In this document: one piece after another, positions 1 to 64,000 of the stretch
Layout of the letters: every line of letters begins with the position of its first letter
Position numbering within the stretch: the stretch's first letter is position 1
Source: Ichthyenterobacterium magnum
GTDB taxonomy: Bacteria > Bacteroidota > Bacteroidia > Flavobacteriales > Flavobacteriaceae
Reading direction: 5' to 3'
Length of the DNA: 64,000 bases
Assembly (NCBI RefSeq): GCF_003610635.1
Contig: NZ_RAQJ01000001.1
Coordinates: 558,474-622,473, forward strand
Position numbers and translations under genes: made by a program
The notes under the pieces: generated by a model
Databases searched by the model: none
Seen by the model: only the letters and a program-made list of their open reading frames with translations
What the model was told of the DNA's origin: nothing

Positions 1-584
1 AAAGCCAAGGTATCAACTCCAGTCATAATTTTTAAGCGATTTCCAAAACGATTTTTAATTCTGGTTACATTAGAGATATCTCTTGTCGATTCTTTTACAG
101 CTTCAATATTATTACATTTTAATAACTCATCAAACATATCTAAAGTCACCTCAACTTTATAATCTACTGGATTATTATACACCATTATTGGCAATGACGT
201 GTTGTTGGCAACGGCTTTAAAATACTCAACCGTTTCTCTATCTCCAGATTTATAACGCATTGGTGGTAACATCATGAGACCTTTTGCACCATCTTCTTCT
301 GCTTTTTGAGCTGCCGCAATTGCACCTTTTGTGGTTTGTTCAGCAATATTAATAAGCACAGGAACTTTGTCTTTAACGATGTCAACTGAGGTTCTTGTTA
401 GTATGCGTTTTTCGTCATCACTTAAGGTGCTTGCTTCACCTAAAGTTCCTCCTAAAACAATACCATGCACACCTGCTTCTAATTGCGCTTCGATATTATG
501 TTCAAACATATGCAAGTCTAAAGTATCTTTATCTGTAAACTTGGTTGTTACTGCTGGCATTACGCCTTTCCATTTAATACTCAT
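1..584 (-). CDS. DapA-family aldolase/lyase (dihydrodipicolinate synthase family), 3' end cut by window
   Basis: The first 194 codons of a DapA-like TIM-barrel enzyme are present; the gene runs off the left edge. Visible family marks are the substrate-carboxylate loop around GGTLGEASTL, the tyrosine motif YNNP near residue 137, and the Schiff-base lysine in VKES near residue 165. The start ATG at 584 gives MSIKWKGVMPAV, a normal DapA-type N-terminus. DapA-family members act on pyruvate-derived Schiff bases and include dihydrodipicolinate synthase, N-acetylneuraminate lyase and 1-pyrroline-4-hydroxy-2-carboxylate deaminase. The divergent AraC regulator next door makes a catabolic role, possibly hydroxyproline breakdown, more likely than lysine synthesis. 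That is inference, because the rest of the cluster is outside the window. Confidence 0.85.
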   Translation of the reverse strand, partial: MSIKWKGVMPAVTTKFTDKDTLDLHMFEHNIEAQLEAGVHGIVLGGTLGEASTLSDDEKRILTRTSVDIVKDKVPVLINIAEQTTKGAIAAAQKAEEDGAKGLMMLPPMRYKSGDRETVEYFKAVANNTSLPIMVYNNPVDYKVEVTLDMFDELLKCNNIEAVKESTRDISNVTRIKNRFGNRLKIMTGVDTLA

Positions 585-709
585 AAGTTATTTTTTGATG
601 AAGTAAAATTACTTTATGAAAACGAATATAATTGTTATAGATTTATCCAAATAGAATACTATATTATCCTTATTATTTGTTTAATATATAAAAACGAATA
701 GTATTTGCG

Positions 710-717
710 TAATTTTG
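710..717 (+). promoter_or_regulatory. Promoter -7 box TAATTTTG upstream of araC-type gene
   Basis: TAATTTTG matches the flavobacterial TAnnTTTG consensus and ends 26 bases before the ATG at 744. It lies downstream of an in-frame TTG at 705, so that TTG is unlikely to be in the transcript. A clear TTG -33 box was not established. Confidence 0.5.
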
Positions 718-721
718 AAGC

Positions 722-741
722 ACTGAATCAAGTTCAGCATA
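722..741 (+). repeat. REP-like hairpin in the 5' leader of the AraC gene
   Basis: CTGAA-TCAAG-TTCAG forms a small hairpin directly before the start codon. On the other strand the stretch reads ATGCTGAACTTGATTCAG, nearly the same as the REP-like arm in leuS near 61980-62000. It appears to be a partial copy of the dispersed element. Confidence 0.5.
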
Positions 742-743
742 AA

Positions 744-1595
744 ATGAAAGTTCTTCCTTTTAAAATACCGAAACCAGAATTTGATACACTTATCTTTCAA
801 GAAGACAAGGATGACTTCTTTTTTGACAAACTGCATCAGCACGAAGAAATTCAGTTAAGTTATATTATTGAAGGTGAAGGCACATTAATTGTTGGAGACA
901 CTATAAATTATTATAAGCCTGATGATGTTTTAGTTATTGGTAGTCATATTCCGCATGTTTTTAAAAGTGATATGCAATCCAATAAGAGTTCTCATATGCT
1001 GACTCTCTTTTTCACGGAATCCTCATTTGGAGATGTTTTTTTTCAACTTGAAGAATTAAAAGAATCTAATAACTTCTTTAAACGCAGCAAACAAGGTTTT
1101 AAAGTGATGTCTCATAAAAAATCATTGAAAGCACTTTTTTTTCAACTTAAATCTGCTTCTAAAATGAGGCAATTTATTCTATTATTAGAGTTGCTTCAAA
1201 CTATAAGTAAAGCCAATTACAAAAGCTTGTCGTCTTTTATTTATGATAAAACATACACTGACATTGAAGGGAACAGAATGCGTGATGTGTTTGATTATAC
1301 CATGGATAATTATAACTTCAATATTTCTTTAAACACCATCGCAGAAGTTGCTAATATGACTAAAAATGCCTTCTGTAAATACTTTAAAAAACGAACCAAT
1401 AAAACCTATGTTCAATTTTTAAACGAATTACGAATAGACCATGCGTGCAAACTATTATTAACTCAAAAAGAATTGTCCGTTATAGAAATTGCTGAACGTA
1501 CTGGATTTAACAATCTATCTAACTTTAATAGACAATTTAAAACGATAAAAAGAATGAATCCTTCTGAGTTTAGGAAACAAAAGAGGCTGTTTTAA
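744..1595 (+). CDS. AraC-family transcriptional regulator
   Basis: A 283-residue regulator with an N-terminal cupin-type sensing domain (about residues 15-130, including LHQHEEIQLSYIIEGEG) and a C-terminal double helix-turn-helix AraC domain (about 185-283, with ISLNTIAEVANMTKNAFCKYF and IEIAERTGFNNLSNFNRQF). It is transcribed away from the DapA-family gene, which it probably controls. I start it at ATG 744 (MKVLPFKIPKPEF). A longer frame from TTG 705 would translate the promoter box and a REP-like hairpin. The effector is unknown; cupin-type AraC proteins usually bind a small catabolite. Confidence 0.9.
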   Translation: MKVLPFKIPKPEFDTLIFQEDKDDFFFDKLHQHEEIQLSYIIEGEGTLIVGDTINYYKPDDVLVIGSHIPHVFKSDMQSNKSSHMLTLFFTESSFGDVFFQLEELKESNNFFKRSKQGFKVMSHKKSLKALFFQLKSASKMRQFILLLELLQTISKANYKSLSSFIYDKTYTDIEGNRMRDVFDYTMDNYNFNISLNTIAEVANMTKNAFCKYFKKRTNKTYVQFLNELRIDHACKLLLTQKELSVIEIAERTGFNNLSNFNRQFKTIKRMNPSEFRKQKRLF

Positions 1596-1598
1596 AAG

Positions 1599-1687
1599 TG
1601 TCATTCAAAATAGAAATGAAGAATCTCAATAAAATAAAATTTTGATTTATAACTATTTGAGATTTTTCGACTCCGCTCAAAATGACA
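1599..1687. repeat. REP-like imperfect palindromic element, copy A
   Basis: The ends are TGTCATT and AATGACA, and the interior arms GAATCTCAA and TTGAGATTTT pair. The right half carries TTTCGACTCCGCTCAAAATGACA-type sequence. It matches the element at 34742-34802 in the opposite orientation. It sits between the convergent AraC and PhnA-like genes and could also end transcription from both. Confidence 0.8.
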
Positions 1688-1724
1688 ATTTAATGGAAGT
1701 TTTGACAAATGCCAAGATCTACTT

Positions 1725-2303
1725 TTATATCTTTTTTACGTAATCTGTAATAATAACCGTTAGCGTAGGACCAACTTTACCTTCGATATATTTTTCGTTT
1801 TCATGATCTAAACGAATGTTTCGTACAGCTGTTCCTTGTTTAGCAATCATGCTTGAACCTTTCACTTTTAAATCTTTAATCAATACTACAGAATCTCCAA
1901 CTTGTAGAACGACGCCATTAACATCGCGATGAATTAATTTTTCAGGGTCGGCTTCGCCTTCGCCTGTGGCTTTAGCAAATTCTAGAACCTCATCTTCCAT
2001 ATACATCATATCTAACAAGTCTTGCGGCCAACCTTCATTTCGCAATCTAGAAAGCATTCTCCAAGCTGCTACTTGTACAGCTTGATGCTCGCTCCACATA
2101 CTATCGTTTAAACAGCGCCAATGGTTTACATCTGTAGTCTCTTTGTCTTCAATTTGGCCCACACAAGTTTTACAAGCAAGTAAAGATTTATCTAAGCTTT
2201 CTTCTTTTGCTGGAGCAAGTGTATATACTTGCAAATGTTCGTCATTACTACATAATTCGCATTTATGGTCTGCTCTCTTTTTTAATTCTCTTTCTAAACT
2301 CAT
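1725..2303 (-). CDS. PhnA-domain protein
   Basis: A 192-residue protein with an N-terminal zinc-ribbon-like part (CELC near residue 15, CKTC near 45) and a C-terminal PhnA domain (about 125-192: LQVGDSVVLIKDLKVKG, then AKQGTAVRNIRL and IEGKVGPTLTVI). PhnA-domain proteins are widespread. Despite the name, a direct role in phosphonate breakdown is not established. The start is ATG 2303 (MSLERELKKR). A TTG at 2324 lies inside a TACTTTTG promoter box and is rejected. There is no operon partner in the same pathway; the downstream neighbour on this strand is the REP-like element. Confidence 0.85.
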   Translation of the reverse strand: MSLERELKKRADHKCELCSNDEHLQVYTLAPAKEESLDKSLLACKTCVGQIEDKETTDVNHWRCLNDSMWSEHQAVQVAAWRMLSRLRNEGWPQDLLDMMYMEDEVLEFAKATGEGEADPEKLIHRDVNGVVLQVGDSVVLIKDLKVKGSSMIAKQGTAVRNIRLDHENEKYIEGKVGPTLTVIITDYVKKI

Positions 2304-2321
2304 TATCTCAATTTTATTTTG

Positions 2322-2329
2322 CAAAAGTA
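2322..2329 (-). promoter_or_regulatory. Promoter -7 box TACTTTTG for PhnA-like gene
   Basis: On the minus strand TACTTTTG fits TAnnTTTG and lies about 18 bases before the chosen ATG at 2303. This spacing supports the shorter start. Confidence 0.5.
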
Positions 2330-2338
2330 CATTTATTA

Positions 2339-2698
2339 TTATAAGCTTGCTCTTATCTTTTTTGGTAAACTTTTAACAACCAAATCATACGAATGGTCTA
2401 TTAATTCTGATAATAGTTTAGGTGAAATCTCTCCTTTATAAACCCTAACAGTGTTCCAGTGTTTTTTACTCATATGATAACCTGGCTCGACACTTTCGTA
2501 GGTTTCACGAAGTTCTAATGCATAATCTGGATCACATTTTAAATTAATTGCGGCTTCACCTTTTTCCCAAGTATCTAACCCTGTTAACAAAAACATTTTT
2601 CCAAGCACCTTAAACACGAGAACATTATCATCAAACGGAAAATGTTCTGTGACAGCCTTTTTATTGAGGCAATACTCGTAAAGTTGTTCTATATTCAT
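2339..2698 (-). CDS. MmcQ/YjbR-family protein
   Basis: A 119-residue CyaY-like fold protein of the YjbR family, recognisable from the early motif CLNKKAVTEHFPFDDNVLVFKV, LKCDPDYALELRE, and the tryptophan segment MSKKHWNTVRVY, followed by the terminal helix ending SYDLVVKSLPKKI. Family members are small soluble proteins thought to bind DNA; no firm biochemical role is known. Its start overlaps the end of the DUF4230 gene by four bases (ATGA), so the two are probably cotranscribed and translationally coupled. Confidence 0.88.
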   Translation of the reverse strand: MNIEQLYEYCLNKKAVTEHFPFDDNVLVFKVLGKMFLLTGLDTWEKGEAAINLKCDPDYALELRETYESVEPGYHMSKKHWNTVRVYKGEISPKLLSELIDHSYDLVVKSLPKKIRASL

Positions 2699-3303
2699 TT
2701 AATGAGTTTTTGCGGCTTTTCTTCAATCTTTAAAGCGGAAAAGTCTAGCTCCCAGCCTAACGTTTGTACAATGCTTTCCATCAAACCAATAGTTTGTAAT
2801 GCTTCTTTTTGAGCAGCTTGAATTAAACCACTTTCAGGAATTTTATCATGAATATGTTTCTTTGCTTCTTGGTGTAACTCTGTAAGGTCAGATGCTTCAA
2901 ATTTGTTGAAATACCCATCTTTTTTATCGTAGTAATTAAGGTTAGTTTCTACACTTAGCACTTCAGGTTGAGGAAAATGATTCAGAAAAATCTTCTTTGA
3001 ATCTTTATCTGCCTGTAATTGGATCTTAGACAAATCATAGCCAACATGAGCTTTAGCATTTACAACAACTAACGCCTTTTTTTTGCTGCTTATCATCTTT
3101 AAAAACTTTTCTTTTACATCTTCATAATGATAAATTTCTGCAAAATCTCCTTCAACGGTAATAAATTTACAAACGGTTTTTATTTTATCTAAAAGCAATA
3201 CAGATTGTGCTTTAACTAAACTTTTTTTCTTGAGCGATTTAACATAAGTTACTACAACTAAGCTTAGCAATATTCCAATTACAATTCCTAAAAAGGCTTC
3301 CAT
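2695..3303 (-). CDS. DUF4230 domain-containing membrane-anchored protein
   Basis: A 202-residue protein with one N-terminal membrane segment (about residues 3-18, AFLGIVIGILLSLVVVTYV) followed by a basic stretch and a soluble domain. The pattern LDKIKTVCKFITVEGDFAEIYHY and the later IQAAQKEALQTIGLMESIVQTLGW are typical of DUF4230. The function is unknown. The domain is probably held at the inner membrane. It precedes and overlaps the YjbR gene by four bases. Confidence 0.82.
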   Translation of the reverse strand: MEAFLGIVIGILLSLVVVTYVKSLKKKSLVKAQSVLLLDKIKTVCKFITVEGDFAEIYHYEDVKEKFLKMISSKKKALVVVNAKAHVGYDLSKIQLQADKDSKKIFLNHFPQPEVLSVETNLNYYDKKDGYFNKFEASDLTELHQEAKKHIHDKIPESGLIQAAQKEALQTIGLMESIVQTLGWELDFSALKIEEKPQKLIK

Positions 3304-3359
3304 TATTTTGTTGGTTTATTTTATTATCATAACTCCTAAAGCAATTAGTATTCCAAAAT

Positions 3360-4112
3360 TTAATCTTCTTCTATTTTGTACAAAATAGGCTTACTTGGTG
3401 AAGCGTCATTCTCAAAAGGCGCTATTTGTAAGTTTAAAAAATAACAGCCATCATCTATATTATTAGGTACAAAAATAAACTCAGTTATTGTTGCATCTAA
3501 TCGTAATTTCCCTTTAGTATTCCAAAATGCGTTGTGTGATAAAAGTTCGCCATTATCTTTCTCTTTATCTACACTTGGTAAGTCTATTAATAAATGCTTT
3601 ATCCCTTTCTTTTTAAGGTACTCTGCAGCTTCTTCTAACACATAGGTTGGATTAGTATTTGAATATTGTTTAGACAATTTTTCAGTTGTATTTGGTATTG
3701 TACGAATAATAATAGCATCTCGCTTTTTGTTGCCTAAAGCAAATTGAAGTTGTTTTTTAGAAATTACAAAATCGTCTTCATGTTTTTCTGGAGCAACTGT
3801 AACAACTTCTGCCAAAAAGAAAAACTGCTTTAAATTTTTATTTATAGAGTGTACTTTTTCTGTAATATGACCAGCACATTCTGTATGTGTTCCGTGTGCA
3901 TGAGGATTAAACTGAATACTATTAAAATTAACAGATGCACCTTCTTTTACAGCTACTGTTAAATCATCAAATACAACAGGTTTAATACTTGGCTCGTCTA
4001 AATACCATGCATTTACATTATTTTTTGAAGCTTTAAGCGGAATAGAAATATCTAATGGTTTTGATAAATCTATTTTAAGTTTTTTAGAATTGTATTGAAT
4101 GGTTGCGAGCAC
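3360..4112 (-). CDS. Cyclase-family metal hydrolase (kynurenine-formamidase-like)
   Basis: A 250-residue member of the cyclase family (PF04199). The metal-binding signature HAHGTHTECAGH near residue 72 corresponds to the HxGTHxD/E pattern. The late section LSHNAFWNTKGKLRLDATITEF is the usual second half of the active site. Family members hydrolyse N-formylkynurenine or related amides and lactams, or act on polyketide rings; the substrate here cannot be read from sequence. It lies 56 bases upstream of the DUF4230 gene on the same strand and could be the first gene of that operon. Confidence 0.82.
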   Translation of the reverse strand: MLATIQYNSKKLKIDLSKPLDISIPLKASKNNVNAWYLDEPSIKPVVFDDLTVAVKEGASVNFNSIQFNPHAHGTHTECAGHITEKVHSINKNLKQFFFLAEVVTVAPEKHEDDFVISKKQLQFALGNKKRDAIIIRTIPNTTEKLSKQYSNTNPTYVLEEAAEYLKKKGIKHLLIDLPSVDKEKDNGELLSHNAFWNTKGKLRLDATITEFIFVPNNIDDGCYFLNLQIAPFENDASPSKPILYKIEED

Positions 4113-4117
4113 TTTTT

Positions 4118-4149
4118 AGTCGTCAGTTTACAGTATTTAGTTGTCAGTC
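4118..4149. repeat. Short degenerate AGT(C/T)GTCAGT direct repeat
   Basis: The blocks AGTCGTCAGT and AGTTGTCAGT flank TTACAGTATTT between the hemW and cyclase genes. It looks like simple-sequence intergenic filler and no function is evident. Confidence 0.4.
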
Positions 4150-4199
4150 AAACAAAACACCAAATTAGTATTGCTTTTTAGTAAAAATAAGAATTTCAA

Positions 4200-5333
4200 T
4201 TAGTTTATCATAAATAAGTTTGAGGCAATTCCATCAATTAAAAATTGACCTTTTTGCGTTGTTTTTAATGTATTATCTGTATTAGAAACTTCAAGCAATC
4301 CTTGTGATATATACTCTTTAGCAGTGCTTAATAAATGTGTTTTATAACTAGCTCCAAACACTTGCTCAATAGTTGTTAAAGAAATACCCCAAATGGTTCT
4401 CAAACCTATCATTATCGATTCGTTAAAGCTGTCATTTTTTGATAAGGTTTCTATCTCATTTGGTAAAATTCCTACAGCAATACTTCTAATGTATTTAGAA
4501 TTGTTTCTAACATTCCAGCTGCGTTGCTTGCCATTAAATGAATGTGCAGATGGACCGATTCCTAAATACGGTTTTCCTAACCAATAACTCGTATTGTGTT
4601 TAGAAAAATAGTTAGGCTTTCCAAAGTTTGAAATCTCATAATGTACAAAGCCTTGCTTTTGGGTTTCGACAACTAAAATATCAAATTGTTCCTGAGCTTG
4701 TTGCTCATCTAAACTTGGGTATTTGCCTTGTTTTATAAATGCATCTAAAGCTGTTTTTGGTTCTACAGTTAGTGCATAGCTTGAGATGTGATTAATGTCA
4801 AAACCAAAAGCAACATTCAAATTTTCTCGCCATTGTTGATTGCTTAAATTAGGGATTCCGTAAATTAAATCGATTGTGATATTATCAAAGTAACGAGTTG
4901 CCGTTGATAAACATGCTTTAGCCTCAACAGCATTGTGCGCTCGATTCATGAGTTTTAAATCGTCTTCAAAAAATGATTGAACACCTATGCTTAAACGGTT
5001 TATTGGTGTATTTGCTAAATCGTTTATTCGTTGATTGGTTAAATCGTCAGGATTCGCTTCTAAAGTGATTTCTGGAGTATCAATTACTTGATAATTCTTG
5101 TAAACTGAATTAATTATTAATTCTATTTCATCGTTAGATAATAATGAAGGTGTTCCGCCACCAAAATAGATGGTTTCTATAGTATGGTTTTCAAGTTCAT
5201 CTTTGCGTAATTCTAATTCTTTTATTAGCGCATGTATTAACTCATTTTTCTTTTTAAAAGATGTTGAAAAATGAAAATCACAGTAGTGACATGCTTGTTT
5301 ACAAAATGGTATGTGAATGTAGATTCCTGCCAT
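4200..5333 (-). CDS. hemW: Radical SAM heme chaperone HemW
   Basis: A 377-residue radical SAM protein. The cluster-binding CxxxCxxC is C11, C15 and C18 in IPFCKQACHYCDFHF, and the glycine-rich SAM motif is YFGGGTPSLL near residue 57. The order continues with LEANPDD, NRLSIGVQSF and the HemN C-terminal domain (GIGPSAHSF; MIGLRTIWGIS). HemW carries heme for insertion into haem proteins and is often misnamed coproporphyrinogen oxidase. It lacks the extended N-terminus of true HemN. Its ATG overlaps the stop of the upstream DUF3667 gene (TAATG), which indicates coupling. Confidence 0.93.
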   Translation of the reverse strand: MAGIYIHIPFCKQACHYCDFHFSTSFKKKNELIHALIKELELRKDELENHTIETIYFGGGTPSLLSNDEIELIINSVYKNYQVIDTPEITLEANPDDLTNQRINDLANTPINRLSIGVQSFFEDDLKLMNRAHNAVEAKACLSTATRYFDNITIDLIYGIPNLSNQQWRENLNVAFGFDINHISSYALTVEPKTALDAFIKQGKYPSLDEQQAQEQFDILVVETQKQGFVHYEISNFGKPNYFSKHNTSYWLGKPYLGIGPSAHSFNGKQRSWNVRNNSKYIRSIAVGILPNEIETLSKNDSFNESIMIGLRTIWGISLTTIEQVFGASYKTHLLSTAKEYISQGLLEVSNTDNTLKTTQKGQFLIDGIASNLFMIN

Positions 5334-6073
5334 TATACAGATTTAAGCCATACTATTAGAAAAGAAATTCCATAACCTAAAAACATATAAAGTACAATAG
5401 CGAAAAAATAAACTAAAAAGGTTTTTATAATAGTCAATAAGCTTTTCTTCTGAAAAAATGACGAAAGCGCATACAGAACATAAACAAGTAGTAATATAAA
5501 AGGCAACATTTTATATTGAGGATTTCCAAACTTGAGTCCAAATATCATAAGTGTAGTAATTATGATATAGAAACCAACTATATAGAATGAAACGGCTAAA
5601 TATTCAGGTAAAGAATATTTTTTAAAGAAAAAAACTTTCATCATAATGGCAAAAGAAAACACAAAAGTAAAAATGATATTATTAATGTTTTTTGCCATAA
5701 ACACACCTGCTTTATTAAACAGACTTATGTCTAAAGATTCATGTTGAACCTGTGCAATGTTTTGCATAGGATCATAGTTTAAAAGCGTTTTAACAATTAC
5801 ATAAATAATAGTTGTTAATATAAAAAATGAAACTGGCTTATAATAAGTTTTTCGTTTACCACATAAAAAATCTCTAAAAAGCTTTCCTGGATTTACAATC
5901 AATGTTTTTATTGTTCTCCATAAAGGAGCATCAAGAGAAAACATTGCATCAATAATATCATTAAATGTTTCAGAAAAAGTAACTTTGTTTATGGAAGTAC
6001 GTTGCCCACAATTTTCACAGTAATTACTAGTAATTTTTGAATCACAGTTTTTACAAGTTTTAAGATTATCCAT
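5333..6073 (-). CDS. DUF3667 membrane protein with N-terminal zinc ribbon
   Basis: A 246-residue integral membrane protein. The N-terminus has paired cysteines CKNCDSKITSNYCENCGQRT (residues 7-26), a zinc-ribbon pattern common in DUF3667. An amphipathic stretch (SETFNDIIDAMFSLDAPLWRT) and four to five predicted membrane segments follow. The function is unknown. It lies between ruvC (five bases upstream) and hemW (one-base TAATG overlap), so it is probably part of one transcript with both. Confidence 0.85.
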   Translation of the reverse strand: MDNLKTCKNCDSKITSNYCENCGQRTSINKVTFSETFNDIIDAMFSLDAPLWRTIKTLIVNPGKLFRDFLCGKRKTYYKPVSFFILTTIIYVIVKTLLNYDPMQNIAQVQHESLDISLFNKAGVFMAKNINNIIFTFVFSFAIMMKVFFFKKYSLPEYLAVSFYIVGFYIIITTLMIFGLKFGNPQYKMLPFILLLVYVLYALSSFFQKKSLLTIIKTFLVYFFAIVLYMFLGYGISFLIVWLKSV

Positions 6074-6078
6074 AAAAA

Positions 6079-6633
6079 TTATTTCTTAATGCGATTTTCG
6101 TTTTGCTTTACAAAAGCACTCCATCCAGAATAACTCTTACCAACCTCAACGCGACCTTCATTATAAAAATGACATACAGCAGCTGCTAAACCATCCATAG
6201 AATCTAAGTTTTTAGGCAAGGTTTTTAAGCCTAATAAACTCTGAAGCATCTTAGCTACTTGCTCTTTACTCGCATTACCATTTCCTGTAATTGCCATTTT
6301 TATTTTTTTTGGCGCATACTCTGTAATTGGTACTTCTCGGCTTAAACCTGCTGCCATAGCAACACCTTGAGCTCTTCCTAATTTTAACATAGATTGTACA
6401 TTCTTTCCAAAGAAAGGTGCTTCAATGGCTATTTCATCTGGATGATGAGTATCTATAAGTTCAACAGTACGTTCAAAAATAAGCTTGAGTTTTAAGTAAT
6501 GATTGTTGTACTTTTTTAAATCTAGCTCGTTTAATTGTATAAATTGCATCTTCTTTCCAACTACTTTTATGAGTCCGAAACCCATTATGGTAGTTCCTGG
6601 ATCGATGCCTAGTATAATTTTTTCTTTGCTCAT
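6079..6633 (-). CDS. ruvC: Crossover junction endodeoxyribonuclease RuvC
   Basis: A 184-residue Holliday-junction resolvase. Acidic active-site positions are visible as D11 in ILGIDPGTT, the glutamate in IAIEAPFFGKN, and the aspartates in NLDSMDGLAAAVCHF. The family motif LKLGRAQGVAMAA is present. RuvC works as a dimer with RuvAB in recombination repair. The start is ATG 6633, which overlaps the stop of the preceding barrel gene as TAATG. A TTG at 6642 would add only three codons and is not preferred. Confidence 0.94.
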   Translation of the reverse strand: MSKEKIILGIDPGTTIMGFGLIKVVGKKMQFIQLNELDLKKYNNHYLKLKLIFERTVELIDTHHPDEIAIEAPFFGKNVQSMLKLGRAQGVAMAAGLSREVPITEYAPKKIKMAITGNGNASKEQVAKMLQSLLGLKTLPKNLDSMDGLAAAVCHFYNEGRVEVGKSYSGWSAFVKQNENRIKK

Positions 6634-7268
6634 TAATCGCAATATTGACAGCCACTTAACGAAAACGTAACACCAAAGGTTACATTAAGTAAATTACCAT
6701 TAAACGAACCATAACCTTTAGTAATTGGATCAAAATCTTTTCCGAGACCTAAAATATAAGATACATCTGTATAAATAGACATACGTTTGGTTATACCATA
6801 ATGCACTTCAAATCCAGCCATAACATTTAAAAACGACAGCTTATTTGCACCGTAATTTCCTAAAGGTTTTACAAATGAAAATCCTGGTCCTGCATGTGCT
6901 TCTACACCTAAGCGTTCTGGTAAAAATGTAATTGATTGTGTTGGATCATAAACAAATTGTGCATTAATACGAGAATAATTAGCTTTAAACTCTGCAGTAT
7001 TATCTGCGTTTGAAAAACGATTAAAACCAAAATCTAATTTTGCACCAAACTGTGGTTTAAACATACGTTGAAAACCTAAATTAACTGTAGGAAAGTTAAC
7101 TGATTTACCTTCAAACCCATCAACAAAACCAGATTGTGATGGTCCATTTAAACCAATTGCTATTTGAGCTTTCCATTTATTTATATCTCTTTGCGCAAAT
7201 GCAAATGTTGATACAAACAATAGCAAAGCCATTATTTTATACGTTTCGTTTTTAAAATTTGAGGTCAT
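6633..7268 (-). CDS. Outer-membrane beta-barrel protein
   Basis: A 211-residue secreted protein with a signal peptide ending near TFAFAQ (residue 26). The rest consists of alternating amphipathic strands rich in Gly, Phe and Tyr, such as VNLGFQRMFKPQFGAKLDFGFN and RMSIYTDVSYILGLGKDF, with an aromatic end segment LLNVTFGVTFSL. This is the usual look of a small porin/OmpA-type barrel of about eight to ten strands. The last residues SGCQYCD hold an unusual cysteine pair after the final strand. It is the first gene of the run into ruvC, DUF3667 and hemW. Confidence 0.75.
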   Translation of the reverse strand: MTSNFKNETYKIMALLLFVSTFAFAQRDINKWKAQIAIGLNGPSQSGFVDGFEGKSVNFPTVNLGFQRMFKPQFGAKLDFGFNRFSNADNTAEFKANYSRINAQFVYDPTQSITFLPERLGVEAHAGPGFSFVKPLGNYGANKLSFLNVMAGFEVHYGITKRMSIYTDVSYILGLGKDFDPITKGYGSFNGNLLNVTFGVTFSLSGCQYCD

Positions 7269-7294
7269 GTTATAATAATGATTTATTTTGTACT

Positions 7295-8269
7295 ATGCAT
7301 TTTGGAAGCCTTCCTTACAAAACTAAACAATTCTTTTTTGTGCTTATTAAATTAAGTATTGTTGTTGGTGCTTTTTATTTTATCTATCAAAAACTTCTTG
7401 ATAATGAGAACTTAGATTTTAGAACATTTATTGAGTTTTTATCTAAAAATGATGTGCTTTCGTTAAAAAACGTTGGGTTTTTATTGATTTTAACCTTTTT
7501 AAATTGGTTTTTTGAAATTGTAAAATGGAAAACACTAGTTGGCTCATTTAAAAGAATAGCATTCAAAAATGCATTAGAACAAAGTTTAGGTGCTTTAACA
7601 GCATCTCTATTTACACCAAATAGAGTTGGTGAATATGGTGCGAAAGCTATTTATTATCCTTCAAAAAACAGAAAACAAATTCTCTTACTCAATTTACTTA
7701 GCAATATTATGCAAATGAGTGTTACTGTTTTATTTGGTATAGTAGGCTTGTATTTTTTTAAAACGCAATATGAATTGGACATCAATTATTACAAAGTCTC
7801 TCAGTTTTTAATTATTATTTTAGTAGTTAGTGCATTTGCTATTCTAGGATTAAAACAGACTAAGTTTAAACTTAAAGGGTTTTTAATTGAAACCATTAAA
7901 GCTTTTTTTAAACACCTGCCAAGAAAAATTCATGTTCTTGGGTTTCTATTTTCCTTAATTCGTTATTTAATTTTTTCATTTCAGTTTTATTATTTACTTC
8001 GCATTTTTGGAGTAGATGTTTATTACGGTAATGCTATGATTGTTATTACAACTATGTATTTATTAGCATCTATAATTCCGTCCATTTTTATTTTTGACGT
8101 TGTTGTAAAAGGCAGTGTTGCTGTATATTTGTTTTCTATGGTTGATGTTAATGAGTTTACAATACTTAGTATTGTTATGCTTATGTGGTTGCTAAATTTT
8201 GTATTGCCAAGCATTTTTGGTAGTTATCATGTGCTCAATTTTAATCTCTCGAAAAACAATACTAAATGA
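7295..8269 (+). CDS. Flippase-like / lysylphosphatidylglycerol synthase TM-domain protein
   Basis: A 324-residue polytopic membrane protein with about eight hydrophobic segments. The family marks are the LNWFFEIVKWKTLVG segment and GALTASLFTPNRVGEYGAKA near residue 105, typical of the UPF0104/LPG-synthase transmembrane superfamily. There is no C-terminal aminoacyl-transferase domain, so it is not an MprF enzyme; relatives are suspected lipid or glycolipid flippases. The start is taken at ATG 7295 rather than a TTG at 7259 that lies inside the divergent barrel gene. Its end overlaps the next glycosyltransferase by four bases (ATGA), suggesting both act on one lipid-linked product. Confidence 0.82.
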   Translation: MHFGSLPYKTKQFFFVLIKLSIVVGAFYFIYQKLLDNENLDFRTFIEFLSKNDVLSLKNVGFLLILTFLNWFFEIVKWKTLVGSFKRIAFKNALEQSLGALTASLFTPNRVGEYGAKAIYYPSKNRKQILLLNLLSNIMQMSVTVLFGIVGLYFFKTQYELDINYYKVSQFLIIILVVSAFAILGLKQTKFKLKGFLIETIKAFFKHLPRKIHVLGFLFSLIRYLIFSFQFYYLLRIFGVDVYYGNAMIVITTMYLLASIIPSIFIFDVVVKGSVAVYLFSMVDVNEFTILSIVMLMWLLNFVLPSIFGSYHVLNFNLSKNNTK

Positions 8270-9390
8270 TAACAACCTTAATTATTATCATATCTATTTT
8301 ATACTTGATTTTAATAGGACGTTTTATTATAGGATTTGATAAAGTTTCTCATTTTATTATTGAAGATATTGAGTCAAAAACAAGGTTTTCTATTATTATT
8401 CCGTTTAGAAATGAAGCTGAAAATTTACCTAATCTTTTAAAATCTATTTCTGAACTTAATTACCCTAAACACTTGTACGAAGTTCTTTTTATTAATGATA
8501 AATCTGATGATAAATCACACAAACTAGTAACAAGATTTAGAGATTCGCATCATAACATCAAACTCTTTAATAATATTAGACTTACTAATTCACCAAAAAA
8601 GGATGCCATTACATTAGCCATCAATCAATCGCAATTTAACTGGATTGTTACTACAGATGCTGATTGCATTTTGCCTAAATACTGGTTAGATAGTTTTGAT
8701 TATTTTATTCAAAAAAACGATAGTGCTTTTATTGTCGCTCCAGTTACTTACACAGGTTTAGATTCATTTATAAACCGTTTTCAATTACTTGATTTTTTAA
8801 GCCTGCAAGGTGCTACCATTGGTGGTTTTGGCATAAAAAAACCTTTTTTATGCAATGGTGCCAACCTAGCGTATACAAAGCAATTATTTGAAACCATTAA
8901 TGGCTTTGAAGGAAACACAAAAATTGCAAGTGGTGATGATATATTCATGCTAGAAAAGGCACTTAAACAAATGCCTAAAAAAGTTCACTATTTAAAAAAC
9001 AAACATTCGGTTGTTTTAACTAAACCACAAAAAAACTTAAAAGGTTTAATTGCTCAACGCATACGTTGGGCTGCAAAAACATCAAATTATAACAACTTAT
9101 TTGCTAAAGCTGTTGGGCTTCTTGTTTTGTTTTTAAACGCGACACTAATTTGCACTTTAATACTATCTATAGTAGATATTGTATCACTTAAATTTTTAAT
9201 GTACATATGGGTAATTAAATTTAGTGTCGACTTTCTACTTTTATTTAAAACAGCTCGTTTTTTTAATCAAGAACATGTTTTAGCCTCTTATTTTTTTGCA
9301 AGTATATTGTATCCCTTTTTTAGTATATATATTGCTTTTGTTTCTGTATTTAAAGGCTATAAATGGAAAGGAAGAGCTTACAACAAATAA
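8266..9390 (+). CDS. Membrane glycosyltransferase, family 2
   Basis: A 374-residue GT-A enzyme. An N-terminal membrane segment (residues 1-22) is followed by SIIIPFRNEAENLPNLLKSI, the donor motif FINDKSDD, the metal-binding TTDADCILP, a GDDIFMLEKAL acceptor region, and the QRIRWAAKTSNY motif seen in processive or ceramide-type GT2 enzymes. Two to three membrane helices close the protein. It probably transfers a sugar to a lipid at the cytoplasmic face. Translational coupling to the flippase-like gene supports a shared glycolipid pathway. The substrate is unknown. Confidence 0.88.
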   Translation: MITTLIIIISILYLILIGRFIIGFDKVSHFIIEDIESKTRFSIIIPFRNEAENLPNLLKSISELNYPKHLYEVLFINDKSDDKSHKLVTRFRDSHHNIKLFNNIRLTNSPKKDAITLAINQSQFNWIVTTDADCILPKYWLDSFDYFIQKNDSAFIVAPVTYTGLDSFINRFQLLDFLSLQGATIGGFGIKKPFLCNGANLAYTKQLFETINGFEGNTKIASGDDIFMLEKALKQMPKKVHYLKNKHSVVLTKPQKNLKGLIAQRIRWAAKTSNYNNLFAKAVGLLVLFLNATLICTLILSIVDIVSLKFLMYIWVIKFSVDFLLLFKTARFFNQEHVLASYFFASILYPFFSIYIAFVSVFKGYKWKGRAYNK

Positions 9391-9403
9391 TGCTACTATC
9401 ATT

Positions 9404-9411
9404 TATTTTTG
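9404..9411 (+). promoter_or_regulatory. Promoter -7 box TATTTTTG
   Basis: TATTTTTG fits TAnnTTTG and is 34 bases before the ATG at 9445. It suggests the barrel/Bax-inhibitor pair has its own promoter. Confidence 0.4.
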
Positions 9412-9444
9412 TTAGATTTACAAGAATTGTAATCTCAATTTCTG

Positions 9445-10317
9445 ATGAAAAAAATTGTCTTCTTTTTATGTTTTTTGTTTAGCCTTACATCTATAAACGC
9501 TCAAGATGTCTATATAGTCAATGAAAAAAAAATTCAGCTAAAAACAGCTGTTAATGGCAATCTTGACCTTCTTTGGAATATTATTGATAATGAATATCGC
9601 TATTTTGTAAAAAACGAAAGTAATACTATTATAGAGCTTAAAAACACAAAAAAAGACAAAAAATATCAAGAAGAATATAAAGACTTATTAGGCGAACTCA
9701 CTAATGGCTCGATGCCTACAAACAAATTACGATTTACACTATATGACTTAACAAATTTTGTTGATGATTACAACTCAAAGGTTAATCCAGACTATCAATC
9801 ATTAATAAGTAGAAGTAAAATTCTATTGAGATTAAGTGTTTTTGGAGGCATTACAAATAGTCCTTTTATTACCAATATAGATAATGTAAAAACACCTTTG
9901 TTTGGTACCGAACTAGAAGTTGTAGAAGGTAATAGAATTTCTAGACATGCAGTTTTTATGCAATTAAAACATGTTCTAGAGCATGATGACCTTAATTATT
10001 CTACAACAGAATTAGCTCTAGGTTATAGATTTAGATTTGTTAATGCTGAAACGTTTAGTTTATATGGAAACGTAAAATTTGCAACCTTAAATTTCTCTAA
10101 AGCAACTATTATTGTCAATAATAATGGAACTTTAAATTCTCAAGACATTAGTGAAACAGCATTTGATGTGCCTTTTATTTTTGGTATTGGAGCAGATATA
10201 CGGGTTTCTGAAAACAGTTTTATAACACTTGCTTACAATGAACTTTTTGCATTATTACTAGATAATCAAGGTAATTTTTCTACCGATTTCTCGGTTGGTT
10301 ATAAGTTTAATTTATAA
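9445..10317 (+). CDS. Secreted protein with probable outer-membrane barrel domain
   Basis: A 290-residue protein with a signal peptide (MKKIVFFLCFLFSLTSINA, cleavage before Q). A polar N-terminal part (about 20-125) is followed by strands such as ALGYRFRFVNAETFSLYGNVKFATLNF, and it ends with FSVGYKFNL, whose aromatic/Leu finish is typical of an outer-membrane barrel. I do not recognise a named family. Its stop overlaps the next start as TAATG, so it is coupled to the Bax inhibitor-1 gene. Confidence 0.6.
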   Translation: MKKIVFFLCFLFSLTSINAQDVYIVNEKKIQLKTAVNGNLDLLWNIIDNEYRYFVKNESNTIIELKNTKKDKKYQEEYKDLLGELTNGSMPTNKLRFTLYDLTNFVDDYNSKVNPDYQSLISRSKILLRLSVFGGITNSPFITNIDNVKTPLFGTELEVVEGNRISRHAVFMQLKHVLEHDDLNYSTTELALGYRFRFVNAETFSLYGNVKFATLNFSKATIIVNNNGTLNSQDISETAFDVPFIFGIGADIRVSENSFITLAYNELFALLLDNQGNFSTDFSVGYKFNL

Positions 10318-11054
10318 TGAGTTTATTAAATTTTAAATCATCTAATCCTGTATTTACAGGCTATTTTTGGGATAACCCTAAAAGTGTTTCAAAAAAAATG
10401 ACAGTTACTGGCATTTTTATAAAATCGCTAATTTCTATTCTTGTAATAGCAGCAATAACTGGCTACATCTGGAAAATAAATGAAGGCGGAATGCCTGTTA
10501 GGTGGTTTACTCTTGGTGGAATGTTAGGCGCTATTATTATTAGTGTTGTAATTTCTGTACGCAAAAATTGGGCGCATATTTTGGTACCTCTTTATGTAAT
10601 TGCAAAAGGTTGTTTTTTAGGAGGTTTTTCGTCTTATGCTCATGCCAAATTTCCTGAGATGCCATATCAAGCTATTGGTGTTACTATTGTAACATTTTTT
10701 ATAATGCTTGTTTTTTATCAAACACGAATTATTGTTGTAACAAAAAAATTGAGAAGTGTAATTATTACTGCAACAGTAAGTATCATGGTCGTTTACATTA
10801 TTTCATTTATACTAAGCATTTTTGGCATTAAATCTTACCTTTGGGGAACGTCTTGGTTTGCTATTGTATTTAACTGTATAGCCGCAATTGTAGCTTCTTT
10901 TGCACTGCTTCTAGATTTTGAATATATAGAACGTTATAAAAACCGAGCTCCTAAACATAATGAATGGCTGGCAACTTGGGGTCTTTTAGCAACTCTTATC
11001 TGGCTATATGTAGAAATACTTAGATTGATGCAGAAATTAGCAATTAGGTTTTAA
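10317..11054 (+). CDS. Bax inhibitor-1/YccA-family membrane protein
   Basis: A 245-residue protein with seven hydrophobic segments. The N-terminus SSNPVFTGYFW and the first helix region MTVTGIFIKSLISILVIAAITGYIW are characteristic of this branch of the BI-1/YccA (TMBIM) family, as is the C-terminal DFEYIER...WLATWGLLATLIWLYVEILRL. Better-studied members are pH-sensitive calcium-leak channels or interact with membrane proteases; the physiological role here is unknown. It overlaps the convergent lipoprotein gene by four bases. Confidence 0.87.
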   Translation: MSLLNFKSSNPVFTGYFWDNPKSVSKKMTVTGIFIKSLISILVIAAITGYIWKINEGGMPVRWFTLGGMLGAIIISVVISVRKNWAHILVPLYVIAKGCFLGGFSSYAHAKFPEMPYQAIGVTIVTFFIMLVFYQTRIIVVTKKLRSVIITATVSIMVVYIISFILSIFGIKSYLWGTSWFAIVFNCIAAIVASFALLLDFEYIERYKNRAPKHNEWLATWGLLATLIWLYVEILRLMQKLAIRF

Positions 11055-11527
11055 TCAATTTTTACAACTATTGGTAGGCTAAACTGAGTTGCAACTTGTT
11101 GGCTTCTTTTAATAGCAGGATAAATTTTTGGAAGTGTATCTAAACAGCTAATTACCAAACTATCTAACTGTGGAATTTGTGCTTTTGTAACTGCTTTACT
11201 AATAATATTATCAATTGAAAACTTACCTGTGTTGCTAATCGTAATTTTTAATTGAATGGTGTCGTCAACATTGTCATTAACAATAATTTTATACTTAGAT
11301 AAATTAGTATTTAAAATGTTTCTTAATGTATTTTCAAAACACACTTTTTTATTAGATTTCCCTAAAGTAGAATCACATATTGCAAAAGTGGGATATTCAT
11401 CAACATCATTCCAATTAAACGTTTGTAATTCTTCTTCTAAAAGGTCTTCTGTATATACTTTTTTTGTATTAAAATAGTTGCATGAACTTAACAACACCAA
11501 ACAAAAAATAAGAAGTAATTGCTTCAT
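11051..11527 (-). CDS. Lipoprotein with TonB-C-terminal-like domain
   Basis: A 158-residue protein with a lipoprotein signal (LLLIFCLVLLSSC, lipid cysteine C16). The rest resembles the tail of the nearby M56 gene: an EYPTFAICDS segment with a Pro-Thr-Phe and cysteine, a KVCFENTLRNIL helix, a stretch of strands and a terminal QFSLPIVVKID that parallels YSLPILFQVH. This is the pattern of the TonB_C-type energy-transducer fold without a TonB membrane anchor. It may have arisen by duplication from the M56/TonB protein. No partner receptor is visible. Confidence 0.6.
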   Translation of the reverse strand: MKQLLLIFCLVLLSSCNYFNTKKVYTEDLLEEELQTFNWNDVDEYPTFAICDSTLGKSNKKVCFENTLRNILNTNLSKYKIIVNDNVDDTIQLKITISNTGKFSIDNIISKAVTKAQIPQLDSLVISCLDTLPKIYPAIKRSQQVATQFSLPIVVKID

Positions 11528-11573
11528 TTATATTAATCTGAAGCTGAAAAGTACAATTTTTTTAGGTTCAGAC

Positions 11574-12707
11574 TTAGTCTTGATCTAAAAATTGTTGTTG
11601 TTTTAGTTCTGAGATTCTATGTTCGGCATATTTTATAAACAAGTTATTAGGGTATTTCTTTTTAAAATCTTCATAAACCTTAATTTTTGCATCGTAATCT
11701 TTATAATATTCCTCTTTGGTTCTTGCTAAAAAAAATGGCGTGCTTATATTATTTGGGTTTTCTTTTAACGCAATATTAAACGCTTCAATAGCATCTTTAT
11801 GCCTTTTTTGATGATTGTATACAACCCCTAACCGTTGATACTCGTGATCCAATGGCGTATTTAAAAGTTTTAATGCTTTCTCCATAAATTTTTCAGCATT
11901 AATAAAGTCTTCAATTTTTTGATAATATGTGCCTATTACAAACATTGCCGAAGCATCATACGGATTAAATTTTAAAGCTATTTTTCTATGTTTAATTGCT
12001 TTTTTAAATTCATACTCTTGAGCATAACATAGGCTAAGTTTTTCGTGAATAAACTCTGTTGACTGACCTAGTTCTAACAACTTTTCAAACCACTTAGATG
12101 CTATCAAGTATTTTTCTTGCCAATAATAGTTTAAAGCCTTAAGATTAATTAACTCTGCATTGTTTTCGTAGCTTTCTAAACCTTTGTTAATATAATTTTC
12201 AGCTATTTCATGATGTCGCTTTTTTACATGATGTTTAGCTACTTTATAAATTGCTTTTTGATGCTCTTGGTCTAAATTAAATGCTGTTTTATAATAGCTT
12301 AAAGCTGTAGAATCTTTTTGTTTCTCTAATACTAAACCTAACTCATAATGATAGTTTGGATTAAGGCTATCTGTTTTTATTAAGGTTTTAAATGTTTTTG
12401 AAGCAGCTTTAAATTTTTTAGTTTTAGACAATAATTTAGCATATTCATACTTTACAAGCATATCATCTGCATTTGCATTTATAGCAGCTTCGTAATTTTG
12501 TAATGCTAAATCGTAGTTACCAATAGCTACATAAGCTTTGGCAATTTTATCATAAACTTCTGACTGATTATCATACGTTTTATAATGCTCAATGGCTTTA
12601 CTAAAATTTCCGTTTACATATAAAGAATCTGCAAAATTTAAAACTGAAGTTTGAGCTTCAGTTTTAAATATGACTAATAATATAACTACAAATAAAAATT
12701 TACGCAT
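11574..12707 (-). CDS. Tetratricopeptide-repeat protein, secreted
   Basis: A 377-residue protein with a signal peptide (MRKFLFVVILLVIFKTEA, then Q) and about nine TPR units, for example NFSKAIEHYKTY, NYDLALQNYEAAINA, EFKKAIKHRKIALKFNPYDASAMF and RHKDAIEAFNIALKENPNNIS. It is predicted to be a periplasmic scaffold for protein contacts. It sits 17 bases downstream of the broken M56/TonB gene on the same strand, so it was probably part of the BlaI-controlled operon. Confidence 0.8.
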   Translation of the reverse strand: MRKFLFVVILLVIFKTEAQTSVLNFADSLYVNGNFSKAIEHYKTYDNQSEVYDKIAKAYVAIGNYDLALQNYEAAINANADDMLVKYEYAKLLSKTKKFKAASKTFKTLIKTDSLNPNYHYELGLVLEKQKDSTALSYYKTAFNLDQEHQKAIYKVAKHHVKKRHHEIAENYINKGLESYENNAELINLKALNYYWQEKYLIASKWFEKLLELGQSTEFIHEKLSLCYAQEYEFKKAIKHRKIALKFNPYDASAMFVIGTYYQKIEDFINAEKFMEKALKLLNTPLDHEYQRLGVVYNHQKRHKDAIEAFNIALKENPNNISTPFFLARTKEEYYKDYDAKIKVYEDFKKKYPNNLFIKYAEHRISELKQQQFLDQD

Positions 12708-12723
12708 TTAAATAATTTACATT

Positions 12724-14242
12724 TTAATGAACTTGAAATAGAATTGGTAAACTATAAGGCACAACTACAGCTTTACCTTTATGTTTTCCTGAGATAAATG
12801 TTGGCAACGTTTGTATAACACGTATTGCTTCTTTTTCTAACTCTGGATGCGGTGCTCTTGCTCTTATACCAAATACTTTTCCGTTAGTATCAATTTTAAA
12901 AATAACGCTGATACGTTGTCTTCCTTCTAATCCAAGTGTTTTAGCTAAGTCTAGATTAAAATTCTTGTTAACGTGTTTAGCGATATTCTCAGTTAAACAC
13001 ACTTTTTTTCTTTCATTTGTTTCGTTTTTACAAAATGAAAATGTTGGCGACTCGTCAACAACTGCTATTGGAACTTCTACATTATCGAAACTAACTCCTG
13101 CATCTTCAACAACTTCTATTAACTCATTTAATGTCTCTTTAGAATTAACTTTTTTATCTTGCTCCCTTACTTCTTCTAAATTCATATAGAGTGTATAACT
13201 TAATCCATTGTTAGTGTTAATCTCAATTTCATTATATCCATTTGGAACTTTCTCATCGATTGAGTGCACCGAGTAAGTCATTTCATCTGTTATACGATTA
13301 AGTTCTGCCCAACCTACATACTTTGGGTTGTTGTTTAAAAATGCTTCGAAACGGTTACAAACTTCTTTTGTAGCTGCATCTATCATATTACCTGCTTTTA
13401 AGGTATAAGTGTATTGACTCTGATTGTTTATGCTTTCTGCATATGCTTCTTTTTCACAAGAAGTATAGATTAACATCCCAAAAACTAACGGAAGTAATAG
13501 TGTATACTTAATTAAATGAGTTTGTTTAGATTCTGACCTATTTAACATGAGTATTCGTTTTTTAATTAATGATTGTTTGAAAAATGGATTCACAAATGAA
13601 AACTGTTTTGTTTCGAAAATTTGAGTTAATAGGCTTTCATAATATTCTGTCTTGCTCTCATGTTTTACTGCTTTTTCATCTACAATAAATTCGTGCAATT
13701 CTGTTATTCGTTTTTGGTACATGTATCGATTCATGCTTTAAAATAGATGCTTGTTCTTCACTTTTAATCTGATCACCCAAGAACACATAGTGAAAAAACG
13801 AAAATGCAGCATTACTTTTAAGTAGCTTAACAATAAGAAGGTTGCCTTCCCAGCGTTTGGGGTTTTTAACCAATAACGTAAAAAGCTTTATCATTTTAAT
13901 TGCTAAAATGAGTGCAGCTACACATGCACCTATAATTAAAAACAACTCCCAAGTCCATACATTTGATGACTCAGAAACTATTCCTGCTTGTATGGCTATT
14001 GGATCAGTAACTTGAGGCACTGCATTACCAATAATAACTTCTGGTAATCGAATAACTAGTTGGTCTGAAACAATAGACTTAAAACTGCTTATTTTTATAA
14101 AAGGAAGAATAATAGAACTTATTGCAGCAATTAATAAGTAAGCTCTATTATAGTTAAAAAAGGTCTCTTTTTTTAAAACAACATCGTATATAATCAAAAA
14201 GACTAATTGAAATGCTATAGTTTGTAAAATATAATGCAACAT
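12724..14242 (-). pseudogene. M56-family (BlaR1-type) metallopeptidase with TonB C-terminal domain, broken by deletion/frameshift
   Basis: The first frame (14242 to 13676) encodes the BlaR1-like membrane part MLHYILQTIAFQL...NPKRWEGNLLIVKLLKSNAAFSFFHYVFLG and reaches the zinc motif HESIH, then drifts into PKTNNRIARIYCR and stops. A second frame (from about 13734 to 12724) resumes the family sequence at MYQKRITELHEFIVDEKAV and runs through NPFFKQSLIKKRI, a membrane helix with a cysteine, and a TonB_C domain ending SLPILFQVH. Intact relatives have roughly 25-28 residues between HExxH and the YQ(K/N)RI segment, including a WFNP motif. These are missing, so about 80 bases are lost with a frame change. 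The gene follows blaI by one base. A functional split protein is possible but unlikely. Confidence 0.78.
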
Positions 14243-14243
14243 A

Positions 14244-14606
14244 CTACTTTTCTTTTTTATTAATTTCTTTTAAAACAGATTCTAGGTCTTTCATACTAAT
14301 ATCATTTTTCTTCACAAAAAATGATACCATACTTTTAAAAGACCCTTGAAAATAACCATCTACTAACTTGTTTATAGATTGATTGCTGTATTCTTGTTTT
14401 GTAACAACAGGAAAATACACATGACCTTTACCAAGTTTTTCGTAATCTACAAAGCCTTTATTTTCTAATATTCTAACAATTGTAGAGACCGTATTATAAG
14501 CCGGTTTTGGGTTTGGCAATACATCAATAATACTTTTTACATTAGCTTTATTAAGTTGCCATAAGACTTGCATAATTTCTTCTTCGGCTTTGGTCAATTG
14601 CTTCAT
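14244..14606 (-). CDS. BlaI/MecI/CopY-family transcriptional repressor
   Basis: A 120-residue winged-helix repressor: LTKAEEEIMQVLWQLNKANVKSIIDVL, then PAYNTVSTIVRILENKGFVDYEKLGKGHVYFPVV, the DNA-reading helix and wing, and a C-terminal dimerisation helix. BlaI-type repressors are relieved when a partner M56 membrane protease senses a signal. Here that partner, one base downstream, is broken, so repression may be locked on or relieved some other way. Two AACTAA/TTAGTT palindromes lie 39 bases upstream and are the likely operators. Confidence 0.9.
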   Translation of the reverse strand: MKQLTKAEEEIMQVLWQLNKANVKSIIDVLPNPKPAYNTVSTIVRILENKGFVDYEKLGKGHVYFPVVTKQEYSNQSINKLVDGYFQGSFKSMVSFFVKKNDISMKDLESVLKEINKKEK

Positions 14607-14644
14607 AATACTGTTTATTAATTAATTCCTCGAATTAAATATAT

Positions 14645-14677
14645 AACTAAATATTTAGTTGAACTAATTTTTTAGTT
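14645..14677. promoter_or_regulatory. Twin palindromic operators of the BlaI-type repressor
   Basis: AACTAAATATTTAGTT (14645-14660) is a perfect 16-base palindrome. AACTAATTTTTTAGTT (14662-14677) has matching outer arms. The centres are 17 bases apart and both lie just upstream of the repressor start. Autoregulation is inferred from position and symmetry. Confidence 0.6.
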
Positions 14678-14735
14678 TAAAATGTAACAAAAGCCGCTCT
14701 ATAACGTCTAATTTTATGAATACTATATACATTAA

Positions 14736-15212
14736 ATGGATATTTTTTTAATTATTGTTGCAGCTCTATTTATAATTTTAGGAATTATAGGCAGCTTTTT
14801 ACCCATCTTACCTGGACCTTTAACAAGCTGGGTTGGATTACTGATTATTCATTTCACAGATATTGTCCCAATGAATTGGACATTTTTAACCATAACATTA
14901 ATTATAGCTTTAGCAATATGGATATTAGATTATATAATTCCAGCAATGGGAACCAAACGTTTTGGTGGAAGTAAATACGGAATGATTGGTACTTCTATAG
15001 GCTTAATTGTTGGTTTGCTAGCGCCAATTCCTGGAGGAATTATTATTGGCCCTTTTTTTGGAGCTCTAATAGGTGAACTATTAAATAAGAGTGAATTTGA
15101 CAAAGCTATAAAAGCGGCATTTGGTTCATTTTTAGGATTCATTGCCTCAACTTTTGTAAAATTTATGGTAGCTATGATTTTTTTGGTTCTCTTTATAGAA
15201 AAAATTATTTAA
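14736..15212 (+). CDS. DUF456 membrane protein
   Basis: A 158-residue protein of repeated glycine-rich hydrophobic segments: IILGIIGSFLPILPGPLTSWVGLLIIHF, WILDYIIPAMGTKRFGGSKYGMIGTSIGLIVG and PGGIIIGPFFGALIGEL. The PxLPGPxxxWxG and GxKxxGGSKxGxxG patterns identify DUF456. The function is unknown. It is divergent from blaI and followed by a clear terminator, so it is probably monocistronic. Confidence 0.88.
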   Translation: MDIFLIIVAALFIILGIIGSFLPILPGPLTSWVGLLIIHFTDIVPMNWTFLTITLIIALAIWILDYIIPAMGTKRFGGSKYGMIGTSIGLIVGLLAPIPGGIIIGPFFGALIGELLNKSEFDKAIKAAFGSFLGFIASTFVKFMVAMIFLVLFIEKII

Positions 15213-15240
15213 GACTCGACTTTACTTATATAAAAAGAGA

Positions 15241-15274
15241 AAACCTAACAATTATAAACTGTTAGGTTTTTTTC
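15241..15274 (+). terminator. Intrinsic terminator after DUF456 gene
   Basis: The arms AAACCTAACA and TGTTAGGTTT are ten perfect pairs around a nine-base loop, followed by a T run. It lies 28 bases after the DUF456 stop. Confidence 0.85.
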
Positions 15275-15360
15275 TTTGCTATTAATTCAACAAATTTACT
15301 TAGAGGGATTAATTAATTCTGTTGACTATCCAAATATATGTTTTAGCAATAACTTTTTGT

Positions 15361-15397
15361 TACGGAAAAACCGTAAACTTGATGCGGAAAAACCGTA
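15361..15397. promoter_or_regulatory. Twin palindromes TACGGAAAAACCGTA / TGCGGAAAAACCGTA
   Basis: Two 15-base near-identical sites (15361-15375 and 15383-15397) with inverted arms around AAAAA are spaced 22 bases centre to centre, about two helical turns. This looks like a tandem binding site for a dimeric regulator. It lies between the convergent DUF456 and response-regulator genes, where no known promoter is expected. Confidence 0.55.
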
Positions 15398-15439
15398 GTT
15401 TTCAGTAATAACAATAGATACAAGGCATTTAAAAATGGT

Positions 15440-15467
15440 AAAAAAGTGAAATTTTAACACTTTTTTT
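15440..15467 (-). terminator. Probable terminator of the response-regulator gene
   Basis: AAAAAAGTG and CACTTTTTT pair around a nine-base A/T loop. The hairpin starts at the response-regulator stop codon, and the minus strand reads into a T run. Confidence 0.55.
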
Positions 15468-16134
15468 ATAGAAATCCTTTTTTTTTGGCTTCATTAATTA
15501 GTGTTTCGTCCTTTCCATCTTCAATAGAAAACAAAAGTTTAAGTTGCTTTTTTCGTTTTTCAATAGCACTCATAGATAAATCTATGTACTCTATTAAGCT
15601 TCTTGTTTTTATGCCTTGAGATAATAAGTGAAGTATTTTACGGTTAACCTCATCGACATAAATTTCGTTAACGACTGCTTTATTTAAAAAGTTGCTTACT
15701 GTACTACTATAATATGGTGGGTCTACTAAAATATGGTGAAATGCTTCAGCCAATTCCATAGAGGTTAAATCACTTTTAATTAAAAAGCCATCTGGATTAA
15801 TTTCTTTAACAATACTATGTATACGGTAAGATTCGTTAAACATAGTTAAGATAATAACTTTAGAGTTTGGCAATATTTTACGTGCTATTTTTGCTAAATC
15901 TTCACCAGAAGTAATCTTTCCATCAGCAGAAGCTGGAAGGCTAATATCAAAAAAACACACATCGTACGGCTCACCATTTGCGGCTTTCTGCATCAATAAA
16001 TTAGCCGCATCACAATTGTTTGCTGTATCGATGTTTAATGTTTGATTTTCTTTTTTTGTAGCCATCAATGTATTTTGATAACCTTCAATTATGATAGGGT
16101 GATCGTCAACCATTAAAATATTGATGTGCTGCAT
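15466..16134 (-). CDS. LuxR/NarL-type response regulator
   Basis: A 222-residue regulator with a receiver domain at residues 5-135 (acidic pair in MVDDHP, phospho-acceptor D63 in VCFFDISLP, threonine in VIILTMFNES, lysine in FLIKSD). The C-terminal HTH (about 160-220: NRKILHLLSQGIKTRSLIEYIDLSMSAIEKRKKQL) is divergent from the standard LuxR signature. The gene follows the histidine kinase by six bases and certainly forms a two-component pair with it. Twin palindromes about 70-105 bases downstream are candidate targets. Confidence 0.9.
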   Translation of the reverse strand: MQHINILMVDDHPIIIEGYQNTLMATKKENQTLNIDTANNCDAANLLMQKAANGEPYDVCFFDISLPASADGKITSGEDLAKIARKILPNSKVIILTMFNESYRIHSIVKEINPDGFLIKSDLTSMELAEAFHHILVDPPYYSSTVSNFLNKAVVNEIYVDEVNRKILHLLSQGIKTRSLIEYIDLSMSAIEKRKKQLKLLFSIEDGKDETLINEAKKKGFL

Positions 16135-16140
16135 GATTAT

Positions 16141-18171
16141 TTAATTTGAGTATGGAATTTTAATTTCTACAGTTGTTCCTTCATCTAATTTAGAATTGAA
16201 CTCAACCTTACCTTCTAGTTCATCAACTCTAGAATTTATGTTTTTAAGCCCGATTCCTTTTTTGCTTTTAGTAACATCAAAGCCTTCTCCATCATCTGTA
16301 ATTGCTAAGCAAATTACATTATTTTTTAATTGAAAACTAATTTTTACTTGCTTTGCATTAGCATGTTTATAAATATTTTGGAGCGACTCTTGTATCACTC
16401 TGTAAATGTTGATCTTAGTTTTATTTGGTACAAACTCCCAATTAATGTCATCTGTAAAATTAAAGTCATATTTAAGTTGATATGCTTTAGCTTGTTTTTC
16501 AATAAGCTCAGAAACGATATCCATAAAACCAGATCCTGAAACAAAATCTGTATTTAAATCATGTGAAATTTGCCTGATGTCTTGCTCAATAATCTTTAAC
16601 TCGCCAATATAATTTGCTCTATTTGTTATGGCTTCTTTTCCTTCGCTAAAATTTAAGCTGTCTAAACTTAATCGTGTACCAAACAAACGTCCTAAAATAC
16701 CATCGTGAAGTTCTTCTGAAATACGTTTTTTCTCATTTGCTCGAGCTTCATCAACTTTATCTTGTTGAGATAACATTAAATTATATATCTCTTCATTTGC
16801 TTTTTGTTGATCTTGTATAAATTTTAATTCTTTGTTTTTTGCACGTTGTGTAATGATAATATATACAAGTGTAAGTGTTATTAATAATGCTATTGAAACT
16901 GCAGACAACCAAAGCTTTTGCTGAGAGATACGTTCGTTTTCTTGTTCTAATTCTTCAGTTTCTAGCTCTATTCTTGCGTATTTATTTCGCACATTGCGCT
17001 CAACATTTAATAAACTATCACTTAATTTAATATGCATATTAAGGTAGTCGTTACTTTTTTCAGCGTCTTCTAACTTAGAAAGCAGTAAAAGAGATTCTAA
17101 CACTAAATCGTTAGAAGATAATTCTTTAGATAGTTTATACGAGAGATTAGCATAGTGTAAAGCTGAATCTTTTTTTTCTATAGCCAAATAAAATCTTGAA
17201 TAGTCTATCGCTACACCTAGTTTTGTTAAAGGGTCTTGTATTGTATCACTAATTTTATAAGCTAACTTAAATATATCATTAACCTCCTTAATGTCTTTAT
17301 CCTTTTTTAGTGATTTAGCGTAGGCTAGATTACCCAAAGTTAAAGCATAAAAAGAAGGGTCATTAACATCTAAGTCGTTCTCATCTATAACACTTTGATA
17401 TAATTCAATAGACTTATCTAAATCTTCTATTTTTCTATAAACAATAGCTTGATTATTTTTTGAATAAAGTGTATTGTAATAGCCTACTTCTCCATCCATT
17501 TTTTCACTAATTTCTAAAGCTTTATTATAGTACTCTAAAGCTTTTTCATAATTATTTAATTTAAAAGAAATAATACCTATTTGATTATATAATATCCATA
17601 ACTGGTCTAATACGGCTTCACTTTCAGGTAAACTGGTAAATATTTTTATGGCTCTTACCGTATTCTCTTCACTTCCAAAATAATCTTTATCATATTGTTG
17701 CAAGTATGAAATATTAACAAGTATTTGGGCCTCTTTTTCAAATTGACCTTGCTTGTTATATAATTTTAATGCTTTAGAGTAATAATAATAAGCACTGTCA
17801 TTTTGTGAACTTGCATCATGATATATTGCCAAGTTATGATACGCTATTACAATAGAAGATGAATCTTTTAACTTATTTGCAAGTTCTAAATTTTGATGGT
17901 TAATTTCTTTAAATGCATTGTAGTTTTCAGTCAAATAATATAAAACTGAAAGACGTTTATCTGAATTCAAAATAGTAGTGTCTACTCTGCTATGATGGGC
18001 TAGACGTGAAGATTTAATGCTATATGTTAATTTCTCTTCTAAGGGTAAGTTAGGATCTTTTGATAAACTTCGATAAAAAAGAATACTATCTAATTCTGAA
18101 GTAGAATTATTTTCTTGTGCAAGTGACTTAATTGCTAAGCATAGAAAAATAAAAAAGATTAGTAATCGCAT
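16141..18171 (-). CDS. Sensor histidine kinase with periplasmic TPR domain (HisKA_3 type)
   Basis: A 676-residue kinase with a signal peptide (residues 1-18), a long TPR sensor region (about 60-390; e.g. NYEKALEYYNKALEIS and DLDKSIELYQSVI), a coiled coil, one membrane helix near 419-440 (WLSAVSIALLITLTLVYIII), then the phospho-acceptor motif KRISEELHDGILGRLFGTRL with His near residue 487, and a GHKL ATPase (IYRVIQESLQNIYKHANA; ITDDGEGFD; KKGIGLKNINSRV). The arrangement puts the TPRs in the periplasm, where they could bind a peptide or protein. It is cotranscribed with the LuxR-type regulator, and a small secreted peptide gene lies 130 bases upstream. Confidence 0.92.
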   Translation of the reverse strand: MRLLIFFIFLCLAIKSLAQENNSTSELDSILFYRSLSKDPNLPLEEKLTYSIKSSRLAHHSRVDTTILNSDKRLSVLYYLTENYNAFKEINHQNLELANKLKDSSSIVIAYHNLAIYHDASSQNDSAYYYYSKALKLYNKQGQFEKEAQILVNISYLQQYDKDYFGSEENTVRAIKIFTSLPESEAVLDQLWILYNQIGIISFKLNNYEKALEYYNKALEISEKMDGEVGYYNTLYSKNNQAIVYRKIEDLDKSIELYQSVIDENDLDVNDPSFYALTLGNLAYAKSLKKDKDIKEVNDIFKLAYKISDTIQDPLTKLGVAIDYSRFYLAIEKKDSALHYANLSYKLSKELSSNDLVLESLLLLSKLEDAEKSNDYLNMHIKLSDSLLNVERNVRNKYARIELETEELEQENERISQQKLWLSAVSIALLITLTLVYIIITQRAKNKELKFIQDQQKANEEIYNLMLSQQDKVDEARANEKKRISEELHDGILGRLFGTRLSLDSLNFSEGKEAITNRANYIGELKIIEQDIRQISHDLNTDFVSGSGFMDIVSELIEKQAKAYQLKYDFNFTDDINWEFVPNKTKINIYRVIQESLQNIYKHANAKQVKISFQLKNNVICLAITDDGEGFDVTKSKKGIGLKNINSRVDELEGKVEFNSKLDEGTTVEIKIPYSN

Positions 18172-18244
18172 TAAGCAGGCTTAATAAATAATTCTAATCC
18201 AAATTTAGGCTAAAATTTAACCTAAACAAATAAACAGTAGTAAT

Positions 18245-18283
18245 ATATATAGCTCTTACCTATAAAGAATAAGAGCTATATAT
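18245..18283. terminator. Strong hairpin between secreted peptide gene and kinase gene
   Basis: A 14-base perfect inverted repeat (core AGCTCTTA/TAAGAGCT) with an 11-base loop. There is no long T run, so it may be a weak terminator, attenuator or mRNA-stabilising hairpin between the peptide gene and the kinase. Confidence 0.5.
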
Positions 18284-18301
18284 TAAATAAGTTAATATAT
18301 T

Positions 18302-18472
18302 CTAACCTTGAGGTTGCAAGGTTTTTTTAGACTTATTAAGAGCTATTAAATCATAAGTTGTTGTAGCCTCATAAGTATCTACTTCATTTTGTTTGATAGT
18401 ATCACTACTCTGTCCTGAAACAGTTAGTACTAATACTGCTAATAATAGAAATGTAATTTTTAGAGCTTTCAT
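18302..18472 (-). CDS. Small secreted peptide (56 residues) upstream of the TPR kinase
   Basis: A 57-codon frame from ATG 18472 to TAG 18302. The first 20 residues (MKALKITFLLLAVLVLTVSG) form a textbook signal peptide with likely cleavage before QSSD. The mature part is about 36 residues, polar, and ends KSKKTLQPQG, with a DLIALNKSKK core. I do not recognise a characterised family. It lies on the same strand and immediately upstream of the periplasmic-TPR sensor kinase, so a signalling or accessory role is possible; that is inference. Codon use and signal peptide quality support a real gene although it is short. Confidence 0.65.
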   Translation of the reverse strand: MKALKITFLLLAVLVLTVSGQSSDTIKQNEVDTYEATTTYDLIALNKSKKTLQPQG

Positions 18473-18897
18473 GGTCATTTAATTTAGGGATTATACAATA
18501 GTCAATAATATGTTTGTTTATGTTAATTAATAATTATTAAGCATTACAACAATGCCACTTGAGGGAAGAATGGATTATTAATTATTGAGCATAAAAAGGC
18601 TCAATCTTGTATAAAATTGAGGGATAGTATAAGACACATAAATGCATCTAAAAGTAAAATGGATTAAAGTTTTCTTGAATAAGTGATTTAGGGGCTTATT
18701 TAAGAACTACGAATATAGGCTAAAATTATTTCGAAATAAAAATAAATCGGATTAAACGTTAGTTATTATCGATAAAATGCGTTTTTGCAATCAATTTTTG
18801 TTGATTAACTGTTAATATCTCACTTTTATGGAGCTACAAAACACTATAATAAAAATTATGTAATTTAATGGTGATTATAAATTTTAAGTCATAGTAT
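18473..18897. other. 425-base intergenic region without a recognised gene
   Basis: A very A+T-rich divergent region between the peptide gene and the candidate restriction endonuclease. It contains a hairpin at 18584-18605 (ATTGAGC/GCTCAAT) and a perfect 14-base palindrome TTATTTCGAAATAA at 18726-18739. I found no open frame longer than about ten codons worth reporting and no clear TAnnTTTG box. Confidence 0.6.
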
Positions 18898-19521
18898 ATG
18901 TCATTCTTCAATAGAGATTTAAGTAAAGAGCAAATTATAAGCGAGTACCTAAATGACTTATACTATGACTTAAAACTAAACTTTATTAGAAATAAGGATT
19001 TAGATTTACAACTTAAAGGCGTTGATCTTATATACCAGCATAAAGGAACAGATTTTTTTATTGACGAAAAAGCTCAATTAGATTATATTAATATTGAGTT
19101 ACCTACATTTACTTTTGAGTTGTCTTACTTAAAAAATGGTGAAAATAAATTAGGCTGGCTTATTGACCAAACTAAAATCACAACGCATTATTTTTTAATA
19201 ACTAGTATTTATGCTAAAGATAAAAATGACTTATTAAAAGGGTTTACATCATGTAAAATAACGAGTGTTAACAGAAATAAACTTAACACTTATTTAAATA
19301 CGATTGGATTAACTATTGAGCAATTAAATTGTTACCAAAACAACATTAGAAAAGCCGATAACAAAAAGACTAAAATAAAAATTGACGAATTGAATGCTAA
19401 AACACAAGGGCTTCTCTATTATTCTAATCATTTAAGTGAAAAACCTATAAACTTACAATTGCGGTTAGATTTTCTTATAAAGAAAAAAATAGCAAAACAA
19501 ATCTATCCTAAAGCTACTTAA
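18898..19521 (+). CDS. Probable type II restriction endonuclease (PD-(D/E)XK type)
   Basis: A 207-residue protein I do not recognise by name. It holds a candidate nuclease motif: D43 in GVDLIYQHKG, then D56-E57-K58 in FFIDEKAQLDYIN, i.e. D-x12-D-E-K, the usual PD-(D/E)XK spacing, after an N-terminal helix MSFFNRDLSKEQIISEYLND. The gene converges on and overlaps by eight bases a cytosine-5 methyltransferase, the classic arrangement of a type II restriction-modification pair. A structural or unrelated role is possible because endonucleases diverge quickly. The recognition site cannot be read from the sequence. Confidence 0.68.
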   Translation: MSFFNRDLSKEQIISEYLNDLYYDLKLNFIRNKDLDLQLKGVDLIYQHKGTDFFIDEKAQLDYINIELPTFTFELSYLKNGENKLGWLIDQTKITTHYFLITSIYAKDKNDLLKGFTSCKITSVNRNKLNTYLNTIGLTIEQLNCYQNNIRKADNKKTKIKIDELNAKTQGLLYYSNHLSEKPINLQLRLDFLIKKKIAKQIYPKAT

Positions 19522-20764
19522 TTCTTTTAAGTAATGTTTCTCCTATTTTTTCGATAACACCAACAACCAAAGCGTTACCCATAAAAAAGGCTCTTTTAGT
19601 ATCTGTAATACTTTCTAACTTTGTGTGATTATCTGGAAACATATTTAAACGTTCTAATTCTTGTGGCACTAATCGTCTATAACCACGCTTGGTTTTAACC
19701 ACATGTTTAAATCTAGATGCAGATTTACCGCCTTCGCCAGTAATTATTGTTCTTGAAGAATTATCTAATGCATCTGGAAACACCATACTACCTTCACTAT
19801 ACTTATACTTAAAACCCTCTTTAGTTTCTCTAACTTCGCTTTTAGCTCCTTTAAGATATTTCCATTTATGTAATTCATCTTCAGAAATAAAATATGCTTC
19901 TGGAACACCTTTATCTTTAATCAGTATGTCTTTTAAATGTGTGTAGCTGCCATTATATATTGACTTTGTTTTCATAGTAAAAACGTCGCCATTAATAAAC
20001 ACACCATTTGTTTCAAAAGGAGACAACTTACCTCCTATATTGAAATTATCTGATATGTGTTTAACGTCTTTATTTAAAACAAAAGTAGCTTCACTTTTAT
20101 CAAATTGAACTGGAAAACTTTCAGCTAAAACACCATCATTTAAAATCCAATCTTCTTTATTAGACTTGCTAAATGTTTTATAAATATTAGTTGATTTATG
20201 ATATGCTAAAATAAACACACGTCGTCTTCTCTGAGGCATTCCGTAATCTGCAGCGTTAATAACGCGCCACTCAACAGCATATCCTAACTCATCTAAACTC
20301 TTTAACATGATGGCAAAATCTCGACCTCTTTGTGTTGACGGCGATTTTAAAAGGCGGTCTACGTTTTCTAGAAACAGATACTTGGGTTTGTTTGTTTTTT
20401 CTTCTAGAATTCTGTAAATCTGCCACCATAAAACACCTTTTTTACCTTGTAATCCTTTTGAGTTTTTTAGTGTAGTTGCAACTGAGTAATCTTGACAAGG
20501 AAATCCGCCAACCAACATATCATGGTCGGGAATATCATTAGTTTTAACTTGAGCAATATCATTATTAGAATGGTTACTTGCTCCAAAACGTGCTTCGTAA
20601 ACTAACGAAGCATGCTGCATTTTTGTAGAAGGCTCCCATTGGTTACTCCAAACCACATCAAACTTATTTTTAACACTTTCTTTATTGGCTTTTTCCAACC
20701 CTAATCTAAAGCCACCAACACCCGCAAATAATTCTATAACTTTAATACGTTTTGTTTTACTCAT
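19514..20764 (-). CDS. DNA (cytosine-5-)-methyltransferase
   Basis: A 416-residue C5 methyltransferase with motifs in order: I (VIELFAGVGGFRLGLE), IV with catalytic C90 (LVGGFPCQDYS), VI (FLENVDRLL), VIII (MPQRRRRVFILA), a target-recognition region about 200-350, IX (RRLVPQELERLNMFPDNH) and X (FFMGNALVVGVIEKIG). It transfers a methyl group from SAM to cytosine, probably protecting DNA from the convergent candidate endonuclease. The start ATG is 17 bases after a TATTTTTG box. The specificity is unknown. Confidence 0.95.
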   Translation of the reverse strand: MSKTKRIKVIELFAGVGGFRLGLEKANKESVKNKFDVVWSNQWEPSTKMQHASLVYEARFGASNHSNNDIAQVKTNDIPDHDMLVGGFPCQDYSVATTLKNSKGLQGKKGVLWWQIYRILEEKTNKPKYLFLENVDRLLKSPSTQRGRDFAIMLKSLDELGYAVEWRVINAADYGMPQRRRRVFILAYHKSTNIYKTFSKSNKEDWILNDGVLAESFPVQFDKSEATFVLNKDVKHISDNFNIGGKLSPFETNGVFINGDVFTMKTKSIYNGSYTHLKDILIKDKGVPEAYFISEDELHKWKYLKGAKSEVRETKEGFKYKYSEGSMVFPDALDNSSRTIITGEGGKSASRFKHVVKTKRGYRRLVPQELERLNMFPDNHTKLESITDTKRAFFMGNALVVGVIEKIGETLLKRIK

Positions 20765-20780
20765 ACATAAAATGATGTCA

Positions 20781-20788
20781 CAAAAATA
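20781..20788 (-). promoter_or_regulatory. Promoter -7 box TATTTTTG for the methyltransferase
   Basis: The minus strand reads TATTTTTG, matching TAnnTTTG, a short distance before ATG 20764. Confidence 0.45.
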
Positions 20789-20896
20789 GGGTAATTAGTT
20801 AAAAGAAAAACAGCAATTTCATTTCGTTTGTAAACACCAAACTATTTATTAAAATGCAAATAAGCTTTGCCTAGAGACTACATAATCTCACTAAAA

Positions 20897-22168
20897 TTAA
20901 TTCTTGAAAAGTTTAATTACCTCTATACTTTCTTCAGCTTCTAAAACTAAAAAATAAATTCCTGAAAGCAAATAGCTAATGTCAACTTTAGTTTCATTTC
21001 TTGATAATTGTATTTTATTTATTTCTTGTCCTGCAATGTTTATTATTTTGGCTTTTGTTTTTTGAAAACTATCTGTTTTTATAGTTATTTCATTATTAGC
21101 AGGGTTTGGATAAACATTAAAAGATTGTTTATCATCAATATTATTTAAAGACAAAGTGCCATTAAAACCTGGTTCTGTAACATGCAAATCCCAAAATAAT
21201 GTAAATAGCTTATTGCCACAATTAAAGAAAAATGGCAAATAAGTATTGGTTATTCCTGTTGGTAAACCACTTGTATTTCCTAGGCTAAAGTTTGGGGTTT
21301 CAGTATTAGAAAAAATAAATGAAGGTGGATCATTAAAATTTGCTAGTTCAGGTTTAATCGAAGCAAAAACATAATTTTCTATAGCAAAAATAGATTGCAC
21401 CCAAGGATTTGAATAAGAATAAAAGCCTGATGAATTTGTTAGTGTCCAACTTACTCCTCCATCTTCAGAAATATAAATATCATCACCACCATTTGCTGGA
21501 GCATTAGACATATATAAACGATCAACTCCATTACTTGCCATTATACTTCCTTGAAAATTAGTGGGCAAACCAGATGTAGAAATTTCTGACCAACTATTAC
21601 CATTATCTGTACTCTCTAATAATTTAGCTATCCCAATAGCTAACCACTTATTTGATGTAGCAGCTATATCATTAATAACAAAATCTATACTTGTTTCAAT
21701 CCAAGTGGCATCTCCTAATTGCTTATAATAGGCTTTCTGCCCATTGTGAGCAATAACATATCCATTACCCATATCTTTTACTATCATTGCTGGTTTTCCT
21801 GTATTTGTGATATTTTGAGGTAATCCGTCAATATCTAGAACCCATGACATTCCGTTATCTAAAGAGTAGTATAATTCATAATCATATGTGTTAATCTTTG
21901 TAGAAGCATAAAGCCTATCCCCAACTCCTCTTAAATATTGAAAAACACCATTAGGAGGTGTTATTGAAGGTGCAGACCAAGTCTCTCCTTGATCAGGCGA
22001 ATGTACAAATACATTATTCATTCCGCCAACTGCATAAACATTATTACCTAAACTTGTTGCAGCAACTAAATATGAGGATCCAGATACTGTTAGCGCATCT
22101 GTTTGAGACCATTGCCCAAACATATGTATTGATATTACAAATAATAATAAAGTGTATTTTACTTTCAT
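20897..22168 (-). CDS. T9SS-exported protein with BNR/WD40-like beta-propeller
   Basis: A 423-residue secreted protein: a signal peptide (MKVKYTLLLFVISIHMFG, then Q), repeated Asp-box-like segments (SPDQGETWSAPS, SLDNGMSWVLD, STDNGNSWSEIS, SEDGGVSWTLT) typical of a BNR/sialidase-type propeller, and a C-terminal type A sorting domain (FNVYPNPANNEITIK...SYLLSGIYFLVLEAEESIEVIKLF) at about 345-423. It is probably carried to the cell surface by the type IX system. The ligand is unknown; catalytic sialidase residues are not evident. Confidence 0.88.
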   Translation of the reverse strand: MKVKYTLLLFVISIHMFGQWSQTDALTVSGSSYLVAATSLGNNVYAVGGMNNVFVHSPDQGETWSAPSITPPNGVFQYLRGVGDRLYASTKINTYDYELYYSLDNGMSWVLDIDGLPQNITNTGKPAMIVKDMGNGYVIAHNGQKAYYKQLGDATWIETSIDFVINDIAATSNKWLAIGIAKLLESTDNGNSWSEISTSGLPTNFQGSIMASNGVDRLYMSNAPANGGDDIYISEDGGVSWTLTNSSGFYSYSNPWVQSIFAIENYVFASIKPELANFNDPPSFIFSNTETPNFSLGNTSGLPTGITNTYLPFFFNCGNKLFTLFWDLHVTEPGFNGTLSLNNIDDKQSFNVYPNPANNEITIKTDSFQKTKAKIINIAGQEINKIQLSRNETKVDISYLLSGIYFLVLEAEESIEVIKLFKN

Positions 22169-22402
22169 AGCATAATTTTTAGTATTAAAAAATAAAATTA
22201 CTCTATGGCTTAAAAAAAATCAATACGACAAATTACGTATATTTTAAAGTTACTTTACTAGCTTTTAAAATACTCTTTAAAACAAAAAAGCATCCCAATT
22301 TTCTATACAGAAAAAAGGAAAGCTTTCCATCGGTTTAACTACTTAAACCATTGACAGACTACAACATCTGCCAAACAACACAACTAAATTTTATTGCCAA
22401 AA
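22169..22402. other. Intergenic region with unexplained hairpins
   Basis: The stretch holds a perfect palindrome GGAAAGCTTTCC (22317-22328) followed on the minus strand by a T run, and a hairpin GGTTTAA-CTAC-TTAAACC (22332-22349). No frame or tRNA fold was recognised. A small RNA reading on the minus strand downstream of tRNA-Asp is possible but weakly supported. Confidence 0.3.
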
Positions 22403-22429
22403 AAAAGCTCCAACTTGGTTGAAGCTTTT
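22403..22429 (-). terminator. Terminator downstream of tRNA-Asp
   Basis: On the minus strand AAAAGCTTCAAC and GTTGGAGCTTTT pair over 12 positions (one G-T) around a CAA loop and run into T's. It lies about 13 bases after the tRNA. Confidence 0.75.
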
Positions 22430-22441
22430 AAGCAATTTTTG

Positions 22442-22515
22442 CGGTCTGGACGGGACTCGAACCCGCGACCCCCTGCGTGACAGGCAGATATTCTAACCAA
22501 CTGAACTACCAAACC
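22442..22515 (-). tRNA. tRNA-Asp (anticodon GTC)
   Basis: The minus strand folds into a full cloverleaf of 74 bases: acceptor GGTTTGG/CCAGACC with discriminator G, D-arm with AGTTGGTT, anticodon stem TCTGC/GCAGG with loop CTGTCAC giving anticodon GTC, and T-arm GCGGGTTCGAGTCCCGT. CCA is not encoded, since CAA follows the discriminator. Anticodon stem and loop agree with bacterial tRNA-Asp. Confidence 0.96.
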
Positions 22516-22592
22516 GTTGCATTATTGCGGTTGCAAATATACACCCCATTTTTCATTACACAAACATTTTTTTAAGATTTTTGAAAAATATT

Positions 22593-23522
22593 TTAAATAA
22601 ATCGATGACGCTCTACCATATAAGTCGTCAGTATTTTATTAAAGTCTTTTGTAATGTCTGCTTCGACATACTTAATTTGATATTGACCACACTTAAGACG
22701 TAACTCGTTAAAGTACTTTTTTACTGAGGTTTTGTAACCTTCTTTTATAGTGTCTGGGTACAAATTAATATACTCATTAGTTTCTACATCTATAAATCGT
22801 TTTGGTGTATTATCAAAATCAAATTTTAACTCTTTCTCTTTATCAAATACATGAAACAAAACAACTTCATGTTTATTATGTTTTAGGTGACGTAAGGCTT
22901 CAAATAACTTTACTTCATCTGTTGATGTTTGAAACATATCTGTAAAAAAGAAAATTAAAGAACGTCTATGTATATTCTCTGCTATTTGATGCAAATAGGT
23001 ATAAGTTTCTGTTTGTTTATTGAGAGGTTTTGAAACTACTGTGTTACTTAACTGACTTAATAGCATTTGATGATGTCTTTCACTTCCTTTTTCTGGTGCA
23101 TAATAATCGTAAGCATCACTATAAATACTCAAACCAACAGCATCACGTTGTTTTTTAAAAATATGCATTAAAGACGCAGAAGCTAAAGCCGAAAATGCAA
23201 TTTTATTTAGCTTACTTATTGAAAAATGATTCATAGCTGGATAATGCATCGAGCTACTATTATCTATAATTAGATGGCAGCGTAAATTAGTTTCTTCGTC
23301 GTAACGTTTAGTATATAGCTTATCTGTTTTTGCATATAGTTTCCAATCTATATGACGTGTACTTTCTCCTTGGTTGTATATTTTATGTTCGGCAAACTCA
23401 GCAGAAAACCCATGAAACGGACTTTTATGCATCCCAGAAATAAACCCTTCAACAACTTGCTTGGCAAGCAATTCTAGGTTTTTAAATCCTCCTGCTTTAT
23501 TAAGTTCTGCTTGTAAATTCAT
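22593..23522 (-). CDS. DUF58 protein with von Willebrand-like domain
   Basis: A 309-residue soluble DUF58 protein. Typical marks are FISGMHKSPFHGFSAEFAEHKIYNQGESTRHIDWKLYA (residues about 28-66), the MIDAS-like LIIDNSSSMHYP near 88, and IFFFTDMFQTS near 195. DUF58 proteins are usually encoded with a MoxR AAA ATPase and are linked to complex assembly or metal insertion. No moxR is in this window, so the partner must lie elsewhere. It starts three bases after the ClpP-like gene. Confidence 0.9.
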   Translation of the reverse strand: MNLQAELNKAGGFKNLELLAKQVVEGFISGMHKSPFHGFSAEFAEHKIYNQGESTRHIDWKLYAKTDKLYTKRYDEETNLRCHLIIDNSSSMHYPAMNHFSISKLNKIAFSALASASLMHIFKKQRDAVGLSIYSDAYDYYAPEKGSERHHQMLLSQLSNTVVSKPLNKQTETYTYLHQIAENIHRRSLIFFFTDMFQTSTDEVKLFEALRHLKHNKHEVVLFHVFDKEKELKFDFDNTPKRFIDVETNEYINLYPDTIKEGYKTSVKKYFNELRLKCGQYQIKYVEADITKDFNKILTTYMVERHRFI

Positions 23523-23525
23523 TTA

Positions 23526-24068
23526 TTATATGATTCCATCTACTATTCCGTAAGCAACAGATTCTTCAGCTCCCATCCAATGATCACGGTTAAAATCTTT
23601 CATTACTTTATCAAAATCTTGTCCGCAATTATCTGCCAATATTTGTGCACTCAATTCTTTAGTTTTTAAAATTTCTTGAGCTGTAATTTCTATATCACTT
23701 GCTTGCCCTCTTGCACCGCCACTAGGTTGATGAATCATTACTCTAGCATGAGGTTGTATAAAGCGTTTTCCTTTAGCGCCTACAGATAATAAAATTGAAC
23801 CCATTGAAGCAGCTAATCCTGTACAAATTGTAGACACATCACTATTAAGTGATTTAATACAGTCGTACATTGCAAAACCAGAAGTAACATAACCACCAGG
23901 ACTATTTATATATAAATGAATGTCTTTTGTTTCTAATGCATCTAAATACATCAAACGGTCTATTACGTGCTTTGCAGATGCATCATCTACTTGTCCCCAA
24001 AGAAACACTTTTCGTTCTGCTAATAATTTACTATCAATTAAGTCTTGTGTTTTTGGTGTCTTGCTCAT
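23526..24068 (-). CDS. ClpP-family serine protease (short paralogue)
   Basis: A 180-residue ClpP-like protease. The catalytic Ser is in GLAASMGSILLS, the His in RVMIHQPSGG, and an acidic candidate in KDFNRDHWMGAEE. The INSPGGYVTSGFAMYD substrate-binding motif is intact. It is shorter at the N-terminus than canonical ClpP (about 195-220 residues), and no clpX or tig is nearby, so it may be a second, specialised ClpP. Transcription is on the same strand as trxA but separated by a terminator. I leave the symbol blank because the main housekeeping clpP may be elsewhere. Confidence 0.88.
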   Translation of the reverse strand: MSKTPKTQDLIDSKLLAERKVFLWGQVDDASAKHVIDRLMYLDALETKDIHLYINSPGGYVTSGFAMYDCIKSLNSDVSTICTGLAASMGSILLSVGAKGKRFIQPHARVMIHQPSGGARGQASDIEITAQEILKTKELSAQILADNCGQDFDKVMKDFNRDHWMGAEESVAYGIVDGII

Positions 24069-24093
24069 AGTTTTAATTTTTATCTAAAATAAA

Positions 24094-24122
24094 AAAAGGT
24101 TTGCCATTATGACAAACCTTTT
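24094..24122 (-). terminator. Terminator between trxA and clpP-like genes
   Basis: AAAAGGTTTG and CAAACCTTTT pair perfectly around a nine-base loop. Reading the minus strand, the hairpin is followed by a long T run, 22 bases after the trxA stop. Confidence 0.85.
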
Positions 24123-24144
24123 ATCATTTCTTTCACTTTATATA

Positions 24145-24462
24145 TTATAAAAGAGAATCTATAGCTTCTGTGTAAGCATTTTTTGGAGCAACACCTACTT
24201 GTCTTCCAACAACTTCTCCGTTTTTAAATACTAAAACAGTTGGTATGTTACGTACACCGTATTTTGCAGCAAACTCTTGATTAGCATCTACATCTACTTT
24301 ACCTACTACAGCTTTGTCTGCATATTCACTACTAATTTCATCAATAATTGGTCCAACCATACGACATGGTCCACACCAAGCTGCCCAAAAATCAACCATT
24401 ACTGGTTTATCGCTATTTAATACTGTTTCTTCAAATGTTGCATCTGTTATTTCTAATGCCAT
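24145..24462 (-). CDS. trxA: Thioredoxin
   Basis: A 105-residue thioredoxin with the active site W29-C30-G31-P32-C33 (AAWCGPCRM), the cis-proline segment RNIPTVLVF and the ending GVAPKNAYTEAIDSLL. There is no signal peptide, so it acts in the cytoplasm as a disulfide reductant. It is monocistronic: a TAATTTTG box lies upstream and a strong hairpin terminator follows. Confidence 0.96.
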   Translation of the reverse strand: MALEITDATFEETVLNSDKPVMVDFWAAWCGPCRMVGPIIDEISSEYADKAVVGKVDVDANQEFAAKYGVRNIPTVLVFKNGEVVGRQVGVAPKNAYTEAIDSLL

Positions 24463-24501
24463 AATATTTATTTTTAATTGTGTTTAATTCTATTTAATAT
24501 G

Positions 24502-24509
24502 CAAAATTA
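24502..24509 (-). promoter_or_regulatory. Promoter -7 box TAATTTTG for trxA
   Basis: The minus strand reads TAATTTTG, a TAnnTTTG match, about 40 bases before the thioredoxin start. Confidence 0.5.
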
Positions 24510-24618
24510 GTCAAAAATTTTGCCAAACCTTACAATGGCAGTATTTGTTTTAGTTATTGGGAAATTGAGAGTTCTTATATAGTGATTTTAATAACATTTT
24601 ATTGTGAAAAACAAATAA

Positions 24619-24676
24619 GCAACCAAAAAGTTGCATATTAAAATAATTACACTTAATTTAGCAACCATAAAGTTGC
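24619..24676. promoter_or_regulatory. Twin GCAAC-N6-GTTGC operators before the SRPBCC/ArsR pair
   Basis: GCAACCAAAAAGTTGC (24619-24634) and GCAACCATAAAGTTGC (24661-24676) share inverted arms and the same CATATTA right flank, with centres 42 bases apart (four helical turns). They end 24 bases before the SRPBCC start. The ArsR-type protein of the operon is the obvious candidate binder. Confidence 0.65.
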
Positions 24677-24700
24677 ATATTAATTTTAAAAACCATTATT

Positions 24701-25132
24701 ATGAATGACACAATTTCAAAAGAAAAAGTATTTAATCATCCTATAGAAAAAGTTTGGGATGCAATTTCTAAAGCCGAAGAAATTTCTGCTTGGTTTATTA
24801 AAGCAGATTTTAAAGCAGAACAAGGCTATAATTACACTTTCACTTCTGAACCTAATGAGAAAGGATGTACTACTATTAGTGGCGAAGTAAAGAATGCTAA
24901 TCCTTATGTATTGATTTATACATGGATTGTTGCTGATACTAAAGTTGAAACAACTGTTTCATGGACATTAGAATCTGTTGAAGGAGGCACAAAACTACAT
25001 TTAGAACATTCTGGCATTTCTAATTACTCAGGAGAAACAGCTATAGCTATGTTTGAAAGCTTTAATGGCGGTTGGGATAATTGTATTAGTGAATTATCAA
25101 GCTACCTAAAAAACCTTATAAATGCAGGATAA
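24701..25132 (+). CDS. SRPBCC/AHSA1-domain protein
   Basis: A 143-residue protein of the START-like SRPBCC superfamily, AHSA1 branch: HPIEKVWDAISKAEEISAWFIKADFKAEQGYNYTF, then YTWIVADTKVETTVSWTLE and GGTKLHLEHSGISNY, ending FNGGWDNCISELSSYL. Members bind hydrophobic ligands; AHSA1-like bacterial proteins commonly pair with ArsR-type regulators, as here. It overlaps the ArsR gene by 11 bases. The ligand is unknown. Confidence 0.9.
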   Translation: MNDTISKEKVFNHPIEKVWDAISKAEEISAWFIKADFKAEQGYNYTFTSEPNEKGCTTISGEVKNANPYVLIYTWIVADTKVETTVSWTLESVEGGTKLHLEHSGISNYSGETAIAMFESFNGGWDNCISELSSYLKNLINAG

Positions 25133-25448
25133 AATCACAACCTTATTTAAAGCCATTGCAGATCCAACAAGGCGTGAAATTTTTCATGCCTTAGTGATTG
25201 CAACTTCAGCTTTATCTATTACTCAAATTTCTAATCAATTTGAGATTAGCAGACAAGGTGTTACAAAACACATTAAAACACTTGAACATGCCGGATTAGT
25301 TCATATTGACTCTATGGGAAGAGAACGTTTTTGCAATGCCAATGCAAAACCTCTTGAAGAAGTTAATAAATGGATTAAGTTCTACGAACAATTCTGGGAT
25401 AACTCACTACAAGGTTTAGGCGATTATTTAGATACTAAAAAGGCTTAA
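25122..25448 (+). CDS. ArsR-family winged-helix regulator
   Basis: A 108-residue HTH protein: IADPTRREIFHALVIATSALSITQISNQFEISRQGVTKHIKTLEHAGLVHIDSMGRERFCNANAKPLEEV. It lacks the cysteine pair of metal-sensing ArsR proteins, so it is more like SdpR/YgaV-type non-metal members linked to SRPBCC partners. It overlaps the SRPBCC gene and probably represses the operon through the twin GCAAC palindromes. It ends one base before the convergent dnaE. Confidence 0.9.
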   Translation: MQDKITTLFKAIADPTRREIFHALVIATSALSITQISNQFEISRQGVTKHIKTLEHAGLVHIDSMGRERFCNANAKPLEEVNKWIKFYEQFWDNSLQGLGDYLDTKKA

Positions 25449-28400
25449 TTAATTCAACTTATAAAAAATATCGTTATTCTTTAGCTCAGTTAATAGTTCT
25501 TGTGAGATTTTTACTTTTTGTTTACGACTTGGCATTTGAAGTTTTATTTCTTCCTTATTATCGTATACAACAAAATTTAATGCATGATTACCTGGATGCA
25601 TTTTAAACAAATCTTGTAAATATGTAATACGCTTTTCTTGAAGTGTATCGATATTTAATTGAACTGATAACTTTCTTGCATAGGTATCCATAACATCATG
25701 CAATAATTGAAAGCTATTAAATTGAGTACGTGGATCGCTCTTTTTTCCTGTTTCTCTATTCACCCAACCTTCTCTTACAAAGGTCTTAACATACACAAAT
25801 GAATTTTTTACTAAAAAGTGTCTGTATTTTAAATACTCTTCTCCAAAAATTCTAAACTCAAAACTATCTGTGTAATCTTCAATAGTAAATAAAGCCCAGC
25901 CTTTTCCTTGTTTACTAACACGATGTTGTATATCTGTAACTACACCACCGAAGGTTAGCTCACGATTAACATAAGTTTCTAAATCATTAAACATGGCTAA
26001 ATTGGCATTGCAGAATGTTTTCATTTCTACTTTAAAATCATCTAAGGGATGGCCAGAAATATAGATACCAACCACTTCTCTTTCTTGAGCTAGTTTTTCC
26101 ATAGTTCCCCATTCTTCACAAGGAGGAACTTCGGGTTCTGCAATCTGAACCTCACTTGTAGCTCCAAATAAACTTACTTGAGCAGAGTTTTCATTGTCTT
26201 GATGCCTATTACCATATTTAATTGCCTTTTCTAAAAAGGTTACATCATCTCCTTCTTTATGAAAGTATTGCGCACGATGTGTATCTCCAAAACCATCAAA
26301 ACCTCCAGCTAAAGCTAAATTTTCGAATGCTTTTTTATTTGCTGCACGTAAATCAATACGTTTAGCTAAATCAAAAATAGATTTATAATGACCATCTTTT
26401 TTTCTGTTTTCAACTATAGTCATTACGGCACCATGACCAACACCTTTAATAGCTCCCATACCAAAACGCACAGCATTATCTTGATTAACTGAGAACTTGT
26501 AATACGATTCATTAACATCTGGTCCAAGCACATCTAATCGCATACGTTTACACTCTTCCATAAAGAATGTAACTTGCTTAATATCGTTCATATTATTAGA
26601 TAGAACGGCTGCCATATATTCTGCTGGGTAATGCGCTTTTAAATATGCAGTTTGATAAGCAATCCAAGCATAACAGGTTGAGTGCGATTTATTAAAGGCA
26701 TAACTAGCAAAAGCTTCCCAATCTTTCCAGACTTTTTCTAAAACTTTAGCATCATGCCCATTTGCACTAGCTTGCTCTACAAATTTAGGTTTCATTTTAT
26801 CGAGTACCGCAATTTGCTTTTTCCCCATTGCTTTACGCAAAACATCAGCTTCACCTTTTGTAAAACCAGCCAATTTTTGGGAAAGCAACATCACTTGCTC
26901 TTGATATACTGTAATACCATAAGTTTCTTTAAGATACTCTTCCATGGCTGGCAAATCATACTCAATATCTTCATCACCGTGCTTTCTACGAACAAAACTT
27001 GGAATATATTCCATTGGTCCTGGACGATAGAGTGCGTTCATTGCAATTAAATCTTCAAAAACTGTTGGTTTTAAATCTTTAAGATGCTTTTGCATTCCAG
27101 GAGATTCATATTGAAATACACCTACAGTTTCTCCTTTTTGGAACAACTCATAAGTTTTTTCATCATCTAAAGGAAAACTATCTGGGTCGAGTTGAATGTT
27201 ATGTTTTGCCTTAACAATTTTTACAGTATCTTTTATTAAAGTTAAAGTCTTTAATCCTAAGAAATCCATCTTTAACAAACCAGCGTCTTCAACTACTGAG
27301 TTATCAAATTGTGTTACATATAAATCTGAATCTTTTGCAGTTGCTACAGGTACAAACTTTGTAATATCATCTGGTGTAATAATTACACCACAGGCATGTA
27401 TTCCGGTATTACGAACAGAACCTTCTAGTGTTCTAGCTAAGTTTACTGTTTCAGCTTCGAGGTCATCTCCTTCAGAAATATTAAGTAGTTGATTTACTTT
27501 TTCTAAATCTTCAGCTCTAAACTTCTTGCTTAATTCCTTTTCATCATAACCAAAAATCTTTCCGAGTTTAGACATCGTTGGAATTAATTTTGCAATACGA
27601 TCGGCATCAAAAAGTGGTAAATCTAAAACTCTGGCTGTATCTCTAATAGACGATTTTGCAGCCATTGTGCCATAAGTAATAATCTGAGCTACTTGATTAC
27701 TTCCATACTTATCAATTACATAATCCATTACACGACTACGTCCTTCATCATCAAAATCGATATCAATATCTGGCATACTAATACGGTCTGGATTTAAAAA
27801 ACGCTCAAAAAGCAAGTCGTATTTTAAAGGATCTATATTAGTAATCCATAAGCAATACGCAACTACAGATCCTGCGGCAGAACCTCGTCCTGGCCCGACA
27901 GAAACATCCATATTACGTGCTTCGCGAATAAAATCTTCAACAATTAAAAAGTAACCTGGATAACCAGTGTTTTCAATAACACTTAGCTCAAAGTCTAGAC
28001 GCTCTTTAATCTCATCTGTTAATTCTGCATATCGTTTTTCTGCACCTTGATAAGTTAAATGGCGTAAGTATTTATTTTCTCCTCGCTTGCCGCCATCTCT
28101 TAAATCTTCTTCGGTTTTAAATTCATCAGGAATATCAAAAGCTGGCAATAAAACATCACGTGCTAATTGAAATGCTTCTATTTTATCTACAACTTCCTGA
28201 ATATTTGAAATCGCCTCAGGGATATCTTTAAACAAAGACTTCATTTCATCTGAAGACTTAAAGTAATATTCCTGATTTGGTAACCCATAACGATAACCTC
28301 GACCGCGTCCTATTGGAGTTGCTTGTTTTTCGCCTTCTTTAACACATAGCAAAATATCATGTGCATTAGCGTCTTCTTGCTTACAATAGTATGTGTTATT

Positions 28401-29834
28401 TGATGCGACTAATTTAACTTGATGCTTCTTAGCTAGTTTAATTAATGTTGGATTAACTCGATTTTCATCTTCTTGATTATGCCTAACAAGTTCTACATAC
28501 AAGTCATCTGCAAACTGTTCTTTCCACCATATTAAAGCATCTTCAGCTTGGTTTTCACCAATATTTAAAACCTTACTTGGTACTTCACCATATAAATTAC
28601 CTGTAAGCACAATAAGGTCATCTTTGTACTTCAGAATCAATTCTCTATCAATTCTTGGTACATAATAAAACCCTGCTGTGTAAGCTATTGATGATAGTTT
28701 AGCTAGATTATGATATCCGTTTTTGTTTTTTGCTATTAGTACAATTTGATAACCATTATCTTTTCTAGTCTTATCAAGATGGTTTTCACATACAAAAAAC
28801 TCGCAACCAAGTATTGGTTTTATTTCTGTTGCAGAAGGCGTTTCTCCTTTTTCTTTAGCGTCTTCATTTTTAGCTTTAACTGCTTTATTATGATTGTTTA
28901 CTTCTTTTACAAAATGAAAAGCACCCATCATATTTGCATGATCAGTTAAAGCAACTGCTGGCATATTATGCTCTGCTGCCGAAGCAACTAAATTTTTAAT
29001 ACTTATTGTTGATTGTAAGATTGAAAACTGCGAATGATTATGTAAATGGACAAAATCTACATCTACTAATCCAGAAATGTTTTCATTAATCTCGGTATCT
29101 GAAACTTCTACAGTTTGGGATTGCTGTATACGCTCATTTATTTTGGCACTTTCTTGTTTAAGATTAATATGCTTTAATCCTATAAGTTGAATAGTTTTAG
29201 GATTTGCTTTAGAGAAATTTTGAAAATAATCTGGCTGAACATCTAACTGTTCTTTTGTGTATTCTCCTAAACGAACCAATTCAAAAAAGCAGCGCGTAGT
29301 TGCTTCAACATCTGCAGTAGCATTATGAGCTTCGGCAAATGGCTTGTTGAATAAAAACTGATGTAACTCTGTTAGTGTAGGTAGTTTAAATTTTCCGTAA
29401 CGTCCGCCAGGAATTTGACACAAACTAGCCGTATGCTCAGTACAAGTATCTAGAACAGGTAACTCTTGAAGTTGATTTGCTATATCACCTCTTACAAATT
29501 CGGCTCCCATAATATTGAGGTCGAACTTTACATTTTGACCAACAACAAATTTGGTTTTTTGTAATGCTTCATTAAATTTTTCTAAAACTTCTGATAAAGG
29601 AATCCCTTGTTCTTGTGCTAATTCTGTAGAAATACCATGAATTTTCTCAGCGTCATAAGGAATATTAAATCCTTCTGGTTGTACTAAATAATCTTGATGC
29701 TCAATACATTTACCCAACTCGTCATGCAATTGCCATGCAATTTGAATACACCTTGGCCAATTATCTGTATCCGTAATTGGAGCATCCCAACGCTTAGGTA
29801 AACCAGTAGTTTCAGTATCAAAAATTAAGTACAT
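25449..29834 (-). CDS. dnaE: DNA polymerase III subunit alpha with fused N-terminal proofreading exonuclease
   Basis: A 1461-residue replicative polymerase. Residues 1 to about 190 are a DnaQ-type 3'-5' exonuclease (FDTETTG; VGQNVKFDLNIMGAEF; HNATADVEATTRCFFEL). A linker leads to a PHP domain from about 257 (FVHLHNHSQFSILQSTISI). The polymerase core has SVGPGRGSAAGSVVAYCL and the catalytic acidic triplet PDIDIDFDDEGR, then helix-hairpin-helix (KGVGHGAVMTI) and OB-fold (LTFGGVVTDIQHRVSKQGKGWALFTIED) parts. In Bacteroidetes DnaE often carries its own exonuclease, so proofreading can sit in the same chain. It ends one base from the convergent arsR. Confidence 0.96.
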   Translation of the reverse strand: MYLIFDTETTGLPKRWDAPITDTDNWPRCIQIAWQLHDELGKCIEHQDYLVQPEGFNIPYDAEKIHGISTELAQEQGIPLSEVLEKFNEALQKTKFVVGQNVKFDLNIMGAEFVRGDIANQLQELPVLDTCTEHTASLCQIPGGRYGKFKLPTLTELHQFLFNKPFAEAHNATADVEATTRCFFELVRLGEYTKEQLDVQPDYFQNFSKANPKTIQLIGLKHINLKQESAKINERIQQSQTVEVSDTEINENISGLVDVDFVHLHNHSQFSILQSTISIKNLVASAAEHNMPAVALTDHANMMGAFHFVKEVNNHNKAVKAKNEDAKEKGETPSATEIKPILGCEFFVCENHLDKTRKDNGYQIVLIAKNKNGYHNLAKLSSIAYTAGFYYVPRIDRELILKYKDDLIVLTGNLYGEVPSKVLNIGENQAEDALIWWKEQFADDLYVELVRHNQEDENRVNPTLIKLAKKHQVKLVASNNTYYCKQEDANAHDILLCVKEGEKQATPIGRGRGYRYGLPNQEYYFKSSDEMKSLFKDIPEAISNIQEVVDKIEAFQLARDVLLPAFDIPDEFKTEEDLRDGGKRGENKYLRHLTYQGAEKRYAELTDEIKERLDFELSVIENTGYPGYFLIVEDFIREARNMDVSVGPGRGSAAGSVVAYCLWITNIDPLKYDLLFERFLNPDRISMPDIDIDFDDEGRSRVMDYVIDKYGSNQVAQIITYGTMAAKSSIRDTARVLDLPLFDADRIAKLIPTMSKLGKIFGYDEKELSKKFRAEDLEKVNQLLNISEGDDLEAETVNLARTLEGSVRNTGIHACGVIITPDDITKFVPVATAKDSDLYVTQFDNSVVEDAGLLKMDFLGLKTLTLIKDTVKIVKAKHNIQLDPDSFPLDDEKTYELFQKGETVGVFQYESPGMQKHLKDLKPTVFEDLIAMNALYRPGPMEYIPSFVRRKHGDEDIEYDLPAMEEYLKETYGITVYQEQVMLLSQKLAGFTKGEADVLRKAMGKKQIAVLDKMKPKFVEQASANGHDAKVLEKVWKDWEAFASYAFNKSHSTCYAWIAYQTAYLKAHYPAEYMAAVLSNNMNDIKQVTFFMEECKRMRLDVLGPDVNESYYKFSVNQDNAVRFGMGAIKGVGHGAVMTIVENRKKDGHYKSIFDLAKRIDLRAANKKAFENLALAGGFDGFGDTHRAQYFHKEGDDVTFLEKAIKYGNRHQDNENSAQVSLFGATSEVQIAEPEVPPCEEWGTMEKLAQEREVVGIYISGHPLDDFKVEMKTFCNANLAMFNDLETYVNRELTFGGVVTDIQHRVSKQGKGWALFTIEDYTDSFEFRIFGEEYLKYRHFLVKNSFVYVKTFVREGWVNRETGKKSDPRTQFNSFQLLHDVMDTYARKLSVQLNIDTLQEKRITYLQDLFKMHPGNHALNFVVYDNKEEIKLQMPSRKQKVKISQELLTELKNNDIFYKLN

Positions 29835-29920
29835 AAATGTGTTTTATTCTAAAAAAATAAGAGGGTTAAAAATAAGAAATATAAAACCTTTTTTCATTAA
29901 GAACTTATAAACAGTTGTAA

Positions 29921-29956
29921 ACAAAAAAGCGCCGCCAAATTGGCAGCACTTTTTTA
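29921..29956. terminator. Terminator of the calcium-repeat lipoprotein gene
   Basis: AAGCGCCGCCAA and TTGGCAGCACTT form a stem with a tiny AT-rich loop (two G-T type mismatches), flanked by A and T runs on both sides. It lies just after the lipoprotein stop and before dnaE on the minus strand. Confidence 0.75.
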
Positions 29957-29971
29957 ATTATTTGCTTTTTG

Positions 29972-31333
29972 TTATGCCTGTAAATAATCAGGAATTCCAT
30001 TCATATCTGTATCTAAAGCATCTGCTGGATTACCATCTCCATTAGGATCTGCATTTTCATCTACAGTAGGCATGCCATCACCATCATCATCATTGTCTAA
30101 ATAGTTTAATACACCATTCATATCTGTATCTCCTAGCTCAAAAATAGTAAAAACACCGTCACCATCATCGTCATTATCAATGTGGTCAGGAACTCCGTCA
30201 CCATCTGTATCTCCAGTCTCATTGATTGTTATAATGCCATCACCATCATCATCTGTATCTAAATAGTCTACATCGCCATCACCATCTGTATCTATAGGAT
30301 TTCCGTCTGCATCTTTTGCTTCATCTATTGTTAAAACACCATCACCATCATCGTCGTTATCTAAATAGTTAAAAATACCATCTGCATCTGTATCATCATC
30401 AAAGACACCATCACCATCAAAATCTTCAAAAATGTTTGGCACACCATCACTATCATCATCTCCGCAATCTGTAGCATCTATTAGGGCTTGAATTGAACCA
30501 TCATCATCTCCACAAAAATCAATTTGTTGTTGTAAATATGCTTTATAAGCTGTACATGCTTCAATATAATTACCTATAGTTGCAGTTTCTAAATTTGCTT
30601 GTGCAGCATTACTATTTGCTACTGCAAAATTACAAGGGAATACACAATCATTTAAATCATTTATAGCAGATTGAATATCTCCGCTAACATCGCCGCAGTA
30701 AGTCATCTGCGTTTCTAAAGCTGTTTTATATGCAGCGCATGATGCTAAATATGCTGCACTATCGATAAATTCTAATTCTGGAGCAAAGGTTGATTGATAA
30801 GCTGCTAATGCTAATGCTGCATCGTCTTGAGCATCAACACATGTATAAACTGCTGCTGGTATTGCTCCTGAGATTAATGGCACTCTAAAAAATATACCTT
30901 CATTAAATCCTACAGAGTTTAACCCTGAAGTATCAAATGCTAAAAACTCAAAAGTACCAGTAAATGTATTGTCTATAATTTCGTCAAGCTTAATAAATCC
31001 ATATTCTGGATAAATAGAAACGCTTGGATCAGGTCTGTTATTTGTAGAGTATACTGTTCCGTCAGCTGCAGTAAATTTAGCTGCCATAGAACTAACGTCT
31101 CCTAAGGTATAAGTTCCAACTGCAACAGATGGTATTGTAAGCTCAACGGTTTCTATATTATTTCCTCCTGTGATGGTTAAATAACCATTATCATCAATAG
31201 CTGCGTTAAAAAACTCTGCTCTCCAAAGCACATAATCTTTATTTCCTTGAAATGCTGGTGTGTTGAATTCAACTTCATCACCACAACTTACTAAGGTTAA
31301 AAAAGTAATTAGAAGTACTGCTAATTTTTTCAT
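29972..31333 (-). CDS. Lipoprotein with thrombospondin-type-3 calcium-binding repeats
   Basis: A 453-residue protein with a lipoprotein signal ([11 protein letters not shown], lipid Cys17). The N-terminal domain (about 25-155) has [22 protein letters not shown] and resembles Bacteroidetes DUF6252-like domains; that name is tentative. The middle part (about 165-290) has two or three cysteine-containing alanine-rich repeats with [15 protein letters not shown] and [15 protein letters not shown]. From about 289 the chain is Asp-rich TSP3 repeats (DxDGDGVPDxxDxDDDGDG). It is likely outer-membrane or surface anchored and calcium-binding. There is no T9SS tail. The role is unknown. Confidence 0.82.
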
Positions 31334-31471
31334 TTGCTTATCTTTTGTTCCTCTAAATAAATATGAGGCTAAATTTAGGTTTAATATAACGTTTTAGAAT
31401 TCCCAAAAGTATAATAAAATTTCAATATTACTTAATTTCAAATAAAATGTTCATAATTAAATAATTGTATT

Positions 31472-31479
31472 ATCTTTGC
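31472..31479 (+). promoter_or_regulatory. Promoter -7 box TATCTTTG of rpsP
   Basis: TATCTTTG fits TAnnTTTG and is followed by GCGCTCTC, identical to the promoter inside the DUF4271 gene at 53574. It lies 45 bases before the rpsP ATG. Confidence 0.65.
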
Positions 31480-31496
31480 GCTCTCATTAATAATAG

Positions 31497-31511
31497 AGGT
31501 CGTGAACCTCA
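31497..31511 (+). other. Leader hairpin in rpsP 5' UTR
   Basis: GAGGT-CGTGA-ACCTC can form a five-pair hairpin in the transcript 13 bases before the rpsP start codon. Its function is unknown; ribosomal-protein leaders often carry control structures. Confidence 0.35.
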
Positions 31512-31524
31512 CTAATTAATTTAT

Positions 31525-32022
31525 ATGTCAGTTAAAATTAGATTACAAAGACACGGTAAAAAAGGTAAACCTTATTACTGGATTGTAGCAGCAGATGCTA
31601 GATCAAAAAGAGATGGTAAATACTTAGAGAAATTAGGTGCTTACAATCCAAACACAAACCCAGCTACTATCGATTTAAATGTTGATGGCGCAGTACAATG
31701 GCTACAGAATGGTGCACAACCAACTGATACAGCTAGAGCAATTTTATCTTATAAAGGGGTAATGCTTAAAAATCACCTTGCAGGTGGTGTTAGAAAAGGC
31801 GCTCTTACTGAAGAACAAGCTGAGGCTAAATTTACTGCTTGGTTAGATGAAAAATCTAACAAAGTAGGAGCAAAAGTAGATGGTTTAGCAAAAGCGGAAG
31901 CTGATGCAAAAGCAAAAGCTTTTGAAGCAGAAAAAGCAGTTAACGAAGCTAGAATAGCTGCAGCTGCTCCAGTTGTAGAAGAAGCGACCGAAGACGTTGT
32001 TGCTTCAAACGAAGAAGAATAG
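31525..32022 (+). CDS. rpsP: 30S ribosomal protein S16
   Basis: A 165-residue S16. The conserved core is residues 1-85 (VKIRLQRHGKKGKPYYWIVAADARSKRDGKYLEKLGAYNP). An Ala/Glu-rich extension of about 80 residues follows (AEADAKAKAFEAEKAVNEARIAA), longer than in Proteobacteria but common in Bacteroidetes. It is the first gene of an rpsP-rimM set, as in many bacteria, though a 13-base hairpin terminator separates the two and may limit rimM expression. Confidence 0.97.
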   Translation: MSVKIRLQRHGKKGKPYYWIVAADARSKRDGKYLEKLGAYNPNTNPATIDLNVDGAVQWLQNGAQPTDTARAILSYKGVMLKNHLAGGVRKGALTEEQAEAKFTAWLDEKSNKVGAKVDGLAKAEADAKAKAFEAEKAVNEARIAAAAPVVEEATEDVVASNEEE

Positions 32023-32044
32023 TCAACTATTTTTTTATACTTTT

Positions 32045-32077
32045 AAACTCCGATAAATGTTTATCGGAGTTTTTTTA
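32045..32077 (+). terminator. Terminator between rpsP and rimM
   Basis: AAACTCCGATAAA and TTTATCGGAGTTT are thirteen perfect pairs around a TG loop, followed by T's. It is 22 bases after the rpsP stop and ends before the rimM start at 32090. Confidence 0.88.
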
Positions 32078-32089
32078 TTTTTAATTCTT

Positions 32090-32623
32090 ATGCAAAAAAA
32101 AGACTGCTTCTTTTTAGGTAAAATTGTAAAAAAATACAGCTTTAAAGGTGAACTCTTAATAAAGTTAGACACCGATGAGCCTGAACTATATGAGCAATTA
32201 GAGTCTGTTTTTATAGAACTTAAAAACAATCTTGTTCCTTTTTTTATTGAATCTTCTCAACTCCATAAATCGGAACTATTGCGTGTTAAATTTGAAGAAG
32301 TTGATACAGAACAAGATGCAGATTCTCTTTTAAAATGCGGCATATACTTACCTCTTGAGTTTCTTCCTAAACTTGAAGATGATAAATTCTATTTTCATGA
32401 AATTATAGGCTTTAAGGTTGAAGATATAAACCACGGAAATGTTGGTGTTATAAAATCTGTTAATGATTCAACTGCACAATCTCTTTTTGAGATTGACAGA
32501 AATGGTATTGAAATTCTTATCCCTATGAATGATGAGTTTATAGAAAAGATAGACAAACAAAACAAAACCATTTACGTTAAAACTCCTGAAGGTCTAATTG
32601 ATTTATATTTAGAAGACGATTAG
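32090..32623 (+). CDS. rimM: 16S rRNA processing protein RimM
   Basis: A 177-residue RimM: an N-terminal domain (FFLGKIVKKYSFKGELLIKLDTDEPELY, with the G-K-GE(V/L)-type motif) and a C-terminal PRC-barrel (FYFHEIIGFKVEDINHGNVGVIKSV and ILIPMNDEFIEKIDKQNKTIYVKTPEGL). It assists 30S head maturation and binds S19. The start is ATG 32090 (MQKKDCFF). An earlier in-frame ATG at 32057 sits inside the upstream terminator hairpin and is rejected. Translation probably depends on read-through from rpsP. Confidence 0.94.
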   Translation: MQKKDCFFLGKIVKKYSFKGELLIKLDTDEPELYEQLESVFIELKNNLVPFFIESSQLHKSELLRVKFEEVDTEQDADSLLKCGIYLPLEFLPKLEDDKFYFHEIIGFKVEDINHGNVGVIKSVNDSTAQSLFEIDRNGIEILIPMNDEFIEKIDKQNKTIYVKTPEGLIDLYLEDD

Positions 32624-32628
32624 CTTTT

Positions 32629-32695
32629 CGTCATGCTGAATTTATTTCAGCATCACACGCAAATAATGAGATTCTGAAACAAGTTCAGGAAGACA
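32629..32695. repeat. REP-like palindromic element, copy D
   Basis: Two hairpins in tandem: ATGCTGAA-TTTA-TTTCAGCAT and TTCTGAA-ACAAG-TTCAGGA, bounded by GTCAT and AAGACA-type ends. It fills the 76-base gap between rimM and the methyltransferase gene and belongs to the same family as the copy in leuS near 61941-62005. Confidence 0.75.
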
Positions 32696-32699
32696 CTAT

Positions 32700-33413
32700 A
32701 TGGAAAAACCATTTCAATTCAAACAATTTAGCATCAATCAAAATCGCTGCGCAATGAAAATAGGTACTGATGGTGTTTTACTTGGCGCATGGTCTTCTCT
32801 TAAAAACAATCCGTTTTCTGTTTTAGATATTGGCTCAGGAACTGGAGTACTTTCTTTAATGTTAGCACAACGAAGTCATGCAGAACTTATTGATGCTTTA
32901 GAAATTGACGAGAATGCTTACGAGCAATGTGTTGATAATTTTGAACAATCACCTTGGAGTGATCGACTTTTTTGTTATCATGCATCGTTAGAAGAATTTG
33001 CTGAAGAGATTGATGACACTTATGATTTAATAATTTCTAATCCACCTTTTTATTCTGAAGATTATAAAACAAAAAATGACCAACGAGACTTAGCTCGCTT
33101 TAATGATGCTATGCCTTTTAACCATTTAATTGAAAGCGTTGCTAAACTACTCTCTAAAGACGGAACATTTAATGTTGTTATTCCGTTTAAAGAAGAGGAC
33201 AACTTTGTTGATTTAGCATCAAAAATAAACTTATTTGCAAATAGAATTTTACATGTAAAAGGCAACCCAAATACAGAAATTAAGCGCAGCCTTATTGAAT
33301 TCTCTTTTCAAGAAAAAAAGCTAGAAGTTTCTGAATTAATCATTGAAACTTCTCGACATGAGTACACACTAGACTACATAAACCTTACTAAAGCTTTTTA
33401 TTTAAAAATGTAA
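32700..33413 (+). CDS. trmN6: tRNA1(Val) adenine-N6-methyltransferase (TrmN6/YfiC-type)
   Basis: A 237-residue class I SAM methyltransferase. The N-terminus FQFKQFSINQNRCAMKIGTDGVLLGAWS is characteristic of the YfiC/TrmN6 family. The SAM motif is VLDIGSGTGVLSLMLA and the catalytic NPPF is at about residue 113 (LIISNPPFYSED). The enzyme methylates A37 of tRNA1(Val). Its start follows the REP-like element D by only four bases. Confidence 0.9.
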   Translation: MEKPFQFKQFSINQNRCAMKIGTDGVLLGAWSSLKNNPFSVLDIGSGTGVLSLMLAQRSHAELIDALEIDENAYEQCVDNFEQSPWSDRLFCYHASLEEFAEEIDDTYDLIISNPPFYSEDYKTKNDQRDLARFNDAMPFNHLIESVAKLLSKDGTFNVVIPFKEEDNFVDLASKINLFANRILHVKGNPNTEIKRSLIEFSFQEKKLEVSELIIETSRHEYTLDYINLTKAFYLKM

Positions 33414-33496
33414 GCTTCGCTAATTACTTCTATAAAGTATTATATTTTTATCACTAAATAATTCAATTAAAAATGAGGTTTTTCGGTTGCATTAAT

Positions 33497-33504
33497 TAAA
33501 TTTG
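33497..33504 (+). promoter_or_regulatory. Promoter -7 box TAAATTTG of acyl-CoA dehydrogenase gene
   Basis: TAAATTTG fits TAnnTTTG and contains an in-frame TTG that would otherwise extend the gene. The true ATG is at 33523. Confidence 0.5.
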
Positions 33505-33522
33505 ACAACAAAATTTTTTACA

Positions 33523-34701
33523 ATGAAACCAGATTTATTTGAAGCTCCAGATTACTACAACTTAGATGAGCTTTTAACTGAAGAACATAAATTAGTACGT
33601 GATGCAGCAAGAGAATGGGTAAAGCGTGATGTTTCTCCTATTATTGAAGAAGCCGCACAAAAAGCTGAATTCCCAAAATCTATTGTAGGAGGATTAGCAG
33701 AAATTGGTGCTTTTGGTCCCTATATCCCTGAAAAATATGGAGGCGCAGGATTAGACCAAATTAGCTATGGTTTAATTATGCAAGAAATAGAACGTGGAGA
33801 TTCTGGTGTACGTAGTACAGCCTCTGTACAATCGTCACTAGTTATGTATCCAATCTGGAAATACGGAAACGAAGAACAACGTCAAAAATACTTACCAAAA
33901 TTAGCATCTGGTGAATGGATAGGCTCTTTTGGTTTAACGGAACCTGACCATGGGTCTAATCCAGGAGGAATGGTAACCAATTTTAAAGATATGGGAGACC
34001 ATTATCTTTTAAATGGAGCCAAAATGTGGATTTCAAATTCCCCTTTTTGTCAGATTGCCGTTGTTTGGGCTAAAAATGAAGAAGGCCGTATTCATGGACT
34101 AATTGTTGAACGTGGCATGGAAGGTTTTTCTACTCCTGAAACTCACAACAAATGGTCATTACGTGCATCAGCTACTGGTGAGCTTATTTTTGATAATGTA
34201 AAAGTTCCTAAAGAGAATTTATTACCTAATAAATCTGGATTAGGAGCACCTTTAGGATGTTTAGATTCGGCTCGTTTTGGTATTGCTTGGGGAGCAATTG
34301 GTGCAGCAATGGATTGTTACGATACTGCTTTACGTTATAGTAAAGAACGCATGCAATTTGGTAAGCCAATTGGACAGTTTCAATTACAACAAAAAAAGCT
34401 AGCTGAAATGATTACCGAAATCACCAAAGCACAATTATTAGCTTGGAGACTTGGCGTTATGCGTGAAGCTGGCACTGCAACTTCAGCACAAATCTCTATG
34501 GCAAAACGTAATAATGTAGAAATGGCTATTAACATAGCTCGTGACGCAAGACAGATGCTTGGTGGCATGGGAATTTCTGGCGAATATAGTATTATGCGTC
34601 ACTCTATGAATTTAGAAAGTGTTATTACCTATGAAGGTACTCACGATATTCATTTACTAATTACAGGATTAGATGTTACTGGTTTAAATGCTTTTAAATA
34701 A
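33523..34701 (+). CDS. Acyl-CoA dehydrogenase (glutaryl-CoA dehydrogenase-like)
   Basis: A 392-residue flavoenzyme: an N-terminal helical domain (LLTEEHKLVRDAAREWVKRDVSPI), the middle beta domain (GSFGLTEPDHGSNPGGM; GAKMWISNSPFCQIAVVWAK) and a C-terminal domain with FGKPIGQFQLQQKKLAEM and catalytic Glu in ITYEGTHDIHLLITG. The EPDHGSNP and YEGTHDIH patterns are those of glutaryl-CoA dehydrogenase-type enzymes, which oxidise and decarboxylate glutaryl-CoA, so a role in lysine or tryptophan breakdown is likely. The start is ATG 33523; the earlier TTG falls in the promoter box. Confidence 0.9.
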   Translation: MKPDLFEAPDYYNLDELLTEEHKLVRDAAREWVKRDVSPIIEEAAQKAEFPKSIVGGLAEIGAFGPYIPEKYGGAGLDQISYGLIMQEIERGDSGVRSTASVQSSLVMYPIWKYGNEEQRQKYLPKLASGEWIGSFGLTEPDHGSNPGGMVTNFKDMGDHYLLNGAKMWISNSPFCQIAVVWAKNEEGRIHGLIVERGMEGFSTPETHNKWSLRASATGELIFDNVKVPKENLLPNKSGLGAPLGCLDSARFGIAWGAIGAAMDCYDTALRYSKERMQFGKPIGQFQLQQKKLAEMITEITKAQLLAWRLGVMREAGTATSAQISMAKRNNVEMAINIARDARQMLGGMGISGEYSIMRHSMNLESVITYEGTHDIHLLITGLDVTGLNAFK

Positions 34702-34741
34702 AGCCTAAGGCTTATTTGGTTACTATCATATTATAGCATTG

Positions 34742-34802
34742 TGTCATTTTGAGCGAAGTCGAAAAATCTCTTTTAAGATTCTTCACTTCATTTAGAATGA
34801 CA
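34742..34802. repeat. REP-like imperfect palindromic element, copy B
   Basis: The ends are TGTCATT and AATGACA, with the internal TTTGAGCGAAGTCGAAAAATCTC arm facing GATTCTTCACTTCATTTAGAATGACA in split form. It is the inverse of copy A at 1599-1687. Translated in one frame it gives SEVEKSLLRFF, which would wrongly extend the next gene. Confidence 0.85.
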
Positions 34803-34823
34803 TTTTTTATTTACATTTACTTT

Positions 34824-35720
34824 ATGTCTTCAAAAACGAGATTAGATCGTGCTTACAAAAATGCTAAGATTATCAACTTTGATAACTCTAGTAAATTTGT
34901 TCTGTTTAGTGATTGTCATCGAGGCGACAACAGTTTTGCAGATGATTTTGCCAACAATAGAAATATTTATTTTCACGCATTAAAGTATTATTATGCTGAA
35001 GGTTTTAGTTACTGTGAACTTGGTGATGGTGATGAACTCTGGGAAAACCTATCTTTTGATTCTATTTTAAATGCTCATAAAAACGTGTACATGCTTATGA
35101 AACTATTTCATAAGCAAAATCGTTTACATATGATTTGGGGAAATCATGATATGGTCTATCGTAATCCTAAATATGTAGAGAAACACTTATCTACTTATTT
35201 TGACCCAAAAATTGGTGAAGAAGTAGAATTGTTTTGCGATCTTAAATATCATGAAGCTGTTGTTTTAAAACATTCTGGTACTGGTCAAGAACTGTTTTTA
35301 ACTCATGGACATCAAGCCGATTGGTGGAACTATATCTTCTGGAAATGGAGTCGTTTTTTAGTTCGAATTCTTTGGAAACCACTAAATGTTATGGGTATTG
35401 CAGATCCTACTAGTCCTGCAAAAAATTACAAGGAATTGATTAAAGTTGAGCGCAGAACAAAAAAATGGATTATCGAAAACAAAAACCTTTTAACTATTGT
35501 TGGTCATACACACAGACCTCGTTTTCCAGAACCTGGTGATATTGCTTTTTTTAATGACGGAAGTTGTGTCCATCCTAGAAGTATAACTGGTATTGAAATT
35601 GAAAATGGCAAAATTTCGCTTATTAAATGGCAAATTGCTACCACTGATGATGGGACTTTAAAAATTGTAAGAGTTTTGTTAGAAGGTCCAAGAAAGTTGT
35701 TTGACTACAAGACCAATTAA
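34824..35720 (+). CDS. LpxH-like metallophosphoesterase (UDP-2,3-diacylglucosamine pyrophosphatase family)
   Basis: A 298-residue calcineurin-type phosphoesterase with the metal motifs in order: FSDCHRGD (near residue 24), GDGDELWE (near 60), GNHDMVY (near 100), THGHQADW (near 170) and VGHTHRP (near 218). LpxH hydrolyses UDP-diacylglucosamine in lipid A synthesis. This protein is longer than E. coli LpxH (about 240), so the exact substrate is uncertain. The start is ATG 34824 (MSSKTRLDRAYKN). Upstream in-frame codons to 34749 come from REP element B. It overlaps the convergent ferredoxin by four bases. Confidence 0.85.
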   Translation: MSSKTRLDRAYKNAKIINFDNSSKFVLFSDCHRGDNSFADDFANNRNIYFHALKYYYAEGFSYCELGDGDELWENLSFDSILNAHKNVYMLMKLFHKQNRLHMIWGNHDMVYRNPKYVEKHLSTYFDPKIGEEVELFCDLKYHEAVVLKHSGTGQELFLTHGHQADWWNYIFWKWSRFLVRILWKPLNVMGIADPTSPAKNYKELIKVERRTKKWIIENKNLLTIVGHTHRPRFPEPGDIAFFNDGSCVHPRSITGIEIENGKISLIKWQIATTDDGTLKIVRVLLEGPRKLFDYKTN

Positions 35721-36049
35721 CCCTCAGGAGCTAATTCAACCTCTAAACCTTCCATTTCTGGAGTGATTTGAATTTGACAACCTAAACGTGAGTTATCTTT
35801 TACATAGAAAGCTTCGCTAAGCATCGCTTCTTCATCGTCTTGCATTTCTGGAAGTTCATGATTTGAATTCACATAACATTGACAAGATGCACACATAGCC
35901 ATGCCGCCACAAACACCAATAGTTCCTTCTGGAGCTAATTCATAAGATCGAACTACTTCCATTAAATTCATTGCCATATCTGTTGGTGCAAGTACTTCGT
36001 GTGTTACACCATCTCGATCTGTTATTTTTATGTTTATATCTTGTTCCAT
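35717..36049 (-). CDS. 2Fe-2S ferredoxin, adrenodoxin type
   Basis: A 110-residue ferredoxin with cluster cysteines in CGGMAMCASC (C-x5-C-x2-C) near residue 44 and a later cysteine in SRLGCQIQI. The order MDIKITDRDGVTHEV-type N-terminus and MLSEAFYVKDNSRLGCQ is usual for adrenodoxin-like proteins. It donates electrons to oxygenases or Fe-S assembly. The ferredoxin reductase gene is 86 bases upstream on the same strand, so they are a likely electron-transfer pair. Confidence 0.92.
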   Translation of the reverse strand: MEQDINIKITDRDGVTHEVLAPTDMAMNLMEVVRSYELAPEGTIGVCGGMAMCASCQCYVNSNHELPEMQDDEEAMLSEAFYVKDNSRLGCQIQITPEMEGLEVELAPEG

Positions 36050-36054
36050 GTTTA

Positions 36055-36123
36055 CTTTCCACGAAAGTGGGAATCCAATATTTAATCATTTTTTAAAACC
36101 TTTCGACTACGCTCAAGGTGACA
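36055..36123. repeat. REP-like element, copy C (partial), with a second palindrome
   Basis: The right half CCTTTCGACTACGCTCAAGGTGACA (36099-36123) matches the CTTTCGACT-type arm of copy A. The left portion CCACGAAAGTGGGAATCC resembles another common small flavobacterial palindrome. It separates ferredoxin from its reductase. Confidence 0.6.
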
Positions 36124-36135
36124 TTATATTTAAAT

Positions 36136-37197
36136 TTATTCTATTTTCTTAACCACAGCTTTAGGTGCTTCTTTTCGAGTACCATCAAAACCATCAATAC
36201 CACTAACTGTAGTATATTTTAACACATAACGTTTTCCTGGATTAATAATCTTATAAGCCGCTTGACACATTAATGTAGCTTCATGAAAACCACATAAAAT
36301 TAATTTCAATTTTCCTGGATATGTATTAACATCTCCAATTGCAAAAATTCCTGGTATGTTAGTTTGATAATCTAAAGCATTATTAACTACAATGGCATTT
36401 TTCTCAATCTCTAATCCCCAATTTGCAATAGGACCTAGCTTTGGAGATAAACCAAACAAAGGCACAAAATGATCACACTCTAAAATAGATTCTTCATTAA
36501 TATTTTTAGATTGATGTACCACAACCCCTTCAACTTTTGTATGACCAATAACATTAATTACTTCTGCTGGCGTAATTAAATTTATTTTGCCGCTATTTTT
36601 TAATTCCTGTACTTTATCTACTGAATCTAATGCTCCACGAAATTCATTTCTTCTATGTATAAGCGTTACTTCACTTGCAATATCACTTAAAAATATACTC
36701 CAATCTAAGGCAGAGTCACCACCACCAGCAATTACAACGCGTTTATTTCTATAAATTTCTGGGTCTTTTATAAAATATTCAACACCTTTATCTTCAAAAG
36801 AACTAATATTATCTATCAATGGTTTTCGCGGTTCAAAACTCCCTAAACCTCCAGCAATTGCTACAACAGGAGCTTGGTGTTGTGTTCCTTTATTTGTAGT
36901 AACAACAAATGTACCATCGTCTTGTTTTTCTATAGTCTCAGCACGTTCGCCTAATGTAAATCCAGGTTCAAACTGTTTACATTGCTCCAATAACTTTTCG
37001 GTAAGGTCACCAGCTAAAATTTCTGGATAAGCTGGAATATCATAAATAGGTTTTTTAGGATAAATCTCAGAACATTGTCCGCCAGCTTGCGGTAAAGCAT
37101 CAATTAAATGGCATTTTAGTTTAAGTAAGCCTGCCTCAAAAACAGTAAATAAACCTGTTGGTCCAGCGCCAATTATTAGTATATCAGTTTTAATCAT
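36136..37197 (-). CDS. Ferredoxin-NADP+ reductase, thioredoxin-reductase-like type
   Basis: A 353-residue two-dinucleotide-binding flavoprotein: FAD motif ILIIGAGPTGLFTVFEAG, NADP motif VVIAGGGDSALDWSI, and late FAD motif GIFAIGDVNTYPGKLKL. It has no CxxC redox pair, so it is an FNR of the TrxB-like (YumC-like) class rather than a thioredoxin reductase. It passes electrons between NADPH and ferredoxin, almost certainly the adjacent 2Fe-2S protein. A TAATTTTG box precedes it. Confidence 0.91.
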   Translation of the reverse strand: MIKTDILIIGAGPTGLFTVFEAGLLKLKCHLIDALPQAGGQCSEIYPKKPIYDIPAYPEILAGDLTEKLLEQCKQFEPGFTLGERAETIEKQDDGTFVVTTNKGTQHQAPVVAIAGGLGSFEPRKPLIDNISSFEDKGVEYFIKDPEIYRNKRVVIAGGGDSALDWSIFLSDIASEVTLIHRRNEFRGALDSVDKVQELKNSGKINLITPAEVINVIGHTKVEGVVVHQSKNINEESILECDHFVPLFGLSPKLGPIANWGLEIEKNAIVVNNALDYQTNIPGIFAIGDVNTYPGKLKLILCGFHEATLMCQAAYKIINPGKRYVLKYTTVSGIDGFDGTRKEAPKAVVKKIE

Positions 37198-37216
37198 GAA
37201 TTGTAAATTTCGGAAA

Positions 37217-37224
37217 CAAAATTA
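37217..37224 (-). promoter_or_regulatory. Promoter -7 box TAATTTTG of ferredoxin reductase gene
   Basis: The minus strand reads TAATTTTG, a TAnnTTTG match, 19 bases before ATG 37197. Confidence 0.45.
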
Positions 37225-37262
37225 CTATTGATTATGCTTAGTTTCTATGATAAAAATCATTT

Positions 37263-37505
37263 TTAAGCTTCAATATTAATAACTTGTTCTATTTGAGGCG
37301 CGTACTTTTTTATAGTCATTTCAACTCCAGACTTAAGTGTCATTTGATTTACACTACAACCCACACAAGCGCCTTCTAGTTGAACTTTTACAAGTTTATC
37401 TCCTTCAATAGATAGCAACGAAATGTCGCCTCCATCACTTTGTAAAAAAGGACGGATTTCTTCTAATGCTTTTTCTACATTAAGTCTTAGTTCTTCTGTA
37501 CTCAT
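37263..37505 (-). CDS. NifU-domain Fe-S cluster carrier
   Basis: An 80-residue protein of the NifU C-terminal domain type, with the cluster cysteines C47 and C50 in GACVGCSVNQMTLKSGVE and the early motif IRPFLQSDGGDISLL. It probably carries [4Fe-4S] clusters to target proteins. It follows mrp by three bases on the same strand, so the two act together in Fe-S delivery. Confidence 0.93.
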   Translation of the reverse strand: MSTEELRLNVEKALEEIRPFLQSDGGDISLLSIEGDKLVKVQLEGACVGCSVNQMTLKSGVEMTIKKYAPQIEQVINIEA

Positions 37506-37508
37506 GTG

Positions 37509-38645
37509 TTATTTTTTAACTGCTGAACATCCAGCCATTGTTGTAATTTTAATTGCTTCTGTTGGTGGTAATGCGTCATTACGTTTTACCACTTCTTGAA
37601 CCACATTTTGAGTTATCTTCTCAAAAGCTTGTTCTATAGGTGTAGCTGTTTGTAATGCTGCAGGGCGACCAATGTCTCCAGCTTCTCTTATACTTTGTAC
37701 TAAAGGTATTTCGCCTAAGAAAGGGGTTTTTAAATCTTCAGCTAGATTTTTTGCTCCTTCTTGTCCGAAAATATAATATTTATTATCTGGTAATTCTGCT
37801 GGAGTAAAATATGCCATATTTTCAATAATACCCAAAACAGGTACATTAATACTTTCTTGTTGAAACATAGCAACACCTTTTTTAGCATCAGCTAATGCAA
37901 CATTTTGAGGTGTACTTACCACAACTGCACCAGTAATTGGAAGTGATTGCATAATACTTAAATGTATATCTCCTGTTCCTGGAGGCAAGTCAATTAACAT
38001 AAAATCAAGTTCTCCCCAAGCTGCATCAAAAATCATTTGATTTAAAGCTTTTGCTGCCATTGGACCTCTCCAAACTACTGCTTGGTCAGGTTTTGTAAAA
38101 AACCCAATTGACAAAACTTTTACGCCATAATTCTCTACGGGTTTCATTTTAGATTTTCCATCAACATTAACAGCTAAAGGCCTTTCGCTTTCTACATCAA
38201 ACATAATTGGTATAGATGGTCCATAAATATCGGCATCTAATATCCCAACCTTAAATCCCATTTTAGCTAAAGTAGTTGCAATATTAGCAGTTACTGTAGA
38301 TTTACCAACACCACCTTTACCAGATGCAATAGCAATTATATTTTGAATACCTGCTATTGGTTTTCCTTTAATCTCGTTAGTTGGTTTGGTTGTAGGCGCA
38401 TCAACTTTTACATTAACTGTTATTTTAGCTTTTTCATAAACTAACTCATGAATAGTTTTCATGATGTCTACTTCTGTACGTTTTTTAGCCTGTAAACTTG
38501 GGTTAGTAATTGTAATATCAACTATAACTTCGTCAGCAAAAGTAACCACGTTTTTTACAGCGCCACTTTCAACCATATTTTGACCTTCACCAGGTGCAGA
38601 AATGGTTTCTAATGCTTTTAATATATTTTGTTTATCTAATTTCAT
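37509..38645 (-). CDS. Mrp/NBP35-family Fe-S carrier P-loop ATPase (ApbC-like)
   Basis: A 378-residue protein: an N-terminal MIP18/DUF59-like domain (residues 1-85), then the ATPase with deviant Walker A GKGGVGKST at 109-117, GILDADIYGPSIPIM, FMLIDLPPGTGDIHLS and GIIENMAYF. The C-terminal CSAVKK supplies a cysteine. In many relatives the cluster is held by a CxxC, which is not evident here, although single-cysteine variants occur. It starts an operon with nifU. A TATATTTG box lies about 52 bases upstream. Confidence 0.92.
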   Translation of the reverse strand: MKLDKQNILKALETISAPGEGQNMVESGAVKNVVTFADEVIVDITITNPSLQAKKRTEVDIMKTIHELVYEKAKITVNVKVDAPTTKPTNEIKGKPIAGIQNIIAIASGKGGVGKSTVTANIATTLAKMGFKVGILDADIYGPSIPIMFDVESERPLAVNVDGKSKMKPVENYGVKVLSIGFFTKPDQAVVWRGPMAAKALNQMIFDAAWGELDFMLIDLPPGTGDIHLSIMQSLPITGAVVVSTPQNVALADAKKGVAMFQQESINVPVLGIIENMAYFTPAELPDNKYYIFGQEGAKNLAEDLKTPFLGEIPLVQSIREAGDIGRPAALQTATPIEQAFEKITQNVVQEVVKRNDALPPTEAIKITTMAGCSAVKK

Positions 38646-38696
38646 ATTTAAACTTGCTATTGCAAGCGACTATTTATTAAGAATCATTCTAAAGTG

Positions 38697-38704
38697 CAAA
38701 TATA
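38697..38704 (-). promoter_or_regulatory. Promoter -7 box TATATTTG of the mrp-nifU operon
   Basis: The minus strand reads TATATTTG (TAnnTTTG) before ATG 38645. Confidence 0.45.
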
Positions 38705-38814
38705 CAGCGAATTGTTTGGATTTTGAAACCCTTTCATTGAAATGATTTATGAAAGAATTTAGTTTAATTATTTAAACTGAATATTTATTATATATAAGAA
38801 ACAAAGAAGTATTA

Positions 38815-39141
38815 CTATTCTTTTGAAGGATCCCAATACACTTTCTCTAAGTCTTGAATTTGATTGTCGACAACAATTATACCTTCGCTTTCTAAAAGCT
38901 GTTGCATTAAATTTGTTCCATCAAAATGATGTTTACCTGTTAACAAGCCTTTTCTGTTAACCACACGATGTGCAGGTACATCTTTACCAACAGAACCATT
39001 CATAGCATAACCAACCATACGTGCACTACGTGCTGCTCCTAAATAATTTGCAATAGCACCATAACTTGTAACACGTCCAAACGGAATAAGCTTAGCTACT
39101 TCATAAACCTTTTCAAAAAAATTAAGTGTTTCTGGTTTCAT
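38815..39141 (-). CDS. MGMT-like alkyltransferase-like (ATL) protein
   Basis: A 108-residue homologue of the O6-methylguanine-DNA methyltransferase active-site domain: FFEKVYEVAKLIPFGRVTSYGAIANYLG and GYAMNGS. The catalytic PCHR is PAHR here (A57), so it cannot accept the alkyl group. Such ATL proteins flip and bind O6-alkylguanine and flag it for nucleotide-excision repair. It is next to lysE on the same strand with an eight-base gap; the context suggests no specific pathway. Confidence 0.9.
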   Translation of the reverse strand: MKPETLNFFEKVYEVAKLIPFGRVTSYGAIANYLGAARSARMVGYAMNGSVGKDVPAHRVVNRKGLLTGKHHFDGTNLMQQLLESEGIIVVDNQIQDLEKVYWDPSKE

Positions 39142-39149
39142 ATTAGTAA

Positions 39150-39779
39150 TTACATATCCATTAAAATATTACAAAGTGTCGCTATAGAAATAGCTCCTGT
39201 AATGCTACCAATGATGTAATTCATATTTTTTTGTGATGTAAACTTTTTATTTTTGATTTTATCGAAAAAGAAGATATAAACATACAGCATTACAAATGTT
39301 CCCATTGCTGCACCTGTAACATAAGTAAGCATACTTACTACATCAAATGTAAACCAACCAAACGATGCAATTGTAATAGTCATATAAGCTTGATAAGGAA
39401 TCGGAAACACATTTATACTAGACAAAAACATACCTTGAAAAAAACGACTATGCTTACTTTTAGCATGAGGTTCTACATCTGGTTTTATATCTGATTTAGC
39501 TATTAGTAAAAAATAAATTGTAATGAGTACAAAAAGCACAAAAGCTACACGTTGTAAGATTTCTACAACATCTTGATGATTGCTCAAATAACGTGCAAAC
39601 ATAGATGCTATATAAGTTTGTATAAATACAATAACACAAACACCTATAGAAAATATAATACCACGACTATAGCCTTCTTTTAAGCTTATTTTTGCTGCTG
39701 TCATGTTTAGCAAACCAGGAGGAATAACTCCTACTAAAGCAATAATTAACCCTAAAAAAAAGACTACAGTAATATTCAA
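39150..39779 (-). CDS. LysE-family transporter
   Basis: A 209-residue inner-membrane protein with six hydrophobic segments. The N-terminal VVFFLGLIIALVGVIPPGLLNMTAAKISLKEGYSRGIIFSIGV matches the LysE/RhtB pattern (G-x-x-P-G-P/L-x-N). Proteins of this family export amino acids; the substrate is unknown. It starts two bases after the trmB stop, so they are cotranscribed. Confidence 0.83.
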   Translation of the reverse strand: MNITVVFFLGLIIALVGVIPPGLLNMTAAKISLKEGYSRGIIFSIGVCVIVFIQTYIASMFARYLSNHQDVVEILQRVAFVLFVLITIYFLLIAKSDIKPDVEPHAKSKHSRFFQGMFLSSINVFPIPYQAYMTITIASFGWFTFDVVSMLTYVTGAAMGTFVMLYVYIFFFDKIKNKKFTSQKNMNYIIGSITGAISIATLCNILMDM

Positions 39780-39781
39780 TA

Positions 39782-40456
39782 CTATTTAATTTTGAACCTA
39801 ATATACGTAATTGGTTTGTTTTGCTCTAAGTATTGCGACTCGTAATAGGTTTGAATACTTGTAACTTCTTCTGGGCTTCCTTCTTGTTTATACACATTAT
39901 GATTTGCATATAGTACTTCGTGGCCACCACCATGCAATAACCCAAGCGTATAACCGTGCATAAACTCACTATCGGTTTTTAAGTTAACAACACCTTCTGA
40001 TTTTAAAATAGTTTTATAGCGTTTTAAAAACTCAGAATTTGTCATTCTGTGTTTAGTACGCTTATACTTAATTTGTGGGTCTGGAAATGTAATCCAAATT
40101 TCATCTACTTCTGCTTTACCAAAAGCATGGTCGATAAGCTCAATCTGTGTGCGTAAAAATGCTACATTAGGAATACTTTCTTCTATAGCTGTTTTTGCTC
40201 CTCTCCAAAATCGTGCACCTTTAATATCTATGCCTATAAAGTTTTTTTCAGGGTATTTTTTTGCTAATTCAACTGAATATTCACCTTTTCCGCAACCTAA
40301 TTCTAAAACCAATGGATTATTATTTTTAAAAACAATTTCGTTCCAAAGTCCTTTAAGATTAAATTGTGAATCAACTAATTCTTCACGTGTAGGCTGAAAC
40401 ACATTGCTAAAGGTTTCGTTTTCTCTAAAACGTTTTAATTTATTTTTACTTCCCAC
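39782..40456 (-). CDS. trmB: tRNA (guanine-N7-)-methyltransferase
   Basis: A 224-residue SAM enzyme with motif I VLELGCGKGEYSVELAKKYP, then FIGIDIKGARFWRGAKTA and the family signature IWITFPDPQIKYKRTKHRMTNSEFL. It methylates G46 of tRNAs. It has an upstream TAATTTTG box and is followed by lysE and the ATL gene. Confidence 0.96.
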   Translation of the reverse strand: MGSKNKLKRFRENETFSNVFQPTREELVDSQFNLKGLWNEIVFKNNNPLVLELGCGKGEYSVELAKKYPEKNFIGIDIKGARFWRGAKTAIEESIPNVAFLRTQIELIDHAFGKAEVDEIWITFPDPQIKYKRTKHRMTNSEFLKRYKTILKSEGVVNLKTDSEFMHGYTLGLLHGGGHEVLYANHNVYKQEGSPEEVTSIQTYYESQYLEQNKPITYIRFKIK

Positions 40457-40477
40457 AATACTAATTTAATGATGCAG

Positions 40478-40485
40478 CAAAATTA
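40478..40485 (-). promoter_or_regulatory. Promoter -7 box TAATTTTG of trmB
   Basis: The minus strand reads TAATTTTG 22 bases before ATG 40456. It lies back to back with the plus-strand box at 40503. Confidence 0.45.
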
Positions 40486-40502
40486 AGGAAACATTTTAGC
40501 TT

Positions 40503-40510
40503 TATCTTTG
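40503..40510 (+). promoter_or_regulatory. Promoter -7 box TATCTTTG, plus strand, 180-base leader ahead of glycosyltransferase
   Basis: TATCTTTG is a good TAnnTTTG match. If used, it gives a leader of roughly 180 bases before the glycosyltransferase start at 40694, unusually long for this window, containing a 27-codon frame. Confidence 0.4.
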
Positions 40511-40610
40511 TTTTTGTGAAACATCCTTAACGAAATATTGATACCAAAAAGAAATAATTAAAATGGATGTAACATGTATCCAATTTAGAGTAATAATATA
40601 AGTACATGAA

Positions 40611-40694
40611 ATGAGAATGATAAAGTTTCAAATTGATAAATTTTATTACAAATTCAAATTGCATCAGACCTCTAAAACAATATTAGCTATCTAA
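40611..40694 (+). CDS. Possible 27-residue upstream ORF coupled to the glycosyltransferase
   Basis: An open frame from ATG 40611 (MRMIKFQIDKFYYKFKLHQ...) ends TAA at 40692-40694, exactly overlapping the next ATG as TAATG, the same coupling used elsewhere in this window. It is Lys/Phe/Tyr rich and shows no known motif. It may be a leader peptide or chance. I do not assign a function. Confidence 0.25.
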   Translation: MRMIKFQIDKFYYKFKLHQTSKTILAI

Positions 40695-41746
40695 TGAATT
40701 TGAAAAAACGAATTTTAATTGCCCCTTTAAATTGGGGTTTAGGCCATGCTACTAGATGCATTCCTCTAATTAACGCTTTAATAAATCATAACTTCGAACC
40801 TGTTATTGCTAGTGACGGAATTGCATTAGCGCTTTTGCAAAAAGAATTTCCTCATCTTAAAACTATTGAGCTGCCTTCATATAAAATAAGCTATCCAAAA
40901 AAAGGACGCTTGTTTAAACTGAAACTCATTCAAGGTTCTCCTAAAATGATTAAAGCAATCAATAAAGAGAAAAAAGAAATTTCAAAAATCATTAAGGAGT
41001 ATACTATTGAAGGCATTATTTCTGACAATAGATTAGGCGTTCACAGCAAACATGTGCCAAGTGTATTTATAACACATCAATTACAAGTTTTAAGTGGATC
41101 AACTACATGGCTAAGTACAAAATTGCATCAAAAAATAATAAAGCGATTTGATGAATGTTGGGTTCCAGATAATATTGGTGAAGAAAATCTGAGCGGAAAA
41201 TTAGGGCATATACAAATACATGAAATCCCAGTTAAATATATTGGTCCATTAAGCAGGTTTAATAAAATAGATATAAAACCAAAATATGATGTAATGGTTT
41301 TACTTTCTGGCCCAGAACCTCAACGCTCTTTACTTGAAACTAAACTGCTAAATGAATTTAAAGAGTGTAATAAAAAAGTACTTTTTGTAAAAGGAATCGT
41401 TGAAAACAAACAAGTAAAAACTGAAACCAATAACTTAACTAGTTATAATTTTATGACAAGTAGTATGCTAGAAAAAGCCTTAAACGAAAGTAAGCTTATT
41501 GTATGCCGTTCTGGCTACACAACTATTATGGATTTAGCTAAACTAGAAAAGAATGCTTTTTTTATTCCTACTCCTGGGCAATTTGAGCAAGAGTATTTGG
41601 CTAAACGACTATCACAACTAAACTATATAGCAAGCTGTAAGCAAGAAGAGTTTACTGTTGAAAAACTAAATGACGCAAACCAATATAAAGGACTTAAAAA
41701 TCTTGAATACGAAGTAAATTACAAACGGCTATTTAGCCTTTTCTAA
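40694..41746 (+). CDS. GT28-type glycosyltransferase
   Basis: A 350-residue GT-B enzyme of the MurG/UGT-like fold. The N-terminal LIAPLNWGLGHATRCIPLINALI resembles the GxGHxxR acceptor-binding loop. The donor-binding region near residues 260-300 reads LIVCRSGYTTIMDLAKLEKNAFFIPTPGQFEQEYLA, the usual (S/G)G-x-x-x-x-x-x-E/L followed by P-x-x-x-Q-x-x-N/E. The sugar donor and acceptor are unknown; it could make an envelope glycolipid. It converges with and overlaps the histidine kinase by 18 bases. Confidence 0.8.
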   Translation: MNLKKRILIAPLNWGLGHATRCIPLINALINHNFEPVIASDGIALALLQKEFPHLKTIELPSYKISYPKKGRLFKLKLIQGSPKMIKAINKEKKEISKIIKEYTIEGIISDNRLGVHSKHVPSVFITHQLQVLSGSTTWLSTKLHQKIIKRFDECWVPDNIGEENLSGKLGHIQIHEIPVKYIGPLSRFNKIDIKPKYDVMVLLSGPEPQRSLLETKLLNEFKECNKKVLFVKGIVENKQVKTETNNLTSYNFMTSSMLEKALNESKLIVCRSGYTTIMDLAKLEKNAFFIPTPGQFEQEYLAKRLSQLNYIASCKQEEFTVEKLNDANQYKGLKNLEYEVNYKRLFSLF

Positions 41747-42772
41747 AGTGAATGAAAATTCACTACCAACATCTAATTCGCTTTCTACATAAATTTTCTC
41801 TTCGTGAGCTTCAATAATATGCTTAACGATAGATAAGCCTAATCCAGAACCACCTTCTTTACGAGAACCACTTTTATCAACTCTAAAAAAGCGTTCAAAA
41901 AGTCTTGGCAAATTAGTATCAGATATTCCTTCGCCATTATCTGTTACACGAATTATAACTTTATTTTTAATAAGATTCTCTATACTAACTTCTGTGGTTC
42001 CTTTTTCTCTTCCGTACTTAATTGAGTTTACAATTAAATTGGTTAATACTTGTTGAATACGTTCTTTGTCTGCATTTACATAAACAGGAGAATTATAATC
42101 CATATCAAACATGAGCGTAATTTTCTTTTTTGAAGCCTTCATTTCTAGCAAATCAAAAACGCTTTGCACTAACTCGACAATATTAAAAGTTTCTAAATTC
42201 AGACTTAAATCACCAACTTCTAATTTTGTAATCATATCTAAATCTTTCACAATATAAATGAGTCTTTCTAACCCTTTATTTGCTCTATTTAAATATTTCT
42301 CACTAACATTTTTATCATCTATAGCACCATCAAGAAGCGTTAATAAATAACCTTGTACTGTAAATAGTGGTGTTTTTAATTCATGAGAGACATTCCCTAA
42401 AAATTCCTTTCTATATTCCTCTCTTACTTTTAAGGTTTCAATTTCTAATTTTTTATCTCTAGCGTATTTGTCTATTTCCTCAGTAAGTGTTGCCATATCT
42501 GTAGTAATAGGCTGTTTACTAAGGGATGTAGATTCTAAAAGTGTTAAGTCGTCATATATTTTTTTAACACGCCGGTAAATAAAACGCTCAACTCTGTATT
42601 GTATAATTATAAATGATAATATGTAAGTAATTAGCGCAAATGAAACTATATACGCAATATTAATTGAGTGCAATACATATAAAAAAACACTCGATAGGAG
42701 TGTTAGAAAAAGTGTAATGTACAACGATGTTTTAATCGCAAACTTGTACGTTTTTTTTAATCTTTTTTGCAT
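41729..42772 (-). CDS. Sensor histidine kinase (PhoR-like)
   Basis: A 347-residue kinase with two close N-terminal membrane helices (about 12-34 and 37-58), a cytoplasmic linker, HisKA with H130 in EFLGNVSHELKTPLFTVQGY, and HATPase with VLTNLIVNSIKYG (N box), VTDNGEGISDTNLPRLFERFF and GGSGLGLSIVKHI. It has almost no periplasmic loop, so sensing must be in or near the membrane. Its start overlaps the stop of the response regulator (TAATG). PhoR-like phosphate sensing is a guess; no pst genes are near. Confidence 0.92.
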   Translation of the reverse strand: MQKRLKKTYKFAIKTSLYITLFLTLLSSVFLYVLHSINIAYIVSFALITYILSFIIIQYRVERFIYRRVKKIYDDLTLLESTSLSKQPITTDMATLTEEIDKYARDKKLEIETLKVREEYRKEFLGNVSHELKTPLFTVQGYLLTLLDGAIDDKNVSEKYLNRANKGLERLIYIVKDLDMITKLEVGDLSLNLETFNIVELVQSVFDLLEMKASKKKITLMFDMDYNSPVYVNADKERIQQVLTNLIVNSIKYGREKGTTEVSIENLIKNKVIIRVTDNGEGISDTNLPRLFERFFRVDKSGSRKEGGSGLGLSIVKHIIEAHEEKIYVESELDVGSEFSFTLEKAK

Positions 42773-43455
42773 TAATCTACAAACTTATAGCCAACACCTT
42801 TAACGGTCTTAAAGCTTTTGTCTCCAATCTTTTCACGAAGTTTTCTTATGTGTACATCGATAGTTCTTCCTCCTACAACAACTTCATTTCCCCAAACTTT
42901 GTCAAGAATCTCTTCTCGCTTAAAAACTTTTCCAGGCTTTGTGGCAAGCAAAGATAATAATTCAAACTCTTTTCTAGGTAAAACAATCTCTTTACCTTTA
43001 TTTGTGATTTTATATTCTTCTCTATTAATCACTAGACTTCCAATTTTAATAACTGTATCTGACAGCTCTTCTTCTTTTAAGCGTCTTAAAAGTGCCTTAA
43101 CTTTACTTACCAACACTTTTGGCTTAATAGGCTTAGTTATATAGTCATCTGCACCAGCATCAAACCCTGCCATTTGCGAATAATCTTCACCTCTTGCTGT
43201 TAAAAATGCGATAATTGTATTACTTAAATCTGGTACTTTTCTAATTAACTCACATGCTTCAATACCATCCATTTCTGGCATCATTACATCTAAAATTATT
43301 AATTGAGGCTTTTCTTTTTTAGCTTTTTTTACAGCTTCAACGCCATTTTCAGCAGTTATAATATGATAACCTTCAGAAGACAGATTATAACCAACAATTT
43401 CAAGAATATCTGGCTCATCATCAACTAAAAGAATTTTAATATCTCTTTTTTTCAT
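42772..43455 (-). CDS. OmpR/PhoB-family response regulator
   Basis: A 227-residue regulator: a receiver domain with acidic DDEPD, phospho-acceptor D56 (LIILDVMMPEMDG), threonine in FLTARGED and lysine in YITKPIKPKVL, then a winged-helix DNA-binding domain (EYKITNKGKEIVLPRKEFELLSLLATKPGKVFKREEIL and VDVHIRKLREKIG-type recognition helix). It overlaps the kinase gene by one base, so they form a two-component operon. Confidence 0.94.
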   Translation of the reverse strand: MKKRDIKILLVDDEPDILEIVGYNLSSEGYHIITAENGVEAVKKAKKEKPQLIILDVMMPEMDGIEACELIRKVPDLSNTIIAFLTARGEDYSQMAGFDAGADDYITKPIKPKVLVSKVKALLRRLKEEELSDTVIKIGSLVINREEYKITNKGKEIVLPRKEFELLSLLATKPGKVFKREEILDKVWGNEVVVGGRTIDVHIRKLREKIGDKSFKTVKGVGYKFVD

Positions 43456-43651
43456 GTACTTGTTTTAAACAAATTCTATGGTAAAGATAAAATATATAAC
43501 AAAAAATAGTAGTGCTAAATAATTAATAACAATTAATTAACCTTGAATCTACTTTAAGATAACAATTGAGTATGGTATTCATGCTTTTAACAGTTTTTTG
43601 GTATAGCTTTTGAAGTATTTTTATTAAATTTATAATAAGCATAAGTGTTTT

Positions 43652-44002
43652 ATGATAAAAAAATACATATATATCATCTTTGTTTTTAGCTGTTTAAGTT
43701 ATTCTTATATGGGGTTTTCTCAAACAAAAGACTCAAGTTTCACTATAGCTTCTTCTACTAATTCAAGTAACATTGAAGGCTTATCTATATTCCCAAATCC
43801 AGTTACAAATGGTAAGTTATATATTACTACTAAAAACAACTTAACTAAAGACATTGAGATTTTTGATGTATTAGGCAAAAAAGTATTTACAGCTTCTCTT
43901 TTTGATAAAGAACTTAATATCTCTAAGCTAACTTCTGGTGTATATATTCTAAAAATTAAAGAAAACAACATTACTGCTACTAGAAAATTAGTAATTAGAT
44001 AA
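43652..44002 (+). CDS. Short T9SS type A sorting-domain protein
   Basis: A 116-residue protein: a signal peptide (about 1-23, ending MGFSQ), a 15-residue Ser/Asn-rich linker, then a complete C-terminal sorting domain (LSIFPNPVTNGKLYITTKN, LTKDIEIFDVLGKKVF, LTSGVYILKIKENNITATRKLVIR). There is almost no cargo domain. It lies upstream of a large T9SS protein on the same strand, 117 bases apart. It may be a minimal exported peptide or a relic of a longer gene. Confidence 0.85.
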   Translation: MIKKYIYIIFVFSCLSYSYMGFSQTKDSSFTIASSTNSSNIEGLSIFPNPVTNGKLYITTKNNLTKDIEIFDVLGKKVFTASLFDKELNISKLTSGVYILKIKENNITATRKLVIR

Positions 44003-44079
44003 CATTAATTTTTAATGTTATTTTATTGTAAAATACCTTATTAGACTTCCCTTTTTTCTGTTTTACACGAAATTCTCAC

Positions 44080-44087
44080 TATATTTG
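44080..44087 (+). promoter_or_regulatory. Promoter -7 box TATATTTG of the large T9SS gene
   Basis: TATATTTG fits TAnnTTTG and is 32 bases before ATG 44120, so the large T9SS gene probably has its own start of transcription. Confidence 0.5.
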
Positions 44088-44119
44088 TTGTCCTTATTTT
44101 TAATATTTAAAATTTAATT

Positions 44120-46552
44120 ATGAAAAAACTTTACACTTTTCTTTTTGCTTTATTAATTTCCGTTGCTTCTTTTGGGCAGGTAATTATTACGGAAATTGCA
44201 GATCCTAACGGTAGTGGCGCTAGTGGATCTGAAGCTCGTTTTGTTGAACTTTATGTTATTGGACCTGCTTCAGTAGACTTTACTGGTTGGGAGCTAATAA
44301 GATATACAAATGCTAATCCTGCTAGTACAAGTTCAATTGATCTTACAAGCTTAGGGACTTTAGCTCCTGACACTTATGTTTTAATTGCAGCAAATGGTGC
44401 ATCATTTCAAGCTACTTATGGTTTTGCTGCAGATATTTTAGCAAGTACTGGTGGTCCTGCAGATAGTAATGGGGATGATAAAATTGCTATTACTGATGAT
44501 ATGGGAACTATTATTGACATATTTGGTACTCCAGGCGTAGATTCTAACAACCAAAATAATGCAATGAATTTTGAAGATGGTAGAACAGAACGTGCTGCTA
44601 CGGTTACAGGCCCAAATGCAACTTGGACTGATACAGAATGGAATACAGATAATGACCAAGGATTTGGAGATGGTGCACGAACTGCTCCTGGCGATTTTGA
44701 CCCAGGTCAATGGATAGGTGATGCTACGTCTTGCCCAGTAGCTTTAAGTGCTGCTACATATACTTGCTCTACAAATACTGCAGGAGACAATAATGATGGT
44801 GTAACAATTAACATACCTTATACTGGGTCTGATGCTGGAATTACCTCAGTTACTTCTTTAACTGGAACAGTTGGAGGTGATGATCCTGATTCTGTTGCAG
44901 ATGGAACAATAACAATTACTGGTTTGTCTGAAGGAGATGCTTGGGATATTACTTTAAATGGAGGTAATTGTGATGGAACTATAGCTTCAGGAACTGTTCC
45001 TGCTGCAGAATGTGATCCAACACCTAATACCTGTTTTGACTTAAGCGGTGGTCCTGAATCCTTTGAGCTTGTTTCAATAGTAACTAATAGTAGTGGAACT
45101 GGTGGTGCTTGGGAAAATAATGCAGGTAGTTATGAAGTAAATGCCTTTTGTGGTGGTGGTTGTAATGAGCCTGTAGATTCTTGGTTAGTTTTTGGACCAT
45201 TAGATATGACAGGTGTTACAGACTTAGAGCTTATATTTGATGCTGTAGAAGCATTTTCAAACACAGATTTAGTTGTAAACTATGCAAGTTCATATTCAGG
45301 TTGTCCTACAGGAACAACATGGACAGCTGCTCAAACTTTAACTGGTTCTGGTTCTTATAGCATAGATTTATCTGCTGCAACTGGTACCGCTGTTTATATT
45401 GGTATAGCATATACCGATGATGGTGGCTATTCTGGTTGGACATTATCTAATGTTTCTCTTGGTGCTTTTGGTAATTGCCCTACTTTAGGAGCAATTACAC
45501 CATCAGATTGTGTTGTATGTGATGTTACTTTACAAACTGAAACTTTTACTTGTGCTACAAACAACCCAGGAGCAGATAATGATGCTGTTACTGTGGAAAT
45601 CCCTTATACTGGATCTGACAATACTATTACTTCTGTTACAACAACAACAGGTACTGTTGCTGGTGATGATCCTGCTTCAGTTGCAGACGGAACAATTCAA
45701 ATTACTGGATTATCTGAAGGTGATGCATGGAATGTTACAATTAATGGTGGCGGTTGTGATGGAACAACAGTATCTGGAACAATCCCTTCTACAAATTGTG
45801 ACCCTCAAGTTCTTGTTATAAACGAAATTCATTCTGACCCTAGTAATGCACCTGGAGAAGTAGGAGATGCTAATGGAGATGGTACTGCTGTATTTAATGA
45901 AGATGAATTTGTAGAAATATATAATACTGGTGTTGCTGCTGTTGATATGACAGGATATACTTTAGAAGATGCTTCTGTGCGTCATACATTCCCTAATGGA
46001 ACAATACTTCAGCCAAATAGTTTCATTACTGTTTTTGGAGGAGGTACACCAACAGGTATTCCTGGACAATCTCAAGTAGCAGATACTGGAGATTTAGGAT
46101 TAAGCAATAGTGGAGATACTGTAACTCTTAAAGACGATAATGGAACTGTAATAGATACTTATACATATTCTGGGGCTGAAGGTGGTGCTAATCAATCTAT
46201 TGGTCGTTCTCCAGATTTTACTGGACCATTTGTATTACATACTACCATTGGTACAGCTAATGCTTTATTTTCTCCTGGTTTAGAAAATGATGACCCAACA
46301 CTTTCTGTAACTCAATTTGAAGCTGGTTCTTTTAGTGTTTATCCAAACCCAACTAATACTGGTTTTGTAAACATTAGAACTAATAATAACGAAGCTATAT
46401 CTGTTTCTGTATTCGATATCTTAGGTAAAGAAGTCGTTAATCAAACAGTAAGTAATAATCGTTTAAATGTTTCAACTTTAAACGCAGGAGTTTACATTAT
46501 GAAAATTTCTCAAAATGAAACTTCTATAACTAAAAAATTAGTGATTAAGTAA
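44120..46552 (+). CDS. T9SS-exported protein with lamin-tail domains and internal repeats
   Basis: An 810-residue secreted protein. A signal peptide (MKKLYTFLFALLISVASFG, then Q) leads to a lamin-tail domain (about 20-200; VIITEIADPN, FVELYVIGP). Two near-copies of a repeat with a cysteine pair follow, about 204-299 and 467-562, sharing IPYTGSD, ITSVT, GDDP, SVADGT, ITGLSEGDAW and CDGT. A 150-residue jelly-roll-like stretch (VSIVTNSSGTGGAW...SGWTLSNVSLG) lies between them. A second lamin-tail domain (about 565-720; VLVINEIHSDPSNAPGEVGD, DEFVEIYNTG) and a type A sorting domain (735-810) complete it. It is probably a cell-surface adhesin or nucleic-acid-binding exoprotein. Confidence 0.9.
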   Translation: MKKLYTFLFALLISVASFGQVIITEIADPNGSGASGSEARFVELYVIGPASVDFTGWELIRYTNANPASTSSIDLTSLGTLAPDTYVLIAANGASFQATYGFAADILASTGGPADSNGDDKIAITDDMGTIIDIFGTPGVDSNNQNNAMNFEDGRTERAATVTGPNATWTDTEWNTDNDQGFGDGARTAPGDFDPGQWIGDATSCPVALSAATYTCSTNTAGDNNDGVTINIPYTGSDAGITSVTSLTGTVGGDDPDSVADGTITITGLSEGDAWDITLNGGNCDGTIASGTVPAAECDPTPNTCFDLSGGPESFELVSIVTNSSGTGGAWENNAGSYEVNAFCGGGCNEPVDSWLVFGPLDMTGVTDLELIFDAVEAFSNTDLVVNYASSYSGCPTGTTWTAAQTLTGSGSYSIDLSAATGTAVYIGIAYTDDGGYSGWTLSNVSLGAFGNCPTLGAITPSDCVVCDVTLQTETFTCATNNPGADNDAVTVEIPYTGSDNTITSVTTTTGTVAGDDPASVADGTIQITGLSEGDAWNVTINGGGCDGTTVSGTIPSTNCDPQVLVINEIHSDPSNAPGEVGDANGDGTAVFNEDEFVEIYNTGVAAVDMTGYTLEDASVRHTFPNGTILQPNSFITVFGGGTPTGIPGQSQVADTGDLGLSNSGDTVTLKDDNGTVIDTYTYSGAEGGANQSIGRSPDFTGPFVLHTTIGTANALFSPGLENDDPTLSVTQFEAGSFSVYPNPTNTGFVNIRTNNNEAISVSVFDILGKEVVNQTVSNNRLNVSTLNAGVYIMKISQNETSITKKLVIK

Positions 46553-46573
46553 TTTATCACTTTTAGTATATTT

Positions 46574-46606
46574 AAAAGCGTTGCCATTTGGCAACGCTTT
46601 TTTATT
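46574..46606 (+). terminator. Terminator after the large T9SS gene
   Basis: AAAAGCGTTGCC and GGCAACGCTTTT form twelve pairs around an ATTT loop and are followed by T's, 21 bases after the stop. Confidence 0.88.
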
Positions 46607-46611
46607 TTCTC

Positions 46612-46619
46612 TATTTTTG
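46612..46619 (+). promoter_or_regulatory. Promoter -7 box TATTTTTG of the LuxE-like gene
   Basis: TATTTTTG ends five bases before ATG 46625. With a usual start a few bases downstream, the transcript would be leaderless or nearly so. Confidence 0.45.
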
Positions 46620-46624
46620 CTGGA

Positions 46625-47605
46625 ATGATAAACACAAGAGATATTTTTAATATTCAAAACGAAAAAGAGTTTGAAGCCATGGCTTTAAAAGTCTTTAAGT
46701 TTCAGTTTGAAAACAACCTTGTGTATCGTTCATTTTGTGATTTACTATACAAACATCCAAGTGATGTAAAGTCTATTTTTGAAATTCCCTTTTTACCCAT
46801 ACAATTTTTTAAAACACATTCTATTGTAAGTGATATTAAACCAATTACTAAAACATTTACAAGTTCTGGCACAACTGGAAGTACAACTAGCAAACATCAT
46901 ATAACCGATTTAAAGATTTATAATGATAGTTTTAAAAAAGGGTTTAATTCATTTTATGGTAATATTAAAGACTATGTTATACTAGCCTTACTACCATCAT
47001 ATTTAGAGCGAGAAGGTTCTTCTTTAATCTACATGGTTAAAGATTTGATACAACAATCTAATCAACCAGAAAGTGGGTTTTATCTCAATAATATTTCTGA
47101 ATTAAAAGAAACCTTAACCAGATTAGATGCTAATGGAAAAAAAGTGCTTCTAATAGGAGTTTCTTTTGCTTTATTAGATGTAGTAGAAACATACTCATTT
47201 AATCTTAAAAACACCTTTATAATGGAAACTGGCGGCATGAAAGGGAGACGAAAAGAGTTAATCCGCGAGGAACTTCATGAAACTCTAAAACAAGGCTTTG
47301 GTGTTAATACAATACATAGCGAATATGGAATGACAGAGTTATTAAGTCAAGCATATTCTAATGGCAAAGGTGTTTTTAAATGCCCAAATTGGATGAAAGT
47401 TTTAACTCGTGATACTGAAGATGCTTTAACCATTCAAAGCAAAGAGAAAACAGGCGGAATTAATGTTATAGATTTAGCAAATATTAATTCTTGTGCTTTT
47501 ATTGCAACTCAAGATTTGGGTCGTGTTTATAAAGATGACTCGTTTGAAGTTATAGGCCGATTTGATAATTCAGACATTAGAGGCTGCAACTTAATGGCTT
47601 TATAA
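46625..47605 (+). CDS. LuxE/PaaK-type acyltransferase-like protein
   Basis: A 326-residue protein of the acyl-protein synthetase LuxE family, in the ANL adenylating superfamily. Marks are the Ser/Thr-rich nucleotide loop FTSSGTTGSTTSKHHIT near residue 82, IMETGGMKGRRKELIREELHETLKQGFG, then SEYGMTELLSQAYS (A5-like motif) and the DLANINSCAFIATQDLGRV end. LuxE activates a fatty acid as an acyl-adenylate and takes it to a Cys. No LuxC or LuxD is near, so light production is not implied. The start is ATG 46625, probably leaderless. Confidence 0.85.
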   Translation: MINTRDIFNIQNEKEFEAMALKVFKFQFENNLVYRSFCDLLYKHPSDVKSIFEIPFLPIQFFKTHSIVSDIKPITKTFTSSGTTGSTTSKHHITDLKIYNDSFKKGFNSFYGNIKDYVILALLPSYLEREGSSLIYMVKDLIQQSNQPESGFYLNNISELKETLTRLDANGKKVLLIGVSFALLDVVETYSFNLKNTFIMETGGMKGRRKELIREELHETLKQGFGVNTIHSEYGMTELLSQAYSNGKGVFKCPNWMKVLTRDTEDALTIQSKEKTGGINVIDLANINSCAFIATQDLGRVYKDDSFEVIGRFDNSDIRGCNLMAL

Positions 47606-47732
47606 TAAAAAGAAAAATAAATGAAAGGTTTACAAATAAAAGCCGACAAAAAACAGGAAGCTATTGAATTAGAATAATCTTAAATTCTATGAAAAAGAAA
47701 AATTAGCTTCTAATAGTTGGTTGGTTAATTAC

Positions 47733-47763
47733 AAAAGCCTGATGTTAAACATCAGGCTTTTGG
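47733..47763. terminator. Bidirectional terminator between LuxE-like gene and tyrS
   Basis: AAAAGCCTGATGT and ACATCAGGCTTTT pair perfectly over 13 bases around a TAA loop, with T runs on each strand. The LuxE-like and tyrS genes converge on it. Confidence 0.9.
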
Positions 47764-47765
47764 TT

Positions 47766-49061
47766 TTATATAACTTTTATTATAAAGGTACTTTTCTTGC
47801 CGCGATTTAAAATAATGTATCTATCATTAATTAAATCTTCTGCAGATAATTGATAATCTTCTTTTACTTTTTCTTTATTAACAGAAACTGAGTTTTCTTT
47901 TAAAGCACGTCTTGCTTCTCCATTAGAAGTTAAAAACTTTGTTGTTGCAGACAAAGCTGCAATCATATCTACACCATTAGTAAAATCAGATTGTGATATT
48001 TCTGCTTGAGGTACGCCTTCAAAAACATCTAAAAACGTTGCTTCATCTAATGTTTTAATATCTTCTTTAAAAGATTTACTATATAAAATATTTGAAGCTT
48101 TCTCAGCATTTTCAAAATCTGCTCTTGAATGTACCATCGAGGTAATCTCTTCTGCTAATCGCTTTTGTAAGCCTCTTAAATGAGGTGCTTCTTGGTGCGA
48201 TTTCACAATACCATCAATTTCTTCTTTAGTTAAAAAAGTAAAAATCTTGATATACTTTTCGGCATCCTCATCACTAGAATTTAACCAATATTGGTAAAAT
48301 TTATATGGTGAAGTACGATTAGCATCTAACCAAACATTACCGCCTTCACTTTTCCCAAATTTAGAACCATCACTTTTAGTAATTAATGGACACGTAATGG
48401 CGTAACCTTTTCCGTTTCCTATACGCCTAATCAATTCGGTTCCTGTTGTGATATTTCCCCATTGATCACTTCCTCCCATTTGAATTGTACACTTATTTTC
48501 TTTATATAAATGCAAGAAATCATATCCTTGTACCAATTGGTAAGTAAACTCTGTAAAGCTCATTCCGTCTGAAGATTCTGAAGAAATTCTATTCTTTACA
48601 GAATCTTTAGCCATCATATAATTAACTGTAATATGTTTACCAACATCACGAATAAAGTCTAAAAAAGAAAACTCTTTCATCCAATCGTAATTATTAACTA
48701 AAACTGCAGCATTTGCTGCTTCACTCTCAAAATCTAAAAAATGTGCTAGTTGACTCTTTATTGCATCTTGATTATGACGTAATGTTTTTTCATCTAATAA
48801 ATTTCGTTCACTAGATTTTCCAGATGGATCACCAATCATTCCTGTTGCACCTCCAACCAAAGCAAAAGGTTTATGACCACAACGTTGATAATGCGCTAGT
48901 AACATAATAGGAACTAAATTACCAATATGTAAAGAATCTGCCGTTGGATCAAAACCTACATAAGCAGAGCGCATCGCTTCCATTAAATGTTCTTCTGCTC
49001 CAGGCATTGTATCATGTATCATGCCTCTCCAACTCAATTCTTCTACAAAATTTTTAATCAT
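47766..49061 (-). CDS. tyrS: Tyrosyl-tRNA synthetase
   Basis: A 431-residue class I synthetase with HIGH-like motif [10 protein letters not shown] near residue 40, [13 protein letters not shown] (tyrosine site), KMSKS-like [10 protein letters not shown] near 231, and the C-terminal S4-like RNA-binding domain (about 350-431, ending [15 protein letters not shown]). It attaches tyrosine to tRNA-Tyr. Two adjacent ATGs exist (49064 and 49061); I use the one giving [14 protein letters not shown]. Longer upstream frames, up to 49121, cross the TATCTTTG promoter box at 49086 and are rejected. Confidence 0.95.
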
Positions 49062-49085
49062 CATTTTGGTTTTTATAAACTTTAG

Positions 49086-49093
49086 CAAAGATA
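49086..49093 (-). promoter_or_regulatory. Promoter -7 box TATCTTTG of tyrS
   Basis: The minus strand reads TATCTTTG about 24 bases before the tyrS ATG and within the longer in-frame extension, which supports the shorter start. Confidence 0.55.
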
Positions 49094-49146
49094 TGTTTAT
49101 AAGCCAAATCACAAAAGACAATTAGAAAAAAGACTACATTAGCATT

Positions 49147-50169
49147 ATGATTTTAGTAACAGGAGGAACAGGATTAGTTGGCTCACACCTACTTTATAAA
49201 CTTGTAAGTAATAATGAGCCTGTAAGAGCTATTTATAGGAGAAAACATAAGCTTGATACGGTAAAAAAAGTGTTTTCTTACTATTCAGATAACGCTGAGA
49301 GTCTATACAACAAAATAGAATGGATGGAAGCCAACTTAACAGACATTACCTCTTTAGAGCCTGTTTTCAAAAATGTTGAACATGTTTATCATTGCGCAGC
49401 ATTTGTTTCTTTTGAACCAGATAGGTATCATGAGCTTAGAAAAATTAACATTATTGGCACTGCAAACATTGTTAATTTATGTATTGATAACGCGATTAAA
49501 AAATTGTGCTATGTAAGCTCTATAGCAGCAATTGGTCATAACGAAAATCCTGAAAAACTAATTACAGAAAATACGGAATGGAACCCTGAAGACGACAATA
49601 GTGTTTACGCTATTACAAAGTATGGTGCTGAGATTGAAGTTTGGCGTGGTACTCAAGAAGGCGTAAATGCTGTTATTGTAAACCCAGGAATAATTCTAGG
49701 TCCTGGTTTTTGGAAAGGAGGCGGAAGCAGTAGCCTTTTTAAGCAAATTTACAAAGGCTTTAAATATTATACCCATGGTATTACTGGTTATGTAGATGTT
49801 TGGGATGTTATTAACATAATGCATCAACTAATGCGTAGTGAAATTACTAATGAGCGTTATATATTAGTATCAGAAAACTTATCATTTAAAGATTTTCAAG
49901 AAAAAACAGCTAAAGCATTAGGTGTTAATCCAGCAAAAAAAGAAGCAAGTAAATTAATTTTAGAAATAGGTTGGCGTCTCGACTGGCTTAATCATAAACT
50001 ATTTGGGAAACGCAGAAAACTATCAAAACAAGTTGCCCAAACAGCTAGGCATAAAACCGTTTATGATAACTCTAAAATAAAAACTGATATAAAATTTGAG
50101 TTTAATTTAATAGAAACTTCTATACAGAAAGTGAGTACCTATTTTTTAGATGATTTAAAAAACAAATAA
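49147..50169 (+). CDS. NAD(P)-dependent epimerase/dehydratase (extended SDR)
   Basis: A 340-residue extended short-chain dehydrogenase: ILVTGGTGLVGSHLLYKLV at the N-terminus (Rossmann GxxGxxG), VYHCAAFVSFEPD, LCYVSSIAAIG, catalytic YAITKYGAE near 158 (Y-x3-K), and VNPGIILGPGFWKGGGSS. Such proteins act on nucleotide sugars or other carbonyl compounds; the substrate is unknown. A TACATTAG stretch close to TAnnTTTG lies just upstream of the ATG. Confidence 0.9.
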   Translation: MILVTGGTGLVGSHLLYKLVSNNEPVRAIYRRKHKLDTVKKVFSYYSDNAESLYNKIEWMEANLTDITSLEPVFKNVEHVYHCAAFVSFEPDRYHELRKINIIGTANIVNLCIDNAIKKLCYVSSIAAIGHNENPEKLITENTEWNPEDDNSVYAITKYGAEIEVWRGTQEGVNAVIVNPGIILGPGFWKGGGSSSLFKQIYKGFKYYTHGITGYVDVWDVINIMHQLMRSEITNERYILVSENLSFKDFQEKTAKALGVNPAKKEASKLILEIGWRLDWLNHKLFGKRRKLSKQVAQTARHKTVYDNSKIKTDIKFEFNLIETSIQKVSTYFLDDLKNK

Positions 50170-50172
50170 ATG

Positions 50173-50655
50173 TTATTGCTTTTGATTTTTTTGCCTTTTT
50201 CTTTTTAATAATTTAGGATTCAGCTTCATAGTTTCTTTTTGTACTGCAGCCATAGAATCTTTTTTTACTATCTTAATCTGAGCTAAAGAATCTCTTTTCT
50301 TTTCTTCTATTTTTTTTTGAGTTTGATAGATTTTTTTTTCATTTTCTATCCTAGATGATAAATCATTAATAATACTTTGGTAGACTTCAGTATTGTAAGC
50401 ATAATACTCGTTACTTAATGCAAATTGCAAACTATCTATATTATATTTTTCGAAAATGTATGATTTTGGAAGTATCCCATTTTTCTCTAACACTTGCTTT
50501 TGAGTTCCTTTTGCGGCGTTTAATACAAACGTATCGAATAAAATATCTACCATTTTATCTTTAGAAATTAAATTTTCAGGCTTTTTAGGTTTATCAATTT
50601 TATTACACCCTAAAAAAAGAAATCCTAAAACTAATATGCAGTATACGTATTTCAT
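50173..50655 (-). CDS. DUF4296 lipoprotein
   Basis: A 160-residue lipoprotein with signal VYCILVLGFLFLGC (lipid Cys17), a DUF4296 domain (about 25-110; LISKDKMVDILFDTFVLNAA, ILPKSYIFEKYNIDSLQFALSNEYYAYNTEVYQSI) and a long basic coiled-coil tail from about 110 (ENEKKIYQTQKKIEEKKRDS). The function is unknown. It lies immediately after pyrC on the same strand (one-base overlap, TAATG), a common Bacteroidetes arrangement. Confidence 0.87.
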   Translation of the reverse strand: MKYVYCILVLGFLFLGCNKIDKPKKPENLISKDKMVDILFDTFVLNAAKGTQKQVLEKNGILPKSYIFEKYNIDSLQFALSNEYYAYNTEVYQSIINDLSSRIENEKKIYQTQKKIEEKKRDSLAQIKIVKKDSMAAVQKETMKLNPKLLKRKRQKNQKQ

Positions 50656-52001
50656 TATCTACTAAATGTTAATCGTTTTGAAGCTTTAACGTTTAAAAAT
50701 TTAAAATTGTTATACACCAATTCACCATTAACAAGAGTATGTGTAACTCTCGATTTAAATGTTGAACCTTCAAATGGAGACCATGCGCATTTATATAATA
50801 TATTATCTTTATTAACGGTCCATGGACTATTAATATCTACAATAACTAAATCTGCAAAATAACCTTCTTTTATATAACCTCTTTTTTCTACTTGAAATAA
50901 AATTGCAGGATTATGACACATTTTTTCTACAATTTTTTCTATAGAAATAACTCCTCGATGATGCATCTCTAGCATAGCTACCAAAGCATGCTGTACTAAT
51001 GGCCCGCCAGAAGGTGCTTTTGTATATACATTTTGTTTCTCTTCAATAGTATGAGGTGCATGATCTGTTGCTATAACATCAATTCTATCGTCTAGTAAAG
51101 CTTTCCATAGTTGGTCTCTATCTTTTGCTGTTTTTACCGCTGGATTCCATTTTATATATGTGCCTTTTTTTGCATAGTCTTCATCACTAAACCATAAATG
51201 ATGTACACAAACCTCAGCAGTAATCTTTTTATCTTTTAACAGAATTTTATTTGAAAACAGCTTAGTTTCTTTTCCAGTTGATAAATGAAAAACATGCAGC
51301 CTTGCTCCAGTTTTCTTTGCCAATTCAATTGCTCTAGAAGAAGAAATATAACAAGCATCTTCGCTTCTTATTATTGGATGCTTTTCTATAGGAATATTAT
51401 CTCCAAACTCTTTTATATGCGCTTCGAGATTCTTTTTTATTGTTGCTTCATCTTCGCAATGCACAGAGATTAGCAAATCTGTGCTTTTAAAGATAGTCTC
51501 TAGTACATTTAAATCATCGACTAACATATTACCTGTAGATGAACCTAAAAACAACTTTAATCCTGCTACGTTTTTTGAATCTACTTTTAAAACTTCATCA
51601 AGATTATCGTTTGTTCCTCCAAACATAAACGAATAATTTGCATGCGATGTTTTTGCTGCAATCTCAAATTTTTCTTCTAATTTTTCAATGGTTGTTGTTT
51701 GCGGATTGGTATTTGGCATCTCAATAAAACTCGTAATGCCTCCAGCAATTGCTGCTCTAGATTCTGAGGCAATGTTTGCTTTATGTGTTAATCCTGGTTC
51801 TCTAAAATGAACCTGATCATCTATTACTCCTGGTAAAACATAATTACCTTCTGCATCAATAACTACTACATCAGCAGACTTTACACTAATTGAGTTAGAC
51901 ACTTCTTTTATATACTCGTTTTCGATAAGAATATCACCTTCAAACACATTGCCTTCATTAACAATCTTAGCATTTTTAATTAAAACCGTTTTTGTTTTCA
52001 T
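50655..52001 (-). CDS. pyrC: Dihydroorotase, class I
   Basis: A 448-residue amidohydrolase for the third step of pyrimidine synthesis. Seen are the entry loop VIDDQVHFREPGLTHKANI near residue 61, the lysine region GLKLFLGSSTGNM, HCEDEATI, HVFHLSTGKETKLFS and DVIATDHAPHTIEEK near 303. In most class I enzymes the first motif is DxHVHFR; here it is DDQVHFR, so one of the two first histidine metal ligands is Gln. I recall the same substitution in other Bacteroidetes, so it is probably a lineage trait. It couples to DUF4296. Confidence 0.9.
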   Translation of the reverse strand: MKTKTVLIKNAKIVNEGNVFEGDILIENEYIKEVSNSISVKSADVVVIDAEGNYVLPGVIDDQVHFREPGLTHKANIASESRAAIAGGITSFIEMPNTNPQTTTIEKLEEKFEIAAKTSHANYSFMFGGTNDNLDEVLKVDSKNVAGLKLFLGSSTGNMLVDDLNVLETIFKSTDLLISVHCEDEATIKKNLEAHIKEFGDNIPIEKHPIIRSEDACYISSSRAIELAKKTGARLHVFHLSTGKETKLFSNKILLKDKKITAEVCVHHLWFSDEDYAKKGTYIKWNPAVKTAKDRDQLWKALLDDRIDVIATDHAPHTIEEKQNVYTKAPSGGPLVQHALVAMLEMHHRGVISIEKIVEKMCHNPAILFQVEKRGYIKEGYFADLVIVDINSPWTVNKDNILYKCAWSPFEGSTFKSRVTHTLVNGELVYNNFKFLNVKASKRLTFSR

Positions 52002-52094
52002 CTGTTTATAATTATTCTTTTATGTCGGTCAGATGTAATATTCATTTAATCATTCTCTTGTGTTTTGAAAATTTGTTATGAATGTTTCATCATA

Positions 52095-52814
52095 TTAACT
52101 CAATAAGCTTTTAAGCTTCATATTTATAACTCCAAAAATAGCTTCAGAAATAATACTGCCACTCATTTTTGATTTTCCTTTGGTACGATCAGTAAAAATT
52201 ACTGGAACTTCAACAATCTTGAACTGTTTTAAATATGCTTTAAATTTCATTTCTATTTGAAATGCATAACCAACAAATTTAACAGCGTCTAAATTTATAG
52301 TTTCTAAAACTTGTTTTTTATAACAAACAAAACCCGCCGTAGTATCATGTATTTTCATTCTCGTAATCAACCTAACATATTTTGAAGCACAATACGACAA
52401 TAAAACTCTAGCCATTGGCCAATTTACCACATTTACGCCATCAACATATCGAGAACCAATAGACACGTCTGCACCATCATTATGACAAGCTTTATATAGT
52501 TTTATTAAGTCATTTGGATTATGTGAGAAATCGGCATCCATTTCAAAAATATAATTGTAACTATTATTTAAACACCATTTAAAACCTTCAATATACGCGG
52601 TTCCTAGACCTGTTTTACTTTCTCTTTGTAATAAAAATAAGCGCTCACTAAATTCAGCCTGCAATTCTTTAACTTTTAAAGCCGTTAAATCTGGAGAATT
52701 ATCATCAACAACTAAAACATCAAATTTTTTTTCTTGAGCAAAAACGGCTCTTAAAATAGCTTCAATATTTTCTATTTCGTTATATGTTGGTATGATGACA
52801 ATTGCGTCTCTCAT
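52095..52814 (-). CDS. Polyprenol monophosphomannose synthase-like GT2
   Basis: A 239-residue glycosyltransferase of the dolichol-phosphate-mannose synthase type: VIIPTYNEIENIEAIL, LVVDDNSPDLT, FEMDADFSHNP near 95, DVSIGSRYVDGVNVVNWP and the ending VPVIFTDRTKGKSKMSG. It lacks a long C-terminal membrane domain, so it is the soluble or monotopic type. It moves mannose (or another hexose) from a nucleotide to a polyprenyl phosphate, feeding periplasmic glycosylation. It is 93 bases upstream of pyrC on the same strand. Confidence 0.88.
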   Translation of the reverse strand: MRDAIVIIPTYNEIENIEAILRAVFAQEKKFDVLVVDDNSPDLTALKVKELQAEFSERLFLLQRESKTGLGTAYIEGFKWCLNNSYNYIFEMDADFSHNPNDLIKLYKACHNDGADVSIGSRYVDGVNVVNWPMARVLLSYCASKYVRLITRMKIHDTTAGFVCYKKQVLETINLDAVKFVGYAFQIEMKFKAYLKQFKIVEVPVIFTDRTKGKSKMSGSIISEAIFGVINMKLKSLLS

Positions 52815-52828
52815 GCTTAAAATTTTAA

Positions 52829-52836
52829 CAAAAGTA
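52829..52836 (-). promoter_or_regulatory. Promoter -7 box TACTTTTG of the polyprenol mannosyltransferase gene
   Basis: The minus strand reads TACTTTTG, 15 bases before ATG 52814. Confidence 0.45.
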
Positions 52837-52976
52837 AGTTTTTTAGTGGATTATCGTGATAGTAAAAAGCATAAACAATGTTAATCTTTTAGATTCTAAA
52901 TATTACATAATTTAAATCTTATATTTTGCTAAATTATATGTTTAAAATAAAATCTTAATAGATGAGAATTTCTTTA

Positions 52977-52984
52977 TAATTTTG
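52977..52984 (+). promoter_or_regulatory. Promoter -7 box TAATTTTG of the DUF4271 gene, likely leaderless
   Basis: TAATTTTG ends four bases before ATG 52989. If transcription starts the usual few bases downstream, the mRNA would begin at or beside the start codon. Confidence 0.5.
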
Positions 52985-52988
52985 CATT

Positions 52989-53642
52989 ATGCTCAGAAAC
53001 TTTGTTACTAACGAGTGGTTTACGGTTTTTATAGTTTTAGGCTTGGTATTTATTACTTTGTCTAAATTTCTATACGCCTATAGGTTTAAAGACTTTTTAG
53101 CAGTAATAGGAAATTCTAAATATTTAAAAATATATACTAGAGACCAAAAATTTGTTGATGGTTTTGACATGCTCATGTTTTTTAATTTAATAATATCTGT
53201 CTCTTTATTTTCATATATAGCATACTCATCATTTATTCCGTCTTCAGAGTTTGACCTTCAAGATTTTTTTAAACTCTTATTTGGTATTGGTGTTTTATTT
53301 TTAATTAAAGTTCTTTTTGAACGTTTAATTGGTAGTTTGTTTGAAATTGACGGATTAATTGATTCCTATTTATTTCAAAAAACAACATATAAAAACTATT
53401 CTGGTTTTATACTATTACCAATTAACGCCTTACTTATCTATAGCATAACGCCTTCAAAACCTATTATTTATGCAATAATTGGATTGATTGTATTAATTAA
53501 TTTAATTGGTTTTATAACTTCGTTTAAAAATCATCAAAAGTTATTATTCAACAACTTATTCTATTTTATTTTGTATCTTTGCGCTCTCGAAATTGGACCT
53601 TATCTAATTTTGTATAAGTTAATTACAAATTATAAAGTTTAA
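52989..53642 (+). CDS. DUF4271 membrane protein
   Basis: A 217-residue protein with about six membrane segments and the DUF4271 pattern NEWFTVFIVLGLVFITLSKFLYAYRFKDFLAVIGNSKYLKIY at the N-terminus. The function is unknown. It precedes hemD in many Bacteroidetes, as here (16-base gap). A second promoter box for hemD lies inside its last codons. Confidence 0.87.
   Translation: MLRNFVTNEWFTVFIVLGLVFITLSKFLYAYRFKDFLAVIGNSKYLKIYTRDQKFVDGFDMLMFFNLIISVSLFSYIAYSSFIPSSEFDLQDFFKLLFGIGVLFLIKVLFERLIGSLFEIDGLIDSYLFQKTTYKNYSGFILLPINALLIYSITPSKPIIYAIIGLIVLINLIGFITSFKNHQKLLFNNLFYFILYLCALEIGPYLILYKLITNYKV
53574..53588 (+). promoter_or_regulatory. Internal promoter TATCTTTGCGCTCTC for hemD, inside DUF4271
   Basis: TATCTTTG plus GCGCTCTC is identical over 15 bases to the rpsP promoter at 31472-31486. 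It lies within the 3' end of the DUF4271 coding region, 70 bases before hemD, so hemD probably has its own start. Confidence 0.55.
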
Positions 53643-53658
53643 AACTACAACTTGGCCT

Positions 53659-54411
53659 ATGACAAAAGTGAAAACAATTTTAGTGTCCCAACCAGAACCT
53701 AAAATAGAAAATTCGCCTTACTTTGATCTTCAAGAAAAGCAAAAAGTAAAAATTGATTTCAGACCATTTATTCATGTAGAAGGTGTTGAAGCTAAAGACA
53801 TTAGACAACAAAAGATTGATTTATCTCAATACACAGCTATTATATTAACTAGTAGAAATTCTGTTGATCACTTTTTTAGAGTTGCAGATGAAATGCGTTT
53901 TAAAGTTCCAGATACAATGAAATATTTTTGTCAATCTGAAGCAGTAGCTTTTTACTTGCAAAAATATGTGGTTTACAGAAAACGTAAAATATATGTTGGT
54001 AAACGCACATTTGATGATTTATCGCCTCTCATTAAAAAATATAAAGACGAGAAATTCTTATTACCAACTACAGATAAATTAAAACCTAGAGTTCCTGAAT
54101 TGTTGGACGGCTTAAATGTAGAATGGAAACAAGCTGTATTTTATAAAACCGTAATTAGTGACTTATCTGATTTGGCAAATGTATACTATGATATTTTAGT
54201 ATTCTTTAGTCCTTCTGGTATTGAGTCGTTATTTCATAATTTCCCTGAGTTTAAACAAAAAGATACACGAATTGCTGTATTTGGAAACACTACAATTAAA
54301 GCTGTTGAGTCTCATGGACTACGAGTAGATATTGCTGCTCCTACTCCTGAAACACCATCAATGACAATGGCTTTAAAAAAATATATAGACAAAGTAAATA
54401 AAGGAAAGTAA
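53659..54411 (+). CDS. hemD: Uroporphyrinogen-III synthase
   Basis: A 250-residue two-domain enzyme that closes and inverts ring D of hydroxymethylbilane in haem synthesis. Visible marks are ILVSQPEPKIENSPYFDL at the start, TAIILTSRNSVDHFFRVA near 60, LVFFSPSGIESLFHNFPEF near 175 and IAVFGNTTIKAVESHGLRVDIAAPTPETPSMTMAL near 207. HemD is poorly conserved, but this Bacteroidetes form is recognisable and the DUF4271-hemD order supports it. No other haem gene is close apart from hemW at 4.2 kb. Confidence 0.88.
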   Translation: MTKVKTILVSQPEPKIENSPYFDLQEKQKVKIDFRPFIHVEGVEAKDIRQQKIDLSQYTAIILTSRNSVDHFFRVADEMRFKVPDTMKYFCQSEAVAFYLQKYVVYRKRKIYVGKRTFDDLSPLIKKYKDEKFLLPTTDKLKPRVPELLDGLNVEWKQAVFYKTVISDLSDLANVYYDILVFFSPSGIESLFHNFPEFKQKDTRIAVFGNTTIKAVESHGLRVDIAAPTPETPSMTMALKKYIDKVNKGK

Positions 54412-54434
54412 ACCTTTTATACTTTAATAAAAAT

Positions 54435-54470
54435 AAAAAATGCGATGTTTAAAACATCGCATTTTTTATT
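54435..54470 (+). terminator. Terminator after hemD
   Basis: A long inverted repeat AAAAAATGCGATGTTT/AAACATCGCATTTTTT with almost no loop. It lies 24 bases after the hemD stop and could serve convergent pckA as well. Confidence 0.85.
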
Positions 54471-54489
54471 CAATTAAATTGTAATTTCT

Positions 54490-56100
54490 TTATTTTACAT
54501 TTGGTGCGCCATCAAGAATGTCTTGATTTGCATACTCTTCAAATTGCTTAAAGTTTTCTCTAAACGATTCAGATAATTTATAAGCTGCTTTATAATACCC
54601 TTCATCATTATTCCAAGTTGTTCTTGGGCTTAAAACTTCAGTTGGTACATTAGGGCATGTTCTAGGTTGTTTAACACCAAATACAGAGTGTACATGATAA
54701 TTATCTTTATTTGCAGCCTCTAAACTTCCGTCAATTGCAGCAGTTATCATCGCTCTAGTATACTTTAATTTCATTCTTGTTCCTATACCATAAGGCCCAC
54801 CAGTCCAGCCAGTATTAACTAACCATACATTAACTCCAGCATCTTGCATTTTAGCACTTAACATCTCAGCATATTTTGTTGGATGCAATGGCATAAATGG
54901 TGCTCCAAAACAAGCTGAGAAACTTGGTAATGGCTCGTTAATTCCTGCTTCAGTTCCAGCAACTTTTGCAGTATATCCAGAAATAAAATGATATGCAGCT
55001 TGACCTGGCGTTAACTTAGATATTGGAGGCAAAACTCCAAAAGCATCTGCTGTTAAAAAAAATATATTTTTAGGGTTTTTTCCTATTGATGGTACTTTAA
55101 TATTTTCAATATGGTGAATAGGATAACTTACTCTCGTATTCTGTGTAATAGAAGTGTCTTTAAAATCAACATTACCATTAGCATCCATAATTACATTTTC
55201 TAGGATTGCTCCTTTCTTTATAGCATCATAGATTTCTGGTTCTTGATCTCTAGATAAGTTAATGACCTTAGCATAACAACCGCCTTCAAAATTAAAAACG
55301 GTGTTTTCGTTAGTCCAACCATGTTCATCATCTCCAATCAAACTTCTGTCTGGGTCTGTAGATAATGTTGTTTTTCCTGTTCCTGATAATCCAAAGAAAA
55401 TTGCAGTATCTCCATCTTCACCAACATTTGCACTACAATGCATTGGTAAAGTGTTTTTAAATACAGGAAGCACAAAATTTAAAGCAGAAAAAATTCCTTT
55501 TTTAATTTCACCCGTATAACCAGTTCCGCCAATTAAAGCAATTTTTCTTGTAAAATCTAAAATGGCGAAATTATGTTGTCGTGTTCCATCTATTTCAGGA
55601 TCTGCCATAAAACCTGGCGCATTTACAATAGTCCATTCTGGCGAGAAGTTTTTTAATTCTTCTTCATCAGGACGTAAAAACATATTGTATGCAAATTGAT
55701 TACTCCATGGATATTCGTTAATTACTCGAATATTTAATTTGTAATTCTCATCAGCACATGCATAACTATCTCTCACAAAAACCTCTCTATCAGAAAGATA
55801 ATCTACAACTTTAGCATACAGTTTTTCAAATTTATCAGACGCGAACGGAATATTTATATTTCCCCACCAAACACGATCTTTTGTAATATCATCTTTTACA
55901 ATAAATCTGTCTTTTGGTGAACGCCCTGTAAACTCTCCTGTATTAACTGCAATAGCTCCAGAAGAGGCTTCTACGCCTTGCTCTTTAGCTATTGTTAAAT
56001 CATGAAGTTGTTCTGGTGATAATTGATAACGCACTTTAGCATTCTTGATTCCGTATTGATCTAGCGAAATCGTTTTCGTTGCTTGGGTATGGTCTACCAT
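54490..56100 (-). CDS. pckA: Phosphoenolpyruvate carboxykinase (ATP)
   Basis: A 536-residue ATP-type PEPCK. Seen are the substrate region TGEFTGRSPKDRFIVKD near residue 54, SYPIHHIENIKVPSIGKNP, kinase-1a (P-loop) GLSGTGKTTLSTDPDRSLIGDDEHGW near 243, kinase-2 FEGGCYAKVINL, and GGPYGIGTRMKLKYTRAMI. It converts oxaloacetate and ATP to PEP, a gluconeogenic step in Flavobacteria growing on amino acids. ATG 56100 (MVDHTQATKTISLDQYG) is used. The upstream TTG at 56127 lies inside a TAATTTTG promoter box. Confidence 0.96.
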   Translation of the reverse strand: MVDHTQATKTISLDQYGIKNAKVRYQLSPEQLHDLTIAKEQGVEASSGAIAVNTGEFTGRSPKDRFIVKDDITKDRVWWGNINIPFASDKFEKLYAKVVDYLSDREVFVRDSYACADENYKLNIRVINEYPWSNQFAYNMFLRPDEEELKNFSPEWTIVNAPGFMADPEIDGTRQHNFAILDFTRKIALIGGTGYTGEIKKGIFSALNFVLPVFKNTLPMHCSANVGEDGDTAIFFGLSGTGKTTLSTDPDRSLIGDDEHGWTNENTVFNFEGGCYAKVINLSRDQEPEIYDAIKKGAILENVIMDANGNVDFKDTSITQNTRVSYPIHHIENIKVPSIGKNPKNIFFLTADAFGVLPPISKLTPGQAAYHFISGYTAKVAGTEAGINEPLPSFSACFGAPFMPLHPTKYAEMLSAKMQDAGVNVWLVNTGWTGGPYGIGTRMKLKYTRAMITAAIDGSLEAANKDNYHVHSVFGVKQPRTCPNVPTEVLSPRTTWNNDEGYYKAAYKLSESFRENFKQFEEYANQDILDGAPNVK

Positions 56101-56124
56101 AATTTGTTTATGTTGTTTAAGATG

Positions 56125-56132
56125 CAAAATTA
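56125..56132 (-). promoter_or_regulatory. Promoter -7 box TAATTTTG of pckA
   Basis: The minus strand reads TAATTTTG 25 bases before ATG 56100. It overlaps the rejected TTG start. Confidence 0.55.
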
Positions 56133-56164
56133 AAACTTTATTTTAAAGTACACACCTAAAATCA

Positions 56165-56557
56165 TCATTTATAAGCTTTGAGTTTTAAAAAGTTTATTAA
56201 CAATATAGCCCAAGAAATAAGAAGCAACAAACCTCCGATTGGTGTTACAAAACCAATAGTTTTAAAATCAAAACCCGTTAAAGAATTAGTTGACAAACCA
56301 TAAATAGATCCAGAAAAAAGCAATATCCCAAAAAGTATAAGATAAAAGATGATTTGTTTTGATTTTTCTGATACAAGTACTGTATTGCCAACAAACAAAA
56401 GCACAATAGCGTGATACATTTGATAACGCACACCTGTTTCAAAAGTTTGAATAGATTCTGATGAAATTAGGGCTTTCAATCCATGTGCTCCAAAAGCACC
56501 AAGAATCACACTTATAACACCCAATAAAGCTGCTGTAATTAATATTTTTTTGTTCAT
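56165..56557 (-). CDS. DUF423 membrane protein
   Basis: A 130-residue protein with four membrane helices. The N-terminal LGVISVILGAFGAHGLKALISSESIQTFETGVRYQMYHAIVLL is the DUF423 signature (G-A-F-G-A-H-x-L; Q-x-Y-H). The function is unknown. It is divergent from the saccharopine-dehydrogenase-like gene with an 83-base shared intergenic region. Confidence 0.9.
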   Translation of the reverse strand: MNKKILITAALLGVISVILGAFGAHGLKALISSESIQTFETGVRYQMYHAIVLLFVGNTVLVSEKSKQIIFYLILFGILLFSGSIYGLSTNSLTGFDFKTIGFVTPIGGLLLLISWAILLINFLKLKAYK

Positions 56558-56640
56558 AGATAATTATGATTTTGGTTTTTATAACCCATTGTATTTATTA
56601 AATTCGCCTGCAAACACAAAATTACTCAACAAATCTCATT

Positions 56641-58005
56641 ATGCGAAAGATTTTAGTTATTGGTTCAGGAAAATCTGCATCATACCTTATAAAATATTTA
56701 TTAGACAAATCACAAAGCGAAGCTCTACATGTTATCGTTGGTGACATTAATATACATAACGCCAAAAAATTAATTGGAAATCACGAAAATGCTCAAGCTA
56801 TTACGCTTGACGTTTTTGACAAAAGCTCTAGACAAAAAGCCATTGAAAACGCAGACATTATTGTTTCTATGCTTCCTGCGCGTTTTCATATAGACGTTGC
56901 CAAAGATTGTATTACTTATGGTAAAAACATGGTAACGGCTTCATATGTTAGTGAAGACATGCAAAAGCTTGACAAAGCAGCAAAAGAAAAAGGCTTGATT
57001 TTTATGAACGAAATTGGTGTAGATCCAGGAATCGATCATATGAGTGCTATGCAAGTGATAGATTCTATTCGTGACAAAGGTGGCAAAATGATTTTATTTG
57101 AATCTTTTACAGGAGGTCTTGTAGCTCCAGAAAGCGACAACAACCTTTGGAACTATAAATTTACATGGAACCCAAGAAACGTGGTTGTTGCTGGTCAAGG
57201 TGGCGCAGCAAAATTTCTTCAAGAAGGTACTTACAAATACATTCCTTACAATAGATTATTTAGGCGAACTGAATTTCTTGAAGTAGATGGTTACGGTCGT
57301 TTTGAAGCTTATGCAAACAGAGATTCTTTAAAATATCAAAGTGTTTATGGATTAGACGCTATTAAAACATTATATAGAGGAACCATGCGTCGCGTAGGTT
57401 TTAGTCGTGCGTGGAATATGTTTGTTCAATTAGGAATGACTGACGATAGTTACACCATAGACGATAGTGAAAACATGAGTTATCGTGATTTTATAAATGC
57501 CTTTTTACCTTACAGCCCAACAGATTCTGTTGAGCTTAAATTTAGACATGCATTAAAAGTTGACCAAGATGATATTGTTTGGGATAAATTAGAAGAGCTA
57601 GACATTTTTAATCATCAAAAAATGGTCGAGCTTAAAAAAGCAACACCAGCTCAAATTCTTCAAAAGATATTAATGGATAGTTGGACACTTGCTGAAGATG
57701 ATAAAGACATGATTGTTATGTATCATAAATTTGGTTATGAATTACATGGCGAAATGCATCAAATAGATGCAACAATGGTAACACTTGGCGAAGACCAAAC
57801 TTATACTGCAATGGCAAAAACTGTTGGTTTACCTGTAGCTATTGCAACTTTAGCAATTTTAAACGAAAAAATTAAAACGCCAGGCGTTCAAATCCCTATT
57901 ACAAAAGAAGTTTATAAACCTATTTTAAAGGAACTAGAAGATTTTGGCGTAGTGTTTAATGAAAAAGAAGTGCCTTATTTAGGATATAATCCTTTAAATG
58001 CTTGA
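56641..58005 (+). CDS. Saccharopine dehydrogenase-family protein
   Basis: A 454-residue oxidoreductase: a Rossmann start RKILVIGSGKSASYLIKYLLD, MLPARFHIDVAKDCITYGKNMVTASYVSEDMQKLD, EIGVDPGIDHMSAMQVID, ESFTGGLVAPESDNNLWNYKFTWNPRNVVVAGQGG and a C-terminal catalytic-type domain ending GYNPLNA. In lysine catabolism it would split saccharopine to glutamate and aminoadipate semialdehyde; the family also has carboxyspermidine dehydrogenases. The glutaryl-CoA dehydrogenase-like gene at 33.5 kb would fit a lysine-degradation route, but they are not linked here. It is followed by an Lrp regulator. Confidence 0.9.
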   Translation: MRKILVIGSGKSASYLIKYLLDKSQSEALHVIVGDINIHNAKKLIGNHENAQAITLDVFDKSSRQKAIENADIIVSMLPARFHIDVAKDCITYGKNMVTASYVSEDMQKLDKAAKEKGLIFMNEIGVDPGIDHMSAMQVIDSIRDKGGKMILFESFTGGLVAPESDNNLWNYKFTWNPRNVVVAGQGGAAKFLQEGTYKYIPYNRLFRRTEFLEVDGYGRFEAYANRDSLKYQSVYGLDAIKTLYRGTMRRVGFSRAWNMFVQLGMTDDSYTIDDSENMSYRDFINAFLPYSPTDSVELKFRHALKVDQDDIVWDKLEELDIFNHQKMVELKKATPAQILQKILMDSWTLAEDDKDMIVMYHKFGYELHGEMHQIDATMVTLGEDQTYTAMAKTVGLPVAIATLAILNEKIKTPGVQIPITKEVYKPILKELEDFGVVFNEKEVPYLGYNPLNA

Positions 58006-58106
58006 AGAGCAGAAGACATTAGTAAAAATTGTAATTCATTAGAACCGGAGTTACAGTTTTAAATCAATTGATTACTTTTATCTTTTATATTGAAAACATT
58101 TAGCTT

Positions 58107-58577
58107 ATGAAAATTGTAAATCAAAGCCTGCAGATTGATGGAATTGATAAAAAGATACTTAGAGCTTTGATGCAAGATGCTAGAACTCCAATTTTAGAAA
58201 TTGCGCGTCAAGTAGGAATCTCTGGAGCAGCTATTCATCAACGTTTAAGAAAACTAGAAAAATCAAAATTAATTTCTGGGTCTAAGTTTGTTATTAATCC
58301 AAAAGTTTTAGGCTATACAACAATGGCTTTTATTGGTGTATACTTAGATAAAGCAATGAGTAATCCTGATGCTGTAAAACAGCTCAAAAAAATACCTGAA
58401 GTTTTAGAGTGTCATTATACAACTGGAGATTGGAGTATTTTTATTAAAATTTTGTGTAAAGACAATGAACACTTAATGTATCTACTCAATAATGACATAC
58501 AATCTATAACAGGTGTGTCCCGAACCGAAACATTTATTTCGTTGGCTCAACAAATAGATAGACAGATTAAGATATAA
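58107..58577 (+). CDS. Lrp/AsnC-family transcriptional regulator
   Basis: A 156-residue regulator with an HTH (IDKKILRALMQDARTPILEIARQVGISGAAIHQRLRKLEKSKLI) and a RAM ligand domain (TTMAFIGVYLD, VLECHYTTGDWSIFIKILCKDNEHLMYLL, ITGVSRTETFISL). It senses an amino acid and probably controls nearby genes, perhaps the saccharopine dehydrogenase-like gene 101 bases upstream. A terminator follows it. Confidence 0.92.
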   Translation: MKIVNQSLQIDGIDKKILRALMQDARTPILEIARQVGISGAAIHQRLRKLEKSKLISGSKFVINPKVLGYTTMAFIGVYLDKAMSNPDAVKQLKKIPEVLECHYTTGDWSIFIKILCKDNEHLMYLLNNDIQSITGVSRTETFISLAQQIDRQIKI

Positions 58578-58606
58578 AAAAAGCTCCTTAAAGGAGCTTT
58601 TTTTAT
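58574..58606 (+). terminator. Terminator after the Lrp gene
   Basis: AAAAAAGCTCCTT and AAGGAGCTTTTTT form a near-perfect hairpin with a very small loop followed by T's, beginning at the Lrp stop codon. Confidence 0.87.
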
Positions 58607-58620
58607 ATGTATGCATTTTT

Positions 58621-59316
58621 TTAATCTCTACCACCAAAAACTTGAAATGCCCAATATAATAGTGAAGCAAGTGCTCCAATAGCCGCTACTAAATACGTTC
58701 TTGCAGCCCATTTTAAGGCATCTTCAGATCCTTTATATTCTTCTTGAGAAACTATATTTTTATTTTTTAACCATGCTAAAGCTCTATTACTTGCATCATA
58801 TTCTACTGGTAAAGTAATAAAACTAAATAAAGTTGCGGCGGCCATAAACACTAAGCCTGCAACTGCAACCCAATAACCCATACCAACTCCAGCAGCAGCT
58901 CCAAGTACTAATCCGCCAATAACTAACCATTGAGACATTCCTGAAGTTACACTAACCATTGGCACTAAAGTCGAACGTGTTTGTAACCAACTATATGCCT
59001 GCGCATGTTGTACTGCGTGACCACATTCGTGAGCAGCAACAGCAGCTGCAGCAGCGTTGCGTTGATTATATACAGCTTCACTTAAGTTTACCGTTTTATT
59101 TTTAGGATTGTAATGATCTGTTAATTGACCAGCTACAGAAATAACCTCAACATCATTAATACCATGATCTGCTAACATTTTTTCTGCTATTTCTTTACCA
59201 CTCATACCATTACGAAGTTGCACTTTAGAGTAATATGCAAACTTCTTTTTTAGTTGATTACTAACTAACCAACTCACTAGAGCAATAGCTCCTATTAATA
59301 TATAATATCCAAACAT
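58621..59316 (-). CDS. Membrane zinc metallopeptidase (YugP type)
   Basis: A 231-residue membrane protein with the zinc motif HECGH at residues 96-100 (AAAAVAAHECGHAVQHAQ), an N-terminal helix (1-20), helices at about 120-165 and a final one near 210-225. The long family pattern VQLRNGMSGKEIAEKMLADHGINDVEV and AVYNQRNAAAAAVAAHECGHAVQHA identifies the DUF/PF04298 peptidases. The substrate is unknown. Confidence 0.92.
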   Translation of the reverse strand: MFGYYILIGAIALVSWLVSNQLKKKFAYYSKVQLRNGMSGKEIAEKMLADHGINDVEVISVAGQLTDHYNPKNKTVNLSEAVYNQRNAAAAAVAAHECGHAVQHAQAYSWLQTRSTLVPMVSVTSGMSQWLVIGGLVLGAAAGVGMGYWVAVAGLVFMAAATLFSFITLPVEYDASNRALAWLKNKNIVSQEEYKGSEDALKWAARTYLVAAIGALASLLYWAFQVFGGRD

Positions 59317-59395
59317 GTTTTTAAATTTTAGTTCTATAAATGTATAACTTAAATAGCAAAAAATACGCCAAACATAAGTTAAGAAATTTTGTCAG

Positions 59396-59758
59396 TTATT
59401 CATGAGAATGAATCACTTTGGTCACCAAATTATTTTCAAAAATGACTACCAACTTAGCAGCGTGTTCATCAAAAAAACTAGGTGGTTTTCCTAAGGCATA
59501 AATCACATGCTCTTTACCTTGAAGATTAGACGTTTCAGAAGTTCCCAAAAGCATTATAATTTCATCTTTTGTTTTGCCAATTAGCATATTACTTTCAATA
59601 ATATCCTTAGACATTTTATAACGCATTAGTGGATTTGAAGTCCAGTCTTCTTGATTAAATTGTTTTTCATTAGCTTCTAATAGAAAACAGCTAATAATAG
59701 CTGCTAAAACTAAAACACCTAGTATTACACTTATTTTCTTGATTATTCTAGCCAACAA
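59396..59758 (-). CDS. Small membrane-anchored protein, BamE/SmpA-like fold
   Basis: A 120-residue protein with an N-terminal hydrophobic stretch (about 8-27, [20 protein letters not shown]) and a C-terminal domain where [22 protein letters not shown] and [15 protein letters not shown] follow the loose G-x-T/K-x-x-E-I-x-x-x-L-G pattern of BamE/SmpA-OmlA proteins. The family assignment is tentative. It begins inside the end of leuS (11-base overlap), so it is cotranscribed with it. Confidence 0.65.
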
Positions 59759-62700
59759 TATTTACAATTTTTCCTGGAACTACAATAACCTTTTTAGGTT
59801 CACGACCGTCGAGTTGCGCTTTGGTTTTATCATGAGCCATAACTGCTGCTTCAATATCATCTTTACTCATATCTAATGGCAACTCTAAGGTAAAACGCAT
59901 TTTACCGTTAAATGATATTGGATAATTTTTGCTACTCTCTACCAAATGCTTTTCTTCAAACTTAGGAAACATTGCTGTAGAAATAGATTGGTTATTACCT
60001 AATTGGCTCCATAACTCTTCAGTAATATGTGGTGCATAAGGTGACAATACAATTAATAAAGGTTCTAGTATGGCTTTGCTTGTACATTTTTGAGCTGTTA
60101 ACTCATTAACAGCAATCATAAATGTAGAAACCGATGTATTAAACGAGAAGTTCTCAATATCGTCTTCTACTTTTTTTATGGTTTTATGCAATGTTTTTAA
60201 GTTGTCTTTTGTTGGTTCTGCATCATTAACACGTAAGCCGTTTTCTCCAACATAGAGTTTCCATAGTTTTTTAAGAAAACCATGAACGCCCGTAATACCA
60301 GCAGTATTCCAAGGTTTAGCTTGCTCTAAAGGGCCAAGAAACATTTCGTAAAGACGTAAGCTGTCTGCTCCATATTGCTCGCAAATATTGTCTGGGTTTA
60401 CAACATTGTATTTAGATTTAGACATTTTTTCAACTTCACGTTTTACTTTAAACGTTCCATCTTCTTCTGCAATAAACTCTGCATCTTTAAATTCTGCTCT
60501 CCAATTTTTAAAATCTTCGGTGTCTAATTCATCTGAGGAATTTACCATTGATACATCTGCATGAAGTTTTACATATTGGAATTCTATTTTCCCTTTTAAG
60601 AAATCTAATATTTCATTATTGGATAAAGAATTTAAACTATCAACTAATAAATCATCACCAATTAATTGTTTTAATTTTAATTGATGTAAAGGTGGTAACT
60701 CAAATTTCAACCAATTTAAAAATTTATTTTCAGCTTGCTCATCTTTAAATGATTTATCGGTAAAAAGGTTTTCATTAAAAGATTTAAAAATTGGAACATG
60801 CTTTACAGGTATCCATCTTATTAATCCATTATTAACTACATTTATATATGTAATTCTTCTATAAACAAAAGCACTCGTTCCTAAAATCATTCCTTGGTTA
60901 ATCAGCTTTTTAAAAGGTTCTTCTACACCAACAAATCCCCTGTCTTTTAAAAACTTCACCCAAAAACGTGAGTACAATAAATGTCCTGTAGCATGCTCGC
61001 TTCCACCAATATATAAATCTACATTTTCCCAATACTTAAGTGCAGTTTCACTTGCAAATGCTTCATCACGCATAGCATCTTCCATATACCTAAAAAAGTA
61101 CCATGAGCTTCCCGCCCAACCTGGCATTGTGTTTAGTTCTAAAGGATAAATTCCGTTGTCTTCAATAGATTCCGCATCAAGTGCGGAATGACAAAGACTA
61201 TTTGAAACTACTGTATTTGTATTTGTGTCCCAAGCCCAAACATCGGCACGACCTAAAGGTGGCTCTCCAGTTTCGGTTGGTAAATATTTTTCAACTTCTG
61301 GCAAACGAATTGGCAAATGCTTAGCCTCTATCATTTGTGGCATTCCGTTAACGTAATACACTGGAAATGGTTCTCCCCAATAACGTTGACGAGAAAATAC
61401 TGCATCACGCAATCTGTAGTTTGTTTTTCCTTCGCCTTGCCCTAATTTTTCTAATTCGTAAATAGCAGTTTTAACCGCTTTTTTATATTTAAGGCCGTTT
61501 AAGAAATCACTATTAGCAATAACTGTATTGTCTTTATCAGCAAAGGCTTCTTCACTTATATCAACACCTTCAAAAATATTTGGAATTGGGATATTAAAAT
61601 GCTTAGCAAAATCATAATCACGTTGATCACCACAAGGCACAGACATTACTGCTCCAGTACCATAACCAGCTAATACATAATCGCCAATCCAAATAGGAAT
61701 TGGTTCTTTTGTAAAAGGATGCTCGGCATAAGCGCCTGTAAAAACACCAGAAATGGTTTTTACATCTGCCATACGATCACGCTCACTACGTTTAGACGTT
61801 GCCAAAATATAAGCTTCAACCTCTGATTTTTGCTCATCAGTAGTAATTTTTGATACTAACTCATGTTCTGGAGCCAGCGTCATAAAACTTGCTCCAAAAA
61901 TAGTATCTGGTCTGGTAGTGAAGACTTCAATTGTGTGATGAGATTCCGAATCAAGTTCGGAATGACGCTCACTTTTGTCATGCTGAACTTGTTTCAGCAT
62001 CTCACTAGACATCACATTAAACGTTACTGAAGCTCCAACAGATTTTCCTATCCAATTACGTTGGCTTTCTTTAAGAGAATCTGTCCAATCTATAGTTTCT
62101 AAACCTTGAAGCAAACGTTCTGCATAAGCGGAAATACGCATACTCCATTGTGTCATTTTTTTACGAATTACGGGATGTCCTCCACGTTCTGAAACCCCAT
62201 TTACAATCTCATCATTTGCTAAAACGGTTCCTAAAGCTGGACACCAATTCACTTCGGTTTCAGCTAAATACGTTAATCTATATTGTAGTAAAATGGCTTG
62301 CTGTTCTTCTGAAGTATAAGCGTTCCAATCTTCAGCAGAAAATGAATAAACAGTATCATCACAAACAGCGTTTATGTTTGCGTTTCCTTCGGCTTTAAAT
62401 ATTTTAATTAGTTCTGAAATATTTTCAGCTTTATTAGAATTGTTATTATACCAAGAATTAAAGAGTTGAATAAAAATCCACTGTGTCCATTTATAATATT
62501 CTGGATTGCTCGTTCGTACTTCTCGAGACCAATCGAATGAAAAACCAATTTGATCTAATTGTCTACGATATGTTTTTATATTGGTTTCTGTAGTAATTGC
62601 TGGATGCTGCCCTGTTTGAATTGCATATTGCTCTGCAGGCAAACCAAAACTATCATAACCTTGAGGATGCAATACATTAAATCCTTTATGACGTTTATAT

Positions 62701-62888
62701 CGCGCATAAATATCTGAAGCTATATAACCTAAAGGATGACCAACATGCAAACCTGCTCCACTTGGATAAGGAAACATATCAAGCACATAATACTTTGGTT
62801 TATCACTTGTATTTGAGGCTTTAAATGTTTGGTTTTCTGCCCAGTATTTTTGCCATTTGGCTTCTATATCGTTAAAATGGTAACTCAT
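59748..62888 (-). CDS. leuS: Leucyl-tRNA synthetase carrying REP-derived in-frame insertions
   Basis: A 1046-residue class I synthetase, well above the usual 860-950. Seen are HIGH-type motif [17 protein letters not shown] near 45, the CP1 editing domain ([26 protein letters not shown]), the KMSKS signature [14 protein letters not shown] near 823, and anticodon-binding and C-terminal parts ending [11 protein letters not shown]. Two segments look foreign: residues about 292-317 (MLKQVQHDK...[10 protein letters not shown]) and 562-575 (CHSALDAES), both translations of REP-like palindromes. A third, about 670-775, replaces the short loop after [12 protein letters not shown] with some 75 extra residues. 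The enzyme is essential, so these inserts must be tolerated. Confidence 0.95.
61168..61193. repeat. REP-like palindrome inside leuS (copy E)
   Basis: ATTCCGCA-TCAAG-TGCGGAAT is an eight-pair hairpin followed by GACA. On the coding strand it translates as CHSALDAES. The frame of leuS is kept. Confidence 0.8.
61941..62005. repeat. Double REP-like palindrome inside leuS (copy F)
   Basis: Two hairpins: ATTCCGAA-TCAAG-TTCGGAAT and ATGCTGAA-CTTG-TTTCAGCAT, with AATGAC and GTCAT junctions. On the coding strand it translates as MLKQVQHDK...[11 protein letters not shown]. The same core lies between rimM and trmN6. Confidence 0.85.
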
Positions 62889-62910
62889 TATCTTATTTGT
62901 AATAAAAGCG

Positions 62911-62918
62911 CAAATTTA
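62911..62918 (-). promoter_or_regulatory. Promoter -7 box TAAATTTG of leuS
   Basis: The minus strand reads TAAATTTG, 23 bases before ATG 62888. Confidence 0.5.
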
Positions 62919-63010
62919 AACTTATTACAACACTATTAAAAGTTTAAGCGTTGTAAACCTTATACAAACAGAATTGTTTTTTATTTTTACAGCATTAATC
63001 CAATTTATAT

Positions 63011-63889
63011 ATGAGCGCATCTTTTGACAGATACCAAAAACGAAAGTTAATTTCTTCCTATTTTTCTGTAGTTATAAGTATTGCTTTAGTACTTTTTTTA
63101 CTGGGATGTTTGGGCTTATTGGTGTTAAATGCAAAAAAAGTGGCCGATCATTTTAGAGAACAAGTAGTGGTTACCATTTACTTAAATGACTCTGCTAAAG
63201 ATGTTGAAATTAATCAATTAGAAAAAAGTTTGGCTATGGCAGATTATACCAAAGCCACCAAATTTGTATCTAAAGAAGAAGCGGTAGACATTGTAAAAGC
63301 AGATATAGGTGAGGATTTTATGGAGTTTTTAGGCTCTAATCCGCTACAGCGTTCTATAGATGTGTATTTAAAAGCAGATTATGTTACTAACGAAACATTA
63401 GATGGTATTACTGAAGAGTTAGCCAACAAAAAGTTTATTGAAGACATCACCTACGATAATGATTTGGTAGAACTCATGAATAATAACGTGAAAAAAATCA
63501 CATTTTGGGTATTAATACTAAGTGCATTATTTACATTAATTGCGGTATTATTAATTAACAGCTCAATTAGGTTAGCGGTGTACTCTAAACGATTTATTAT
63601 TAAAACTATGCAAATGGTTGGTGCAACTAAACGCTTTATTAGACGTCCTTTTGTTTTTAAAAGTGTACAACTAGGTGTTATAGGAGCAATTGTAGCGCTT
63701 ATAGGAATGGCTATTGTTTTATACTATCTCAATAGTACTTTCCCAGAATTAGAATTACTACAAAAACCTATATTGCTTGCAGCTTTGTTTGTTGGTATTT
63801 TTCTATTAGGTATTCTTATTACTTGGATAAGTACTTTTATTGCTACACAACGTTTCTTGAATTTAAAAACGGATCAGTTGTATTATTAG
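63011..63889 (+). CDS. ftsX: Cell division protein FtsX
   Basis: A 292-residue FtsX: a cytoplasmic N-tail, helix 1 (about 18-40, SVVISIALVLFLLGCLGLLVL), the extracytoplasmic FtsX_ECD (REQVVVTIYLNDSAKDVEINQLEKSLAMADYTKATKFVSKEEAVDI and GEDFMEFLGSNPLQRSIDVYLKADY), then helices near 172-195, 220-240 and 258-280. It pairs with the ATPase FtsE (not in the window) to control peptidoglycan hydrolases at division. It is divergent from leuS. Confidence 0.94.
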   Translation: MSASFDRYQKRKLISSYFSVVISIALVLFLLGCLGLLVLNAKKVADHFREQVVVTIYLNDSAKDVEINQLEKSLAMADYTKATKFVSKEEAVDIVKADIGEDFMEFLGSNPLQRSIDVYLKADYVTNETLDGITEELANKKFIEDITYDNDLVELMNNNVKKITFWVLILSALFTLIAVLLINSSIRLAVYSKRFIIKTMQMVGATKRFIRRPFVFKSVQLGVIGAIVALIGMAIVLYYLNSTFPELELLQKPILLAALFVGIFLLGILITWISTFIATQRFLNLKTDQLYY

Positions 63890-63957
63890 CTGTTAGCACG
63901 AAATACTAAACATCCATACAAAACGTTATTATTTTATAACCAACCTATTGCTAATCA

Positions 63958-64000
63958 ATGAAAAAGCCATTCCCTTTTTTTGTCCTAGCCCTTAGTCTTT
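63958..64000 (+). CDS. Partial gene at right edge (N-terminus only)
   Basis: Fourteen codons from ATG 63958 (MKKPFPFFVLALSL) are visible before the window ends. They look like the start of a signal peptide or membrane helix. It is too short to identify; it lies 68 bases after ftsX on the same strand. Confidence 0.35.
   Translation, partial: MKKPFPFFVLALSL

What the first reader, a model, noticed from the sequence alone, without database searches (positions are those of the whole stretch)
15361..18472. Secreted 56-residue peptide, periplasmic-TPR sensor kinase and LuxR-type regulator as a possible peptide-signalling unit
A 56-codon gene with a clean signal peptide sits 130 bases upstream of a kinase whose sensor region is a long TPR array placed in the periplasm, followed by its response regulator. 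TPR domains are the classic peptide receptors of Gram-positive RRNPP regulators, but a secreted peptide partnered to a periplasmic TPR kinase would be unusual. The 14-base hairpin between the peptide and kinase genes could separate or tune their expression. The binding idea is inference; gene order, signal peptide and domain layout are seen.
Basis: partly seen in the sequence, partly recalled or inferred. Interest (0 to 1): 0.6.

Follow-up and report, generated by a model that had tools for sequence, protein, structure and literature searches.

The report
Flavobacterial secreted-peptide and TPR-kinase signalling module
A tiny exported protein, a sensor kinase with a peptide-binding type of outer domain, and its regulator form a conserved three-gene unit across many flavobacteria, and the tail of the tiny protein changes in step with the sensor's outer domain, as expected for a bacterial chemical language with private dialects.

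Summary
The 56-aa exported peptide is not a lone ORF. Of 80 regulator-anchored named loci, 78 carry a relative of it directly upstream of the kinase. Of 60 further loci (4 shared with the 80), 58 carry a small exported protein there, 44 with a lipobox. Within groups the kinase core and regulator are conserved, while TPR sensor and peptide C-terminus are hypervariable and co-vary. In Winogradskyella-like loci partial rho is 0.40 for C-terminus against TPR, 0.01 against core, -0.02 against regulator; the signal peptide does not track the TPR. Co-varying columns lie in the TPR (54 of 300, against 0 of 234 in the core) and favour A helices. The sensor folds like LGN and Rap/NprR. Peptide promoters carry a 21-bp tandem repeat, probably the regulator's operator, and a conserved leader without Rfam match. 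Best reading: an autoregulated peptide-signalling two-component system with pherotype-like diversification in Flavobacteriaceae. Binding, release and targets are inferred. My paper searches listed no description of it.

The parts
18302..18472 (-). 56-aa exported peptide precursor (signal peptide residues 1-20 by eye, mature 36 aa starting with Gln)
   Evidence: relatives in 78 of 80 and small exported proteins in 58 of 60 regulator-anchored loci
18305..18379 (-). conserved but diversifying C-terminal segment of the peptide (consensus TYxx..YDLLAHxKxKxxLPxxG), the proposed signal
   Evidence: alignment; co-variation with TPR
18245..18283 (-). perfect 14-bp hairpin after the peptide gene; terminator position (no T-run in this window)
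   Evidence: in 79 intergenic regions 75 have a hairpin and 47 a hairpin plus T-run, shuffled mean 2.55 for the latter
18200..18207 (-). TAnnTTTG promoter-like element of the kinase gene
   Evidence: sequence; present in 67 of 79 loci in the last 60 nt before the kinase, no shuffle control made
16141..18171 (-). sensor histidine kinase, 676 aa: signal peptide, TPR array, one hydrophobic stretch, HisKA_3 (sub-threshold)/HATPase_c
17047..17946 (-). TPR part of the kinase (residues 76-375) that co-varies with the peptide C-terminus
   Evidence: 54 of 300 columns with Z>=4
15466..16134 (-). response regulator, receiver plus divergent NarL/LuxR-type C-terminus, 222 aa
   Evidence: 81% mean column identity over 12 members chosen for spread
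18473..18706 (-). conserved leader of the peptide mRNA: 5' hairpin, TCCATT elements and CCCTC elements (start inferred from the promoter-like element)
   Evidence: no Rfam family
18672..18706 (-). 5'-terminal hairpin of the leader with compensatory changes
   Evidence: 7 of 10 pairs change on both sides, 0 of 500 shuffles reach this; RNAalifold predicts no pairs on the same alignment
18561..18575 (-). ATCCATTCTTCCCTC leader element; the only exact match of ATCCATTNNTCCCTC in the genome
18710..18717 (-). TAnnTTTG-like promoter element of the peptide gene (TATATTCG here)
   Evidence: exact TAnnTTTG in 57 of 79 loci, shuffled mean 7.4; a looser pattern that also fits TATATTCG in 75 of 79, without shuffle control
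18749..18778 (-). tandem direct repeat ATTTTATCG-N12-GTTTAATCC, 21-bp period: proposed operator of the regulator
   Evidence: best spacing exactly 21 bp in 67 of 79 loci when 18-25 was allowed

Best explanation
This is a peptide-signalling two-component system. The small gene makes a pre-peptide that Sec exports and signal peptidase trims to a 36-residue peptide beginning with Gln. Its C-terminal 17 or so residues bind the concave groove of the cognate kinase's periplasmic TPR superhelix. The kinase then changes phosphorylation of the adjacent NarL/LuxR-type regulator. The regulator binds a 21-bp-spaced ATTTnATCG tandem repeat above the peptide promoter, giving a feedback (autoinduction) loop, and probably binds similar sites at other promoters. 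Peptide tail and TPR groove diversify together into specificity groups like pherotypes, so the likeliest role is communication between like cells. Shown here: gene order, conservation, co-variation, predicted fold class, operator-like repeat, terminator-like hairpins and leader. Inferred: cleavage, direct binding, sign of the response, release from the cell, identity of the target genes.
For: Conserved pairing: 78 of 80 named loci have a peptide of this family and 58 of 60 further loci a small exported protein before the kinase (4 loci are in both sets). At E<=0.01 no true family member was found without the kinase. Diversity order in Psychroserpens-like loci (n=21, mean distance): regulator 0.08, core 0.17, TPR 0.53, peptide C-terminus 0.65. 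This resembles ComQXPA, where conservation runs ComA>ComP>ComQ>ComX with a variable ComP N-terminus and ComX C-terminus (PMC4008528 section 12). C-terminus against TPR partial rho is 0.40 (Winogradskyella-like, n=36) and 0.37 (Psychroserpens-like), p=0.002, the floor of 499 permutations. Co-variation is confined to the TPR and enriched in A helices (Z>=4: 32/134 against 11/115 in B, Fisher p=0.004). Between the two groups, the 15 of 756 pairs most alike in TPR share 54% of the C-terminus against 35% for the rest (p=0.0002); their signal peptides (77% against 76%, p=0.25) and regulators (73% in both) do not differ. Fold: LGN Z 27-29, RapI 26.0, NprR 24.8. Operator repeat.
Against: No binding, secretion or expression data exist. 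The AF2 read-through models do not show docking: the C-terminal half of the peptide has block means of 51-58 (L088) and 60-71 (L101), but the artificial linker scores about the same, and no coordinates were available. A lipoprotein form in 44 of 58 further loci implies membrane anchoring, which fits a diffusible signal poorly unless the tail is released. Some co-varying columns lie in B helices and loops. In Psychroserpens-like loci the C-terminus also tracks the core weakly (0.21, p=0.026), and over all 79 loci the whole mature part tracks core and regulator (0.18 and 0.15, p=0.004 and 0.002). In the cross-group test signal peptides are slightly closer too when 5% or 10% of pairs are taken (p=0.06), and the pair most alike in TPR (L081/L110, 76%) has unlike tails (35%). 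The operator scan of the window's own genome is below its control (16 against 46).
Confidence: 0.68

Rival explanations
1. The peptide is a cell-private accessory or feedback regulator of the kinase in the envelope (as MgrB is for PhoQ, recalled), binding the TPR domain but not acting as a signal between cells.
For: It explains the pairing, the co-variation and the operator above the peptide gene equally well. The lipoprotein form in many relatives would stay anchored. Pfam shows no exporter, protease or modifying enzyme among six neighbouring genes of the window.
Against: A private partner has no evident reason to diversify this fast while the regulator stays 92% identical (Psychroserpens-like mean distance 0.08), or to show like tail-TPR types in two groups of genera.
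Confidence: 0.2
2. The peptide gene is only a linked target of the regulator with another envelope role; co-variation with the TPR comes from physical linkage and recombination of one cassette.
For: The genes are adjacent. TPR types look exchanged between groups: 3 of 756 cross-group pairs have TPR identity above both core and regulator identity (for example L081/L110: TPR 76%, core 71%, regulator 73%).
Against: The signal peptide, about as close to the TPR gene part, follows core (and in part regulator) but not the TPR (weaker, p 0.06-0.25). Co-varying columns stop sharply near residue 380 and prefer A helices.
Confidence: 0.07
3. The transcript is the main product: a conserved structured RNA that happens to encode a small protein.
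For: Leader hairpin with compensatory changes; TCCATT-type and CCCTC elements enriched in 137 leaders (means 1.95 and 2.02 against 0.62 and 0.07 in shuffles); hairpin with T-run after the gene in 47 of 79 loci.
Against: The reading frame, signal peptide and C-terminal protein pattern are conserved, and the tail co-varies with a protein domain. RNAalifold itself predicts no pairs on the hairpin alignment.
Confidence: 0.05

Closest known systems
ComQXPA quorum sensing of Bacillus (ComX-ComP-ComA)
   Same: Pre-peptide gene next to a histidine kinase and its response regulator; regulator conserved, sensor N-terminus and signal C-terminus hypervariable (PMC4008528, passages and section 12 read)
   Different: No ComQ-like gene found among the six neighbours tested; export looks like Sec with a signal peptide; sensor is a TPR array, not a polytopic membrane domain; Gram-negative host
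RRNPPA peptide receptors (Rap, NprR, PlcR, Rgg, ComR, PrgX, AimR)
   Same: TPR superhelix of the same class: RapI Z 26.0, NprR 24.8, receptor-peptide complexes 22-24; peptide signals
   Different: RRNPPA receptors are cytoplasmic and described from Firmicutes (PMC9765709, abstract and outline read); here the TPRs follow a signal peptide and sit in a membrane kinase
FimS-FimR of Porphyromonas gingivalis
   Same: Bacteroidota sensor kinase with periplasmic TPR domain; weak NCBIfam match of this kinase to FimS (53.5 bits, cut-off 600)
   Different: FimS signal is stated to be unknown (PMC11053733, passages read); here the candidate ligand is encoded next door
Small membrane or periplasmic kinase regulators such as MgrB and CpxP (recalled)
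   Same: Small exported protein acting on a sensor kinase, often under its control
   Different: Not known for pherotype-like diversification (recalled); here the tail evolves with the sensor

Membership tests
RRNPPA | TPR superhelix of the peptide-receptor class | tested here: met
   (fold match of a predicted model only; peptide binding not tested)
RRNPPA | cytoplasmic receptor | tested here: not met
   kinase has an N-terminal signal peptide before the TPRs and a hydrophobic stretch after them (by eye, no topology tool); TPRs are fused to a histidine kinase
RRNPPA | pheromone re-imported by an oligopeptide permease | not testable with these tools
   needs uptake experiments; not expected for a periplasmic receptor
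ComQXPA / Agr-type peptide two-component systems | dedicated pre-peptide gene adjacent to kinase and regulator | tested here: met
   78 of 80 and 58 of 60 loci
ComQXPA / Agr-type peptide two-component systems | linked modifying or processing gene (ComQ, AgrB) | tested here: not met
   Pfam on six neighbouring genes of the window: Penicillinase_R, DUF456, C5 DNA methylase, TonB_C, and two without a family; neighbours in relatives were only compared with the window's
ComQXPA / Agr-type peptide two-component systems | co-diversifying signal and sensor (pherotypes) | tested here: met
   statistical co-variation; specificity not tested by experiment
ComQXPA / Agr-type peptide two-component systems | autoinduction of the signal gene | tested here: inconclusive
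   conserved operator-like repeat above the peptide promoter, no binding or expression data
FimS family kinases | NCBIfam FimS model above cut-off | tested here: not met
   53.5 bits against a cut-off of 600
Rfam RNA families (leader) | match to a curated family | tested here: not met
   window 15-20 kb, E up to 5: two matches below gathering score, neither on the leader; 8 loci at gathering scores, tRNAs only

The most novel reading that the evidence does not exclude
A peptide-pheromone quorum-sensing family of the Bacteroidota: Sec-exported or lipoprotein-borne pheromones read by periplasmic TPR kinases, diversified into pherotypes shared across genera, autoinduced through a tandem-repeat operator and tuned by a new leader RNA. 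It spreads over a large part of the Flavobacteriaceae (regulator in 87 of 299 sampled genomes), with more distant variants at 9 of 12 loci of 34-46% regulators.
Probability: 0.5. Interest if true: 0.92.

Novelty: new variant of a known kind. Interest (0 to 1): 0.8.

Why it matters
Periplasmic TPR kinases occur in Bacteroidota, and for the one studied in the paper I looked into, FimS, the signal is stated to be unknown (PMC11053733, passages). Here a candidate ligand is encoded beside the receptor, and evolution points to the contact surface. If right, it gives flavobacteria, major degraders of algal polysaccharides in the sea (recalled), a peptide language with testable dialects, and brings the TPR-peptide principle of Gram-positive RRNPPA receptors to the periplasm of Gram-negatives.

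Tried and rejected
Rejected: chance ORF; peptide found widely without the kinase (2 of 20 matches lie elsewhere, inside larger ORFs); simple linkage as the sole cause of co-variation.

Led nowhere: own-genome scan for further operator sites at up to 2 mismatches (16 hits, control 46). RNAalifold on the leader gave only -5.3 on the full alignment and no pairs on the 5' part, although the hairpin that I named covaries. Pfam and NCBIfam give nothing for the peptide. The AF2 constructs, meant to show docking, do not: no coordinates were given, and the artificial linker scores about as well as the peptide tail. Paper searches for peptide signalling in Flavobacteriaceae or Bacteroidota showed no description of this unit in what they listed; some searches listed only 15 of 38, 15 of 28 and 12 of 71 papers, searches found none, and subscription papers are mostly not held. 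Among other kinases of the window's genome, two with Pfam TPRs (L295, L297) and one without (L296) have no small exported ORF before them (ATG ORFs of 38 aa or more, read by eye). Structural neighbours other than peptide receptors (APPBP2, O-GlcNAc transferase, BBSome subunits) also match the sensor at Z 20-24.

Rows dropped before counts: L115 (about 350 nt of contig before the kinase match; no family ORF found) and L134 (divergent lipoprotein-type peptide, same locus as L147). In one search, L151 was a miss by the rule used but has a family-type ORF about 460 nt before the kinase match, and L185 has only a partial kinase match. Four loci are in both the 80 and the 60 (L097/L146, L134/L147, L144/L148, L145/L149). 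Eight of the 68 regulator genomes without a peptide locus in hand were not fetched. In one search the leaders were cut from 79 to 71 by operator score and to 66 by redundancy; one search used 42 of those 66, chosen by eye for alignability, which favours the hairpin. One search covers 59 of the 60 loci, with one wrong pick (L163, left out) and one contig end (L194). The group lists were set by me: Psychroserpens-like is the window plus L066-L085 (several MAGs and other titles), Winogradskyella-like is 36 loci of which L101 and L133 bear other titles.
Full report
WHAT IS THERE. The unit reads on the minus strand: peptide 18472-18302, kinase 18171-16141, regulator 16134-15466. The kinase has a signal peptide ending SLAQ, TPRs, a hydrophobic stretch near residue 425 and HATPase_c; HisKA_3 scores below its cut-off. 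The regulator has a receiver; its C-terminus escapes Pfam, but NarL/RcsB/GacA models run over it to residue 193-205, at scores far below their cut-offs. The peptide has a signal peptide, with Gln at the likely cleavage point in many members. This fits the Bacteroidetes Q-rule (PMC5837995 and PMC10653852, starts of abstracts seen in a search listing).

CONSERVATION OF THE PAIR. The peptide has no second good copy in its genome. In 299 family genomes 20 match at E<=0.01; 18 of these, the window included, sit directly before the kinase and regulator, and two are matches inside larger ORFs without the kinase. One more (L036, E 0.109) has the same layout. To avoid dependence on peptide similarity I anchored on the regulator. 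A scan of named genomes gave 80 loci, the best of 334 relatives found; 78 have a family peptide before the kinase. The regulator occurs in 87 of 299 family genomes at E<=1e-80, one match each. I fetched 60 of the 68 of those without a peptide locus already in hand, and 58 have a small exported protein before the kinase. Of these 58, 44 have a lipobox, commonly SC-TKQDLNEDD with a TGG tail, and 14 do not (recount). One of the two misses has a family-type ORF further upstream, and four of the 60 repeat named loci. Of 12 loci of more distant regulators (34-46% identity), 9 also have a small exported ORF there, mostly lipoprotein-like (read by eye). In an order-wide sample 5 of 246 genomes match at E<=1e-60, all in the same family, own genome included. 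Two TPR kinases and one further HisKA_3 kinase of the window's genome have no such gene.

CO-DIVERSIFICATION. With the window and 78 named loci I compared distances. In Psychroserpens-like loci (21) the mean distances are regulator 0.08, core 0.17, TPR 0.53, peptide C-terminus 0.65. In Winogradskyella-like loci (36) they are 0.12, 0.19, 0.61 and 0.60. In the latter the C-terminus tracks the TPR (partial rho 0.40, p=0.002) but not core (0.01) or regulator (-0.02). In Psychroserpens-like loci it tracks the TPR (0.37, p=0.002) and weakly the core (0.21, p=0.026). The signal peptide does not track the TPR (0.05 and -0.05). Over all 79 loci the C-terminus tracks the TPR (0.22, p=0.002) more than core (0.08, p=0.07) or regulator (0.04, p=0.21), while the whole mature part tracks all three (0.18, 0.18, 0.15). 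Column by column, 54 of 300 positions in TPR residues 76-375 reach Z>=4 against 0 of 234 in the core, 73 of which vary. In the TPR the A helices, which line the concave face in TPR folds (recalled; A and B assigned by me from the AF2 helices), hold more such positions than B helices (32 of 134 against 11 of 115, p=0.004; at Z>=3, 5 and 6 p=0.018, 0.049 and 0.007), although both vary equally (0.44). Between the two groups, the 15 of 756 pairs most alike in TPR share 54% of the C-terminus against 35% in the rest (p=0.0002), while signal peptides (p=0.25; p=0.06 when 5% or 10% of pairs are taken) and regulators (73% in both) do not differ. Examples: L083/L137 TPR 73%, C-terminus 73%; L069/L129 TPR 64%, C-terminus 72%; the mean TPR identity between the groups is 40%. 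Counter-example: L081/L110 have TPR 76% but C-terminus only 35%. Relatedness is controlled only through distances, so p-values are approximate.

STRUCTURE. AF2 models of read-through constructs (mature peptide, intergenic linker, TPR) for L088 and L101 give the TPR superhelix above 90 pLDDT for most of its length. The N-terminal half of the peptide is below 50. The C-terminal part is intermediate (block means 58 then 51 in L088, 60 then 71 in L101), but the artificial linker that follows scores 48-73, so this is no evidence of docking, and no coordinates were available. Foldseek and VIA-align 2 put LGN/Pins structures first (Z 27-29), then RapI 26.0 and NprR 24.8, with receptor-peptide complexes of Rap and NprR at 22-24; TPR proteins that are not peptide-pheromone receptors come close behind. 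A shared fold does not prove a shared ligand.

EXPRESSION SIGNALS. Above the peptide promoter lies a tandem repeat (C/T)ATTTnATCG with a 21-bp period: best spacing exactly 21 in 67 of 79 loci when 18-25 was allowed. In 59 of the 60 further loci the best spacing is 19-21 in 52. This is the natural candidate for the regulator's site, but nothing here shows binding. Genome scans at one mismatch gave 104 sites against 62 for the reversed-pattern control in 17 genomes with the regulator, 37 against 16 in 10 genomes with a weaker homologue, and 10 against 28 in 7 genomes with none at E<=1e-20. The window's own genome shows no excess. Sites outside the unit sit before Fer4_19-type genes (L226, L227, L229, L231, L238, L239; Pfam run on L231 only), ECF sigma genes (L234, L236, L240; Pfam on L236 only), an alpha/beta hydrolase (L246 by Pfam, L224, L232, L251 by eye) and secreted lipoproteins (L230, L235, by eye); I looked only at the loci returned, up to 30 a scan. 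These are candidate targets only. The gap between peptide and kinase has a hairpin in 75 of 79 loci and a hairpin with T-run in 47 (shuffled mean 2.55 for the latter); the window's hairpin is perfect but lacks the T-run. A kinase promoter-like TAnnTTTG is present in 67 of 79 (no shuffle control).

LEADER. The leader of roughly 200-230 nt has a 5' hairpin with compensatory changes at 7 of 10 pairs (42 chosen sequences, 0 of 500 shuffles). TCCATT-type and CCCTC elements occur on average 1.95 and 2.02 times per leader against 0.62 and 0.07 in base-shuffled leaders; the joint motif is present in 112 of 137 (shuffled mean 0.2; three loci counted twice). Rfam has no match. RNAalifold alone predicts no pairs there. 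The exact element ATCCATTNNTCCCTC occurs once in the genome, here.

HOW IT WORKS. Most likely an exported peptide is the cognate ligand of the TPR domain and the regulator feeds back on the peptide promoter. The matching diversification of tail and sensor under a nearly constant regulator is the pattern described for ComQXPA (PMC4008528) and argues for signalling between like cells. The lipoprotein form in distant members needs either release of the tail or an anchored, cell-private role, which is the main rival.

STATUS. By architecture it works like ComXPA and like RRNPPA receptors but is a member of neither: the receptor is not cytoplasmic, and no ComQ- or AgrB-like gene is among the window's neighbours. 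FimS shares the sensor type with an unknown signal. In the listings I saw no paper describing this unit; one search was for the pherotype comparison. I call it a new variant of a known kind.

Noticed in passing
12724-14242 (-): The gene next to the Penicillinase_R (BlaI) gene, BlaR1/M56-like by recall, is split here into two overlapping ORFs (188 and 336 aa, the latter with a TonB_C end), whereas L057, L060, L061 and L062 have a single frame of 516-613 aa at that place.
   Followed up: partly
18898-20764: A 207-aa ORF without Pfam family and a convergent C5-cytosine DNA methylase, possibly a restriction-modification pair, lie just upstream of the peptide leader; none of the 20 related loci shows a match to them.
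   Followed up: partly
18885-18974: Long near-perfect inverted repeat around the start of the 207-aa ORF (drew a sub-threshold Rfam microRNA match); could be regulatory for that gene.
   Followed up: no
L226, L227, L229, L231, L238, L239: The tandem ATTTnATCG repeat stands before a small Fer4_19-type iron-sulphur gene in six genomes, a recurrent candidate target of the regulator (Pfam on L231 only).
   Followed up: partly
L208, L224, L232, L246, L251: Arrays with several ATTTnATCG repeats lie in a similar intergenic region; in four genomes it faces an exported alpha/beta hydrolase, while in the window's own genome (L208) that hydrolase is absent from the stretch.
   Followed up: partly
L282, L283, L285-L289, L291, L292: A more distant set of TPR kinase/regulator pairs, whose kinases often have lipobox-like N-termini, also has small lipoprotein-like genes just upstream (9 of 12 loci looked at): a possible second branch of the same signalling family.
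   Followed up: partly
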